47,825 nt of DNA from an uncultured Eubacteriales bacterium (GTDB taxonomy: Bacteria; Bacillota; Clostridia; Oscillospirales; Acutalibacteraceae), in NCBI GenBank assembly GCA_900315875.1, contig ONAX01000004.1, positions 1 to 47,825 on the forward strand. Direction: 5' to 3'. The position numbers and the translations under genes were made by a program. Below the pieces are notes generated by a model that did not search any database, was not told where the DNA came from, and was given only the letters and a program-made list of their open reading frames with translations. Every line of letters starts with the position of its first letter. Within the stretch, counting starts at the first letter, position 1. Positions 1-47,825 of this stretch are shown here, piece by piece.

Positions 1-1
1 T

Positions 2-1153
2 GACGAACAATCAAATACAAAAGAAACGGTCAAGAATATGATGGAGGTCGTTGACAAAGATGGAAAGCACATAGGTCAAATTCCTTTTAACAGCGGAATG
101 ACACTGACAGACAACGGCATTTTCTATACAACTTTAATTTCAGGTACAACAAGCCCGGACACTATTGCTGTCGGATTGAACGAGGGTGAAAAGGATGTAG
201 TTGTATATCATTTGTATGATATAAAAACCGATGAAAGCTATGATTTCGGCAGTATACCCGATCAGGATTACGAAGCAGGATATTGCAGGATTGAACTTAA
301 CGGCAAGCTGTATACTCTCATAACAACAGGCAATGCTATGGACAATGAACCTGACCCGTTGATTCTTGCAGAGTTTGACCTTACAGATCATACGATCAGT
401 CAATACAGGATCTCAGATAACGGCTTTCCATATACAGCTATGGCATATGTTAATGGTAAACTACTCATACTTAATCACGATCAGACGGATGTGCTGAATG
501 ATAAGCTGTATTTATTCGAACCGGAAAATAAGCAGACAAAGCAGATTATGCAGTTTGAGCTTAACGGAAATACAGGTGATACGATAAGGTCGATGTACAG
601 CGACGGAAAGAGTATTTATATCCTGCGTCTCCATTTTGAAGGAGATAATAATGTCGCTATGTTCCTTGATACATATGACCTTGATTTCAAAAAGCTGGCT
701 GAAAAAGAGATTTCAGCTATGCTGAAAGAAAGTGCAGGAAAAAATCTCGTTACTGAGGATGTGGCAAACGAGATGAAACAGATGGTCAGCAACTTTATGG
801 TGCTGGATGAGAAATATATTTATTATGAAAATTTCAGCACAACAAGATTTTTAGGAAATGCTGAGGACGGAAAGCTGTTCAGCGAGACCAAAGGTGCAGG
901 AGATACATTCCTTGCTTCATCTGGAAGCGGTGCTCCATTCTTTTACTGTATTTTTGGCGGAGGAGAGAATGAAAACAGCATCTATGAATGGAAAGACGGA
1001 ACTTTAGAAAAAACGGTTTTCAAATCTGATGATGACCGCTATTATATAACAGCCGCATCACGAAGTCCTGACGGGAAAACACTCATACAAGTCGCTTATA
1101 CAAATCCGGAGGACAGAAACGATACTCTGCCGACAAAGATATATTTTTTCTGA
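2..1153 (+). CDS. Secreted propeller-like hypothetical protein, 5' end outside window
   Basis: The reading frame is open to the first base of the window, so the N-terminus is missing; the Met codons at 38-43 are probably internal. About 383 residues are visible and no membrane segment is seen. The protein is rich in short beta-strand-like stretches with recurrent Tyr, Asp and Gly and phrases such as KLYTLITTGN, GKLLILNHDQ and KSIYILRLHF. These resemble blades of a six- or seven-bladed propeller of the TolB/DUF5050 type. I recognise no catalytic motif. A strong hairpin terminator follows directly. The function is unknown and the fold is an inference from strand periodicity. Confidence 0.7.
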   Translation, partial: DEQSNTKETVKNMMEVVDKDGKHIGQIPFNSGMTLTDNGIFYTTLISGTTSPDTIAVGLNEGEKDVVVYHLYDIKTDESYDFGSIPDQDYEAGYCRIELNGKLYTLITTGNAMDNEPDPLILAEFDLTDHTISQYRISDNGFPYTAMAYVNGKLLILNHDQTDVLNDKLYLFEPENKQTKQIMQFELNGNTGDTIRSMYSDGKSIYILRLHFEGDNNVAMFLDTYDLDFKKLAEKEISAMLKESAGKNLVTEDVANEMKQMVSNFMVLDEKYIYYENFSTTRFLGNAEDGKLFSETKGAGDTFLASSGSGAPFFYCIFGGGENENSIYEWKDGTLEKTVFKSDDDRYYITAASRSPDGKTLIQVAYTNPEDRNDTLPTKIYFF

Positions 1154-1199
1154 CATTGTTTTACATCTCCATTACATTTCAGGTAAGACATGATAACAG

Positions 1200-1246
1200 C
1201 TCCCGATCTATACTTTTGTTACAAAGTACAGGTCGGGAGAATTTTT
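1200..1246 (+). terminator. Long hairpin terminator abutting the next start codon
   Basis: The 17-nt arms at 1200-1216 and 1223-1239 pair with one G-U and one mismatch around a 6-nt loop. A short T run at 1242-1246 follows. It ends the propeller-like gene. The 3' arm contains the GGGAG that would serve as ribosome site for the ATG at 1247, so stem formation would hide it. Confidence 0.75.
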
Positions 1247-1741
1247 ATGTATAAGATAATACTGAAAAATGAATATGAAAGCTACGTTTCAAAACAGCAG
1301 GGTATCAGCTTTATGCAGTCTGAGAAATGGAGCAAGGTCAAAACAGACTGGCTGTCAGAGCAAATTCTTTTGAAGGACGAATGTGGATATGTTCAGGGTG
1401 CGGTGCAGATGCTCATCAAAAAGATACCTTTTCTGCATACCTCGTTTATCTATGTTCCGAGAGGTCCTGTCTGCGATATGCACTACAAAAATGCGGTAAA
1501 AAGGCTGACAGAGCTTATCAGGCTGTATGCACAGAAGTATAATGCATTTATGGTACGGATTGATCCTATGATCGACCATAAAGATACACAGGCAATTGAA
1601 CTTTTGACATCTGTCGGTTTTAGCTATGATCCGAACAGGTCTGAGGACGATATGATACAGTCGCAAAAAAACTACATACTGAACATAGCAGGAAAAACAT
1701 CTGAACAGGTCTTTGACTATCTTATGATATTCACCTCGTGA
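1247..1741 (+). pseudogene. FemAB/FemX-type peptidoglycan bridge transferase, C-terminally truncated
   Basis: The start is taken at ATG 1247, which follows GGGAG. The 164 residues match the N-terminal half of FemAB-family aminoacyltransferases: FMQSEKWSKVK near the start, then IPFLHTSFIYVPRGPVCDM, then a run ending VRIDPMID. This is the usual order of the first GNAT-like lobe. Family members are about 330-450 residues. Here the frame stops at TGA 1739 just after the phrase SEQVFDYL, where the family normally continues into the RYNIRKA-like region. The sequence beyond belongs to an unrelated gene on the other strand. The intact family adds amino acids to the lipid II peptide; this copy should be inactive. 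Confidence 0.65.
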
Positions 1742-2202
1742 CGGGTCAATCGTTATGGTGTTTACCACATTGCGCTGAAGGAAACCCCAGCTCCAGAATG
1801 TATCGTCATCAAGTATCACATAGGAGAATATACCGTGACATTTCCTAAGCCATTCTCTTATTTCAAAAGGACGTGCGCGCGATCCCGATCCCTGACTTGT
1901 GGGTGTTATTCCTCGTATGGTGATGCTACCGTTTTCAATGCCTCATATAGTTCCGAAAAAGCTTTATCACCGTTTACTGTTTTTAATCCGTTTTCGACGA
2001 AACGATTGTAGCCTTGTTTCCATGAACTTGAAAGGACAACATCAGCGTCTGTTTCTTCGACTATTCTTCCGAGACGCTTGACCATATTCATATCGATTTT
2101 TACACCTTTGGCATATTCATCCCCTTCGTCGTTAAGAACACCGTCAATATCAAGGAAAATGACCTTATAAAATGGAAATATTTTATCTTCCTCTCTGACC
2201 AT
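1735..2202 (-). pseudogene. HAD-superfamily phosphatase (Swiss-army-knife RNA repair-like), frameshifted and truncated
   Basis: Reading leftwards, the first frame (2202-1906) carries the HAD signature YKVIFLDIDGVLND and then VVLSSSWKQG, the HAD motif II region. It stops after ASPYEE. A second frame resumes at once with GITPTSQGSGSRARPFE and continues through VILDDDTFWSW to TIDPSRG, the conserved tail of HAD_SAK-type phosphatases. The change of frame lies near 1912-1920. Homology ends near 1735, exactly where the FemAB fragment on the other strand also ends. No good ribosome site precedes 2202. I read it as a decayed gene cut by the same rearrangement. Confidence 0.65.
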
Positions 2203-2349
2203 ACGGTCGGTATACCATGAGAATTATTCTGTGATCTTTTCGCAGTGCAGAATAAAGTGAACTATATATCGACATACTATTCATAACCACTTATAAAAAT
2301 GGTCACAGCATTTTCTGAAAAATATTTCACTGAAAAACTATTCAGAACC

Positions 2350-2378
2350 TTGACGTTCGGGATGTGCTGTGGTAAAAT
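2350..2378 (+). promoter_or_regulatory. Sigma-A promoter of the AAA ATPase gene
   Basis: TTGACG at 2350-2355 and TAAAAT at 2373-2378 are separated by 17 bp. A TATAAT overlaps just downstream at 2378-2383. The gene starts 55 bp further on. Confidence 0.6.
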
Positions 2379-2433
2379 ATAATCAAACTGAAATATAATT
2401 CAGAGAATATATTTTCAGAAAAGATGTGATGCT

Positions 2434-3804
2434 ATGTTTATCGGCAGAGAAAACGAACTCAGGCAGTTAAATGCCGAGCTTTCCTTATGGAAACGAAAGA
2501 CAGCGGTGCTTGTCTACGGCAAACGAAGAGTCGGGAAAACCACCCTGCTGAGTGAAGCTGCAAAAGGATTTGACGGTGTTGTCATCAATCATATGTGCGT
2601 AACAAGCACCTTTGAGGGCAATATGGAACTGATCTATCAAAGCGTTTCAGAGGGGCTGGGTTTGCCGAATATCAGGTTCGGTTCGCTTTTTGAAATGATG
2701 GATTATCTGAAAACACTTGATAAAAAGATACTGCTCATCATCGACGAATACCCCTACCTCAAGCAAACGAAAAAGAAGAATGAGGTCGATTCCTATATGC
2801 AGGCAGTCATCGACAGGCTGCCCGAAAATGTCAAGCTGATACTCTGCGGCTCGTATATCACGGTGATGAAGGAACTGCTCGAAGAAGGCAATCCGCTGTT
2901 CGGCAGGTTCTCGCTGATACAGCATATCCGGGATTTTGACTATCTTGACGCAGCAAAGTTTTATCCCGGACTTTCCATTCGGGATAAGATAGCTTTTTAT
3001 GCAGTGTTCGGCGGAAGTCCCTACGTCCTGGAAAATCTTGACAAGAGTAAGACACTCCGCGAAAATATCGAACACCTGCTGCTGCCCGAAACAGGTCTGA
3101 TTCGGTCGCACATCGAGAATGTCATGCTAAGAGAAATCCAAAAGTCCTTTGATGCGAGGATATTGGAAGTTCTCGGCAACGGCAAAAAGCGTTACAGCGA
3201 GATACGGGACAGAATTGTAAGCACCGAAACAGGGTTGCTTGATAAGCAGTTGAAGATACTTCTCGACATGGAGACTATTCAGAAGACCGCCCCCATAAAC
3301 CGACGAAACGACAAGAAAAAGCAGTTTTACGAGATCGTGGATAATCTGATGCGTTTCTATTTCACTTTCATTTTCGGTAAGGCGGGAACTATTGCCCGTA
3401 TCGGTGAGGAGCAGTTTTTCAATCGAAATATTGACGCAGTACTGGATCAATTCATCAGCAGACGGCTTGAAGGTGTCGTCTTGCAATACTTCCACAGAGC
3501 CGCCCTGCAAGGCTTTTATCCCGATATTGACGATTTCGGCAGCTATTGGTACGATGACCCTGAAACGAAAACAAATGGTGAGTTTGACTGCGTGATACGG
3601 CATGGTGAGCAATATGATTTCTACGAATGCAAATACTTCGACCGTCCCATGAGCCTTGAGGAATGCTGTCAGGAAAAGGAACAGCTGGGTAGCATCAAGG
3701 GTATCACTGTGTCAGATGTAGGATTTGTCTGCACGGGGGGATTTGCGTTTGAATGTGCAAAAGAATTTACACTCATTGACGGAAAAAAGCTTTACTTCAT
3801 TTAA
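2434..3804 (+). CDS. AAA ATPase with C-terminal DUF234 nuclease-like domain
   Basis: This 456-residue protein belongs to the archaeal-type ATPase family (ATPase_2 plus DUF234). It opens with FIGRENELRQLN, has a Walker A motif GKRRVGKTTLL near residue 30 and a Walker B motif ILLIIDEYPYL near 100. A sensor-type phrase LILCGS follows near 140. A winged-helix-like middle region leads to a C-terminal section with GEFDCVIRHG and YDFYECKYF, the D...ExK arrangement of PD-(D/E)XK nucleases. It stands alone with its own promoter and terminator. Family members are common in anaerobes and mobile DNA; their cellular role is not established. Length is full for the family. Confidence 0.9.
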   Translation: MFIGRENELRQLNAELSLWKRKTAVLVYGKRRVGKTTLLSEAAKGFDGVVINHMCVTSTFEGNMELIYQSVSEGLGLPNIRFGSLFEMMDYLKTLDKKILLIIDEYPYLKQTKKKNEVDSYMQAVIDRLPENVKLILCGSYITVMKELLEEGNPLFGRFSLIQHIRDFDYLDAAKFYPGLSIRDKIAFYAVFGGSPYVLENLDKSKTLRENIEHLLLPETGLIRSHIENVMLREIQKSFDARILEVLGNGKKRYSEIRDRIVSTETGLLDKQLKILLDMETIQKTAPINRRNDKKKQFYEIVDNLMRFYFTFIFGKAGTIARIGEEQFFNRNIDAVLDQFISRRLEGVVLQYFHRAALQGFYPDIDDFGSYWYDDPETKTNGEFDCVIRHGEQYDFYECKYFDRPMSLEECCQEKEQLGSIKGITVSDVGFVCTGGFAFECAKEFTLIDGKKLYFI

Positions 3805-3812
3805 AATACAAC

Positions 3813-3846
3813 AGCCGCCCGGACTTTCACCCGGACGGCTTTCCTT
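3813..3846 (+). terminator. Intrinsic terminator after the ATPase gene
   Basis: AGCCGCCCGG and CCGGACGGCT-type arms (one G-U pair) surround a short loop and are followed by TTTCCTT. It overlaps the end of the remnant on the opposite strand. Confidence 0.75.
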
Positions 3847-4012
3847 ATGCTGTAATATGTAATCTCTCTGCAATCTCCTTTATTGCCATAATAAAACCAT
3901 GTTCATGTGTCAATGTTATCTGCGAGGGGTCGGCGGCGTGCCGCCGCTGTCAGATCAATTTGTCAGTTCCGGACAGGTCGTCTATCCTTCTGACAATTCC
4001 TGCCTTGCGCAT
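3845..4012 (-). pseudogene. AbrB/SpoVT-type regulator remnant with in-frame stop
   Basis: On the minus strand a good ribosome site (AAAGGAG) precedes ATG 4012. The peptide begins MRKAGIVRRIDDL, the classic N-terminus of SpoVT/AbrB-type transition-state regulators, which normally continue GRVVIPKEIR. Here the sequence instead runs SGTDKLI and hits TGA at 3952-3950. The same frame stays open beyond the stop for 34 more codons, containing ITLTHEHGFIMAIKEIAERL, to TAA at 3847-3845. A perfect GC hairpin (3931-3946) lies just after the stop. It looks like a fusion of a SpoVT-like start with another tail and is probably non-functional. The 20-codon peptide could still be made. Confidence 0.45.
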
Positions 4013-4245
4013 GGTTTATTTCTCCTTTGATACAAATTTATTCAAGGGTAGTATTTGTATTTTGAGAGAAAATATGCTTATCCGAAGTTGCATTAACACG
4101 GAATTGTTAATGCCGGAAATAAGTATCGGCTAAGTTTATAACTATTATAAGTCATGGGGGCGGATGAAAGTAGTCCATAGTCTTGGCAATATTAACAAAT
4201 ATAAGTTTCAAATCAAAGCAATGTTCGGAAATTATCTGGTGATTC

Positions 4246-4274
4246 TTGCTTTTTGTTTTTCACTTTTGTATAAT
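4246..4274 (+). promoter_or_regulatory. Promoter of the SMI1/KNR4-type gene
   Basis: TTGCTT at 4246-4251 and a perfect TATAAT at 4269-4274 have a 17-bp spacer. The region from 4013 to 4245 between the remnant and this promoter holds nothing else I can identify. Confidence 0.55.
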
Positions 4275-4357
4275 ATTGCATGGTATATATGCACAGTATG
4301 AAACAGCGTAATTATATTTGTTTTTGTCAAGATAATTGTTTTGGAGGAAATATCAGT

Positions 4358-4801
4358 ATGTACGATTATTTGAAGGATTATATTGAACCGGAAGGAAATA
4401 ATTATAATCATTTCTATCCCGTGAGTCAAGATGAGATCATTAAGGCTGAAAAAAGAATACAAATTGTTTTTCCTGCTGAATTAATTAATTTTTATAATGA
4501 AGTGGGTTATGGATTCTTGAGTAGCGATAAATATTATATTAACAGAATCATGTCACCAACCGATATTGCAGACTTTATGTGTAATGAAGAGCCATATGAC
4601 TGTATTGATAGATCTATTTATGAAGAAAACGAAATGGCTTTTATGCATATTTCAGGTGAGGATTTTTTAACTATCTTGTTAGATGGTGTTGACAAAGGTA
4701 GTATTATGTATTTTGGAACAATAATTGCTGAATCATTTTATTCCTTTGTTGAAAAAATGTACAATGAACCTAATTTCTATATGCGCAGGAATCATACTTA
4801 A
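4358..4801 (+). CDS. SMI1/KNR4 family (SUKH) protein
   Basis: The start is ATG 4358, preceded by GGAGG at 4343-4347; the frame is open upstream but has no ribosome site there. The 147-residue protein shows the SUKH pattern: VSQDEIIKAEKRIQIVFPAELINFY, then NEVGYGFL, then a Trp-poor C-terminal half ending FVEKMYNEPNFY. SUKH proteins are often immunity partners of polymorphic toxins, but no toxin gene is adjacent, so this may be an orphan immunity gene. It is AT-richer than its neighbours, which fits acquisition by transfer. It has its own promoter and terminator. Confidence 0.75.
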   Translation: MYDYLKDYIEPEGNNYNHFYPVSQDEIIKAEKRIQIVFPAELINFYNEVGYGFLSSDKYYINRIMSPTDIADFMCNEEPYDCIDRSIYEENEMAFMHISGEDFLTILLDGVDKGSIMYFGTIIAESFYSFVEKMYNEPNFYMRRNHT

Positions 4802-4818
4802 ATAACAATGCAACAACT

Positions 4819-4865
4819 ACCAACCGCAGAGCACCAAGAACAGGTGTGATGCGGTTGGCTTTTTA
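4819..4865 (+). terminator. Intrinsic terminator after the SUKH gene
   Basis: Arms CCAACCGCA (4820-4828) and TGCGGTTGG (4850-4858) are perfect complements and CTTTTTAT follows. From here to 5036 nothing further is recognised. Confidence 0.75.
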
Positions 4866-5036
4866 TGTGCGACCCGGCACACCCTATATTCCTTACGATC
4901 AGATTTTCAGTATATCAGTTCCCGCTGAATAATGATACATTGTTGTCTGATTTCCAATATGTAAAATTCTATTTCGGAAATTATTGTAAGAATAAAGATC
5001 CTGACGAGATATTTTTATAAATAATAAAAAACACTC

Positions 5037-5066
5037 TTGACAAAACGTAGTTAGTTGTGTTAAACT
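5037..5066 (+). promoter_or_regulatory. Promoter of the DUF2325-DUF3793-flavodoxin operon
   Basis: A perfect TTGACA at 5037-5042 is followed by TAAACT at 5061-5066, an 18-bp spacer. Two palindromic operators lie immediately downstream. Confidence 0.6.
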
Positions 5067-5074
5067 GTTTGTGG

Positions 5075-5130
5075 TTAGATAAATCTAATTATCTGACCAA
5101 CATTTTTGGATGTTAGTTAGATATATCTAA
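5075..5130 (+). promoter_or_regulatory. Twin palindromic operators, likely DtxR-family sites
   Basis: Two copies of a perfect-arm palindrome lie 42 bp apart: TTAGATAAATCTAA at 5075-5088 and TTAGATATATCTAA at 5117-5130. Forty-two bp is four helical turns, so bound dimers would share one face of the helix. Both lie between the predicted -10 box and the first start codon, a repressor position. The first copy is embedded in a longer imperfect inverted repeat at 5074-5099. A third copy of the TTAG-N6-CTAA form lies upstream of the FTR1 gene at 6703. The link to the DtxR-type regulator at 21411-21797 is inferred from gene content. Confidence 0.6.
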
Positions 5131-5143
5131 TTGCGGAGGAAAT

Positions 5144-5422
5144 ATGAGTGTGGTAATTGTAGGCGGAAATGAATGTATGGTCAGAGAATATACGGAGCTA
5201 TGTAAGAAATATAAATTCAAGGCAAAGGTCTATCCCAAAATGTGCAGAGGTTTGCAGAATATCGGAAGTCCTGATCTGCTGGTACTGTTTACGGATACAA
5301 TGTCACATAAAATGCTTCGTTGTGCACTAGATAGCGCAAAGGGGCAGAATATACCTGTGGAGCGTTCTCATTCAGGCTCCAAATCAGCCCTGAAAAATAT
5401 TCTTGACCGCTATGCCGGATAA
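5144..5422 (+). CDS. DUF2325 family protein
   Basis: This 92-residue protein starts after GGAGGAAAT. It has the DUF2325 layout: VVIVGGNECMVREY at the N-terminus, a central LLVLFTDTMSHKML, and a C-terminal GQNIPVERSHSGSKSALKNIL. The order of strands suggests a small Rossmann-like fold. DUF2325 genes in Firmicutes often lie near feoAB or other iron genes; the biochemical role is unknown. It leads a three-gene operon, 15 bp ahead of the DUF3793 gene, under two palindromic operators. No signal peptide is seen, so it is cytoplasmic. Confidence 0.85.
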   Translation: MSVVIVGGNECMVREYTELCKKYKFKAKVYPKMCRGLQNIGSPDLLVLFTDTMSHKMLRCALDSAKGQNIPVERSHSGSKSALKNILDRYAG

Positions 5423-5437
5423 AAGGAGTGAGAATTT

Positions 5438-5989
5438 ATGTCAGAGGAATTACTGTTAAGACACTGTTCACCTACAGTGATCGGTTTAAAGACAGCTAAT
5501 ATGTTTGTCTGTCGTTTTGACAGCAAGGAGCAGGAATGCAGCACTTTACAAAGGTTGAATAAAAAATTATGCTCCAAGGGACTGCGTATCATCCCTCTGC
5601 GGCATAATGAAGATAAAGTGCTTTTGTACCTTTACCGCCCGTCAAAGCTTAAAAGAGATCTGAAAGACACACAGGCCGACAAACTGCTTCAAAGCTGTGG
5701 CTATAGTTGCGGAAATATGAATCTCTGCATTGTTCAGCTAATAAAAAGACTCAGGGAAAACGAGGATTTTCCCCATGAGATCGGACTGTTTCTGGGTTAC
5801 CCACCCGAGGATGTCTGCGGTTTTATCGAGAACAAGGCACAGTGCTGCAAATGTGTAGGCTGCTGGAAGGTATACGGCGATGCAGAAAAAGCGCAGGCGA
5901 CATTTGAAAAATACAAGCGCTGCACAGAGCTTTGCTGTTCACTTGCAGCAAAAGGTGTCAGTATAGAAAAACTGGCAGCCTGTTATTAG
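5438..5989 (+). CDS. DUF3793 family cysteine-rich protein
   Basis: This 183-residue protein has features of DUF3793: LLLRHCSPTVIGLKTANMF near the start, GLRIIPLRHNEDKVLLYLYRP in the first third, and EIGLFLGYPPEDVCGFI followed by CCKCVGCWKVYGD. It has many cysteines (roughly 14), concentrated in the second half, which suggests metal or iron-sulfur binding. In clostridia this family is usually found with feoAB and flavodoxin genes, as here. It has no signal peptide. The function is not known; a role in iron handling is an inference from context and cysteine content. Confidence 0.85.
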   Translation: MSEELLLRHCSPTVIGLKTANMFVCRFDSKEQECSTLQRLNKKLCSKGLRIIPLRHNEDKVLLYLYRPSKLKRDLKDTQADKLLQSCGYSCGNMNLCIVQLIKRLRENEDFPHEIGLFLGYPPEDVCGFIENKAQCCKCVGCWKVYGDAEKAQATFEKYKRCTELCCSLAAKGVSIEKLAACY

Positions 5990-6045
5990 TATTAGTTCAT
6001 TCAGCCTTATGGCTTATGATAATAATTTATAAAGGAGTAATTTAT

Positions 6046-6468
6046 ATGAGTAAGGTAGCAGTAGTTTATTGGAGTGGAACAGGAAATACGGAAGAAATGG
6101 CAAAAGCAGTGTTAAAAGGCGCAAAGGATGCAGGCGCAGATGCGGAGCTTTTTACTGCTGACAGCTTTGGTGTTGAACAGATGGAAAGTTTTGACAGTGT
6201 TGCCCTCGGTTGTCCTGCAATGGGTGCAGAGGAATTGGAGGACGGCGAATTCCTGCCGATGTACGAGAGCATCAAGGATAAGCTCAGCGGTAAGAAAGTA
6301 GTTCTTTTCGGTTCCTACGGTTGGGGCGATGGCGAATGGATGAGAAACTGGGACGAGGAAGTCAAAGCTCTCGGTGTAGTTATTGCAGCGGATTTCGTTA
6401 TTGCCAATGAAGCACCTGATGATGGAGCAATAGCAGCTTGTGAAAGTCTTGGTGCAGCACTTGCCTGA
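6046..6468 (+). CDS. Short-chain flavodoxin
   Basis: The start is ATG 6046 after AAAGGAG; the open frame upstream has no ribosome site. The 140-residue length is standard for a short-chain flavodoxin. The FMN phosphate loop is WSGTGNTEEMA (residues 9-19), and the isoalloxazine loops are near GCPAMGAEELED and GSYGWGDGEWM. It carries one electron pair between ferredoxin-linked enzymes in the cytoplasm and commonly replaces ferredoxin when iron is scarce. Its place behind DtxR-type operators and next to the iron uptake operon fits that role. Confidence 0.93.
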   Translation: MSKVAVVYWSGTGNTEEMAKAVLKGAKDAGADAELFTADSFGVEQMESFDSVALGCPAMGAEELEDGEFLPMYESIKDKLSGKKVVLFGSYGWGDGEWMRNWDEEVKALGVVIAADFVIANEAPDDGAIAACESLGAALA

Positions 6469-6502
6469 ATAAACATATCAGAATGAAAACCGGAAAAAAG
6501 TG

Positions 6503-6531
6503 TTGACATTTGCGGGCAGAGGTGATATAAT
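6503..6531 (+). promoter_or_regulatory. Consensus promoter of the FTR1 iron uptake operon
   Basis: TTGACA at 6503-6508 and TATAAT at 6526-6531 are both perfect and separated by exactly 17 bp, predicting a strong promoter that needs repression. A large palindrome begins 2 bp after the -10 box. Confidence 0.8.
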
Positions 6532-6532
6532 C

Positions 6533-6556
6533 CTGTTAGTTTAATTGAACTAACAG
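6533..6556 (+). promoter_or_regulatory. Operator palindrome at the predicted start site
   Basis: Perfect 9-bp arms CTGTTAGTT (6533-6541) and AACTAACAG (6548-6556) flank six bases; counting inward, 11 of 12 positions pair. It covers the expected transcription start. It shares the TTAG...CTAA core with the sites at 5075, 5117 and 6703, although its inner spacing is longer (10 instead of 6). Confidence 0.6.
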
Positions 6557-6610
6557 CACTGTATATTTACGGCTTTTACTTATAAGAAGCTGCAAATATA
6601 TTATTTTATC

Positions 6611-6673
6611 ATCGTTTATTATGCATAACGGGTATATTATTACCCGGATAAAGCATATAAAACGATATTTTTT
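6611..6673 (+). terminator. Leader hairpin with T run upstream of FTR1, possible attenuator
   Basis: Three nested stems pair in register: ATCGTTT (6611-6617) with AAACGAT (6660-6666), ATGC (6621-6624) with GCAT (6653-6656), and CGGGT (6629-6633) with ACCCG (6642-6646). Six T follow at 6668-6673. It lies between the strong promoter and the first gene, 64 bp before the start codon, so it could abort transcripts. Confidence 0.5.
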
Positions 6674-6680
6674 GAGGCTG

Positions 6681-6716
6681 TAGTTCGATATAACTAATTA
6701 TATTAGAACTATCTAA
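6681..6716 (+). promoter_or_regulatory. Second operator pair before FTR1
   Basis: TAGTT-N6-AACTA at 6681-6696 is followed by TTAGAACTATCTAA at 6703-6716, the same TTAG-N6-CTAA form as the operators at 5075 and 5117. They end 20 bp before the FTR1 start codon. A weaker promoter could lie here (TTGAGG 6672-6677), which would bypass the leader hairpin. Confidence 0.5.
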
Positions 6717-6736
6717 TATTACGAGCGGGTGAAAAA

Positions 6737-8149
6737 ATGAGTAAAAATAAAGCTGTATCCGTCTCTTGTCTTATTCTGATGCTTTTCGTTATTATCGGGG
6801 CATTTCCTTTGGGTGTATTTGCAGCCGAAGATGGCAGCACCCAGGCAGGATATTATATGTCCTACAAAAAATACAAGGCTGCTGTTGATCCCGATGGAGT
6901 GAAAACAATTACCTACAATGAGATAACAGATCAGATATCGAATCTTCTGGAAGAAGGAATGAGAAGATATACCGGCGGAGCGAAAAAAGACGGGGATGAC
7001 GGATATTACAAACCCTTCTCCAATGCATATGGCTTCTGGTATGAAACCTCGGGCTTTGAAAAGACGGTAATGGGATATATATCCGGCTCAAGAGTTACCG
7101 AGGTTGAGCTGCAGTTCTCAACCATGCGTAAATCCGTATCAAACAAAGAAAACGCAGATGTCGTCCGAAGCGAGGTCGATACTCTTGTTTCGATGCTGAG
7201 AGAGGATGCAAATAAGCTCGATGAGCTTTTCGGATACAATGTTGATGGTACAAGCAGCAGCGGCACAGGCCTTGCATGGGCCACCTTTGCGGCGGTATTC
7301 AGTATTATTGTACGTGAAGGGCTTGAAGCAATACTCATAGTCGGTGCCATGGCCGCCTATCTCATTAAAACAAAAAATAAGCGTGGAACACTTTATGTCT
7401 ATATCGGAGCACTAGCCGCTCTTGCAGCAAGCATTGTTATGGCGATGATCCTTTATTCATTCGCAAGCAATGCAGGAAACTCAATACCGCAGGAGATTGT
7501 TGAAGGTGTAACAGCACTTTTAGCTGTTGCGGTGCTGATATATGTTTCCAACTGGATGATATCCAAAGCTGAGTCCGATAACTGGACAAAGTATCTGTCC
7601 GATAAGGTCTCTGATTCTGCGGATAAGGGCAAGGTTCTTGCACTTGGCTTCACTTCTTTTCTTGCAGTATTCAGAGAAGGCGCAGAGGTCATACTTTTCT
7701 GCCAGCAGTATTTTACAAGGGCAGGTTCAATGGAAAACGGTTACCTTGCTGTATTCGGCGGTATAGCTCTCGGACTTGCGGCTGTAGCACTGGTTTTTGT
7801 ACTAATGAGAGTATTCGGAGTAAAGATACCTCTGAAGCCTTTCTTCATGGCAACAAGCATTCTTATGGCTGTAATGTCGATAGTATTCCTTGGCTCGGGT
7901 ATATGGGAGCTGTTTTTGGACGGCGGTCTTGCCGACAGCATAGGCGGATGGGTACAGCAGATTGCGGCTACTATCCCACAGCTTTCATGGATGTCAGGTA
8001 ATGATATACTTGCTTTCTTCGGAATATATCCGACATGGATAACCCTCATTCCTCAGCTTATACTTCTTGTAATAACTGTAGTGACATTCATTATTGCTAT
8101 GAAAAAGAAGCCGGCAGATAAAAAAACAGAGGAAACCGAAGTAAAGTGA
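6737..8149 (+). CDS. FTR1-family iron permease with extracytoplasmic N-terminal domain
   Basis: This 470-residue protein has a signal-like N-terminus (hydrophobic residues 8-28), an extracellular helical domain to about 175, then seven predicted membrane segments. Two R-E-x-x-E iron motifs are present: VREGLEAIL at 192-200 and FREGAEVIL at 312-320, as in Ftr1/EfeU. It moves iron across the cytoplasmic membrane. The large N-terminal domain is typical of the bacterial cFtr1/FetM type that works with a P19 partner. It heads the same gene order as Campylobacter Cj1658-Cj1663. The ribosome site (GCGGGTG) is weak, and regulation is likely by the operators and hairpin upstream. Confidence 0.92.
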   Translation: MSKNKAVSVSCLILMLFVIIGAFPLGVFAAEDGSTQAGYYMSYKKYKAAVDPDGVKTITYNEITDQISNLLEEGMRRYTGGAKKDGDDGYYKPFSNAYGFWYETSGFEKTVMGYISGSRVTEVELQFSTMRKSVSNKENADVVRSEVDTLVSMLREDANKLDELFGYNVDGTSSSGTGLAWATFAAVFSIIVREGLEAILIVGAMAAYLIKTKNKRGTLYVYIGALAALAASIVMAMILYSFASNAGNSIPQEIVEGVTALLAVAVLIYVSNWMISKAESDNWTKYLSDKVSDSADKGKVLALGFTSFLAVFREGAEVILFCQQYFTRAGSMENGYLAVFGGIALGLAAVALVFVLMRVFGVKIPLKPFFMATSILMAVMSIVFLGSGIWELFLDGGLADSIGGWVQQIAATIPQLSWMSGNDILAFFGIYPTWITLIPQLILLVITVVTFIIAMKKKPADKKTEETEVK

Positions 8150-8172
8150 TAACAATGCAATAACCCCGGTCT

Positions 8173-8198
8173 GACCCGTATAATGATCGGGTTTTATT
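8173..8198 (+). terminator. Weak hairpin with T run between FTR1 and P19 genes
   Basis: ACCCG (8174-8178) pairs with CGGGT (8188-8192) and TTTATT follows. With only five pairs it is likely a partial terminator or processing site that adjusts the ratio of the two products. Confidence 0.4.
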
Positions 8199-8254
8199 GA
8201 GGATCCGTCAGGATTCCTATACAAACAATAATAAATAACCAGGAGGAATTTAAA

Positions 8255-8899
8255 GTGAAAAAAATGGTAAAGATTATAGCAGCAGCGCTCTGCTCTGCTC
8301 TTGTTGTGGCAAGTCTCGCGGCTTGTAGTTCAAACACTGATTCTTCTTCAAAATCTACCGAGGAATCAAAAACAGCTTCGGTTGCTGACACAAAATCGGA
8401 TGACAGCGAGGAAGGCGGCGATGAGCCAGACCTCGGATTCACAGAAGTCCCGATCTTCGAGGATGTAGAAAAAGAGTTCCTCAATCTGACAGCAGTATAT
8501 TTCCAGGCAGTTGATATGACAGGCGGTTATAAGGCAGAGGATTACGACTGTCACCTTGAGCTTGATGTAAAGGCACTCCAGAACGGTCTCGGATACGGTA
8601 CAGGCGACTGGGTTCCGTATCTTACCGTAAACTATGAAGTGACAAAGAATGATACAAAAACCAAGGTAAGCGAAGGAACATTCATGCCAATGGCTGCTTC
8701 TGACGGTCCGCATTACGGTGCAAATATCAAAATGGACGGCGACGGACTCTATACAGTAAAATTCACCGTCAAATTCCCGGATTCCAGCACATACCTCATC
8801 CATACAGATGAAACCGGCCCTGAAACTCATGCTTTTCCGAATGCTATTGAATATACCTATGATCAGTGGCAGTTTACCAAGGGCGCATGGGCTGAATAA
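8255..8899 (+). CDS. P19/Tp34-type iron-binding lipoprotein
   Basis: It starts at GTG 8255 behind GGAGG. The 214-residue protein has a lipoprotein signal with lipobox SLAAC (Cys 24), a Ser/Asp/Glu-rich linker to about 60, then the Fe2+ transport protein (P19) domain. This domain contains TAVYFQAVDMT, CHLELDVKAL with an adjacent His, GDWVPYLTVNYEV, GPHYGANIKM and ETGPETHAFP. The conserved Met and His residues of the P19 copper/iron site appear to be present. P19 proteins bind Cu and Fe and feed FTR1 permeases. Here it is tethered to the membrane surface, as expected in a Gram-positive cell. Confidence 0.9.
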   Translation: MKKMVKIIAAALCSALVVASLAACSSNTDSSSKSTEESKTASVADTKSDDSEEGGDEPDLGFTEVPIFEDVEKEFLNLTAVYFQAVDMTGGYKAEDYDCHLELDVKALQNGLGYGTGDWVPYLTVNYEVTKNDTKTKVSEGTFMPMAASDGPHYGANIKMDGDGLYTVKFTVKFPDSSTYLIHTDETGPETHAFPNAIEYTYDQWQFTKGAWAE

Positions 8900-8971
8900 A
8901 ATAATAAGTCTGATTTCAGGAAATTAACCGGAGACATTTCTTTCGGTATTCCGTGAAACGATTGCATTATC

Positions 8972-9050
8972 GGCGAAGCATTACGGGAGTTTCGCCAGAA
9001 CAAATACTCCGGCTCGAGTTTTTTCGTGTCGGAGTGATTTGCTTGTTCTG
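8972..9050 (+). other. Two adjacent hairpins in the P19-DUF2318 gap
   Basis: GGCGAA (8972-8977) pairs with TTCGCC (8991-8996). Then CAGAACAA (8996-9003) pairs with TTGTTCTG (9043-9050), continuing inward through CTCCG/CGGAG. The 214-bp gap between the two genes is otherwise without a reading frame. It may be a processing or attenuation element; no clear T run follows. Confidence 0.45.
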
Positions 9051-9113
9051 ACGTTTAAGCATTTCGGGCAGATCAACTGAAATCAAGCTGAATAACAGCA
9101 AAGGGGAAGATTT

Positions 9114-10427
9114 ATGCTTACTTATCTTATCAATGTATCGAACGATATGCTTGCATTGTCACTACTGATTGGTATGATGATGGCATTTTTGGATACATAT
9201 TGCAAAAACAGTGGAAAAATCGTTGCAAGAATCGGACTTGGTGCCGGTATTATTATTGCAGGTGTAAGAGCTTATTTTACCAATACCAGACGGATAAAGA
9301 ACGGCTGGATGATCGGCACATACGGCTATGGCTTCACATTGGGCTTTCTGATACTGACCGCCATAGCCCTGGCTGTGTTCGGATATTTTTTGATAAAAAA
9401 GCCGGAAAAGTCAAAACTGAAAATTGCTTCGAGCTGGGTAATATCCATTTGTTTTGCTCTGCTGACAGCGGCAGCACTGTATTCCTCTCTGCCGAACGTG
9501 CTTGTTTATCCCTTCCAGTTCAATACCGGAGGAAACGGGATCATCTCTTCAGAGTTTTTCCTGAGACTTGGCGGATACCTTTTGGGGATAATTATTTGTT
9601 TGCTGTCATTCATTGGTGTATATAAGCTATATATGTGTGCAGCTTTGAAGGGAATAAAGGCTGTACCATTCGTAACAATGTGTATCGCCTTTATCATCTA
9701 CGGGGTGTTTTCTTTCGGCAGGCTTATGGCTGTACTTACAACACGAAAAATAATTGATAATGTTGATTTGTTCACATTCTCGGCTCAGAGCAATAATATT
9801 GCTTCCTGGTACACCTACGGATTGTTCATTCTCTCGCTTATTACAGCCGCAGCTTTTATCATAGGGAGCTTTACAAAGAAGGAACCCTTTTCAACCAAGG
9901 CTCAGCGCAGAAAGCAGCGTGCATTATGGAGAAGCGGAAAAAGATATTTCGCTGCACTGCTTATTTGCTTTATTGCAGGAATACTTTGCTCTACCCTTTT
10001 TGTGGATATGAATAAGGTTGTTATCCGTGAAGCGCCGGTTGAGGATCCTGTTATCGTTAAGGATAAATCAGGTGAAGAAAAGGAACTGCAGGTACCGATA
10101 GAAATGGTCAGCGACGGCCATCTGCACCGCTTCGGATATAAGACTGCGGACGGAAATCAGGTCAGATTCATCGTAGTTCTGAAGCAGGAAAATACAAGTA
10201 ATTACGGTGTGGGACTTGACGCATGTGAAATATGCGGAGAAGCAGGTTATTATGAAAATAACGGCGGCCAGATAGTCTGCAAGAAATGTAATGTCATAAT
10301 GAACCGCACAACTATCGGAATGAAGGGCGGATGTAACCCGATAATTATTGATTATGATATGGACGAAAACGCCATTACGGTTCCAGTATCAGAAATGATA
10401 AAGAATCAGAATGTTTTCAAGAATTAA
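9114..10427 (+). CDS. DUF2318 membrane protein (Cj1660-like), iron uptake partner
   Basis: This 437-residue protein has about eight hydrophobic segments in the first 290 residues and a C-terminal domain outside the membrane. That domain carries CEICGEAGYY and CKKCNVIM, two C-x2-C pairs typical of DUF2318. An upstream HLHRFGY and a downstream GGCNP add possible ligands. In Campylobacter and the Fet systems the equivalent gene sits between p19 and the FtsX-type permeases and is thought to take part in iron delivery or reduction. It begins at ATG 9114 after AAGGGGAAG. Order and domains both support the call; the reaction is not established. Confidence 0.85.
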   Translation: MLTYLINVSNDMLALSLLIGMMMAFLDTYCKNSGKIVARIGLGAGIIIAGVRAYFTNTRRIKNGWMIGTYGYGFTLGFLILTAIALAVFGYFLIKKPEKSKLKIASSWVISICFALLTAAALYSSLPNVLVYPFQFNTGGNGIISSEFFLRLGGYLLGIIICLLSFIGVYKLYMCAALKGIKAVPFVTMCIAFIIYGVFSFGRLMAVLTTRKIIDNVDLFTFSAQSNNIASWYTYGLFILSLITAAAFIIGSFTKKEPFSTKAQRRKQRALWRSGKRYFAALLICFIAGILCSTLFVDMNKVVIREAPVEDPVIVKDKSGEEKELQVPIEMVSDGHLHRFGYKTADGNQVRFIVVLKQENTSNYGVGLDACEICGEAGYYENNGGQIVCKKCNVIMNRTTIGMKGGCNPIIIDYDMDENAITVPVSEMIKNQNVFKN

Positions 10428-10446
10428 GAGCGAGGGAGGATACGAA

Positions 10447-11745
10447 ATGTTTTTCAGAATGATCATAGGAGCCTTCCAGCGACAATGGAAAAAAATGCTG
10501 ATGATCGCCCTTACAGTAGCACTGGGTGCTTCAATCGCTACGGCAATGCTCAATGTCATGCTGGATGTAGGCGATAAGATAAACGAGGAGCTTAAGGCAT
10601 ATGGTTCAAATATCACAGTCGTTCCCGGTTCAGAAGCTGTTATGTCAGACCTTTATGATGTGCAGGGCAACGAGGGCAAGGAGGAATATCTCGGAGAGGA
10701 AACCCTGGGAGAATTTCTCACGATATTCTGGGCAAATAATATAACGGATTTTGCCCCTGTCCTTGATACCGATGTAACAGTAAAAAACAAAGATGTGAAA
10801 TTAGTCGGAACCTGGTTTGACCATCACTTTGAATTCGTCAAAAAGGGTACTACATACAAACGGGATACAGGTATCATAAACCTCAGAAGCTGGTGGGATA
10901 TCACCGATGGAAAATGGCTTGATGAGGCAAAGCTGAGTGGCGACAATTATGCAATGGTGGGCAAAAAGCTTGCTGAGGAGCTCGGAGTAAAGGCCGGTGA
11001 TATTATCAGTGTAAAAGGCACGGACGCTGCTGAAAGTCTTGAAATTGTCGGAATATTTGAATCGGGTGATGATGAGGAAAACTACATCTTCTCTACACTT
11101 CCTGTAGCTCAGAAATTATCCGGCAACACCGGAAAATATAAAAAGGCGGAGGTCAGTGCTATTACCTCGCCGGATGATGAGCTTGCGATAAAGGCTGCAA
11201 AGAATCCTGATCTTCTCAGCGGAGATGAATATGATCTCTGGTACTGCACCGCCTACGTCAGCTCAATATGCTTTCAGATACAGGAGGCAATTCCCGGAGC
11301 GTCCGCAAGGGCTGTGCGGCAGATAGCCGATTCAGAAGGAAAAATACTGGAAAAGACAGAGCTGCTTATGGCTCTTATCACTCTTATGAGCCTTATCGGT
11401 GCAACCCTCGGCATATCAAATCTTGTTACCTCCAGCGTTATGGAGCGCTCTGCAGAGCTTGCACTTATGAAGGCGGTAGGGGCTAAAAACAGCCAGGTCA
11501 CCCTTCTTGTTCTGACAGAGATAATACTGACCTCCCTTATAGGAGCGGCAGCAGGCTATTTAATGGGATATTGCTTTGCACAGGTGATCGGTCAGTCTGT
11601 GTTCTCCTCGGCTATTAAAATGAGCGGAATGGTGGCATTCCTTGTGACAGTTATGATTATTGCTGTAACACTGGTAGGCAGTTTACCGGCAATAAGAATG
11701 ATTCTCCGGCTTCGCCCGTCGGAAGTCCTTCACGGCGGCCATTGA
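10447..11745 (+). CDS. FtsX/MacB-type ABC permease of the iron operon (Cj1661-like)
   Basis: The start is ATG 10447, seven bases after GGAGG, giving 432 residues. One membrane helix near residues 15-40 (WKKMLMIALTVALGASIATA) is followed by a MacB-like extracytoplasmic domain to about 300. Three more helices follow, with the FtsX signature EILTSLIGAAAGYLMGYCF and the ending RLRPSEVLHGG. It would form a heterodimer with the next permease and be driven by the ATPase at 13030. Such subunits are mechanotransmitters rather than channels in many systems. The stop and the next gene are separated by 17 bp. Confidence 0.88.
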   Translation: MFFRMIIGAFQRQWKKMLMIALTVALGASIATAMLNVMLDVGDKINEELKAYGSNITVVPGSEAVMSDLYDVQGNEGKEEYLGEETLGEFLTIFWANNITDFAPVLDTDVTVKNKDVKLVGTWFDHHFEFVKKGTTYKRDTGIINLRSWWDITDGKWLDEAKLSGDNYAMVGKKLAEELGVKAGDIISVKGTDAAESLEIVGIFESGDDEENYIFSTLPVAQKLSGNTGKYKKAEVSAITSPDDELAIKAAKNPDLLSGDEYDLWYCTAYVSSICFQIQEAIPGASARAVRQIADSEGKILEKTELLMALITLMSLIGATLGISNLVTSSVMERSAELALMKAVGAKNSQVTLLVLTEIILTSLIGAAAGYLMGYCFAQVIGQSVFSSAIKMSGMVAFLVTVMIIAVTLVGSLPAIRMILRLRPSEVLHGGH

Positions 11746-11762
11746 GTAGGGGGTGGATAAAT

Positions 11763-12968
11763 ATGAATAAAAAGCATCGCATGTTTGTCAGAATGGTTTT
11801 AGCTTCACTGCTCAGACGGCGTTCAAGAATGATTATTGCACTGCTGGCAATAGTGGTCGGAGCAACGATTCTTTCCGGCCTGGGTCTTATCTATTATGAT
11901 GTTCCCCGTCAGATGAGTGCGCAGTTCAGAAACTATGGAGCAAATGTTATTTTCACTCCCTCGGGCAGCTCGGAAATGAATCAGACTGAGATTGAAAAAG
12001 CAGTTGCTGTCTTTCCGTCAGATAAATTAGAAGGTTATACGCCATACAGATATGAAAATACAAAGCTGAACAATCTCCCTGTCACCATAGCAGGTACGGA
12101 TTTCTCCTCTGTTCTTAAAACAAGTCCGTACTGGCATATTTCGGGAGAGCTGCCTGATGCAGACGGAAAGGCTCTTGTCGGAAAAAAGGTTGCTGAGAAA
12201 TTCGGACTGAGTACAGGCGACAGCATCAGCCTGCGGAATTCATTTACAATAACCGAAGAAACAGATCTGAAAGATATTCCCGATTACGAGATCTTTACCG
12301 ACCCCAAGACGGGAGAAAAATACTGCGATCATACTCTTGACCTTAAAATTTCAGGCATCCTCGAAACCGGAGGCTCTGAAGAGGAGTATATCTATGTTAC
12401 GCCTGACGATGTCAGTTATTTAACGCTGAGTAGCAGGAGCTGTGATATAGTTGAGGTTAGCGTGGCTGCAAGCAAGGATGAGCTGAAAGCCTATCTTGAT
12501 GAGATCAACAATAAATCAGATGCCATTGAAGCAAAGCCCGTAAAGCGAGTTACCGCTTCTGAAACCACAGTCCTTTCCAAGCTTGAAGCTTTGGTGCTTA
12601 TTGTTACCATAGTCGTGCTGGCTCTGACCATGATTTGTGTTGCCACTACAATGATGGCTGTAATAGCCGAAAGAAGGCGTGAAATAGGTCTGCGTAAGGC
12701 GCTGGGAGCACTCAATTCAAGTATTATTGCTGAATTTTTATCCGAAGGACTTGTTCTTGGTGCAGTCGGCGGTATTATCGGATCTTTTTTTGGTTTCCTG
12801 TTTGCCAATGCGGTCAGCATGAATGTATTCAGCAGCACGATAACATTTCGTCCGCTGCTTATCCCGGCAGCAATAATAGCATCCGTGGCAGTGACCGGCA
12901 TTGCGTGTCTTATACCTATCAGGGGTGCGGTAGATGTAGATCCGGCTTTGGTTCTTAAAGGTGAATGA
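11763..12968 (+). CDS. Second FtsX/MacB-type ABC permease of the iron operon (Cj1662-like)
   Basis: ATG 11763 follows AGGGGGTGG; the in-frame TTG at 11742 lacks a ribosome site and overlaps the preceding gene. The 401-residue product has the same four-helix plan: helix near 20-45 (MIIALLAIVVGATILSGLG), large outer domain, then three C-terminal helices containing ERRREIGLRKALGA and VDPALVLKGE. It is paralogous to its upstream neighbour. Together with the ATPase it makes the ABC part of the Cj1658-Cj1663-like iron system. Confidence 0.88.
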   Translation: MNKKHRMFVRMVLASLLRRRSRMIIALLAIVVGATILSGLGLIYYDVPRQMSAQFRNYGANVIFTPSGSSEMNQTEIEKAVAVFPSDKLEGYTPYRYENTKLNNLPVTIAGTDFSSVLKTSPYWHISGELPDADGKALVGKKVAEKFGLSTGDSISLRNSFTITEETDLKDIPDYEIFTDPKTGEKYCDHTLDLKISGILETGGSEEEYIYVTPDDVSYLTLSSRSCDIVEVSVAASKDELKAYLDEINNKSDAIEAKPVKRVTASETTVLSKLEALVLIVTIVVLALTMICVATTMMAVIAERRREIGLRKALGALNSSIIAEFLSEGLVLGAVGGIIGSFFGFLFANAVSMNVFSSTITFRPLLIPAAIIASVAVTGIACLIPIRGAVDVDPALVLKGE

Positions 12969-13029
12969 GGGCAGTGCCTGCGCTGTAAGATTCGCAACAT
13001 AGGTTAATGAATTTTCAGGAGGAATGAAA

Positions 13030-13704
13030 ATGAAATTATTGGAGCTTAAAAACATCACAAAAAGATACGGAAGCCTTTATGCTCTGGATAATGTCAGTCT
13101 GAGTATCGACAAGGGCGAATGGATCGCTATTATGGGTCCGTCCGGATCGGGAAAAAGTACAATGATGAACATAATAAGCTGTATGGATAAGCCAACAGAA
13201 GGGCAGGTTATTTTTGACGGCAGGGATATAACAAAGGACAGCCGGAGAAAACTGACAGAATTTCATAGGGATAAGATCGGGCTTGTATTCCAGCAGTTCC
13301 ATCTTATCAATTATCTGAATGCTGTAGAAAATGTTATGATCGCCCAGTATTATCACAGTATGCCTGATGAAAAGGAAGCTCTGGAGGCTTTGGAAAGAGT
13401 CGGACTAAAGGACAGAGCAAAGCATCTTCCCAGTCAGCTTTCGGGCGGCGAACAGCAGAGAGTGTGCATTGCAAGAGCGCTTATCAATTCCCCGGAGCTT
13501 ATTTTAGCCGATGAGCCGACAGGCAATCTTGATGAAGCCAATGAAAATATTGTTCTTGATCTGTTCAGACAGCTTCACAAGGAGGGTACAAGTCTTATCG
13601 TTGTTACCCACGACCCGGAGGTCGGAGAGGTTGCAGAACGTGTCGTGCGGCTTGAGCACGGAAAGATAATTTCAGATAAGAAGAATAAGCAGTTTATAGA
13701 ATAA
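13030..13704 (+). CDS. ABC transporter ATPase of the iron operon (Cj1663-like)
   Basis: Start ATG 13030 is seven bases behind GGAGG; ATG 13024 is too close. The 224 residues include Walker [11 protein letters not shown]-loop [11 protein letters not shown] signature LSGGEQQRV, Walker [13 protein letters not shown] and the switch His in VVTHDPE. It is of the LolD/MacB type, which matches the two FtsX-type permeases upstream. It energises the iron system at the inner face of the membrane. A repeat-rich gap follows, so it probably ends this transcript or is followed by partial read-through. Confidence 0.93.
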
Positions 13705-13733
13705 AAGCAATATCGTTAACTTAATAAACACAA

Positions 13734-13912
13734 AAGTTTCGCCGGCCTTTTCAAAGGCAGCGGGGTCCATGGGGCAGAGCCCCTTTTCGCGCTCCGCAGA
13801 GTGCGAAATCTCTTTACTCAATCTCTCCGCAAGGGTTGAATTCAAAAGCAGTTCTGTGGACTGTTTTTGAAGAGGGGACGCCATGGAAAGAGGGCGTCCC
13901 CTTGTAGTGGTT
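13734..13912. repeat. GC-rich intergenic repeat element with three hairpins
   Basis: This 180-bp non-coding stretch has three stems: GGGGC-AGA-GCCCC at 13771-13783, GCGCTC/GAGTGC at 789-804, and a perfect 10-bp stem AGGGGACGCC (13873-13882) with GGCGTCCCCT (13893-13902). The composition contrasts with the AT-rich gaps elsewhere. From memory, phrases like GGGGTCC...GGGGCAGAGCCCC resemble intergenic repeats seen in many clostridial genomes. It may also end the upstream transcript. Confidence 0.55.
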
Positions 13913-13997
13913 ATCACTAAGCCGCTCTCGCTGCCGCAAGGCAGTGAAGAATAAACTTAAGCTGACAACATTGATTAAATAACAGAGGTGTAAAATA

Positions 13998-14456
13998 ATG
14001 AGTAAAAAAATTTGCATAACATCTTTACTTGCTGTCATTTTATCAGCTATAATTGTATTAACATTTACGGCCTGCAGCAGCGATAACAAGACCGTTGAAT
14101 ACACTAACGGAACATATACCGGCAGAAGCAGCGATTTTGACGAGGATGAAAGCGGTAACGGCGCCGGTTACGGCGAGGTTACCATAAAGATTGAAGATAA
14201 TAAAATAACCGATTGTAACTTTAAGATGTACGAGCTCGACGGGACACTGAAGGATGAAAACTACGGTGCAGACCTTTCCCGCGAGAACCGTCTCAAAGCA
14301 CAGAAAGCAGTACAGTCGGCGGATAAATATTCTTCTGCGATTATCGGAAAAAGCTCTGCGGATAATGTGGATGCCATAAGCGGTGCAACTATATCCTGTA
14401 ATGAATTTAAAGAGGCAGTGAATGATGCGTTGAAAAAGGCAGAAAAGACATCTTAA
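13998..14456 (+). CDS. FMN-binding domain lipoprotein with ApbE flavinylation motif
   Basis: This 152-residue protein has a lipoprotein signal (lipobox TFTAC, Cys 26) and one FMN_bind domain. The domain runs from YTNGTYTGRSSDFDE through AGYGEVTIKIEDNKITDCNFKM to the flavin site DAISGATISCNEF, where Thr 131 of SGAT is the residue ApbE-type transferases esterify with FMN. The mature protein would be a surface-tethered electron carrier, like the flavinylated proteins of Gram-positive extracellular electron transfer. No apbE gene is in the window. It opens a tight operon with a cytochrome b, ABC genes and fumarate reductase. Confidence 0.88.
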   Translation: MSKKICITSLLAVILSAIIVLTFTACSSDNKTVEYTNGTYTGRSSDFDEDESGNGAGYGEVTIKIEDNKITDCNFKMYELDGTLKDENYGADLSRENRLKAQKAVQSADKYSSAIIGKSSADNVDAISGATISCNEFKEAVNDALKKAEKTS

Positions 14457-14479
14457 ACTCTTATCCGGGAGGAATTGAT

Positions 14480-14986
14480 ATGAAAGCCGGAAAAATAGCA
14501 TTACATATTATTCTGAGCCTGATTGCAGCATTTTTGCTGGTCGGGTTACCCGGACTGTATATTCTGGTTCAGAGAGCAGAGAATCGGCCCGATACAGTTT
14601 CGAGTGCAAGTGTCAAGATCCCGGATAAGCCATCAGGAGAATATGTGCTGCTGCTCAACCGTTCGCTGCATAAAGAGTCATTTGATGATTGGGTCGCTTT
14701 TTTTAGTGACGGCGAGCTGAATGTCATTTTTGATGATGTTAATTGTCTTGCCTCCGAGTCGGATACTGACGCTCTGAAAATGGCAGACCGGCTTATTGCC
14801 CGGCTTCCGGAAAACCAGATGAAACTTCGCACGGAAAATCCCGTTCTGCTTGTTTCCAAAGTTGAAAACGGATGTATTGACACCGCAATTTTTTCAAAGG
14901 AAATGGCTGATGAAATGAAGCTGAGAACCGATTCGGATGATAATATAGCTTGTATCATCATAAAGGGCGGTGAGGATGAAAAATGA
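14480..14986 (+). CDS. Membrane-anchored hypothetical protein of the redox operon
   Basis: I do not recognise this 168-residue protein. It has a single hydrophobic segment at residues 7-30 (IALHIILSLIAAFLLVGLPG) and a soluble remainder with alternating strand- and helix-like stretches, for example SGEYVLLLNRSL and ELNVIFDDVNCL. The topology suggests an extracytoplasmic domain anchored by its N-terminus. It has one cysteine in that domain. It sits between the flavin lipoprotein and the cytochrome b gene, overlapping the latter by ATGA, so it is probably part of the same complex or its assembly. Confidence 0.75.
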   Translation: MKAGKIALHIILSLIAAFLLVGLPGLYILVQRAENRPDTVSSASVKIPDKPSGEYVLLLNRSLHKESFDDWVAFFSDGELNVIFDDVNCLASESDTDALKMADRLIARLPENQMKLRTENPVLLVSKVENGCIDTAIFSKEMADEMKLRTDSDDNIACIIIKGGEDEK

Positions 14987-15522
14987 GAAGGATAAATATT
15001 TTTGTTATTATCGGCATAATAATCACCTTTATTTTTCATGCTGTTTCCGGAAGTATCAGGCTGTTCGGCGCTGATGCAGGCTCTGCGCAGCTCTCTGCAA
15101 GGTTATGTATGTTTCTTGTGTTAGTTCACGTTATCATCACAACGATTCTGACCGTCAGGACGCTGCTCACCATAAAAAAGAGCGGCAGGGGATATTTCAG
15201 GGAAAATCTGCTTTTCTGGGCAAGAAGGATAAGCGGCTTTGCGCTTCTTATCCCTCTTGTTATGCATTTGTTTGTTTTCAGCGGAACAGGTGATGAAGCC
15301 TACAGGCTTGTATTATTTAACAGCGGCAGACTGATTTCACAGATTCTTCTGGCGGCAGTGCTCGCCTTTCATATACTGACAAACATCCATCCGTTCCTTG
15401 TTGGCATAGGCGTAAAGGAGCATAAAATAATATCGGCGGATATGCTTTTTGTCGTTTCGGTATTTTTACTATTCTGCTGCGGTGCATTCTGCGTTTATTA
15501 TCTGAGGTGGATGGCATATTGA
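14983..15522 (+). CDS. Five-helix cytochrome b-like membrane subunit (SdhC/FrdC-like)
   Basis: This 179-residue protein has five predicted membrane helices (about 5-27, 41-63, 78-100, 117-140, 152-174). Histidines lie within successive helices: H19, H49, H95, H130 and H136, with the phrases RRISGFALLIP and FHILTNIHPFLV. Four helix-embedded His residues and five helices are the plan of type-B succinate:quinone reductase cytochromes that bind two hemes b. Together with the fumarate reductase flavoprotein and iron-sulfur genes downstream, it is the probable membrane anchor. No direct family motif is decisive, so the assignment rests on topology and context. Confidence 0.65.
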   Translation: MRRINIFVIIGIIITFIFHAVSGSIRLFGADAGSAQLSARLCMFLVLVHVIITTILTVRTLLTIKKSGRGYFRENLLFWARRISGFALLIPLVMHLFVFSGTGDEAYRLVLFNSGRLISQILLAAVLAFHILTNIHPFLVGIGVKEHKIISADMLFVVSVFLLFCCGAFCVYYLRWMAY

Positions 15523-15540
15523 ATTTCGGAGGAAAAGGAA

Positions 15541-15996
15541 ATGATAATTAATAAAGATAAATGCAAAATAGGTATTACCGATATTTTGCTTTTGATTTCT
15601 CCGGTGCTTTTTGGTATCGGAATAAAAAACTGGTTCCCTGTATGCGGGATGAAAGAAGATATGGTAATGAGCTGCCATTGGGCGGGAGAGGTGTTGTTTG
15701 CTCTTGCGGTACTGCTGGTAATTATATCACTAATACATATGGTGATACCCGATGAAAGGATAAAAGCAGGCATTGATATTTCAGGTGCCGGCATTGCGGT
15801 TTTATCCATGATGATCCCGGGAAACATAATTTCCCTTTGCAAAAACAGCGAAATGCAGTGCAGAGCAAATACCTCCTTATGGACGATAATCTTTATGGTA
15901 ATCATCTGTGTTATTTTCTGTGTAGATGCGTTCATATATCTGCAGATGCAGTCAGGTAAAAAGCACAGCAGAAATAATGCGGAGATGAAAAAATGA
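15541..15996 (+). CDS. DUF4418 family membrane protein
   Basis: This 151-residue protein has four predicted helices. It carries the DUF4418 hallmark, a Cys-containing loop then MSCHWAGEVLFA, here WFPVCGMKEDMVMSCHWAG around residues 30-55, and further Cys residues in the third loop (SLCKNSEMQCRANT). The Cys/His pattern could bind a metal or heme. DUF4418 genes commonly sit beside an FtsX-type permease and ATPase, as here (ATGA overlap with the permease). The function is unknown. It starts behind GGAGGAAAAGG. Confidence 0.8.
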   Translation: MIINKDKCKIGITDILLLISPVLFGIGIKNWFPVCGMKEDMVMSCHWAGEVLFALAVLLVIISLIHMVIPDERIKAGIDISGAGIAVLSMMIPGNIISLCKNSEMQCRANTSLWTIIFMVIICVIFCVDAFIYLQMQSGKKHSRNNAEMKK

Positions 15997-17198
15997 AATT
16001 TTCGATCGGTATTGCAATAAAAAACATTATCCGTAGACCCGTAAGAACAGCTCTGATGTGTATAATAGTTTTTATCCTGTCTTTTTCAGCACTTTTCGGG
16101 GGATATCTTATTATAAGCCTTCAGAATGGTCTTGGCGGATACCGTGCAAGGCTCGGAGCTGATATTATTGTAGTACCCTCAGCGGCACAGGGACACGGAA
16201 CAGTTGATAATGTGCTGCTGCAGGGAATAACGGGTAACTATTATATTCCAGGGAGCAGCCTTGAAAAGCTTGAGGGCATTAAGGGCATAGAGAAGAAAAC
16301 ATCTCAGTTCTATCTGACCTCCGCAAAGGCAAGCTGCTGCAGCTCAAGAGTGCAGATAATCGGTTTTGACCCTGAAACGGATTTTACAGTTATGCCCTGG
16401 ATAAAGAGCCTGAATGTGGATATGGCAGACGGTGATATTATAATCGGGGCAGATATTGCTTATCCTGCTGACGGCAGCCTGCGTTTTTACGGCGAAAGCT
16501 ATCATGTTGCCGGGCAGCTTGAAAAGACAGGAACAGGACTTGATAATGCTGTCTTTACAAACCGCAGCACAATTAAGAAAATGGCAAAGTCGGCAGCGGA
16601 TACAATTGAACGTGAAGCACTGAAGGGTATTGACCCCGGGAAAGCCGTTTCCTGTGTACTTATTAAGGTCAAAGACGGCTATGACCCGCAGGCACTGGCT
16701 GATGATATCAATATTTATATATCAAAGGTCAGAGCTTCATCATCTGCAAGCATGATCGGCTCGGTAGCGGAGGGCCTTGAAAATGTTTCCGGCGTTATCA
16801 GCATTATTACCATAGGAATGTGTATAATCGCAGTAGTGCTTATTGTTGCTGTGTTTACCCTTATGATAAATAACAGGAAAAAGGAATTTGCTGTTATGCG
16901 GGTTGCAGGAGCTTCAAGGAAAATGATTATATATCCTGTTGCTGCTGAGGCTGCGTTTATTAGTATTATCGGTTCACTTTCGGGGATAATGGTTTCGCTT
17001 CTGTTTGTTTCACCGCTTTCGGAAAGCATCAGAAGCCGCTTTTCGCTTCCGTTTCTGCAGCCCGATATATGTACATTTTCGATTCTTGTACTCGGAGCAT
17101 TGATTGTTCCTGTACTGATCGGTGTTCTTTCGGCAGTTATATCTGCCCTCAGGATCACCGGAAATGAAACCGGACTATTGCTGAGGGAGGATGCATGA
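15993..17198 (+). CDS. FtsX/MacB-type ABC permease of the redox operon
   Basis: This 401-residue permease has helix 1 at about 15-40 (PVRTALMCIIVFILSFSALFGG), an extracytoplasmic domain with a Cys pair (KASCCSS), and three C-terminal helices including NNRKKEFAVMRVAGAS and the FtsX-like final segment. It overlaps the DUF4418 gene by ATGA and abuts the ATPase gene. Only one permease gene is present, so it probably acts as a homodimer. Its substrate is unknown; heme, a redox cofactor or the flavin protein itself are possibilities suggested by context alone. Confidence 0.85.
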   Translation: MKFSIGIAIKNIIRRPVRTALMCIIVFILSFSALFGGYLIISLQNGLGGYRARLGADIIVVPSAAQGHGTVDNVLLQGITGNYYIPGSSLEKLEGIKGIEKKTSQFYLTSAKASCCSSRVQIIGFDPETDFTVMPWIKSLNVDMADGDIIIGADIAYPADGSLRFYGESYHVAGQLEKTGTGLDNAVFTNRSTIKKMAKSAADTIEREALKGIDPGKAVSCVLIKVKDGYDPQALADDINIYISKVRASSSASMIGSVAEGLENVSGVISIITIGMCIIAVVLIVAVFTLMINNRKKEFAVMRVAGASRKMIIYPVAAEAAFISIIGSLSGIMVSLLFVSPLSESIRSRFSLPFLQPDICTFSILVLGALIVPVLIGVLSAVISALRITGNETGLLLREDA

Positions 17199-17873
17199 AT
17201 GAAGCTGAAAGCAGAAAAAATCGGAAGAATGTATTTCCGCAGCAGCAGACATACGAATTTTTTCTATGCCATCGAATCACTTGATTTTGAATTGAAGGAA
17301 GGCTGCATCACAGCTGTTACAGGTCGTTCCGGCAGCGGAAAAACCACATTTATCAATATGCTCAGCGGACTGCTGATTCCGTCAGACGGACGGGTACTTT
17401 TAGATGATACGGACATATACGCTCTCACTGATAAGGAACGCTCCTCGATCAGGAACCGGCATTTTGGAATAATACCTCAGGGACAGACAGGTCTGCAGTC
17501 CCTTACTGTACTTGAAAATGTTATGCTGCCTGCCACGATGTACGGCAAAGCAAAGGAAAAGAAGGAAAAAGCAGAGCTGCTTCTTGAAAAACTGGGTATC
17601 GACGATCTTCGGGAGGTCTATTCAAATGAATTATCCGGGGGCGAGCTGAGAAGAATGTCCGTTGCGAGGGCACTGATAAACGAGCCTGAGATAATCATTG
17701 CCGATGAGCCGACGGGAGATCTTGACGCAGACACAACGGTGCTTGTAATGGAGCTTCTGAAAAGCCGTGCCGAAGAAGGAGCGTCTGTGCTTATCGTGAC
17801 ACATGACAAGGATGTTCTTCCATATTCCGATATTGTTTACACAATGGAAAAGGGAACTTTGAAGAAACCGTGA
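17199..17873 (+). CDS. ABC transporter ATPase of the redox operon
   Basis: This 224-residue MacB/LolD-type ATPase has Walker A GRSGSGKTTF, Q-loop IIPQGQTG, signature LSGGELRRMSVARAL, Walker B IIIADEPTGDLD and switch His in IVTHDKD. It starts immediately after the stop of the permease gene, so translation is coupled. It is a paralogue of the ATPase at 13030, and the two permease/ATPase sets in adjacent operons suggest related transport tasks. It is cytoplasmic and membrane-associated. Confidence 0.92.
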   Translation: MKLKAEKIGRMYFRSSRHTNFFYAIESLDFELKEGCITAVTGRSGSGKTTFINMLSGLLIPSDGRVLLDDTDIYALTDKERSSIRNRHFGIIPQGQTGLQSLTVLENVMLPATMYGKAKEKKEKAELLLEKLGIDDLREVYSNELSGGELRRMSVARALINEPEIIIADEPTGDLDADTTVLVMELLKSRAEEGASVLIVTHDKDVLPYSDIVYTMEKGTLKKP

Positions 17874-17894
17874 TAATCAGAGGAGGAATCAGCT

Positions 17895-18857
17895 ATGAAT
17901 AAAGGTAAGGCAGCAATAGTTGGAGCAGGATTTGTGGGTGCTTCCATAGCATTTTCATTGATGCTTGATAATGCGCTGGATGAAATTGTTCTGATAGACA
18001 TTGATAAGAAAAAGGCATACGGTGAAGCGGCTGATATTGCTCACGGCGTTGAAGATACAGCAAATGCAGATATCTATGCAGGTGATTTCAGCGATTGCCG
18101 TGACTGTAATATTATCATCATAACTGCCGGCAGAGGGAGACTCCCGGGAGAAAGCCGTATTGATTTAGCGGAAGAAAACATCAGAATAATACGCAGTGTC
18201 ACAGATTCTCTCGGCAGATATTATAACGGCTGTCCTGTTCTTATGATTTCAAATCCTGTTGATATCCTGACCGCAAGTGCTGAGCATTTGCTCGGTCAGA
18301 AGGAAGGAATAGTATTTGGTTCAGGGTGTATGCTTGATTCCTCACGCTTTAAAAGATGTATTGCCCGCGCTGCATTCCCCGAAGATCATAAAAGTCAGTC
18401 GGAATGCGGCAGGAATATCAATGCTTTTGTAATTGGTGAACACGGAGATGCACAGATTCCTCTCTGGAACGGAGTTTCAATATGTGGTAAGTCAGCAGAT
18501 GAGTATTTTGCAGAGCATAAGATCCTATGGAACGAGGTCATCCGACAGTCGATCAGTAACGAAACAAAAAATATGGGAGCCTCCATTATCAAAGCCAAAG
18601 GAAGAACGAATTACGGAATTGCACTCTGTGCCGCAAGGATAGCAAGAGCTGTAGTAAGCGATGAAAAATTCATTGCTTCTGTCAGCAGCACAATGGGACT
18701 CGGAAATGAAGACATAAAGGCTTCGTTGTCCCTGCCGTCTGTTATTGGAAGAGAGGGGATATCTTCAAGGATATCCGTTGATATGTCTCCCTGTGAAAAG
18801 GAAATCTTTGAAAAAAGTGCTGAAGGAATGAAGGGAATACTCCGCAATAGTCTTTGA
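17895..18857 (+). CDS. Malate/L-lactate dehydrogenase family protein, probably malate dehydrogenase
   Basis: This 320-residue enzyme has the NAD site VGAGFVGASIA, the coenzyme acidic LIDIDKKKA, the substrate loop AGRGRLPGESRIDL, the catalytic pair region SNPVDILT and VIGEHGDAQIPLWN with the catalytic His. The residue equivalent to LDH Gln102 is Arg (the second Arg of RGRLPGE), the classic switch to malate/oxaloacetate. Other signs, such as PGE and KGRTNYGIA (LDH-like Thr246), are lactate dehydrogenase-like. Placement just before fumarate reductase favours malate dehydrogenase supplying a reductive succinate route, though no fumarase gene is in the window. Confidence 0.85.
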   Translation: MNKGKAAIVGAGFVGASIAFSLMLDNALDEIVLIDIDKKKAYGEAADIAHGVEDTANADIYAGDFSDCRDCNIIIITAGRGRLPGESRIDLAEENIRIIRSVTDSLGRYYNGCPVLMISNPVDILTASAEHLLGQKEGIVFGSGCMLDSSRFKRCIARAAFPEDHKSQSECGRNINAFVIGEHGDAQIPLWNGVSICGKSADEYFAEHKILWNEVIRQSISNETKNMGASIIKAKGRTNYGIALCAARIARAVVSDEKFIASVSSTMGLGNEDIKASLSLPSVIGREGISSRISVDMSPCEKEIFEKSAEGMKGILRNSL

Positions 18858-18885
18858 ACCGTATAGAATCGGAGGTATGGCTGCT

Positions 18886-20517
18886 ATGAACGAAAGCGGT
18901 AATAATACAGAGTATAACGGGGGAAAACCTGAGGTTAATATAATTGGCGCAGGTCTTGCAGGTCTGTCCGCCGCACTGACTCTTGCCCGTATGGATATCC
19001 CCTGCCGTCTGATATCTCCTATGCCCTCGGAACGGGCACAATCCGTTATGGCGGAGGGAGGTATAAATGCTTCTCTTGATACAATGGGGGAAAGCGACAG
19101 CCCTGATGAGCATTTTGCTGATACTATGAAGGGCGGAGTATATCTTGCGGACCCGAACGCCGTATGGAACCTTTGCAGCAATGCACCCAAAACCGTGGAA
19201 ATGCTTTGTTCGCTGGGCGCGGCGCTGAAAATGAAGGACGGGAAGCTTGTGCTGCGCAATTTCGGCGGGCAAAAGAAAAAACGCACTGCCTATGCAAAAA
19301 GCAGTACGGGGAAAATACTGATGACCGCTCTTATAGATGCAGTGCGAAGATATGAAGCCGAAGGAATAGTAAAAAGATACTCTCATCACAGACTGTATTC
19401 TTTTGATATAGCCGATGGTAACTGCCGGGGGATAGATGTCAATGATCTGCACACCGGAAGGCTTATCAGAATGAATGGCTCAGTTATACTCGCAAGCGGA
19501 GGAATGAACAGTCTCTTTCCGGGTCTGACTACCGGTTCAACAGTCAATACCGGGGACGTTACCGCTATGGCATTTATAAACGGCGTGGAAATAGCAAATC
19601 CTGAATTTATCCAGTATCACCCCACCACCTTTCCGATAACGGGAAAAAGATGTCTTGTCAGCGAAGCGGCAAGAGGAGAGGGAGGAAGGCTGTTTGCTTT
19701 GCGAAAAGGAGAGCCGTGGTATTTTATGGAGGAGAAATATCCGGAGCTTGGAAATCTTATGCCGAGAGATGTGGTTTCAAGAGAAATCGAGCTTGTAAAA
19801 GTGGATAAGGATTGTGATGGTCATGTTTATCTTGATATGACAGGACTTGACAGACTTGTCTGGAGTGATAAGCTTTCCGATCTTCGGGAAGAATGTATAA
19901 GATTTCTCGGAACTGATCCGGCGATAAAGCCTGTTGAGGTCTCCCCGGGAATTCACTATTTTATGGGTGGCATAAATGTAGATGAAAAGCACCGCACCAA
20001 TATATCACGGCTTTATGCCGCCGGAGAATGTGCCTGTCAGTATCACGGCGCAAATCGTCTGGGAGGAAATTCCATGCTCGGAGCCGTATTCGGAGGGTAT
20101 ACCGCCGCATGCACCGCCGCATCAGAAGCAGACGAAAATAATACCGGCATTGAGGAGCTTTCGCAGTGCAGGAGAGAAATAATGCAGCCTGTGGGTATTC
20201 CGGATGAAGCTGCAAAGCTTCTGCGGGATTCACTCGGAATATTCCGCAGCGGTGAAACGCTTGAAGCCGCAGAAGAAAGAATGCAGGAGCTTATCGAGGG
20301 AGAAAAGAATGAACTGCAAAAAAGGCGTATGATACTCGGAAGGGCTGTATTGCTTGCGGCACAAAACAGGAAGGAAAGCAGGGGCGCACATACAAGAACA
20401 GATTATCCCGAAAAGGATGATGTGAATTTCCGCAGGACAACCATTGTTACCTACAGCGAAAAGGAAATAACAGTCAGCCTTCGGGATATACCGGAAAAAA
20501 GAGGTGAATCCGGATGA
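18886..20517 (+). CDS. Fumarate reductase flavoprotein subunit
   Basis: ATG 18886 sits ten bases after GGAGG; ATG 18877 is only one base away and unlikely. The 543-residue protein has the FAD dinucleotide motif IIGAGLAGLSAAL, then ARGEGGRLF with the catalytic Arg, HYFMGGINVD with the active-site His, and GANRLGGNSM with the substrate Arg. The SHTxxAxGG motif whose His binds FAD covalently in SdhA/FrdA is here AQSVMAEGG, with Gln in place of His, so FAD should be non-covalent. L-aspartate oxidase shares that trait, but the overlapping iron-sulfur subunit gene favours fumarate reductase. It reduces fumarate to succinate in the cytoplasm. Confidence 0.88.
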   Translation: MNESGNNTEYNGGKPEVNIIGAGLAGLSAALTLARMDIPCRLISPMPSERAQSVMAEGGINASLDTMGESDSPDEHFADTMKGGVYLADPNAVWNLCSNAPKTVEMLCSLGAALKMKDGKLVLRNFGGQKKKRTAYAKSSTGKILMTALIDAVRRYEAEGIVKRYSHHRLYSFDIADGNCRGIDVNDLHTGRLIRMNGSVILASGGMNSLFPGLTTGSTVNTGDVTAMAFINGVEIANPEFIQYHPTTFPITGKRCLVSEAARGEGGRLFALRKGEPWYFMEEKYPELGNLMPRDVVSREIELVKVDKDCDGHVYLDMTGLDRLVWSDKLSDLREECIRFLGTDPAIKPVEVSPGIHYFMGGINVDEKHRTNISRLYAAGECACQYHGANRLGGNSMLGAVFGGYTAACTAASEADENNTGIEELSQCRREIMQPVGIPDEAAKLLRDSLGIFRSGETLEAAEERMQELIEGEKNELQKRRMILGRAVLLAAQNRKESRGAHTRTDYPEKDDVNFRRTTIVTYSEKEITVSLRDIPEKRGESG

Positions 20518-21233
20518 AATACATACTCGAAATATGGCGGCAGAAATCCATTGACGAAAAAGGGGATTTTCGTAAATATCTGTATGAAACCGACTCTGAA
20601 TCCGCGACAGTTGCCTCTGCCTTAGCGGAGCTTAATTCAAAAGCTGAACTGACGGATATCAATGGCGAAATAACGGATAAAATCGCCTGGGAATGCAGCT
20701 GTATGCAGAAAAAATGCGGTGCCTGTGCTATGGTGATAAACGGAAGACCCTGCCTTGCCTGTGATGCAAAGCTTTACGAAAACAAAACTATAAGGATCGA
20801 GCCGCTGAGGAAATTTCCGATTATTGCCGATCTGATGGTGAACAGAGATATCATCTTCGATAATCTTAGTCGGATGAAGGTGTGGTCTGAAAAAGAACTG
20901 ATCGCCGTGGATGAGAAAAATGATATTATGTATGAAGCTTCACGGTGTCTGCAATGCGGATGCTGTCTTGAGGTATGTCCGAATTTCGTATCCGGCGGCA
21001 GGTTTTTTGGAATGTCTGCTATGGTCCCTTCATCAAGGCTGCTTACAGGAATGAACAAGGGAGATGCTCACGATCTGCGAAAGCAATTCGGGAAAAAGAT
21101 AACAGACGGATGCGGAAAATCCTTTGCCTGCCGGAATATATGTCCCACCGGGATAGATATAGAAAAGCTTATGGCAAGATCAGATGCTGCGGTATTATGG
21201 AGCTTTTTTCTCGGAAACCGATTTTTTGAATGA
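20514..21233 (+). CDS. Fumarate reductase iron-sulfur subunit
   Basis: This 239-residue subunit overlaps the flavoprotein gene by ATGA. Its N-terminal ferredoxin domain holds a [2Fe-2S] set, CMQKKCGACAMVING with a later CLAC. The C-terminal domain holds a [4Fe-4S] set CLQCGCCLEVCPN and a third cluster set ending CRNICPTGI. It passes electrons from the membrane anchor to the flavoprotein. The clusters are complete by eye. It is the last gene of the operon and a bidirectional terminator follows. Confidence 0.92.
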   Translation: MKYILEIWRQKSIDEKGDFRKYLYETDSESATVASALAELNSKAELTDINGEITDKIAWECSCMQKKCGACAMVINGRPCLACDAKLYENKTIRIEPLRKFPIIADLMVNRDIIFDNLSRMKVWSEKELIAVDEKNDIMYEASRCLQCGCCLEVCPNFVSGGRFFGMSAMVPSSRLLTGMNKGDAHDLRKQFGKKITDGCGKSFACRNICPTGIDIEKLMARSDAAVLWSFFLGNRFFE

Positions 21234-21324
21234 TTATCATCATTGTTTTTCAGATAATTCCCAGTTGCTTTATGATTGTCTGTTCTGGATATTTTAATCC
21301 CCAGTTAATATGGTTTGATATATC

Positions 21325-21338
21325 TGATTATATAATCA
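21325..21338. promoter_or_regulatory. Perfect 14-bp palindrome between operon end and regulator gene
   Basis: TGATTATATAATCA is its own complement. It lies in the 177-bp convergent gap, so a promoter role is doubtful; it resembles the palindrome over the regulator promoter at 21829-21843 and may be a regulator site or chance AT-rich dyad. Confidence 0.3.
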
Positions 21339-21355
21339 ATACTTTGAAAAAAGAA

Positions 21356-21396
21356 TGATCCCACATAACAGTAAAAACGTTATGTGGGATTATTTT
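21356..21396. terminator. Bidirectional terminator between fumarate reductase and DtxR genes
   Basis: ATCCCACATAAC (21358-21369) and GTTATGTGGGAT (21379-21390) are perfect 12-nt complements. TATTTT follows on the plus strand and a T-rich tract on the minus strand, so it serves both convergent genes. Confidence 0.85.
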
Positions 21397-21410
21397 GAGT
21401 TTTATGATTA

Positions 21411-21797
21411 TTATTTTTTTGTATAGGTTTCAAGGTGTCTGCAAAGTGCATCGAAAGTCTCGGAACTGATATCGTGCTCAATTTTGCATGCATCTTCTGC
21501 TGCAATATCTTCCGGAACGCCAAGGCGGACAAAAAGCTCAGTCAGGGTATTATGACGGGCATAAATTTTTTCAGCTATCTTTAATCCGCTTTCCGTAATG
21601 GTTATATAATTGTCCTTGTCCATTGTAATATAACCTTTTTCTTTCAGGCGTTTAGTAGTATATGTAACACTCGGCTTTGTTATGCCCAGTTGACGAGCTA
21701 CATCAACTGATCTGACCTCTCCGTTTTTATTTTTTATTATTAGCATTGCTTCAAGATAATCTTCGGTTGTTTTTTCTGAATTGATGTCAGGTCTCAT
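21411..21797 (-). CDS. DtxR-family metal-dependent repressor
   Basis: This 128-residue protein has the winged helix (SVDVARQLGITKPSVTYTTKRLKEKGYI) and the dimer/metal domain of the DtxR/MntR family, but no SH3-like C-terminal domain. The predicted metal ligands are D13 and E16 in TEDYLEAM, H82 in ARHNTL, and C104, E107, H108 in ACKIEHDIS. The C-x2-E-H set is the iron-type pattern of DtxR/IdeR, while Asp at the first position is MntR-like, so the metal preference is mixed. It is encoded next to the iron and redox operons and likely represses them through TTAG-N6-CTAA sites. GGAGGAGG lies ahead of its ATG. Confidence 0.92.
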   Translation of the reverse strand: MRPDINSEKTTEDYLEAMLIIKNKNGEVRSVDVARQLGITKPSVTYTTKRLKEKGYITMDKDNYITITESGLKIAEKIYARHNTLTELFVRLGVPEDIAAEDACKIEHDISSETFDALCRHLETYTKK

Positions 21798-21828
21798 AAT
21801 TACCTCCTCCTTTGGTGAATCAGCCTAG

Positions 21829-21861
21829 TATGATTATATCATATTGAATCAAACTTTACAA
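21829..21861 (-). promoter_or_regulatory. Promoter and overlapping operator of the DtxR-type gene
   Basis: On the minus strand TTGTAA (21861-21856) and TATAAT (21838-21833) are 17 bp apart. The -10 box lies inside the palindrome TATGAT-TAT-ATCATA (21829-21843), a position suited to autoregulation. Confidence 0.55.
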
Positions 21862-21985
21862 CAAACAATTTAATTCATGACTGCTGATCTGAATATTAGC
21901 TGTTCCGGCAGAGTATCCTGCTAATTCTTATTGTAGTGCATGATTTCCGTTTTAACTTCGCTCTGCATTAAATTTCTGTTATCAA

Positions 21986-22014
21986 TTGCGCAGTGTCGGA
22001 CTTTGGTGTATAAT
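21986..22014 (+). promoter_or_regulatory. Promoter of the Pr6Pr-like/DUF1275 gene pair
   Basis: TTGCGC at 21986-21991 and TATAAT at 22009-22014 are separated by 17 bp; the start codon lies 30 bp downstream behind GGGAGG. Confidence 0.55.
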
Positions 22015-22043
22015 GTAGAAAAACAAATCAGGGAGGTTTTAAG

Positions 22044-22703
22044 ATGTCTGATAAGAAGAAGCTTATTGCAGCAGCTGTTATGAATATAATTATATTTTTG
22101 TCTACAACCGGAATAATGATATCTTATTTCCTTGGCAATGAGGGAGAATATCATATTCTGCCAATGCAGCGCTTCTGGCTTTTTACAACCGATTCAAATA
22201 TTTTGTGCGCTGTGACTTCACTTATAGCAGCAATATCAGAGATGCGAATACTTCTCGGCAAGTCAGAAAAAATACCTGCTGCCGCTGCTGTGCTGAAATA
22301 TATGGGAACAGTTGCTGTTTTGCTTACTTTCACGGTTGTCATGTGCTTTCTGGGTCCTACAATGGGCTATGTCGAAATGCTTTTCTCCGGAACCTCGGTA
22401 TATATGCACCTGCTCGGTCCGGTTATGGCGTTTGTATCCCTTGTCTTTTTTGAAAACGGAATTGTACTTAAAAAACGTATGATTCCGCTTGGCGCACTTT
22501 CAGTTTTTATATATGGTATTGTATATGTGACGATGGTGATTTTTATCGGAGAGGCAAACGGAGGCTGGATGGATTTCTATGGCTTCAATATCGGAGGATT
22601 CTGGTATATCAGCTTTGCGACGATTACTCTTGTATCAGTCGGAATTGCTGCAATTGTAAGGCTCGCATATAACAGAAGCGGAAAGAAAAAAACCGGCAAA
22701 TAA
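22044..22703 (+). CDS. Six-helix membrane protein, Pr6Pr/FAR-17a-like
   Basis: This 219-residue protein has six predicted membrane helices. The phrase FWLFTTDSNILCAVTSL after the first helix resembles the FT..SN motif of Pr6Pr-type and FAR-17a/AIG1-like membrane proteins. A later MGYVEMLFSGTSVYMHLLGPV carries a conserved-looking His in a helix. No enzyme motif is certain and the function is unknown. It shares a promoter with the DUF1275 gene 15 bp downstream. A basic tail (GKKKTGK) suggests a cytoplasmic C-terminus. Confidence 0.7.
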   Translation: MSDKKKLIAAAVMNIIIFLSTTGIMISYFLGNEGEYHILPMQRFWLFTTDSNILCAVTSLIAAISEMRILLGKSEKIPAAAAVLKYMGTVAVLLTFTVVMCFLGPTMGYVEMLFSGTSVYMHLLGPVMAFVSLVFFENGIVLKKRMIPLGALSVFIYGIVYVTMVIFIGEANGGWMDFYGFNIGGFWYISFATITLVSVGIAAIVRLAYNRSGKKKTGK

Positions 22704-22718
22704 TCAGGAGATGATACT

Positions 22719-23417
22719 ATGTCGAAAAATCGTCAGAAGCAAATGTCGGAATCCTTCATACTGGGAATCATCCTGTCTGTTGTCGGAGGTTATTTCGACG
22801 CCTATACATATATAGCACGCGACGGTGTGTTTGCAAATGCGCAGACCGGAAATGTCGTTCTGTTTGGTATTTCGCTTGCATCAGGAGATGTTCTCCGCGC
22901 CCTTCGATATGTTCCGCCGATAATAGCGTTTTTGCTCGGCGTATTTCTTGCAGAATACTTCCGCCGCCATAACGGCATGGCAAAACTGCACTGGCGTCAG
23001 CATGTTATCCTGATTGAACTCGGAATAATACTGCTTGTAACCCTCCTTCCTTCAGGTAAGATTGACGGGGTGAATTTCGACCTTATTTCAAATGTACTGA
23101 TTTCCTTTGCATGCTCTCTGCAGGTTCAGTCATTCCGCAGAATACGCGGTATTACCTGCGCTACTACAATGTGTACCGGAAATATGCGCAGTGCGGCAGA
23201 GAATATGACGCGCTATGTTACAGAGCGCGATCCCAAGCTTCTGCATTCTGCAGGAAAGTATCTCGGCATTATAGGATTTTTCGTGGTAGGAGCTGTTATC
23301 AGCACCGTTATTACAAGGCTAATAGGCACATATGCCGTGGCGTTTACCGCTGCGGGTCTGCTGGCAGTATTCTTTATGATGTTTGCAAAGCCTGTCAATG
23401 CGGAGGATGACGACTGA
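22719..23417 (+). CDS. DUF1275 (YoaK) family membrane protein
   Basis: This 232-residue protein matches DUF1275: GGYFDAYTYIARDGVFANAQTGNVVLFGI near the start is the family hallmark, followed by helices and SFRRIRGITCATTMCTGNMR. Six or seven helices are predicted. The family is described as a putative membrane transporter or permease but has no settled substrate. It starts behind AGGAG at 22706-22710. The TAC-N5-GTA array begins 5 bp after its stop codon. Confidence 0.88.
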   Translation: MSKNRQKQMSESFILGIILSVVGGYFDAYTYIARDGVFANAQTGNVVLFGISLASGDVLRALRYVPPIIAFLLGVFLAEYFRRHNGMAKLHWRQHVILIELGIILLVTLLPSGKIDGVNFDLISNVLISFACSLQVQSFRRIRGITCATTMCTGNMRSAAENMTRYVTERDPKLLHSAGKYLGIIGFFVVGAVISTVITRLIGTYAVAFTAAGLLAVFFMMFAKPVNAEDDD

Positions 23418-23421
23418 ACAA

Positions 23422-23897
23422 TACGAACTGTACTTTATTTATATAATATACAATTAGTAAAATAGAAAGTGTATCATAATGCAACTAAAATACGAAAAGT
23501 ATAAAATGTATATGATATACATAATGTAAAATACAATTTGTAATATTATTAATATATAATACAATACGTTATATACAAAATGTATAATATACATATAGTA
23601 GTTATAAATAGCTGCTTGTAATTATACTAAATGTAATAGTATACTGATAGTAGTATACTATCGGTAGAAATATACAAATGGTATTATACGAATGGTAAAG
23701 ATATACAGGGGGTATTATACTCAATGTAGATATATACAAATAGTAATATACTAATAGTAAATAATTACAAATGGTAGAATACGCATTGTATAATATAACA
23801 AATAGTATACTACAGACAGTATATAAATACAGAATATATAATACGAAATGTAAAATAATAATAAAATATAACAATATGTATATTGATACAACCCTAT
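23422..23897. repeat. Array of TAC-N5-GTA dyads with alternating 17/14-bp spacing
   Basis: The gap between DUF1275 and the next gene is filled by an 11-bp dyad, TAC-N5-GTA. In the core, 15 consecutive units start at 23625, 642, 656, 673, 687, 704, 718, 735, 749, 766, 780, 797, 811, 828 and 842. The intervals are 17,14,17,14 and so on without exception, a 31-bp superperiod or about three helical turns. Thirteen of the 15 match both triplets; 797 begins AAC and 828 ends ATA. The N5 sequence varies freely (for example aaatg, gaatg, agggg, tcaat). Outer units such as 23422, 449, 491, 518, 532, 574, 590 and 870 keep the dyad but lose strict spacing. Confidence 0.85.
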
Positions 23898-23951
23898 CAA
23901 AACTGTAAACTACTTTTCGACATTATGAGAGCATTTATTTCAAATTTGTTG

Positions 23952-23980
23952 TTGATTATTTCTATGTTTCGTTGTACAAT
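23952..23980 (+). promoter_or_regulatory. Promoter of the 24012 gene
   Basis: TTGATT at 23952-23957 and TACAAT at 23975-23980 with a 17-bp spacer, directly after the dyad array. Confidence 0.55.
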
Positions 23981-24011
23981 GTACTAAAAAAGAAAAGGAA
24001 GGTGCTATGCC

Positions 24012-24941
24012 ATGAAAAATGCAAAAGCAAACACTACCGAAGAATTTGCCCGCACTCAGGGCTATCTTGCGGCGAAAAAAGCAATGACAAAGCAGTCTGC
24101 GCTCGTAATGGTTGCGTCCTCTGCTGCTCTGACGTTATTTTTCCTTATGAGGATAATCGTAGCATCCGCCACTGGTAAAAAAGACGCGATATTCGCTTGT
24201 TTTTACTACTTTATGGGCGACAATTCCGTCCCCTTTATCAATCTTGGTGCCGGACTTCTGATTTTTATCTTCATGTTCATGACCACATGTGCTCTTATCG
24301 GTACATACCTCGGCGCTAAGGGCGACGACCGTGACAAGGTTCATAACGGACTGAGCTTTCTGCAGGGAACACTCGGATATGCGCTCGTGCTCACATTCGT
24401 ATTTATCCTTATTTCTCTTTGCTCGGTATCAGTAATGTATCAGGCTTCGCGTATTGAGCATCTTAAATCGTATTCTACTGTCGGTGGAGTAAATCACGGC
24501 TGGCTGTTTTTCGATACCTTTGTATTCGGTGTAATTTTTGTTACTACAATCATCTGCCTGCTGCGCTATGTTTCTTCTCTCAAGAAGGCAACCGACGGCA
24601 TCTGCCTGAACACCAACGGAACTATTGTTACAATAGTAGTATCCTTTGTATGTGCACTTGTGTTCTTCGTTGCATTCTTCATTTCACTTGGCAACCTTGT
24701 AATGCCGATCGATGTCGGTGAAACTATCCAGTTCTCCTATGTCGGAGCTGCTGCTGCCGATGTTCTGATTACAGCTGCAATCACAACGATTGCCGCATGC
24801 ACCGGCTTTATTACAATCAGCTATCACGCAGGAGTTTCCGAGGTTTCGAGAATGGTAAATGCAAGCTACTACAGAGCTGCTGCAGGATATGCCGGTTCTA
24901 AGACTGTCAATACGACCGCAGAGGATGTTACCAAGGAATAA
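24012..24941 (+). CDS. Polytopic membrane protein, unknown family
   Basis: I do not recognise this 309-residue protein. It has a hydrophilic N-terminus of about 30 residues and six predicted membrane helices (about 30-50, 75-98, 112-140, 160-182, 203-228, 240-265), then a Ser/Thr/Asp-rich tail. The loop AKGDDRDKVHNGL and the segment ISYHAGVSEVSRMVNASYYRAAAG stand out. It uses C/T-rich favoured codons, suggesting fair expression. ATG 24012 follows GGAAGG. It heads a three-gene block of envelope proteins lying between two TAC-N5-GTA arrays. Confidence 0.75.
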   Translation: MKNAKANTTEEFARTQGYLAAKKAMTKQSALVMVASSAALTLFFLMRIIVASATGKKDAIFACFYYFMGDNSVPFINLGAGLLIFIFMFMTTCALIGTYLGAKGDDRDKVHNGLSFLQGTLGYALVLTFVFILISLCSVSVMYQASRIEHLKSYSTVGGVNHGWLFFDTFVFGVIFVTTIICLLRYVSSLKKATDGICLNTNGTIVTIVVSFVCALVFFVAFFISLGNLVMPIDVGETIQFSYVGAAAADVLITAAITTIAACTGFITISYHAGVSEVSRMVNASYYRAAAGYAGSKTVNTTAEDVTKE

Positions 24942-24957
24942 TAACGTTTTGTCAGAT

Positions 24958-24989
24958 GATCGGGGCTGATTATTCAGCTCCGATTTTCG
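24958..24989 (+). terminator. Intrinsic terminator after the 24012 gene
   Basis: ATCGGGGCTGA (24959-24969) pairs with TCAGCTCCGAT (24974-24984) with one mismatch, loop TTAT, followed by TTTTCGC. Confidence 0.7.
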
Positions 24990-25015
24990 CTGTATGGAAC
25001 TGATGGGGGAATAAT

Positions 25016-26068
25016 ATGGATAACGGTTTTATGTTTACTCAAAAGGAATTTGACAAATATACTGATAACAGCGCATTTATGGCGAAAGCCTTTACACCCG
25101 GAAGGCTTGTCCTTCCCCTGATTGCAGTGCTCGCGGCCGGTGTTTCTATGCTGGTGGGTGGCTTGACGCTGAACGGAGCATATGGATCTCTGTCGGAGCT
25201 AATAAAAACAAACCCTTCATCTTTTTCTCAGATGCCGCTTGTTTTTGCATTTGTTGATGCTGTTTTTTTAATCGGCATCGGCATTGCACTTTTTCGCTCA
25301 TCATCAGCCGGGGGAAGAAAAATCCCTTCTGTGTCGTCTGTTGTCCTGCTTGCAGGAAGCGCTGTTTCGCTTGCGGTTTCTCTGTGGGCAATGTTCCTTA
25401 TGCTTTCAGCTCCGGGCAATGGTTCGGATAATATTATGAATCTGGAAGAGAAAAAGCTCGTCGTGCTTATTATATGGGCAGTTCCCCTGGTGCTGCTTTT
25501 TCTGCAGTCATTTTGCGGAATATTTTTCTACTGGAATGTTACCCGTACTCTTTCAGGAAAGGGACTTTTCAAAGGCGGAGCAAAGCTGTATTCGATATTT
25601 TCTGATCTGCTGGCTGTATGCACGGCAATAGTCGGTCTGCTGTCTATGAATTACCTGATGACTGCCGTAATTCTGCTTCTGCAGTTTCCGCTCGCAATAA
25701 TAGCTGCCATCTATGCGAGGATATACGTAACTGCTGTGCGCGCTGCGGACAGGTCCATAAGCATGGGAGGCGTGAATTTCTTTATGGGCGAAAATGGAGG
25801 AGCGGCACAGTATTACCAGTCGGCTTATACTTCTCCGCAGGAGCCGGATGACAGTGCTGCTCCCGAAAATATAAGCATGCAAAGTTCATCCGAAAGTCCG
25901 CTGAGCAGAGATATTGGTATTTCCCCGATAAGCTACAGTGCAGATTCAATACCGGGCATCGTACCCGATGAACCTGCATTGCAAGAGGAAACTGAGTGCC
26001 CCATGTGCGGCAGGAAAAATCCGGAAGAGGAAAGCTTCTGTAAGGGTTGCGGATACAAGCTCAGGTAA
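25016..26068 (+). CDS. Membrane protein with C-terminal zinc ribbon
   Basis: This 350-residue protein has about six hydrophobic segments in residues 28-240, then a Ser/Pro/Glu-rich linker. It ends in a zinc ribbon, CPMCGRKNPEEESFCKGCGYKL, with two C-x2-C knuckles. The family is not known to me; the design is common among Ruminococcus membrane proteins, in which a cytoplasmic zinc ribbon caps a small integral domain. The start is ATG 25016 after GGGGG. A 112-bp gap with its own promoter separates it from the next lipoprotein gene. Confidence 0.75.
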   Translation: MDNGFMFTQKEFDKYTDNSAFMAKAFTPGRLVLPLIAVLAAGVSMLVGGLTLNGAYGSLSELIKTNPSSFSQMPLVFAFVDAVFLIGIGIALFRSSSAGGRKIPSVSSVVLLAGSAVSLAVSLWAMFLMLSAPGNGSDNIMNLEEKKLVVLIIWAVPLVLLFLQSFCGIFFYWNVTRTLSGKGLFKGGAKLYSIFSDLLAVCTAIVGLLSMNYLMTAVILLLQFPLAIIAAIYARIYVTAVRAADRSISMGGVNFFMGENGGAAQYYQSAYTSPQEPDDSAAPENISMQSSSESPLSRDIGISPISYSADSIPGIVPDEPALQEETECPMCGRKNPEEESFCKGCGYKLR

Positions 26069-26101
26069 ACGGAATATTTTTTCTTCAAAGTCGCTTTTTA
26101 C

Positions 26102-26130
26102 TTGATATTTGCGTTGATTTATGGTACAAT
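26102..26130 (+). promoter_or_regulatory. Promoter of the 26181 lipoprotein gene
   Basis: TTGATA at 26102-26107 and TACAAT at 26125-26130 with a 17-bp spacer. Confidence 0.55.
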
Positions 26131-26180
26131 ATTAAAGTTAATCGGAAAAGAAGAAAATAGGCCTATACAGGGAGGAAATT

Positions 26181-26711
26181 ATGAAAAAAATATTACTAAT
26201 TGTATTATCACTTGCACTTGTGCTCAGCTTTTCCGGCTGTTTAGGCGCAGGCGGCAATAAGCTGGAGGGCATCAGCTTGAGCGATGCATCAGAGGTTTCC
26301 GGCGTGACTGACGATAAATATGACAACGACCTCAAGGGACTTGAAAAATATCTCATTGACCTGAAGTACATTCCCGAAAAGGCAGTTGCTACCGAGATGA
26401 TGAGCGCAGTAATCGGTGCCGAAAAGGGTGACAGATACAACTACAACATCGATTCAAGTTCTGTTTATGTTGAGCTTTATGAATATGATATTAATAATCT
26501 TAACAGCGATGCAAAGCGAGTTATCGGAGAGATCAAGGAAACGGGCAGCTTCCATGTTTTCGACAGTAATTCTGATCAGGATGTTATTGCGGCTGAACTG
26601 TCCTATAACGGTAAGTATCTTCTCATTTATACCGGCGGCGACGGCAATGACGATCTGAAGCAGCGCAAGTCGGATTTCACTAAGGCAGTAAAAGAATTTC
26701 ATAAGGGTTAA
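26181..26711 (+). CDS. Lipoprotein of unknown function
   Basis: This 176-residue protein has a clear lipoprotein signal, MKKILLIVLSLALVLSFSGC, with Cys 20 as the acylation site. The mature part is small, acidic and mixed alpha/beta, with KGLEKYLIDLKYIP, AEMMSAVIG-like and LSYNGKYLLIYTGGDGND phrases. It resembles DUF4358-type lipoproteins in size and in the pairing of a conserved early IGA/EKG stretch with a late LLIYTG, but I cannot confirm the family. Good ribosome site (GGGAGG), own promoter and terminator. Confidence 0.75.
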   Translation: MKKILLIVLSLALVLSFSGCLGAGGNKLEGISLSDASEVSGVTDDKYDNDLKGLEKYLIDLKYIPEKAVATEMMSAVIGAEKGDRYNYNIDSSSVYVELYEYDINNLNSDAKRVIGEIKETGSFHVFDSNSDQDVIAAELSYNGKYLLIYTGGDGNDDLKQRKSDFTKAVKEFHKG

Positions 26712-26716
26712 AACAT

Positions 26717-26746
26717 AACCGTCGGATATGTTCCGACGGTTTTCTT
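26717..26746 (+). terminator. Intrinsic terminator after the lipoprotein gene
   Basis: CCGTCGGA (26719-26726) and TCCGACGG (26732-26739) are perfect complements followed by TTTTC. Confidence 0.85.
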
Positions 26747-26749
26747 TTA

Positions 26750-27083
26750 AACTAATAGTATATAAAAAAGTATACATGATATAGATATCAACAAATAGTA
26801 GTAAATACAGATAGTATATCATAATATACTATATACTATATGTAATTTATGCTGTATAATACAGTGGAATTATACGAAAAGTATATAAACGTATTGTATA
26901 TAATATAATAAATTCTACTATATGTTTGTATAATATTTAGAAATAATACAAAACGTATAAATAATGGCTAATAGAGCTACAAAAAGTATATAATCAATAT
27001 ATAGTACAATCTGTATAATACTATTTGTTTATTGCAAAAGCAGTATACAAAGAGTATTACCAAATGATTTATTACAAATAGTT
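26750..27083. repeat. Second, degenerate TAC-N5-GTA array
   Basis: The same dyad recurs with full or near matches starting at 26750 (AAC), 773, 790 (AAC), 806, 834, 873, 888 (AAC), 916, 947, 978, 27005, 27019, 27046, 27058 and 27073. Intervals of 14, 17 and 31 bp recur (773-790, 916-947, 947-978, 27005-27019), but the strict alternation of the first array is blurred by indels. It fills the gap after the lipoprotein terminator, so this family of repeats is dispersed. The rest of the gap to 27320 shows nothing definite. Confidence 0.7.
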
Positions 27084-27324
27084 GTTATTATTATTTCTGG
27101 ACCGTTTTGATTTGCGTCAAGAATTTAAAAAGACGTTATGAAAGTAAATATATGATGTTATGCTTACATCAAGATTCAGCAAATAAACATGAATAATCAG
27201 ATGTTCCCACAGATATTCTGCAATGGTGTTGCGTCTCGTTTGATAAAAGCACACATCAGAGTAACACAATCGTACATTTTCTTTGTAAATGAAATAATGG
27301 TGTAATGTTACACCGGAGTTTTGA

Positions 27325-27353
27325 TTGACAAGAATGTTTATTTGAAGTATACT
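27325..27353 (+). promoter_or_regulatory. Strong promoter of the repeat-domain secreted protein
   Basis: TTGACA at 27325-27330 and TATACT at 27348-27353 with 17-bp spacing; the start codon is 40 bp downstream behind GGGAGG. Confidence 0.7.
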
Positions 27354-27393
27354 TATACAAAGGTTTTGTCTAAACTAAAAGGGAGGCAGTGTT

Positions 27394-28464
27394 ATGAAAA
27401 GTTTTTGTAATATAGCTTTACGCCGGACGGCAGCTTTTTTGCTTGCGGGAATAATAGCTGCAGGCAGTTCCTACGTGACGGCAGCGGCATTGGATGATAA
27501 TAATGCTGAAAATGAGAATACTATAGCTATTACAGGGAGTTATTGCAATAGCAGCGAATGGGATCAGTATGAGCTTCCTATTGTTGAAATAGATCCACCT
27601 CTCAGAAACTATTCAAAGGTTAATTCAGAGAAAATTTCCATTGGCTCAAGAATCAGCCTTACAGGTGTTGGCAGCGGCGGAGCAGGTGGATATACATATT
27701 CCTATTACTACAAGCGCACCGATGCAAAATTGTGGTATACAATTGGCGAAGAAAACACGACTGAAACGTCAGCTCGCTTTACACCAACTTCGGTAGGCAA
27801 TTTTGAGCTTAAAGTTGTAACGAAGGATGCCGATGGTGATACTGCAGAAAAGAAATTTGCAGTCAGCGTGGTTGACGGCAAATCGACAGCTTTCAAGAAT
27901 AACTCTACGATTAACGTGACAGGCGCAAAGCCGGGAACGAAGATAAAGCTCACAGGTGTTGCAGAAGGAACAGGTAAGTACAAATACGCTTTCTACTATA
28001 AAAGAACAACCGCTAGACAGTGGTACATTATCGGAACAGAATTCTCTGATACGAATATGGCTCAGTTCACTCCGAAGACAGAGGGCGAGTTCAACGTAAA
28101 GGTTGATATAATTGACGAAAACGGTGAAATCGTCAGCCGCCAGTTCGCAGTATCGATCAGCAATGATTATGCGATAGAGACATCAATGAAGAACAGATCC
28201 AGTGTTGATACGGAAATCGCACCTGTTAACAGCAGAATTACGATCACAGGTGCTGCAACACGCGGCACAGCACCGTACAAATATGCATACTATTATAAAC
28301 GGGCTGCAGCGAAAAACTGGAAGGTAATCGGAGAAGAATTCTCCGACGCAAAGACAGCCAGTGTCAAGCTCAGAAATGAGGGCGACTTTATTATAAAGGT
28401 CTGCGTCAAGGATTCGAGCGGTGCTATGGTCAGCAAGAATTTTGATGTGACGATAACTGCATGA
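27394..28464 (+). CDS. Secreted protein with three Ig-like triple-tyrosine repeats
   Basis: This 356-residue protein has a signal peptide (hydrophobic to about residue 30, AAA-type cleavage) and three repeats of about 90 residues starting near 75, 165 and 265. Each repeat opens with a short SKI/STI..G turn, carries a central YTYSYYYKR, YKYAFYYKR or YKYAYYYKR, then W..IG(E/T)E and F.(P/L)...G.F..KV. The fold is probably an Ig-like beta sandwich of the Y_Y_Y type found in clostridial surface proteins. No anchor motif or catalytic domain is visible, so it is likely secreted and binds a partner or glycan. The function is inferred only. Confidence 0.8.
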   Translation: MKSFCNIALRRTAAFLLAGIIAAGSSYVTAAALDDNNAENENTIAITGSYCNSSEWDQYELPIVEIDPPLRNYSKVNSEKISIGSRISLTGVGSGGAGGYTYSYYYKRTDAKLWYTIGEENTTETSARFTPTSVGNFELKVVTKDADGDTAEKKFAVSVVDGKSTAFKNNSTINVTGAKPGTKIKLTGVAEGTGKYKYAFYYKRTTARQWYIIGTEFSDTNMAQFTPKTEGEFNVKVDIIDENGEIVSRQFAVSISNDYAIETSMKNRSSVDTEIAPVNSRITITGAATRGTAPYKYAYYYKRAAAKNWKVIGEEFSDAKTASVKLRNEGDFIIKVCVKDSSGAMVSKNFDVTITA

Positions 28465-28492
28465 TACAAAAAAGCAAAAACTGATAACCTAA

Positions 28493-28523
28493 GACCCCGT
28501 TCCCTCGAGGAGCGGGGTTTTGT
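28493..28523 (+). terminator. Intrinsic terminator after the secreted repeat protein
   Basis: ACCCCG and CGGGGT outer arms with further pairing (TCC/GGA) around CTCGAG, followed by TTTTGTTTG. Confidence 0.75.
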
Positions 28524-28550
28524 TTGTCTTTGCTAATATACAAAAGTGAG

Positions 28551-28574
28551 TTAATGCGTTGTAAATCGCATTAA
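28551..28574. other. Perfect 8-bp hairpin before the phage cluster
   Basis: TTAATGCG (28551-28558) and CGCATTAA (28567-28574) are complements around an 8-nt loop. It lies in the non-coding left edge of the phage cluster; role unknown. Confidence 0.45.
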
Positions 28575-28611
28575 AACGGTACAATTGTAAACAAATTATT
28601 AACAATTTGGG

Positions 28612-28639
28612 GTGAGTTGACCTTTTTAGGTCAACTCAC
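28612..28639. other. Perfect 11-bp inverted repeat at the left edge of the phage cluster
   Basis: GTGAGTTGACC (28612-28622) and GGTCAACTCAC (28629-28639) flank TTTTTA. It sits 40 bp before the small terminase gene. It could be a packaging or operator site or a leader hairpin. I find no second copy at the right edge, so it is not an obvious attachment repeat. Confidence 0.55.
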
Positions 28640-28677
28640 TATTGCTTTTAGGGGTATAAGTGAAAGGGGGTGTGAGC

Positions 28678-29154
28678 TTGAACACAAACAAAGAGGGGCT
28701 CACAGCAAGGGAAAAACGATTCTGTGCGGCTATGGCGGATGGTTCCAACGTTCGAGAGGCTGCAAGGGCGGCAGGTTACAGTCAGCCGGATCGTGCCGGC
28801 GCGGAGCTTATGCTCAGGCAGGATATTGCCGCGGAGCTGGACGCGCGTTTTGCCGCACGGGCAAAGAATTGCCGCAGAATGGCTCTTGCAGGGTATGAAA
28901 GGCTTGCGTTCGGCAGTGTTTCCGACGCGGTGCGGCTGATGTTTGAGGAGGACCCGCTGGGCGGCGGCTTTTCGGGGTACGACCTTTTCAATGTTTCGGA
29001 AATACGCAGACCTAAGGACGGCGCGATGGAGATAAAATTCTTCGACAGGATTCGCGCCCTTGAAAAGCTGGAGGCTGCAGTTGACGACAGCGAAACAAGG
29101 CTTGCAGATTTCTATTCGGCACTTATGAAAAGCGGAGAGGAGAGGGATAATTGA
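28678..29154 (+). CDS. Phage terminase small subunit
   Basis: A TTG start at 28678 behind AAAGGGGG is most likely; GTG 28660 and 28672 are too early or overlap the ribosome site. The 158-residue product has the Terminase_2 N-terminus LTAREKRFCAAMADGSNVREAARAAGY with its helix-turn-helix, then a basic helical region and an acidic C-terminus with DSETRLADFYSAL. It would recognise the packaging site and hand DNA to the large subunit. It is first in a run of 17 tightly packed genes on one strand, and overlaps the next gene. Confidence 0.85.
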   Translation: MNTNKEGLTAREKRFCAAMADGSNVREAARAAGYSQPDRAGAELMLRQDIAAELDARFAARAKNCRRMALAGYERLAFGSVSDAVRLMFEEDPLGGGFSGYDLFNVSEIRRPKDGAMEIKFFDRIRALEKLEAAVDDSETRLADFYSALMKSGEERDN

Positions 29155-30404
29155 AATTTACTTCTTTTTCTGAAAAACAACTGCAGCTTCTCAGCTGGTG
29201 GTGCCGCGACGGCAGTGATGACGGAATAATCTGTGACGGCGCAGTGCGAAGCGGCAAAACGCTTTGCATGAGCGTATCATTTGTAAGCTGGGCTATGGCA
29301 TGCTTCGACGGCGGCAGCTTCGCTGTCTGCGGAAAGACAATCCGCTCGGTGCGTCGGAATCTTGTGGTGCCGCTGCTTTCAGTGATAAGGAGTATCGGCT
29401 TCAAAGCTGAGGAAAAACCATCGTCGAATATTATTTATATATCCGGCGGCGGACGTACAAACACCTTTTACCTTTTCGGCGGCAGAGATGAGGGCTCGGC
29501 TGCTCTTATCCAGGGCATGACTCTGTGCGGAGTGATGTTTGACGAAGCTGCGCTTATGCCGAGAAGTTTTGTTGAGCAGGCAGTTGCGCGCTGCTCTGTG
29601 GAGGGCTCCAAGATGTGGTTCAACTGTAACCCGGAATATCCGCAGCACTGGTTCAACCTTGAGTGGATAAAAAAGGCAAATGAAAAAAACCTTTTGTACA
29701 TGCGCTTTCGCATGGAGGATAACCCTTCTTTGTCGCAGTCCATGATTGACAGATACAAAAAGCTGTATTCCGGGTCCTTTTACAGAAGGTACGTGCTGGG
29801 AGAATGGGCGGCGACCGAAGGACTGGTTTACCCCTTTATGTCGGAGGATGGAATGTACTGCGACGTGCCGGCCGGCGGTTTTGAGGAATATGTCATCTCA
29901 TGTGACTACGGCACCGTAAACCCGTCCTCCTTCGGACTGTGGGGATTGCAGTGCGGCGTTTGGTACAGGATAGACGAATATTACTACAGCTCGCGAAGGG
30001 AGGGCTTTTCCCGAACGGATGAGGAGCACTATGCGGGGCTTGAGGCGCTCGCTGGCGACAGGGATATAACCTGTGTCATAGTTGACCCGTCGGCTGCAAG
30101 CTTTATCGAGGTAATACGCCGTCACGGGAAGTTCGATGTCATGCCGGCAAAGAACAATGTTATCGACGGCATACGTCAGGTCAGTACGGCGCTTAAGGAA
30201 GGGCGGCTCAGGATATGCCGCAGCTGCAGCGACTGCAGAAGAGAATTCGGTCTTTACCGGTGGGAAAGCAGCGGACGTGATGCTCCGCGCAAGGAGGATG
30301 ACCATGCAATGGACGATGTGAGGTATTTTACGGCAACATATCTTACGGGCAGCGGCGACGAAATATTCGCAGTTGCCCTTGACAGGCAGGAGGTGATTTA
30401 TTGA
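29151..30404 (+). CDS. Phage terminase large subunit (PBSX type)
   Basis: It starts at TTG 29151, overlapping the preceding stop, behind GGAGAGG. The 417 residues contain the ATPase Walker A-like GAVRSGKTLCMS near 27, Walker B CGVMFDEAALM near 127 and coupling motif NCNPEYPQHWF. The C-terminal RNase H-like nuclease shows its acidic residues in SCDYGTVNPSS, VIVDPSA and HAMDDVRYF. All needed catalytic residues appear intact, so DNA packaging activity is plausible. It matches PBSX-like terminases in length and order. Confidence 0.93.
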   Translation: MKFTSFSEKQLQLLSWWCRDGSDDGIICDGAVRSGKTLCMSVSFVSWAMACFDGGSFAVCGKTIRSVRRNLVVPLLSVIRSIGFKAEEKPSSNIIYISGGGRTNTFYLFGGRDEGSAALIQGMTLCGVMFDEAALMPRSFVEQAVARCSVEGSKMWFNCNPEYPQHWFNLEWIKKANEKNLLYMRFRMEDNPSLSQSMIDRYKKLYSGSFYRRYVLGEWAATEGLVYPFMSEDGMYCDVPAGGFEEYVISCDYGTVNPSSFGLWGLQCGVWYRIDEYYYSSRREGFSRTDEEHYAGLEALAGDRDITCVIVDPSAASFIEVIRRHGKFDVMPAKNNVIDGIRQVSTALKEGRLRICRSCSDCRREFGLYRWESSGRDAPRKEDDHAMDDVRYFTATYLTGSGDEIFAVALDRQEVIY

Positions 30405-31531
30405 AATTGTTCGGGAAAAAGAAGGACAGTGCCGCGCCTGCACTGCAGACGGCGGACGGCAGGGAGCGTTTTATTCCAGGCCAGCTCAAGGATGCATATG
30501 CCGGCGGCTGCGAGCGCAGGCTATACCGCAGTCTGAGAGAATCCATCCCTGTTATCGACGCTGCTATCTATAAGATAGTGCGGCTGACGGGCGGCTTTTC
30601 GGTTGAATGCAGCAACAGCAACGCACAGGCGATGATGGACAGCTTTGTGTCGGATGTGAATGTAAACGGAATATCCTCGGGACTTGAAAGCTTTATCGCG
30701 GAGTATCTGGAGCAGCTTCTGACCTACGGAACGGCGGTCGGCGAAATGCTTGTCGGCAGCGGTGGTATCTGCGGTCTTTACAACAGCTCGCTTGATTATG
30801 TCGGGATAGAGATGGGCGAGGACCCGCTGCAGCTTAAAATATTCGCCCTCAACGGGCTTGGCGGCAAAAGAGAGGTAGAATATCCGGAGCTTGTTCTGTG
30901 CAGCGCTATCATGCCGGAGCCGGGCAGGCTGTACGGCACATCCATTCTGCGAGGACTGCCCTTTGTCAGCGATATTCTTATGAAAATACTGACGGCAGTC
31001 GGCAATAACTGGGACAGGATAGGAAACGTCCGCTTTGCAGTGACCTACAAGCCCGGCGAAAACGAAAGGAGCTTTTCAAAGGACAGGGCTATGCAGATAG
31101 CCTCGGAATGGACAAAGGCTATGAAAAGCCGTGAGCCGAAAGATTTTGTGGCAGTGGGGGATGTAAGCATACATGCCATCGGTGCGGACAACATTGTCCC
31201 CGACTCATCCGTCCCGGTGCGGCAGATACTGGAGCAGATAACGGCGAAGCTTTCCATACCGCCGTTCCTGCTGGGATTATCGTGGTCTACCACGGAGCGC
31301 ATGTCCTCTCAGCAGAGCGACATGCTGACAAGCGAGCTTGAATATTACCGCAGGATACTGGGAGGAGTTATTCGCAGGATTTGCCGTATGCAGCTCAAGC
31401 TTTCGGGATTTGGCGGAACGTGCCGCGTAAAGTGGGACAATATTAACCTGCAGGACGAAGTCGAGCTTGCAAAGGCAAGACTTTACAATGCGCAGGCTGA
31501 GGAAACAGAAAACAGAACAAGAAAGGAATGA
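30401..31531 (+). CDS. Phage portal protein
   Basis: It starts at TTG 30401 with a 4-bp overlap. The 376-residue protein fits an HK97/PBSX-type portal: a basic N-terminus, RSLRESIPVIDAAIYKIVRL, then the wing/crown core with YGTAVGEMLV and LYGTSILRGL, then the stem-like FLLGLSWSTTERMSSQQ and a long C-terminal helix with WDNINLQDEVELAKARLYNAQAEE. It would form the dodecameric DNA entry ring. Length is at the low end for the family but no gap is obvious. Confidence 0.88.
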   Translation: MKLFGKKKDSAAPALQTADGRERFIPGQLKDAYAGGCERRLYRSLRESIPVIDAAIYKIVRLTGGFSVECSNSNAQAMMDSFVSDVNVNGISSGLESFIAEYLEQLLTYGTAVGEMLVGSGGICGLYNSSLDYVGIEMGEDPLQLKIFALNGLGGKREVEYPELVLCSAIMPEPGRLYGTSILRGLPFVSDILMKILTAVGNNWDRIGNVRFAVTYKPGENERSFSKDRAMQIASEWTKAMKSREPKDFVAVGDVSIHAIGADNIVPDSSVPVRQILEQITAKLSIPPFLLGLSWSTTERMSSQQSDMLTSELEYYRRILGGVIRRICRMQLKLSGFGGTCRVKWDNINLQDEVELAKARLYNAQAEETENRTRKE

Positions 31532-31535
31532 TAAT

Positions 31536-32483
31536 GTGACAGAAGCTGCAAAGGCTTTGAAGGAAGGCGAGCTTGAACTGATCAATCAGTACACTCGTCA
31601 GGAGCTGAATGAGGACGAGGTATATGCCTTTTCCATCGTTCTGTGCGACAATGAAATCGACAGGGACAGCGAGCGCTTTTCGGTGCAGTCGCTGCAAAAG
31701 CTCAGCGAGCTTTTTGTTGGTGTTACGGGTCTTTATGACCACGAGGTAAAAAGCGAAAACCAGAGTGCGAGGATCTTCTCCTGTAAGGTGGAAAATACCG
31801 GCGGCGAAACCTCGGACGGTCTGCCGTATGTCAGACTTACCGCGCGTGCCTATACTCCGAAAAACGACTTCACCATGCCGTTTATCAAGGCAGTTGAAAG
31901 CGGTATGAAAAAGGAGGTCAGCGTAAGCTGCTCCGTCAGGCACAGGGTGTGCTCGATATGCTCTGAGGATATCGGAGTCTGCGGCCATATCAAGGGAAGA
32001 AGCTACGACGGCAGAAACTGTTTTGCAACACTTGAGGAGCCGACGGATGCCTATGAATGGTCTTTTGTCGCAGTGCCTGCCCAGAAATCGGCGGGCGTAA
32101 TAAAAAGCTACAGAAAAAAGGGTGATGAAATGGATATAGAAAAGAGGATATTTGAGGGTACGGCGCAGAGCTTTACCGCGGACGAAATGAATGTCCTGGC
32201 GGAAAGAATACGCATACTGACAGAAAAGGCGGCGGACGGCGATGCTTACAGACAGCGCCTCACGCAGGATATAAGCCGTGCGGCGGCAATTGCACTGCCG
32301 GAGCTGCCGGAGGCGACCCTCGGATTCATAACGAAAAATATGAATGCAAAGCGCCTGGAGGAGCTGCACAAGGCGCTGGCGGCGAAGGCTGAAAAAAGCG
32401 TTCCCGTTCTGTCCCAGCTCAGACCGAAAAGCACCGCTGCAGACGGCGGTACTGGAAAAAACAATATCTATAAGGAAATTTAA
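31536..32483 (+). CDS. Fused prohead protease and scaffold
   Basis: GTG 31536 behind AAAGGA, four bases after the portal stop, is the best start. The 315-residue protein has an N-terminal prohead protease-like domain with candidate catalytic His in GLYDHEVKS and Ser in KKEVSVSCSV, and a Cys-rich insertion CSICSEDIGVCGHIKG that may bind metal. The C-terminal 100 residues are helical and charged (ADEMNVLAERIRILTEKAADG), as in scaffolds. The arrangement equals PBSX XkdF. It would guide capsid assembly and then be cut away. Confidence 0.75.
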   Translation: MTEAAKALKEGELELINQYTRQELNEDEVYAFSIVLCDNEIDRDSERFSVQSLQKLSELFVGVTGLYDHEVKSENQSARIFSCKVENTGGETSDGLPYVRLTARAYTPKNDFTMPFIKAVESGMKKEVSVSCSVRHRVCSICSEDIGVCGHIKGRSYDGRNCFATLEEPTDAYEWSFVAVPAQKSAGVIKSYRKKGDEMDIEKRIFEGTAQSFTADEMNVLAERIRILTEKAADGDAYRQRLTQDISRAAAIALPELPEATLGFITKNMNAKRLEELHKALAAKAEKSVPVLSQLRPKSTAADGGTGKNNIYKEI

Positions 32484-32495
32484 GGAGGAAATATC

Positions 32496-32828
32496 ATGAA
32501 TGTATCTTTTAACGGCTTCGGCGAAAATGTAGCAACCTTTGAAATGGCTGCAAACGTAGAGAAGGGAGTTCCGGTAATGATTACCGACAACGGCAAGGTC
32601 AGTCTTTCTACAGGTCCTTTCTGCGGCGTTTGCGTTGGAACAAGAAACGGCTTTGCAGCGGTTCAGCTTACGGGCTACGTCAGACTGCCCTATACTACCG
32701 CGCCGTCTATCGGCTACAGCAAGATTTCCGTTTCCGGCGGTAAGATCACCGCGGACAACTCTACCGGCAGGGAATACCTTATCGTTGATCTTGACACCAC
32801 AAACAAAATTGCAGGCATTATGCTTTGA
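32496..32828 (+). CDS. Capsid decoration protein, DUF2190-like
   Basis: This 110-residue, beta-rich protein starts behind GGAGG and lies between the protease/scaffold and the major capsid genes. NVEKGVPVMITDNGKVSLS and FCGVCVGTRNGFAAVQLTGYV resemble the DUF2190 / head-fibre decoration proteins that bind the capsid surface. It has no membrane segment. Codons here and in the capsid gene are more biased to C-ending forms than in the other phage genes, fitting high-copy structural products. Confidence 0.65.
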   Translation: MNVSFNGFGENVATFEMAANVEKGVPVMITDNGKVSLSTGPFCGVCVGTRNGFAAVQLTGYVRLPYTTAPSIGYSKISVSGGKITADNSTGREYLIVDLDTTNKIAGIML

Positions 32829-32843
32829 TAGGAGGAAATGAAT

Positions 32844-33830
32844 ATGGCATATTTTGATAATATCAGACTTGAAAAGGGTATGTACGGCACAGGCCGTTCG
32901 TTTACACAGGTGCTCGAACAGCTCGACCCCTCGGAAAACTACAAAAATACCGAGCTTGACGGGCTGGACGCATACCAGCGCCAGCTCAAGCGCTTTGACA
33001 TAAAGGTCAGCGGCGAAAACTCCGACTGCGTGCAGAAGTTCTTCCAGACCTCTGACAGTGCGGCGCTTTTCCCTGAATATGTGAGCAGGACTGTTAGACA
33101 GGGAATGGAAAGAGAAAACATCCTCGGCGACATTCTCGCAGCAAAGACAATTATCGATGGTACCGATTACCGCTCTGTTGTATCAGACCCCACCGAGGAC
33201 GAAAAGAAGCTCGTTCCCGTTGCAGAGGGTGCGTTCCTTCCGCAGACAAGGGTGAGAACAAGCGAAAACCTTGTAAAGCTCAATAAGAGGGGCAGAATGC
33301 TTGTTGCATCCTATGAAGCGGTGAAATTCCAGAAGCTTGATCTTTTCACCGTTACCCTCAGACAGATCGGTGCATATATCGCCCGCCAGCAGCTTTCGGA
33401 CGCGGTGGCTGTGCTTGTGGACGGCGCGGAGAATATCACAAAGAGCGGCGCGGCCCTTGCATATTCCGATCTTCTTGAGCTGTGGGGTGCAATCTCTCCT
33501 TATGAGCTCAACACCATTCTTGCGCCGACTGACGGCATGACAAAGCTGCTTTCCATGAGCCAGCTTCAGGACAGCATCGCCGGTCAGGATTTCCATGCAA
33601 GCGGCAAGATGGTAACGCCTCTGGGCGCAAAGCTTCTGCATGCTCCGTCTGCTCAGTCAGGCAAGCTTATTGCCCTTGACAAGAACTGCGCTCTTGAAAT
33701 GGTGCAGTCCGGCGGCGTTGTCACTGATTACGACAAGCTTATCGACAGACAGCTCGAAAGAGCCGGAATCAGCGTTATAGCAGGCTTTACAAAGCTGTTC
33801 CCCTCTGCAGTAAAGACTCTTACATACTAA
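32844..33830 (+). CDS. Major capsid protein
   Basis: ATG 32844 lies eight bases after GGAGG; ATG 32838 is too close. The 328-residue product fits a PBSX XkdG-like, HK97-fold major capsid protein: LFPEYVSRTVRQGM in the N-terminal third, LVPVAEGAFLPQTRVRTSENLVKLNKRGRM in the E-loop/P-domain region, and a C-terminal GISVIAGFTKLFPSAVKTL. Long alpha-helical segments such as DLFTVTLRQIGAYIARQQL support the fold. It is encoded just behind the decoration gene. No frameshift or stop is seen. Confidence 0.85.
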   Translation: MAYFDNIRLEKGMYGTGRSFTQVLEQLDPSENYKNTELDGLDAYQRQLKRFDIKVSGENSDCVQKFFQTSDSAALFPEYVSRTVRQGMERENILGDILAAKTIIDGTDYRSVVSDPTEDEKKLVPVAEGAFLPQTRVRTSENLVKLNKRGRMLVASYEAVKFQKLDLFTVTLRQIGAYIARQQLSDAVAVLVDGAENITKSGAALAYSDLLELWGAISPYELNTILAPTDGMTKLLSMSQLQDSIAGQDFHASGKMVTPLGAKLLHAPSAQSGKLIALDKNCALEMVQSGGVVTDYDKLIDRQLERAGISVIAGFTKLFPSAVKTLTY

Positions 33831-33842
33831 GGAGGAGACCGG

Positions 33843-34214
33843 GTGGACAGAGAGAATGTTTTTGAGCTCTTCTGCCGACTGACCGGTCTTGGCACAAGCG
33901 AAGCTGAAAGCCTTGTGTTTTTATGCGATACGGCGTGCGACTATGTGCTGTCACGCATCAGAAATGATGCGGACATCAATGCGGCAGGCGATTCTCTTGA
34001 GCTTGCCGCGGCGTCGCTCGCCTACTATCGCTTTGTGCTATGGAGCGTAACGGACGGTTCGGTAGGTGACATCAGAGTGGGAGATATCAGCGTTAAGGCT
34101 TCCGGGATAAATGCTGTTGCCGCTGCGGAAAAGCTCTGCAGGGGAGCCTTCGACAGCGCAGCGGCTTACCTTGAGGATGAAGGCTTTGTATTCGGAGGAA
34201 TACCCTATGAATAA
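33843..34214 (+). CDS. Head-tail connector (neck) protein
   Basis: It starts at GTG 33843 behind GGAGGAG. The 123-residue, helix-rich protein opens with DRENVFELFCRLTGLGTSEAE and has a middle helix SLELAAASLAYYRFVLWS, typical of gp6/DNA-packaging-type connectors that sit under the portal. Position directly after the major capsid gene matches PBSX XkdH. It overlaps the next gene by eight bases. Confidence 0.6.
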   Translation: MDRENVFELFCRLTGLGTSEAESLVFLCDTACDYVLSRIRNDADINAAGDSLELAAASLAYYRFVLWSVTDGSVGDIRVGDISVKASGINAVAAAEKLCRGAFDSAAAYLEDEGFVFGGIPYE

Positions 34215-34545
34215 TTACTGCGAAAGGGCTATAAGAACCCTTGGAGTTCCGATAAGTGTGACAACTCCGCAGGGGACAGCGGAAGGCTTCGGCGTGATAA
34301 TGCCATCGAGAAATAAATCCAGAAATAACGGAGGTATTTCGGTCGGCTGTGCCGGTGTGTCGGAGCCTCAGCGCTTTTCGATGATTTCAGAGTCCGGCGT
34401 GGCTTCCGGCATGCGCTACGGTGACCGGGTCAGCGACGGCGAAAATGAATACTATGTACTGTGGACTGACAGTGTAGAGGGTCGTTTCGGCAGCTACGCA
34501 AAGACAGAAATGCAGCTTATGAGAGAGGGGAGAACAGATGAATAG
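34207..34545 (+). CDS. Head closure (stopper) protein
   Basis: The start is ATG 34207; the frame is open further upstream but lies inside the connector gene. The 112-residue protein is beta-rich (GFGVIMPSRNKS, YGDRVSDGENEYYVLW) and ends with charged residues, like XkdI/gp16-type head-completion proteins. It overlaps both neighbours, so translation is coupled. The assignment is by position and composition. Confidence 0.5.
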   Translation: MNNYCERAIRTLGVPISVTTPQGTAEGFGVIMPSRNKSRNNGGISVGCAGVSEPQRFSMISESGVASGMRYGDRVSDGENEYYVLWTDSVEGRFGSYAKTEMQLMREGRTDE

Positions 34546-34933
34546 CTCGCAGATAATGAAAAACGGGCTTATCAGCGGCGGTGAGCTTGATGATATGGTG
34601 CTTATAGATGCAGGTGACGGCAGAATACTGCCTTATCCGCTCGATGGCGCCTATGCCGTGTTTTCTGACGGCAGCGCGGGTGCTGATTTTCTTTTGGGGT
34701 CGGATGAAATACTGTGCAGCGAAACTGTAGAGGTCAGGGTTTATGTCCCGGAGAGTTCGACTGCTCAGCAGTGCCGCGAATATTCAAAAAGACTGTGTCT
34801 TGCAGCGGCGCAGGCTGACGAGGGACGGCACATCAGCTCAATATCAGTGTCAAAGTGCAGCTTTAATGAGCCTTACCGCGCCTGGGAGGATGTCATTGTC
34901 TTTTCTCTCGTGCAGTCGCTGCAGCAGGAGTGA
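34538..34933 (+). CDS. Tail terminator-like neck protein
   Basis: This 131-residue protein follows the closure gene with an 8-bp overlap. It contains GDGRILPYPLDGAYAVFSDG, then EILCSETVEVRVYVPESSTAQQCREY and a C-terminal EDVIVFSLVQSL. Mixed alpha/beta structure and place before a tube-like gene match tail terminators or XkdJ-type proteins. In PBSX the next genes are the sheath (XkdK) and tube (XkdM); no sheath gene follows here. Confidence 0.45.
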   Translation: MNSSQIMKNGLISGGELDDMVLIDAGDGRILPYPLDGAYAVFSDGSAGADFLLGSDEILCSETVEVRVYVPESSTAQQCREYSKRLCLAAAQADEGRHISSISVSKCSFNEPYRAWEDVIVFSLVQSLQQE

Positions 34934-34956
34934 ATTTTTTTGAAGGGAGTGGTCGG

Positions 34957-35340
34957 ATGAGCAGTGCTGAAATAATCAGCGCAAGAAATGTACAGGTGAA
35001 AATAGACGGCGCAGCACTGTTTCAGGCGGAATGCCTTGAAATACGCAGACTGTGTGAGCTTCACCCGGTGCGTGCGGTCTTTGTCAGCGATGATATTGCC
35101 CATATCAGAAAAAACAGCCGATATAAGGCTAATCTCAGCGGTCTGCGTTTCAGGCAGCCGTATGAAAACATATCCTTCGCCGACCTGGATAATTTTACCC
35201 TGACGGCGGAGATTGACGGAAAAAGGATAATACTGTCCAGCTGCATGTGGGATGATTTTCTCGCAGCGGCTGACAGGGAAAAATTCAGGGAGCGCATAAG
35301 CGTAACAGCGCTTTCAATGGAAACGGAGGATGTGCAGTGA
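34957..35340 (+). CDS. Tail tube-like protein
   Basis: ATG 34957 behind GAAGGGAG is chosen over the GTG at 34930, which overlaps the upstream stop. The 127-residue product has NVQVKIDGAALFQAECLEIRR, then NLSGLRFRQPYENISFADLDNFTLTAEIDGKR and ILSSCMWDDFL, the alternation seen in small tube and tube-initiator proteins (beta strand, loop with F-rich turn, DNFTL strand, Cys-Trp strand). I regard tube or tube initiator as likely but not proven. It would be the only tube protein in the cluster. Confidence 0.45.
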   Translation: MSSAEIISARNVQVKIDGAALFQAECLEIRRLCELHPVRAVFVSDDIAHIRKNSRYKANLSGLRFRQPYENISFADLDNFTLTAEIDGKRIILSSCMWDDFLAAADREKFRERISVTALSMETEDVQ

Positions 35341-35480
35341 AGGAAAATGCTGAGGCATTGATGCCGGAAAGGGATGACGACGACGCAGGCATACTCAGGG
35401 AAATGTCAGAGCTTATAAGAGATGACATGCTGAGGTATCCGCGCCTGCTTGATGCAGAGGAGGAAAGCAATGAGATGTGA
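35337..35480 (+). CDS. Small acidic 47-residue phage protein
   Basis: GTG 35337 overlaps the stop of the tube-like gene and lies seven bases after GGAGGA; the frame ends at TGA 35478. The peptide is acidic (ERDDDDAGILREMSELIRDD) and helical, ending DAEEESNEM. It occupies the slot where tail assembly chaperone and tape measure genes normally stand. It overlaps the next gene by 11 bp. I do not recognise a family; it may be a small chaperone-like remnant. Confidence 0.6.
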   Translation: MKENAEALMPERDDDDAGILREMSELIRDDMLRYPRLLDAEEESNEM

Positions 35481-35991
35481 CGGAAAAATGAGCTACAAGG
35501 ATTTTATATTTCCCGTTAATCCGCGGACTATAACGATACGGACGGACAGGCATGTTGCCCTGTCCGCTGTACCTGGGGGCTCCGATGTTGTAAGCGATCT
35601 CGGCAGCGGCGCAAGGATAGTGAGCGGCGAGGGTGAATTCTTCGGCGAGGGTGCCGTACAGAGCTTTTTAAGACTGCGGCAGGTTATGAATTCTGGCGGC
35701 GGCGGTATGCTGTACATACCGTCGCAAAGTCCGATATTTGCAGTGGCAAAAAAGCTTGTGTTTGATGCAGTGGATGCTGAGGGCGTCGTGCACTACAGTT
35801 TTGAATTTGTCGAAAGCTTTGATAAAAGCCGCGGCGGCAGTGCAGCGGCTCTCTACGGGGACGGAAAAAAGACTCTTTGGGATATATCCTATGAAAGCAG
35901 AGTCAATATAAATGTGCTGGTGCAGAAAAACAGACACATCAGACGACCGGATGTGCCTGTAATGCCGTGGGAGAGGGTGGTGTTGTGCTGA
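35470..35991 (+). CDS. Baseplate/tail-tip protein, XkdP-like position
   Basis: ATG 35470 follows GGAGGAAAG inside the preceding small gene. The 173-residue protein begins MSYKDFIFPVNPRTITIRTD, has SGEGEFFGEGAVQSFLRLRQVM and GGGGMLYIPSQSPIFAVAKKLVFDA, then VHYSFEFVES. This resembles the N-terminal domain of XkdP/DNA-circularisation-type baseplate proteins, which connect tube to hub. The C-terminal LysM common in XkdP is missing; instead it ends VQKNRHIRRPDVPVMPWERV, a short LysM-like leftover. Confidence 0.5.
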   Translation: MRCDGKMSYKDFIFPVNPRTITIRTDRHVALSAVPGGSDVVSDLGSGARIVSGEGEFFGEGAVQSFLRLRQVMNSGGGGMLYIPSQSPIFAVAKKLVFDAVDAEGVVHYSFEFVESFDKSRGGSAAALYGDGKKTLWDISYESRVNINVLVQKNRHIRRPDVPVMPWERVVLC

Positions 35992-36935
35992 GCTTTGAGG
36001 TGTGTGATATTTCCGGCAGAGTGACACAGTTCAGACATCCTCTGCGGATGAGTATGGTATCCTCGCAGGACGCTCCGGCAGACAGTCTTACGGCTGTTTT
36101 CGGCATCACGGGCAGGGTCCCGGTGCTCAGCAGCATAAGAGTGAACCTTGACGGGGAACTACTCTTTTTCGGCTATGTGGATGAGCAGAGCGAAAGCCTT
36201 ACAAAAAACGGCAGACTGCTGCAGATACGGGCACGAAGTCCGGAAGCGGTGCTGCTTGATAACGAGGCAAGACCGCAGCAGTATTTCATGCCGTCGATGC
36301 CGCTTTTTATGGAAAGGCATTTTGAGCCTCTCGGCTTTACCGGATTTATCGGCAGCAGCCAGCCATTTAACGGTGAGCTGTCGATAAGCAAGGGCGAAAG
36401 CGAATGGCAGGTGCTGTGTTCGTTCTGCGAAAAGTTTCTGAGAGTAACGCCGAAAATACGTGAAAACGGCATTATTGACGTCAGCGGAAATGACAGCGGA
36501 AAGACAGTCATAATCGGCAGTTCACACGACATACTGTCGGTGAAATATACGCTCAAAAGAAGCCGCATTATTTCGGATATCTATGCGCGTACATACGCTA
36601 AGGGCGGCTATGAAATGCATATGGAAAGCACCGCGGCAAAATCACTCGGTGTAAAAAGGACGCGATACGTCAATACCCTTGCAAGCAAAACGCGCAGCCC
36701 CTCGGATACGGAAAAGATTATTCCGCACTCGGAAGCAGCGGCATATCGCTGCGAGCTGACCGTCTCAGGCAGTGTTCCGTGCAGCGTAGGCGACGAGATT
36801 ATTCTTGAGGGCAAAGCGCAGCACATGAAGGTTATCGAGGTGCACCATACATTTTCTGAAAGCGGAGAAAGGACGAGGATATTTACGGAGGTGACTGAGC
36901 ATGTGGATTGGCAGGAATATGGCAAACGACAATAA
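35985..36935 (+). CDS. Baseplate hub protein (XkdQ/gpD-like)
   Basis: GTG 35985 after GAGAGGGTGG is the likely start. The 316-residue protein fits hub proteins of the gp27/late control D family: SFEVCDISGRVTQFRHPLRMSM at the start, DGELLFFGYVDEQSESL, a middle region with SKGESEWQVLCSFCEKFLRVTP, and a C-terminal GDEIILEGKAQHMKVIEVHHTF. The hub trimer links the tube to the spike. It overlaps both neighbouring genes. Confidence 0.8.
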   Translation: MLSFEVCDISGRVTQFRHPLRMSMVSSQDAPADSLTAVFGITGRVPVLSSIRVNLDGELLFFGYVDEQSESLTKNGRLLQIRARSPEAVLLDNEARPQQYFMPSMPLFMERHFEPLGFTGFIGSSQPFNGELSISKGESEWQVLCSFCEKFLRVTPKIRENGIIDVSGNDSGKTVIIGSSHDILSVKYTLKRSRIISDIYARTYAKGGYEMHMESTAAKSLGVKRTRYVNTLASKTRSPSDTEKIIPHSEAAAYRCELTVSGSVPCSVGDEIILEGKAQHMKVIEVHHTFSESGERTRIFTEVTEHVDWQEYGKRQ

Positions 36936-37236
36936 GCCCGACGCGGTGACAACGGGAGGAGTAAACTGCTCCGCCGACAGAAGGCTTTCAGCAAGCTCGC
37001 AAAACGGAAGGAGTCAGTATGCTATTGTTTCCCCTGCCGGAATAATAAGCTCGCCGGCGTCGGGTGCGGATGCGGTCGTTATCGAAACATCATCGGGGCA
37101 GCTTTGCCTGGGCGTTGTTACGCCGTACCATGGATTTGATGTAAGTCCGGGGGAGATTGCTCTGTGGTCGGACGGCGGAGCTGTGCTTAAGCTCGCAAAC
37201 GACGGGAAAATATATGCAAACGGAAGGGAGATATGA
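36901..37236 (+). CDS. Baseplate spike protein (Mu gp45/gpV-like)
   Basis: ATG 36901 follows GGAGGTGA and overlaps the hub gene by 35 bp. The 111-residue product has QYAIVSPAGIISSPASGADAVVI, GVVTPYHGFDVSPGEIALWSDGGA and KLANDGKIYANGREI, the OB-fold plus start of a beta helix seen in Mu gp45/P2 gpV spikes. The trimeric beta helix is very short, so the spike tip must be small. No metal-binding HxH tip motif is seen. Confidence 0.75.
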   Translation: MWIGRNMANDNKPDAVTTGGVNCSADRRLSASSQNGRSQYAIVSPAGIISSPASGADAVVIETSSGQLCLGVVTPYHGFDVSPGEIALWSDGGAVLKLANDGKIYANGREI

Positions 37237-37237
37237 A

Positions 37238-37555
37238 ATGGATACCGCACTTGATATTTCAGGAAACTACAAAACCGATGACGCCGGTTATCCGTACATG
37301 ACAGACGGCAGACCGGAGGTAATGCAGCAGGCATATATCCTGCTGACAGCCGGACTGGGCGGATTTATTTATGACAGGGAGCTTGGAATCGCTCACTATG
37401 AAACTGAAGCCCAGCTTGAAGCTGCAGCAAGGGATGCTCTGCGTGAAATACCTGAGCTTGAGATTACCGGAGTCGCCATTACTCCGGAAAAGACATCGGT
37501 AACTGTGCTTTTCAGCGGAGTGGAATCGGAGATAATTGTAAGGAGGGATGAGTAA
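37238..37555 (+). CDS. Baseplate protein, gp25/Mu gp46-like (XkdS)
   Basis: ATG 37238 follows GGAAGGGAG. The 105-residue protein has DGRPEVMQQAYILLTAGLGGFIYDRELGI and EAAARDALREIPELEITGVAI, the wedge protein pattern of gp46/gp25-like families. It contributes to the baseplate wedge together with the J-like protein, whose gene overlaps by one base (TAATG). Confidence 0.75.
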   Translation: MDTALDISGNYKTDDAGYPYMTDGRPEVMQQAYILLTAGLGGFIYDRELGIAHYETEAQLEAAARDALREIPELEITGVAITPEKTSVTVLFSGVESEIIVRRDE

Positions 37556-38601
37556 TGGATAGCTATGAGAAAATACTTATCAGAATGGAGGATAAGTATT
37601 TTGCGCTGACCGGTATTGAACCGGAGCGCGCAAGTGATACGGATATAAAGCTTAAGCTGCTTGCAGGGGAACTGTTCAGCCTTAATACACAGATAGACTG
37701 GCTGCGCCGACAGCTATTGCCGGACACTGCTACAGGCGAGCAGCTCGATGCACACGCCGGACAGTGCGGCATTACCAGAAGAGCCGGCAACAAGGCGGTG
37801 GGGGATATTTCCTTTGCGGTGGATGTTCCGCTTGAATTCAACGTTACTATCCCTGCAGGAACGATATGCACTACTTCGGACGGTGCGCTGAATTATGTTA
37901 CGATGCAGGATGTTGTGATTCGACGCGGAGAATCATTCGCTCTGGTTTCTGCACAGGCTCAGCGCAGCGGTAAGCAGTATAATGTATCTCCGGGAAAGAT
38001 CACGACGATAGTTACATATTTTTCCGTGGGACTCAGTATTTCAAATACTTCTGCCTTTTCCGGCGGAACGGACGACGAGGACGACGAATCGCTGAGGAAA
38101 AGACTGTTTCAGAGCTATGGCAAGATTTCGAACGGTGCAAACAAGGCTTATTATGAAAAGCTTGCTGAGAGCGTCGATGGAGTCGGATCTGCGCATATCG
38201 CAGGAATCGGAAACTCCTGGTATTTGTATATTGCAGGAGTAGGAGGAACAGCGCCGGCATCTGCAATGCAGCGTGTGAGATCATTGATAAGTGAAAATCT
38301 TGTTGCAGGAATGAGCTGTAACTTTTCAAACTGTCCGCTCGTTAATTCTGATATTGTTGTGGAAGTTAAGCCGGCGTCGGGTTATACCTTCGCTGATGTG
38401 TCCGGCAGAGTGACGCAGTCTATCAACGAATACTATAATTCTCTGCGGATAGGTCAGAAAATGACGCTGGCAGCTCTTGGAGGTGCTGTTATCGCAACCC
38501 CCGGAGTAGAAAACTATACATTTACAAGCGGTACTGACAAAAATCCGGGCAGCAATGGTCTTGTGGTTCTGCAAAGCCTGACAGTTAACGAACAAAGCTG
38601 A
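37555..38601 (+). CDS. Baseplate J-like protein (Mu gp47, XkdT)
   Basis: This 348-residue protein is a full-length baseplate J family member: DIKLKLLAGELFSLNTQIDWLRRQLLPDTATGEQLDAHAGQCGI, the typical FNVTIPAGTICTT and GTDDEDDESLRKRLFQSYGKISNGANKAYYEKLAESVDGVG. It ends with the wedge domain FADVSGRVTQSINEYYNSL. It is the central wedge component of contractile-tail and related baseplates, so its presence with no sheath gene nearby is notable. Confidence 0.9.
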   Translation: MDSYEKILIRMEDKYFALTGIEPERASDTDIKLKLLAGELFSLNTQIDWLRRQLLPDTATGEQLDAHAGQCGITRRAGNKAVGDISFAVDVPLEFNVTIPAGTICTTSDGALNYVTMQDVVIRRGESFALVSAQAQRSGKQYNVSPGKITTIVTYFSVGLSISNTSAFSGGTDDEDDESLRKRLFQSYGKISNGANKAYYEKLAESVDGVGSAHIAGIGNSWYLYIAGVGGTAPASAMQRVRSLISENLVAGMSCNFSNCPLVNSDIVVEVKPASGYTFADVSGRVTQSINEYYNSLRIGQKMTLAALGGAVIATPGVENYTFTSGTDKNPGSNGLVVLQSLTVNEQS

Positions 38602-38612
38602 GGGGGAATTGT

Positions 38613-39080
38613 ATGAATGTTCTGCAGTCTATGAAGAACAAGCTCGTGCCGTTGGGACTTTATGACCTTACCGGAAATAATCTCATTACAGCAGAGCTTG
38701 CAGCGTATGCCCTCATCTTGCAGGAGTACTGCGATGAGATTGATGAGTTGCTTGCCGAAAGGTTTGTATCAACTGCATCCGGAAGGGGGCTTGATATTTA
38801 TGAAAATGCTCTTGGTATCAAATGTAATGATGAAAGCCTTGCGGGGAGAAGAAAAAGTGTGCTTGCAGCAATTTCTACAACAAACGAGGACAATCGTCTG
38901 GCTGACATGGATCGACTGATGGATATGTTTGGTGTGAACGGCATTTTTACGGCACAGCCCGGACGAATTATCTTTACATGCAGTGATGATCTGACCGCGG
39001 AGCAGACACAGCAGCTTGAAGCACAGATGTCGCTCTTTGTTCCGGTCGGAGTTGAGCTTGAGGTGAGATTTATCAGCTGA
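38613..39080 (+). CDS. DUF2313 phage tail protein (Mu gp48, XkdU)
   Basis: This 155-residue protein starts behind GAGGGGGA. It has LVPLGLYDLTGNNLITAELAAYA, TASGRGLDIYENALGI and GRRKSVLAAISTTN with DNRLADMDRLMDMFGVNG, as in DUF2313/gp48-type proteins that join baseplate wedge and tail fibre. In intact phages the fibre gene follows directly. Here a hairpin terminator and an unrelated gene on the other strand follow, so the cluster ends at this gene. Confidence 0.85.
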   Translation: MNVLQSMKNKLVPLGLYDLTGNNLITAELAAYALILQEYCDEIDELLAERFVSTASGRGLDIYENALGIKCNDESLAGRRKSVLAAISTTNEDNRLADMDRLMDMFGVNGIFTAQPGRIIFTCSDDLTAEQTQQLEAQMSLFVPVGVELEVRFIS

Positions 39081-39097
39081 AAAACAAAACAGACAAA

Positions 39098-39132
39098 GAA
39101 AAACGGCTGCCCGAACGGACAGCCGTAATCTG
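39098..39132. terminator. Bidirectional terminator at the right edge of the phage cluster
   Basis: ACGGCTGCCC and GGACAGCCGT arms (39103-39126) pair with one mismatch around GAAC. The minus strand continues TTTTTC, so it mainly ends the convergent surface protein gene; the plus strand has only a weak T tract. Confidence 0.8.
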
Positions 39133-39155
39133 TTTAGTTTGGTGTTACTAAAGAA

Positions 39156-39851
39156 TTACTCCTTAGAAGAAGCCTTCTTTGTCATAACAACTGCAGCACC
39201 CAGAGAAGCGAGAACTACGCCTACGAGAGCAGCAGCGGATGTAGCGTCGCCTGTAGCAGGTGTTGTCTCTGTCTTGGACTCTGTAGCAGGTGTGCTAGCG
39301 GGCTGAGACTCCTCAGTCTTGGACTCGGTTTTAGCTGCAGGAGCTTCCTCCTTAACAACCTCGTAAGTAACGCCCCAGAAGAGGTACTCGTCAGCAGGAT
39401 CAACGTCGCCGCCTTCAGCGATCTTAGCAGCATCCATCTTTGTGGTATCAAATGTTACCTTGATAGTAACGGGCTTGCCAGCTTCAAGACCTTCAACAAG
39501 GCAGTTTGTCTGGCTGTTGTAGGTACGATCCTGATCCTGTTCGTACTGACCCCAGCTGTCGTCCCATGAACCAACGCCACGAACCTTGAACTGCAGGCCA
39601 TACTTGCCTGTGGGAGTACCATCGGATAAGAGCTCTTTTTCAAGCCACTCCTGCTGTACGCTGTCGATCTTAACTTCAGCTGTGTAAACGCCGTTAGACT
39701 CTGTCATTACAACGTCATCTGCCCAACCATTGAATTCACCGCAAACACCGAAGCTCTTGCCAGCTTTGTCATATGCAGATGCGCTGATTGCTACAACGGA
39801 AGTAAGCATTGCTGCTGCGAGAACTGCACTAATAACTTTTGCCTTATTCAT
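39156..39851 (-). CDS. Secreted protein with carbohydrate-binding-like domain and C-terminal anchor
   Basis: This 231-residue protein has a signal peptide (cut after SASA, about residue 26) and a beta-rich domain at about 30-165. The domain contains FGVCGEFNGWADDVVMTESNGVYTAEVKI, the F-N-G-W phrase seen in starch/glycogen-binding modules such as CBM26, CBM48 and related types. A linker of Lys/Glu/Ser/Thr/Pro repeats follows, then TPATGDATSAAALVG with a membrane helix and KKASSKE, a gut-clostridial anchor. It would sit on the cell surface and hold a glycan. Highly biased codons suggest strong expression. The ligand is not known. Confidence 0.8.
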   Translation of the reverse strand: MNKAKVISAVLAAAMLTSVVAISASAYDKAGKSFGVCGEFNGWADDVVMTESNGVYTAEVKIDSVQQEWLEKELLSDGTPTGKYGLQFKVRGVGSWDDSWGQYEQDQDRTYNSQTNCLVEGLEAGKPVTIKVTFDTTKMDAAKIAEGGDVDPADEYLFWGVTYEVVKEEAPAAKTESKTEESQPASTPATESKTETTPATGDATSAAALVGVVLASLGAAVVMTKKASSKE

Positions 39852-39911
39852 AATTACATTTCCTCCTGAAAAAATAATTAAAACTCCGTAAAAACGGGTT
39901 TTGTTAATGTA

Positions 39912-39940
39912 ATTATACTATGTCGGGCATCAAAAATCAA
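39912..39940 (-). promoter_or_regulatory. Promoter of the 39156-39851 surface protein gene
   Basis: On the minus strand TTGATT (39940-39935) and TATAAT (39917-39912) are 17 bp apart, giving a leader of about 55 nt with AGGAGG. The gap from 39941 to 40230 is AT-rich with a direct repeat GGTTACAG-like at 40201-40220 and no gene. Confidence 0.65.
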
Positions 39941-40234
39941 GATTATTTTTTTTGGAAAAAAAGTGCAAAAACGAAAAAAATAAAACACATTCGATAAAAA
40001 TAATAAAAAATGAGAAAATGAAGTGTTTGTAACCTTTTGGGATAAAAAGAAAACTAAAATTATATAAAAAATTTACAATTAATAAAGTTGAAATATGTAA
40101 TATTATACAAGGGATAAAAGTTAATTATTTATAACTTTGTATAAATGCACAATTGATAATTTAAATAAGAAATAAAAATATAAAACATGCATAAAAAATA
40201 GTTACAGAAAGGTTACAGAATAGCTCAAAAATTA

Positions 40235-40274
40235 TACGGAATTGTAATAATTATACATAGTAATACAGATTGTA
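40235..40274. repeat. Short third patch of TAC-GTA dyads
   Basis: TAC-N6-GTA starts at 40235, TAC with a displaced GTA at 40254, and TAC-N5-GTA at 40264. It is the small remnant of the array family found at 23422 and 26750, in the gap after a minus-strand gene. Confidence 0.5.
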
Positions 40275-40376
40275 TAATAAATGCAGGAAATCGCTATGCA
40301 CAGTATGAGCGGTTTGTGTAGATAATTGTTGTTAAATACTGTCATGCGATGCAAAATCCGTGGCTTAAGACTCTGA

Positions 40377-40898
40377 TCAGCCCTTTGTGAAGATCGCTTT
40401 GACAAGAGCAATAACCCAGTCGGTTGCAAATACAACACCTGCAAGCAGCAGCAGAAATGCAATTCCTGAAACAATTCGTATAGCGCGCGCCTTGCCTGGG
40501 GACATTTCGTCGCCTTTTTCCATGGCTTTTGCATGCTCGAGCTTCTGCAGATCCTCGCTGCTGAGCATTACAGCATGGCGTTCGTCCTTGGCTCCGATAT
40601 TTTCGAGTATTTCCTGAGCGTCCGGATAATAGGTCAGAGGAACAAATATTTCATTATATGCGGCGGCACTCGGTACGCCTGCCCGGAAGAGAGCGTCATT
40701 CTTCTCTCGTGAATAGCTGTAGGGCAGACCTCCGTCGTCAAGGGCTGCGCAGATGTGCTCGAATTCAAAGCCCTGTGCGGTGATTATCCGCACAGGTGAT
40801 GAGGGAGCCGGATCTGAAATAAGCTTTTTTCTGCATTCGGAGCAGATTTCAGCCTTGTCGTCGTTAGTTATGTTCTTGCATTTTGTGCAGTATTTCAT
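40377..40898 (-). CDS. Zinc-ribbon membrane protein with DUF2007-like domain
   Basis: ATG 40898 lies nine bases after AAAGGA; ATG 40904 is the alternative. The 173-residue protein begins with a zinc ribbon, YCTKCKNITNDDKAEICSECRKK. A DUF2007-like domain follows, VRIITAQGFEFEHICAALDDGGLPYSYS...PSAAAYNEIFVPLTYYPDAQEIL. A helical linker and a C-terminal membrane helix (IVSGIAFLLLLAGVVFATDW) end it. DUF2007 is labelled a putative signal transducer in databases; its role here is unknown. The N-terminal domain should face the cytoplasm. Confidence 0.8.
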   Translation of the reverse strand: MKYCTKCKNITNDDKAEICSECRKKLISDPAPSSPVRIITAQGFEFEHICAALDDGGLPYSYSREKNDALFRAGVPSAAAYNEIFVPLTYYPDAQEILENIGAKDERHAVMLSSEDLQKLEHAKAMEKGDEMSPGKARAIRIVSGIAFLLLLAGVVFATDWVIALVKAIFTKG

Positions 40899-41017
40899 TT
40901 CCATCTTTCCTTTATATACTTTATATATATGTATAGCGTGCGAAAACGGCAGAATCGGAATATTCTGCTGCTTTCGACGCCTTTTTGCGTTCAGCATAAG
41001 GCTGAGTCGGTGATATT

Positions 41018-41046
41018 ATTGTATTATTTATCCTATGTGTTGTCAA
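41018..41046 (-). promoter_or_regulatory. Promoter of the zinc-ribbon membrane protein gene
   Basis: On the minus strand TTGACA (41046-41041) and TACAAT (41023-41018) have a 17-bp spacer. The leader is about 110 nt long and holds no gene. Confidence 0.65.
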
Positions 41047-41188
41047 GACGTTTGAATCGATGCGACTGTCATCCCGTTGATTTGTTTCCTTCGAGGCGGG
41101 ACGGTCAGGGTTACGGTTAATACTCATATTCTGATTCGGTGTTTGAGGGAAATTCGTTTGGTTGTTTTGTCTTTGGTGAAGGTTGTCG

Positions 41189-41217
41189 TTGACGTAAAAG
41201 TGTAAATGATGTATAAT
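41189..41217 (+). promoter_or_regulatory. Promoter of the surface-glycan operon
   Basis: TTGACG at 41189-41194 and a perfect TATAAT at 41212-41217 with 17-bp spacing, 43 bp before the first start codon. Confidence 0.7.
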
Positions 41218-41259
41218 AAAAAAGGATTTTTTTGATTATTTTTGTGCGGAGGTGCTGCG

Positions 41260-42591
41260 ATGATTGGGACGGTTGAAATAAAACAGGACAATGTTGCTAA
41301 AAAATTCGATTCTGAAAAAATCGGTGCCGGAAAGGGTGATAACGCTCAAAAGGTGCTTGATCTCCTTATGCAGTTGCGTAAAAAAGTTGAAGAAAGTACC
41401 ATTCTGTCGCGGCTGAAGCTTAATAATGGCAGTAACATTTTTTTGGTATGTTTCGCTGTTTTCTTTCTTTATGGCTTTCTGCGTACCACCGTTATTCCTT
41501 TGCCGGTAATACTTATCACTATGATGAAATACTCAGCTCCGGCATTTGGCTTGATCATATGGTTCAAAATACTGGTCTTTGATGTTAATACGAAAAGGGA
41601 TCTTGTGAATGTAGTGCTGTTGCAGATGCTTGGTATGGTAGTTGCGATATACGCTACCAATATAGGTGAGCTTGACAATCTGACGGTGTACTGGCTTATG
41701 ATTATCGGAGCCAGAAATGTTGATTTCAGACGTATCGCCCGTTTGGCGCTTTTAATCAGTGTTCCGGTGCTCGTGGCGGTTACTCTTCTTTCTGTGACGG
41801 GAGTAATTACGGACCTTGTATATTTTCCGGATATCAGTCCCCGTCATTCTTTTGGAATAATTTATCCGACAGATTATGCAGCACATTGGTTTTTTGCGGC
41901 TTCTCTATGGTTCTGGCTGAAAAACGGCAGGCTGAAATGGTACGAGATTTCTGTCTTTATTGCTTTAACTGCTTTTCTGTTTGTGTTCTGCAAGCCAAGA
42001 CTTGATTGTATATGTATGCTTCTACTGACTGCAGCAGGTTTGCTGCTGAATTACAAATGGACTGAAAAATCTGTTTTGCGGCTGAGATGGACCTTTGTAG
42101 CTGTATTTTTGTTTTTTGCAGCTGCAGCCTTTATACTGAGTATAATATATTCTCCCGGGCGCCCTCTGCGTGAATATCTGAATGCTCGGTTCAATACTAT
42201 CCACAGCCGCTTCAGGATTGCATATGAAATGCTGTGTAATTATCCGTTTTCCTTTTTCGGAGCATCGTTCTGTGAAATCGGAAACGGCGGCTCAACTGTT
42301 GAGCTGAGCAAAAGCCAGTATTCGTTCATAGATATTTCTTACATTAAAATATATATCCGGGCAGGCGTTATCATTTTTGCCGGACTGATGTTCCTGCTTA
42401 CAAGATTCATGTATAAACGTGCAAAAGCCAAGGATGCGGCTACCCTTGTGGTTATGTCAATTATTGCGATGAACTGCTTTGTCGCTCATCATCTTCTGGA
42501 TTTTTCTTACAACGTATTTCTTTTGATGCTGTTTGCAGGTGTAGAATTTGAATCTGCAAAATTGAAGAAAAAGGAACAGGAGAATGAATAA
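41260..42591 (+). CDS. Polytopic Wzy/O-antigen ligase-like membrane protein
   Basis: ATG 41260 follows GGAGGTG; the TTG at 41242 precedes the ribosome site. The 443-residue protein has a 60-residue charged cytoplasmic N-terminus and about ten membrane helices. A large outer loop between late helices contains SPGRPLREYLNARFNTIHSRFRIAYEML and FGASFCEIGNGG. RFxxxxxR-type loops of this sort are typical of Wzy polymerases and WaaL-type ligases. It probably joins glycan repeats at the outer face of the membrane. It overlaps the next gene by one base (TAATG), so the operon is coupled. Confidence 0.7.
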   Translation: MIGTVEIKQDNVAKKFDSEKIGAGKGDNAQKVLDLLMQLRKKVEESTILSRLKLNNGSNIFLVCFAVFFLYGFLRTTVIPLPVILITMMKYSAPAFGLIIWFKILVFDVNTKRDLVNVVLLQMLGMVVAIYATNIGELDNLTVYWLMIIGARNVDFRRIARLALLISVPVLVAVTLLSVTGVITDLVYFPDISPRHSFGIIYPTDYAAHWFFAASLWFWLKNGRLKWYEISVFIALTAFLFVFCKPRLDCICMLLLTAAGLLLNYKWTEKSVLRLRWTFVAVFLFFAAAAFILSIIYSPGRPLREYLNARFNTIHSRFRIAYEMLCNYPFSFFGASFCEIGNGGSTVELSKSQYSFIDISYIKIYIRAGVIIFAGLMFLLTRFMYKRAKAKDAATLVVMSIIAMNCFVAHHLLDFSYNVFLLMLFAGVEFESAKLKKKEQENE

Positions 42592-44409
42592 TGAAGAATC
42601 ACGAAAAGAAATCTGAACGCATGACATTACCTCGGTTTTGCGATAATGTGTATAAGCTTATGAAACGCCATCCTTATATTACACTGGTAGTCTTATGCGC
42701 AATATTTGGTTTGTCCACTGGATGCGCATCGGAAAACATCAATTTTCTTATAATTCCCGCAGTCCTTTGGGCAACCATAGTCAGTGCTGTATTTTTTCGG
42801 GGCTATTTTTCTTTGAATTTGAAGGCTGTTGTTGTCACTGTTGTAATTACATTGTTGTATCTGGCCGGTTCGGCAGTATTGCTCCGCTATATGAGTATAG
42901 GTTACCAGTTCGTGCGTATGGGTACTGTACTATTCAGTACTGTATTGTTGCTGCTTCTGTGGCGCAATAAGAAACTGAATGTTCGCACCCTGCTTGCTTT
43001 TGTGATAATACTCTGGCTTATTATGCGAGTGGCTGCTGTGCTGGAAATAAACACCACGGCATATCAACATGATGTGGGCTTGTTCAGTGATTCGATAGAT
43101 AAGGTGTACACTTACACAGACAAACAGCTTCTGACTATGGAGGATCATGGGGCAGGGCATGCTGCATATATTGAATTTATTTTTCATCATTATTATTTTC
43201 CGGATTTTGATATGCGAAACGTCTGGTCGTTTTATAATCCTCCGTTTTTTCATATAATATCTGCGCTCTGGCTGCATATAGCCGTGCTTGTGATGGACTA
43301 TTCTGCTGCATGTGAATCCGTTCAGGTTATTCCTCTTTTCTGTTCATGTGCGCTTGTACTTCTGTTTGTTCGTTTTTTCAGGCAGCTTGGTTTAAAGGGA
43401 AAGGGACTTCTGATTGCAACTGCCATTGCCGCGACAAGTAATACATTTATTCATTTTTCTATAAATGTAAACAATGACCCTCTTGCGACACTGTTTATGA
43501 TGGCGGCGCTTGTATTTGCTGTTGACTGGTTCTCCGACCGGAAGTTTTCTACTATAATGAAGACATCGATTTGCGTCGGACTTGGTATGATGACTAAGCT
43601 TTCTGCTGCAACAATTGCATTTCCTATTGCGTTTTTGTTTGTATGGGTATTTTTCGGAGCAATATCAAAGAAGGAAAAGATCGGTAAATATTTAGGTCAG
43701 TTTTCAGCATTTCTGGGGTTGTGTGTTCCGCTTGCGTTTTGGTGGCAGGTCAGAAATCTTATTCGTTTTGGAATTCCGCTGAGCTATGTTCAGACGGTTG
43801 ATGATGAACTGCCGGAGCAATTTATAGGGAATATTCCGGTGCTGCAAAGGCTGTTTGGTTTTTCGGCTGATATGCTGAGCCGGCCATGGGTACATACGCT
43901 CTCCAGTTTTGGATTGGAACGGTATACGGAAAATGAGTATAATCCTCTTAATATCCCTGATAAAGACATCGCTCTTTGAGGAATACAGACAGAATGTATT
44001 AAATGCTCCTGTGCATGATATGATTGCTGCAGTTCTGATAGTAATAACTCTGTTGCTGGGAACAGCGGCCCTTATAATGATGATATATAAGGTGTTTTCT
44101 TCAAAGGGAAACGAAAGAGTGCTTCACATAATGATGTGTGTTGCTTATTTTTCAATGATGATCTCATACTACAGCTTTTGCTTTAAATATCCCTATGCCT
44201 GCTCACAGCATATCCGCTACGTACCGCTTGTAATAGTAATCGGCGCAGCATATATCGGATTTTTGCTGTCTGCATTCAGGGATGTTCCGGTGCAGGCGCT
44301 TCGAACTCCGAAGAAGCTTTCGCGTAATGAACTGATTTCTTCTGTGGCAACTATTCTTCTGACTGTGGTAACAGCTGTGTTTGCATACGGACAAATCATG
44401 ATATTCTGA
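42591..44409 (+). pseudogene. ArnT/PMT-like GT-C glycosyltransferase, single frameshift
   Basis: The first frame (42591-43979) encodes 462 residues with helices and the GT-C loop WSFYNPPFFHIISALW and GLGMMTKLSAATIAFP. It is homologous to the intact paralogue at 44428. It ends early after EYNPLNIPDKDIAL. The next frame continues with ISLIKTSLFEEYRQNVL and carries the missing C-terminal helices to 44409, ending with KYPYACSQHIRYVPLVIVI, which aligns with KYPYTCTENVRYVIPVITL in the paralogue. One extra base near 43950 (in CTTAATATCC) would account for it. It may be a true mutation, phase variation or a sequence error. An intact product would be about 606 residues. Confidence 0.75.
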
Positions 44410-44427
44410 AAAAGGACGGTATTCTGA

Positions 44428-46152
44428 ATGACATCGCTAAAATCAACCGCATGGTCGGGACTGGTCGACGTAGTGCGTCGTCATCCGTTTTTGTGTGCGG
44501 TGTTGCTTTGCGTGGGAGTAGAGGTATTCACGCTGGGTGATGAGAAATATATAACCCCTCAGTCGATTATGGCTGCATCGTTGATGACGGCTTTAATCGC
44601 GTATGTGCTTATCCGGCCGTATCTGAAAAAATTCCGTGTTCCGGCAGCATTTTGCTGTGGAGCAATCTCTTTTGCATGGGGTGTGCTGTTTTCCAGGAGT
44701 GAAAAGAAAGGCGGACTGTTTGCCGCCCTGGTGCTTGCATGTACAATTGCTGCTCTGGCGATTATGTACCTGAAACACAGGCTCAGCCCTGAAAACGTAA
44801 CTGCGCTGATAATATTTGCAGGATTCGGACTGTATATTGCTTACATAATGTATACATTGTCGGTTATTCGTCAGACAGATGTGAATTATTGGTCATCCGA
44901 CAGCGGCCATGCCGGGTATATTAAGTATCTTTTCAATCATCACTTTGCTCTTACGGATTACGATCCTCGTGAAACCTGGCAGTTTTATCATACTCCGTTT
45001 TTCTACTATATAAGTGCTGGGCTTATTTATCTCGTAACCTCCTTTGGCGTTGAATTTGAAACGGCTGCCGAAGTCTCCCAAATAGTTACACTGTTTTCTG
45101 CAATGTCAATAGTCATTACTTCCCACAGACTCTTCAGACTTTTTGATCTGCGCGGCTATGCTCTGACGGCTGCGATGGCTGTTATATCGCTGAGCAACAC
45201 GATTCTTATTCTTTCGGGAAGTATCAGCAATGATATTACAGCAGCAGCACTCGAGCTTGGAGCGTTTTACTGCGCCGTAAAATGGTATAAGGACAGAAAA
45301 ATGTTGTCGATTATAGAATCTGCTCTTTGCATGGGGCTGGGACTTATGACAAAGCTCTCCGCCTGGATGGCTGCTCCTGCAATTGCGATGATATTTATTG
45401 TGTCGTTTATTATATTAATTGCTGAGGAAAAACCTGTCAAGAAATGTCTTGTACAGTTTGGTGCATTCCTTGGAATAAGCGTTCCGCTCGGAATGTGGTT
45501 CCCGGTTTATAATCTTATCCGCTGGGGTGTTCCGCTCGGCTATATTCCGGAGGGCGGCGAGAATTTTTATGTAGGAGAGTGGAGCGTGCTGCAGAGGCTG
45601 TTCACCGTCAGCCGGGAATCTGTTTCTACACCGTTCCTGCTGCAAAAGAATTATTTGTATGAATACAATCCCATAGTGGTGCTCATGAAATCTTCAGCAG
45701 ATCTGCAGAGACTGGCGGCGTTCAATATGCTGGCACCGCTTCTCAGCATAACAATAATAGTATCCGGAATTATTGTTGTTATAAGTACTGCCACAATGGT
45801 TGTTTCCGTGATCACGAAAACCGGATCTGCGCTCAGGAAGAAGGGCGGAAAAAAGTCTGCTGCCGGTGCTGACAAAGCCTCGACTATAACCGAGTTTGCA
45901 ACTGTGCTCCTGTGGCTTGTAACGATGGTATCGTATGTTGTTTTCTGCATTAAATATCCTTATACCTGCACAGAAAATGTCCGCTATGTAATACCGGTTA
46001 TCACTCTGTGTGCTCTCTGGTTCGGAAGAGCAGCCGGTTCAGTCTTTAAAAATAATATGATAACACGACTGAAGAACTATTTTTGTGAATTTATTGCAGC
46101 TCTTTATGGATTTGTATTTATGCTGACATTTGTGTTTATGGGTTTTGACTGA
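44428..46152 (+). CDS. ArnT/PMT-like GT-C membrane glycosyltransferase
   Basis: This 574-residue protein has about twelve membrane helices. The first outer loop has YWSSDSGHAGYIKYLFNHHF with acidic residues expected at the catalytic site of GT-C enzymes, and then QFYHTPFFYYISAGLIYL, the counterpart of the H-P-P-L motif. GLGLMTKLSAWMAAPAIAM follows. It should transfer a sugar from a lipid phosphate donor to a protein or glycan at the outer face. It is paralogous to the frameshifted gene upstream and may replace it. ATG 44428 follows AAAGGACGG. No terminator is obvious downstream. Confidence 0.8.
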   Translation: MTSLKSTAWSGLVDVVRRHPFLCAVLLCVGVEVFTLGDEKYITPQSIMAASLMTALIAYVLIRPYLKKFRVPAAFCCGAISFAWGVLFSRSEKKGGLFAALVLACTIAALAIMYLKHRLSPENVTALIIFAGFGLYIAYIMYTLSVIRQTDVNYWSSDSGHAGYIKYLFNHHFALTDYDPRETWQFYHTPFFYYISAGLIYLVTSFGVEFETAAEVSQIVTLFSAMSIVITSHRLFRLFDLRGYALTAAMAVISLSNTILILSGSISNDITAAALELGAFYCAVKWYKDRKMLSIIESALCMGLGLMTKLSAWMAAPAIAMIFIVSFIILIAEEKPVKKCLVQFGAFLGISVPLGMWFPVYNLIRWGVPLGYIPEGGENFYVGEWSVLQRLFTVSRESVSTPFLLQKNYLYEYNPIVVLMKSSADLQRLAAFNMLAPLLSITIIVSGIIVVISTATMVVSVITKTGSALRKKGGKKSAAGADKASTITEFATVLLWLVTMVSYVVFCIKYPYTCTENVRYVIPVITLCALWFGRAAGSVFKNNMITRLKNYFCEFIAALYGFVFMLTFVFMGFD

Positions 46153-46201
46153 TATTAGTGTAAAGCACCATAGACATTGATGATAAATGTTCAAAAAGTT
46201 T

Positions 46202-46241
46202 TTAATAAACTATGAATTAAATTAATAAATTATGAACTAAC
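46202..46241. repeat. Two-copy 20-bp tandem repeat in the pilin upstream region
   Basis: TTAATAAACTATGAATTAAA (46202-46221) and TTAATAAATTATGAACTAAC (46222-46241) agree at 17 of 20 positions. The surrounding 46153-46420 region is very AT-rich and has no gene. It may bind a regulator or be an UP-like element, but it is about 190 bp upstream of the promoter. Confidence 0.5.
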
Positions 46242-46426
46242 CTTGTTTTTGTTCATAAACATTTAAAATCCAGATTCGTTAATTTAACCTAAAACTTTAT
46301 ACATAATGAGTAAAAATACAATAAAAACAACATATAATGCTATGAAAGAATTATGGCATAGTGAATATGCACAAAAATAATGACCTTCTTTTTACAAAAA
46401 AAATTAAAAAAATCTAAAAAAATCTA

Positions 46427-46455
46427 TTGACATTTCGTTCATAATGAGTTAATAT
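46427..46455 (+). promoter_or_regulatory. Promoter of the first pilin gene
   Basis: TTGACA at 46427-46432 and TAATAT at 46450-46455 with 17 bp between. A-tracts upstream (46396-46420) may act as an UP element. The leader carries the short stem GCACC/GGTGC (46475-46498), which may stabilise the message. Confidence 0.7.
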
Positions 46456-46539
46456 ATATTCAACAAAGAACACAGCACCAACCCCTTCTAAAAGGTGCCG
46501 GGTTCAAAAAAATTTTAAAAAAGAAAGAGGTAATCTATC

Positions 46540-47025
46540 ATGACACTCCAGCAGAAAATGCACAGCAAGAAAGGCTTTACACTCGTTGAACTCGTAGTGG
46601 TTATCGCAATTCTTGCAATCCTCGCAGCAATCGCAATCCCCGCAGTTATCGGTATCATCAACAGCGCTAACGAGTCTCAGACCGCTTCTGACGCAGCTAC
46701 TGTTGACAACGCTTGCAAGACCTACTTCGCAGGTATCGTTGCTGGTTCTATCACATCAGCTGATAAGGGCGCACACGAGACAGCAAATCTTCCGGCAGCA
46801 GGTGCTTCCAACTCCGCTAAGAAGACAGCAGCTCTCTCAGCTACAATCGGAGGCGCTCTTGATTACAACGGAACCTATGCTTCTCTCCAGGGTAAGCTCG
46901 GCGATTTCGGTGTTGACTCTGATGGTAACATCTACTCCAAAACAGATGCAGCTCACTCATCAGGCCTCAGAGCAAATGTAGCTCTCACAACCGCTACAAC
47001 AATGCAGACGCTCGGCTACAAATAA
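46540..47025 (+). CDS. Type IV pilin-like protein, highly expressed copy
   Basis: This 161-residue prepilin has a short leader ending HSKKG, cut before the Phe of FTLVELVVVIAILAILAAIAIP, with Glu at mature position 5. The C-terminal globular part is Ala/Ser/Thr-rich with no Cys, and contains ATIGGALDYNGTYASL and FGVDSDGNIYSKT. Codons are strongly biased to a small set (CTC, ATC, GCA, GTT), typical of very abundant proteins. It would be assembled into a surface filament or a pseudopilus. The assembly ATPase and platform genes are not in the window. GAAAGAGG precedes the ATG. Confidence 0.92.
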   Translation: MTLQQKMHSKKGFTLVELVVVIAILAILAAIAIPAVIGIINSANESQTASDAATVDNACKTYFAGIVAGSITSADKGAHETANLPAAGASNSAKKTAALSATIGGALDYNGTYASLQGKLGDFGVDSDGNIYSKTDAAHSSGLRANVALTTATTMQTLGYK

Positions 47026-47057
47026 TTAACAACTAAGCCTTAGGCTTACATAGGACG

Positions 47058-47084
47058 AAAGCCCGGGAATCCCGGGCTTTTGTT
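47058..47084 (+). terminator. Terminator after the first pilin gene
   Basis: AAAGCCCGGG (47058-47067) and CCCGGGCTTT (47071-47080) are perfect 10-nt complements with a 3-nt loop, followed by TTGTTCT. Confidence 0.9.
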
Positions 47085-47204
47085 CTATCAAAAAGGTATT
47101 ACAAAGTATTTTTGCATCGGTATCCGGAAGAGCATTGGCAGGGATCTTCGGCAAAAAGAAGGTTCGCCGCCAGATTCTCATGCGTGTGATTGGAGGACGT
47201 AAAA

Positions 47205-47693
47205 GTGCAGAGGATGAAACATTTTACGGAAAGCAAAAAGGGCTTTACGCTTGTGGAGCTTGTCGTTGTAATAGCAATTCTTGCGATTCTCGCGGCTATA
47301 GCTATTCCTGCAGTCATAGGTATCATTAATAGTGCCAATGAATCACAGAAAGCTTCTGACGCTGCAACCATTGACTATGCATGCAAGACATATTATACCG
47401 GAATTGTTTCCGGAACAATTACCACGGCAAACTTCAATCCGGTAAAATCCGGAGATAATGTTCCGACTCCGACCGATTCGGGACATACGCGCCGTGTTAA
47501 GGCAAGAACCTGTACTGTTGCCGGTGCTCTTGAATTTGAAGGTCTTTATGAGCAGCTTATCAATAAGGTAACGGATTTTGGTTACGATTCAAGAGGAAAT
47601 ATTTTTTCGCTGACTGACGGCGCACATTCAGCAAGTCTTACTCAGATTACGGCAAATGCTACTCTGGATTTCGAAGCTCTTAATTATGTATGA
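47205..47693 (+). CDS. Second type IV pilin-like protein
   Basis: GTG 47205 lies eight bases after GGAGG; ATG 47214 is 17 away. The 162-residue prepilin shares SKKGFTLVELVVVIAILA and the rest of the 44-residue N-terminal block with the first pilin, with one change before ASDAAT. The globular part differs (TTANFNPVKSGDNVPTPTD, then RVKARTCTVAGALEF). Codon use is ordinary, unlike the first copy, so it is probably a less abundant or tip pilin. It stands 164 bp after the strong terminator, so it has separate or read-through transcription. Confidence 0.9.
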   Translation: MQRMKHFTESKKGFTLVELVVVIAILAILAAIAIPAVIGIINSANESQKASDAATIDYACKTYYTGIVSGTITTANFNPVKSGDNVPTPTDSGHTRRVKARTCTVAGALEFEGLYEQLINKVTDFGYDSRGNIFSLTDGAHSASLTQITANATLDFEALNYV

Positions 47694-47825
47694 TCCTCTT
47701 AAGTGGGGTCTTCGAAAAACAAAATACGGTTTCACACCGGGAATTATTCCGCCGTGCAATGCGCCGGCGGATTATTTTTTGCAAAATCCTGAATGGAATA
47801 TTGTTTGTGAAAATATCAACGACAT
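47686..47825 (+). CDS. Possible gene start running off the window
   Basis: ATG 47686 overlaps the end of the second pilin gene and the frame stays open for 46 codons to the window edge. The peptide starts MYDPLKWGLRKTKYGFTPG and contains two Trp and two Cys. No ribosome site is clear, and a terminator-like hairpin lies within the frame, so it may not be coding. Confidence 0.35.
   Translation, partial: MYDPLKWGLRKTKYGFTPGIIPPCNAPADYFLQNPEWNIVCENIND
47748..47780 (+). terminator. Terminator-like hairpin after the second pilin gene
   Basis: TCCGCCG (47748-47754) and CGGCGGA (47765-47771) are perfect complements with a 10-nt loop, followed by TTATTTTTT. It competes with the open frame that starts at 47686. 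Confidence 0.6.

Follow-up and report, generated by a model that had tools for sequence, protein, structure and literature searches.

The window, i.e., the whole stretch of 47,825 nucleotides analysed here, carries two intergenic arrays of TAC-N5-GTA dyads, and a DNA-binding protein probably coats such stretches. At the level of the sequence, these arrays display dyad symmetry, a spacing grammar, intergenic placement and recurrence in related species. We have high confidence that they would be protein arrays and low confidence in a role as hubs that coat DNA or organise the chromosome; for the two taken jointly, i.e., a protein array on double-stranded DNA with a coating or organising role, our estimate is roughly 55%. 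The features of the window to which the text refers are the following.

23625..23852, no strand assigned: core array, 15 TAC-N5-GTA registers alternating by 17 and 14 bp, 13 exact and 2 with one mismatch.
23422..23600, no strand assigned: array extension, exact sites at 23422, 23449, 23491, 23518, 23532, 23574 and 23590.
26750..27083, no strand assigned: second array, of looser spacing, whose 7 exact sites lie between 26806 and 27056.
22719..23417, plus strand: upstream gene encoding a DUF1275 protein, adjoining the gap of the core array.
24012..24941, plus strand: downstream gene encoding a 309-aa protein with no Pfam or NCBIfam match.
23952..23980, plus strand: promoter-like TTGATT-17-TACAAT between the core array and gene 24012, agreeing with the consensus at 9 of 12 bases.
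26717..26741, plus strand: terminator-like hairpin that follows gene 26181-26711 and immediately precedes the second array.
27325..27353, plus strand: promoter-like TTGACA-17-TATACT between the second array and gene 27394, agreeing with the consensus at 11 of 12 bases.

The host, a rumen-type bacterium akin to Ruminococcus, has a genome of 2.26 Mb in 104 contigs that is 98.5% complete. The intergenic gap 23418-24011 holds 20 exact TAC-N5-GTA sites (23422-23852), the first of which begins after the four bases that follow the stop codon of the DUF1275 gene. A preliminary description of this DNA had the coordinates, the motif and the exact 17/14 alternating register right, as confirmed by re-reading the sequence and by shuffles. 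The fifteen units that it counted include 13 exact ones and two with one mismatch, at 23797 (AAC...GTA) and 23828 (TAC...ATA), and the extent that it gave, 23625-23852, is correct for the core but is part of the larger array of 20 exact sites. Successive exact sites of the extension are 27, 42, 27, 14, 42 and 16 bp apart. In the second array, the exact sites follow each other at 28, 39, 74, 31, 27 and 41 bp, and sites with one mismatch are found in and around it (e.g., at 26750, 26790, 27019 and 27073). The window also encodes an MntR/DtxR-like metal regulator (21411-21797, minus strand), 1.6 kb from the array, and a prophage-like block (28660-38601, GC about 0.51) with small and large terminase, a PF25209 capsid protein and Baseplate_J.

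Chance in AT-rich DNA could produce dyads and the gap is indeed 78% AT, but the probability of this explanation is negligible. When the gap was shuffled 10,000 times with dinucleotides preserved, 0.70 sites were expected (sd 0.83, maximum 6) and the longest run of alternating 14/17 intervals never exceeded one, against 20 sites and a run of 10 in the real sequence; chance is thus refuted, the shuffles never reaching either value. The preliminary description had named recurrence of the alternation in shuffled AT-rich DNA as one outcome that would speak against it, and it did not recur. Among the 64 palindromic triplets combined with 11 gap lengths (0-10), TAC-N5-GTA is the top motif of this gap (20, the next reaching 11). 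The whole window contains 39 sites when 5.73 are expected (100 shuffles, largest 12), and the second gap, 26712-27393, contains 7 when 0.47 are expected (3,000 shuffles, maximum 4), TAT-N5-ATA and ATA-N1-TAT (8 each) being more numerous there. Furthermore, the same spacing grammar is found in other assemblies. In the 2.26 Mb of the own genome, 19 of the 20 site pairs at 14-31 bp fall in the two gaps (reversed control, 3), and over 53 kb of off-array DNA the motif stays at background (10 for 8.3 expected).

The anatomy of the sites was established on 310 sites from 49 clusters in 36 loci, sites within one array and in orthologous arrays not being mutually independent. The fuller consensus reads ATAC-N-R-N-Y-N-GTAT, with A before TAC and T after GTA. 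Mirrored columns agree over the 310 sites (N2: A174, C8, G42, T86; mirror of N4: A185, C9, G46, T70), the purine at N2 and the pyrimidine at N4 are equally frequent, and the consensus is strand-symmetric. One exception to this symmetry is the core array of the window, which by eye is A-rich on the plus strand. The symmetry persists once arrays are oriented along the sense strand of a neighbouring gene, which points to double-stranded DNA as the recognised form.

The distances between sites follow a grammar with peaks at 14, 16-17, 27-28, 30-31, 41, 45, 62, 76 and 93 bp, distances of 9-13 and 19-26 bp being nearly missing. An interval of 14-15 bp directly follows another one only once, for 10.9 expected (sd 2.4), and alternation of 14-15 with 16-18 bp is seen 66 times, for 41.4 expected (sd 4.0). 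Of the 105 sites that come next after a 14-bp pair, 64 are 16-17 bp away and 23 are 27-28 bp away, i.e., one extra helical turn. The composite palindrome of 25 bp pointed out in the preliminary description, in which two dyads stand 14 bp apart, is indeed a recurring unit across arrays. Loci for the unit counts were hand-picked to avoid duplicates, sister-species arrays at one locus being retained. Successive 14-bp pairs are 30 (5 cases), 31 (9), 41 (5) or 61, 79, 93, 123 and 124 bp (1 each) apart. All but the 79-bp distance, i.e., 23 of 24, are near whole helical turns, with a phase coherence of 0.91 at 10.3 bp, a reading made on the same 24 distances that suggested it. When the 969 site-to-site distances are all taken into a periodogram, its maximum is at 15.6 bp and 10.2-10.6 bp shows no peak, which speaks against a simple helical reading.

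These regularities could be explained if a single homodimeric DNA-binding protein recognised the array as double-stranded DNA. Each dyad would bind one dimer, and two dyads 14 bp apart would form a dimer-of-dimers unit. With a usual step of 30-31 bp (three helical turns) or 41 bp (four), units would share one face of the helix. They would fill the intergenic gap cooperatively, through a rigid contact at 14 bp and another one that keeps the helical phase between pairs. We infer the homodimer, its pairing at 14 bp and its cooperative binding from site symmetry and spacing. An array of sites for a dimeric protein had already been proposed in the preliminary description; dyad symmetry supports it, as do the near-whole-turn distances of 14-bp pairs, which dimers that cooperate would be expected to show. 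Two candidates were considered and set aside. Xre genes occur inside two of the array-bearing loci (L130 and L137) and were not seen in most loci. An MTRETAKK/R protein, for one member of which Pfam gives no match, is acidic as judged by eye; this conserved protein of 103-105 aa is encoded in the recQ-alkD-ABC operon of many members of the genus (L133:4223-4537 and homologues).

Selection could instead act on RNA hairpins or DNA cruciforms, an explanation that we consider very improbable. The transcript of the core does fold at -57.1 kcal/mol, versus -34.7 in dinucleotide shuffles (z -6.8), and shuffling the non-motif bases gives a mean z of -1.47 over 37 arrays, 11 of them below -2. However, with N5 words and linkers resampled from real arrays, the mean z becomes +0.30 and none of 25 arrays falls below -2, so that the folding signal is a by-product of the palindromic consensus. 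Moreover, complementary pairs are not in excess (N1-N5, 101 vs. 113; N2-N4, 125 vs. 130; -2/+2, 133 vs. 154), and the -1/+1 pair is non-independent but deviates away from complementarity (148 vs. 175). Strand-symmetric sites lacking pairing covariation thus argue for a protein on double-stranded DNA rather than for RNA. A known RNA family was ruled out, Rfam giving 0 matches in the window at the gathering score.

The genome scan advocated in the preliminary description shows, besides the concentration of site pairs in two gaps of the own genome, phased arrays in related genomes. A pattern of three sites, with a first interval of 14 bp and a second of 16 or 17 bp, is present in 13 of 64 genus genomes (reversed control, 0 of 64) and was found in 0 of 199 other genomes sampled from the family and 0 of 393 others sampled from the order, each of these draws including one further member of the genus. 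In most of the 13 genomes, matches to the strict pattern lie on one or two contigs. In the genome_contigs collection, scanned for intervals of 14 and then 17 bp, 20 stretches have three phased sites, 18 of them in records titled Ruminococcus, Ruminococcaceae, Oscillospiraceae, Clostridiales or Clostridia; in the other two (Pedobacter and Acidobacteriaceae), the clusters consist of just the three searched sites. With a less strict pattern of site pairs, many genus genomes have more matches than with the control. Since some have no such excess (G031, 98% complete, 6 vs. 9 in the control; G025, 5 vs. 10), the system is not general in the genus.

The arrays studied lie in intergenic gaps. Their outer site is at most 15 bp from a stop codon, and sometimes immediately after it, in 15 of 26 clusters, as a raw count (clusters of at least three sites from L042, L044-L060 and the window); for one of the 15, the stop codon lies in the overlapping locus L105. 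Open reading frames were called mechanically; recQ, lepA, atpG, atpD, prfC, tatD and the ABC genes were named by eye from translations, and the identity of alkD relies on Pfam for one member. The recQ-alkD-ABC operon harbours arrays in several consecutive gaps and in several species. One of them (L133:3658-3822, G012 C45) alternates 27 and 14 bp, with a superperiod of 41 bp. Elsewhere, five site pairs of 16-17 bp recur every 56-60 bp upstream of a gene that looks tatD-like by eye (L131:245-501, G007 C49).

An alkD match was obtained in 56 of the 61 genomes searched. Among the best 30 of these 56 loci, four or more sites are present in 15 and no more than one in 11, all sites of the examined stretch being counted, coding or noncoding; the total reaches 189 sites, against 3 to 52 for four control motifs. 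The own genome carries the same operon without one site. On an alkD tree of 28 rows, presence or absence of the array requires 9 changes, versus 9.7 for shuffled labels, and supported branches impose at least four of them. The tree is based on one gene and many of its forks are weak; from it, G027, G010 and G017 were dropped, the open reading frame filter leaving them without an alkD frame. As judged from sequence comparison, the presence of the array thus varies at the same locus among relatives. Five further species have a four-site array between atpG and atpD, which is their sole place matching the strict pattern; one of these loci (L054) has a second, looser cluster too.

This distribution bears on whether the arrays are ordinary multi-site operators, through which a lineage-specific repressor or activator would control the adjacent genes, i.e., 24012 and 27394 in the window. 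It is a tentative reading, to which we give a minor share of the probability; the same holds for its extension to other loci, where the targets would be the recQ-alkD-ABC operon, atpD and a nicotinate phosphoribosyltransferase gene. Promoter-like matches do lie between both arrays of the window and their downstream genes, although matches as good as the 9/12 element at 23952..23980 occur 12 times in the window versus 6.5 in shuffles, which makes that element weak, and those of the type of 27325..27353 occur 8 times versus 6.4. The recQ-alkD neighbourhood recurs, as does atpG-atpD in its five species, and an array precedes a nicotinate phosphoribosyltransferase gene in two loci (L022, identified by Pfam, and L048, by eye). 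However, the array of the window does not follow gene 24012. The product of this gene has matches in 25 of 64 genus genomes, its own included, and in the examined stretch of the 24 others (weakest E-value 9.6e-4; some loci cut by contig ends) there are never more than two noncoding sites. In the same way, the operon without sites in the own genome argues against operators, and the flanking genes share no nameable function. Furthermore, some loci such as L060 are filled with sites from a stop codon to a few bases before the next mechanically called start, which would leave little room for a promoter.

A nucleoprotein hub, which would coat or silence intergenic DNA or organise the chromosome, is favoured over control of one conserved gene, since the genes next to the arrays change from species to species and a single locus may have or lack an array among relatives. 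Against such a hub, the recurrence at recQ-alkD and atpG-atpD could reflect gene-specific regulation, and both arrays of the window have an operator-like layout upstream of promoter-like matches; these observations would suit an operator function. A more specific version of the hub, which we advance as a speculation with well under even odds, would be a chromosomal hub in which a lineage-specific dimer reads 14-bp pairs every three or four turns and covers the intergenic gaps at a few places per genome, the arrays moving between loci with their geometry fixed.

The scattered presence at the alkD locus, with about as many changes as for shuffled labels, would also suit a repeat that propagates by copying, either selfish or relic, of the satellite or MITE type. 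Tandem Repeats Finder indeed reports periods of 62 bp (76% matches) and 93 bp (79%) besides 31 bp (66%) in the array of the window, and N5 words are more alike within arrays (2.14 of 5 identical bases) than between them (2.01), an excess of 3.4 shuffle sd that may reflect some copying. However, this difference is slight and it is mainly the triplets and spacings that are kept, as the preliminary description had perceived when it noted that the N5 bases vary. N5 identity by lag in the window does not rise above shuffles (lowest p 0.07), and the array has no match in the phage collection and matches only two plasmid records, over 13% of the query. Spread by copying therefore seems distinctly improbable, and a simple tandem repeat appears disfavoured by the same sequence data.

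A phage origin found no support, the window array matching nothing in the phage collection. Three pattern scans of viral_contigs returned 2, 3 and 11 stretches; exact sites were tabulated for all 16, and open reading frames were inspected in L061, L062, L218, L220 and L224. Of the three contigs read around their sites, L217 carries a tandem direct repeat and L218 and L220 are related phages. The latter two contain near-identical repeat copies with TACTAATAGTA-like sites (L218:3150-3290 and L220:4460-4610), which in L220 lie upstream of a gene that is terminase-like by eye.

Another possibility is a centromere-like partition or chromosome-anchoring site bound by a ParB- or ParR-like protein. 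The own genome does have one region of many phased sites, and strict-pattern matches lie on one or two contigs in most of the 13 genus genomes. Moreover, an Enterococcus hirae plasmid (NZ_CP042292.1, L225:3504-3703) has a partition locus with TACAAATAGTA dyads every 16 bp before parA-like and DUF5388 genes, arranged as four exact, two degenerate and again four exact dyads, possibly a variant form of iteron. Single TAC-N5-GTA sites (1 to 4) occur upstream of parA in four related plasmids. However, parA-like and DUF5388-like genes were not found: tblastn of both proteins against 1.01 Mb of partly overlapping fetched loci and the window gave no hit at E<=1, while the control query gave 66. GC skew keeps its sign across the window, where no origin or terminus signal was seen. 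The position of the arrays also varies between species and their lability (at least four forced changes on the alkD tree) fits poorly with a partition site, which we regard as unlikely.

The plasmid loci with parA and DUF5388 genes are presumably of the pAD1 type; in one record, the protein on the DUF5388 side is named RepC. The E. hirae member resembles the arrays described here by its dyads upstream of a parA-like gene, whereas three of its four relatives (L226, L227 and L229) show head-to-tail TAGTA repeats, mostly with an 8-bp period, that are seen neither in L228 nor in L225 and are not alternating dyads. The gap of the window contains 8 TAGTA, none of them 8 bp apart. The match of the window array to two plasmid records, which led to the E. 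hirae plasmid, is weak (81% over 75 bp), and two other arrays have no plasmid match. Since the fetched loci contain no parA or DUF5388 genes, the likeness to these plasmids is an analogy rather than membership; with the 8-bp TAGTA repeats missing too, assignment to pAD1-type partition systems was rejected.

Intergenic repeated dyads or protein-bound repeats are represented by BIME/REP, matS/MatP and parC/ParR. Unlike the arrays described here, REP has a longer conserved unit, matS sites are single and scattered, and parC has its cognate gene adjacent. Literature searches, mostly narrow, returned no description of such an array.

Several known systems nevertheless share part of its grammar. The K-boxes of ComK in Bacillus (PMC3536758) consist of two N5 dyads placed by helical turns, a one-face placement resembling that of the 14-bp pairs (23 of 24 distances); each K-box has two AAAA-N5-TTTT boxes, whereas the half-sites here are TAC and GTA and an array has up to 20 sites. 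DitR, a TetR-family regulator of Stenotrophomonas maltophilia inferred to be a homodimer, has the operator CATAC-N5-GTATG, with three likely sites in one promoter and footprinted boxes (PMC9342713). It offers a precedent for TAC-N5-GTA as the core of a dimer site, and the ATAC-N5-GTAT palindrome of DitR-type TetR operators is present in the arrays. The DitR operator differs by belonging to one promoter of another bacterium and by its flanking C/G, instead of A/T.

The CopR-CopY/BlaI/MecI operators also have TACA/TGTA half-sites read by a homodimer, and the operator TACANNTGTA (TACA-N2-TGTA) leaves a gap of 4 bp between TAC and GTA versus 5 here (PMC7253601). PF03965 (CopY/BlaI) has a match in 20 of 64 genus genomes at E<=0.001 and none in the own genome (G000) or in the array-bearing G005, G012 and G605. 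An array of CopY/BlaI operators was thus rejected, on gap length and on the lack of a PF03965 match in the own genome. The Helicobacter pylori methylation motif RTAY-N5-RTAY includes a string like TAC-N5-GTA (PMC12679398) and is not the same motif as the dyad.

The cis-code of these arrays is unusually clean, with mainly six bases per site and the distances kept while the remainder drifts. The quaternary structure of the putative binder would be partly readable from DNA alone, and the array could serve as a direct bait for it. Should this protein organise the chromosome, it would so far be known from the Ruminococcus-like group, with binding regions that turn over quickly.
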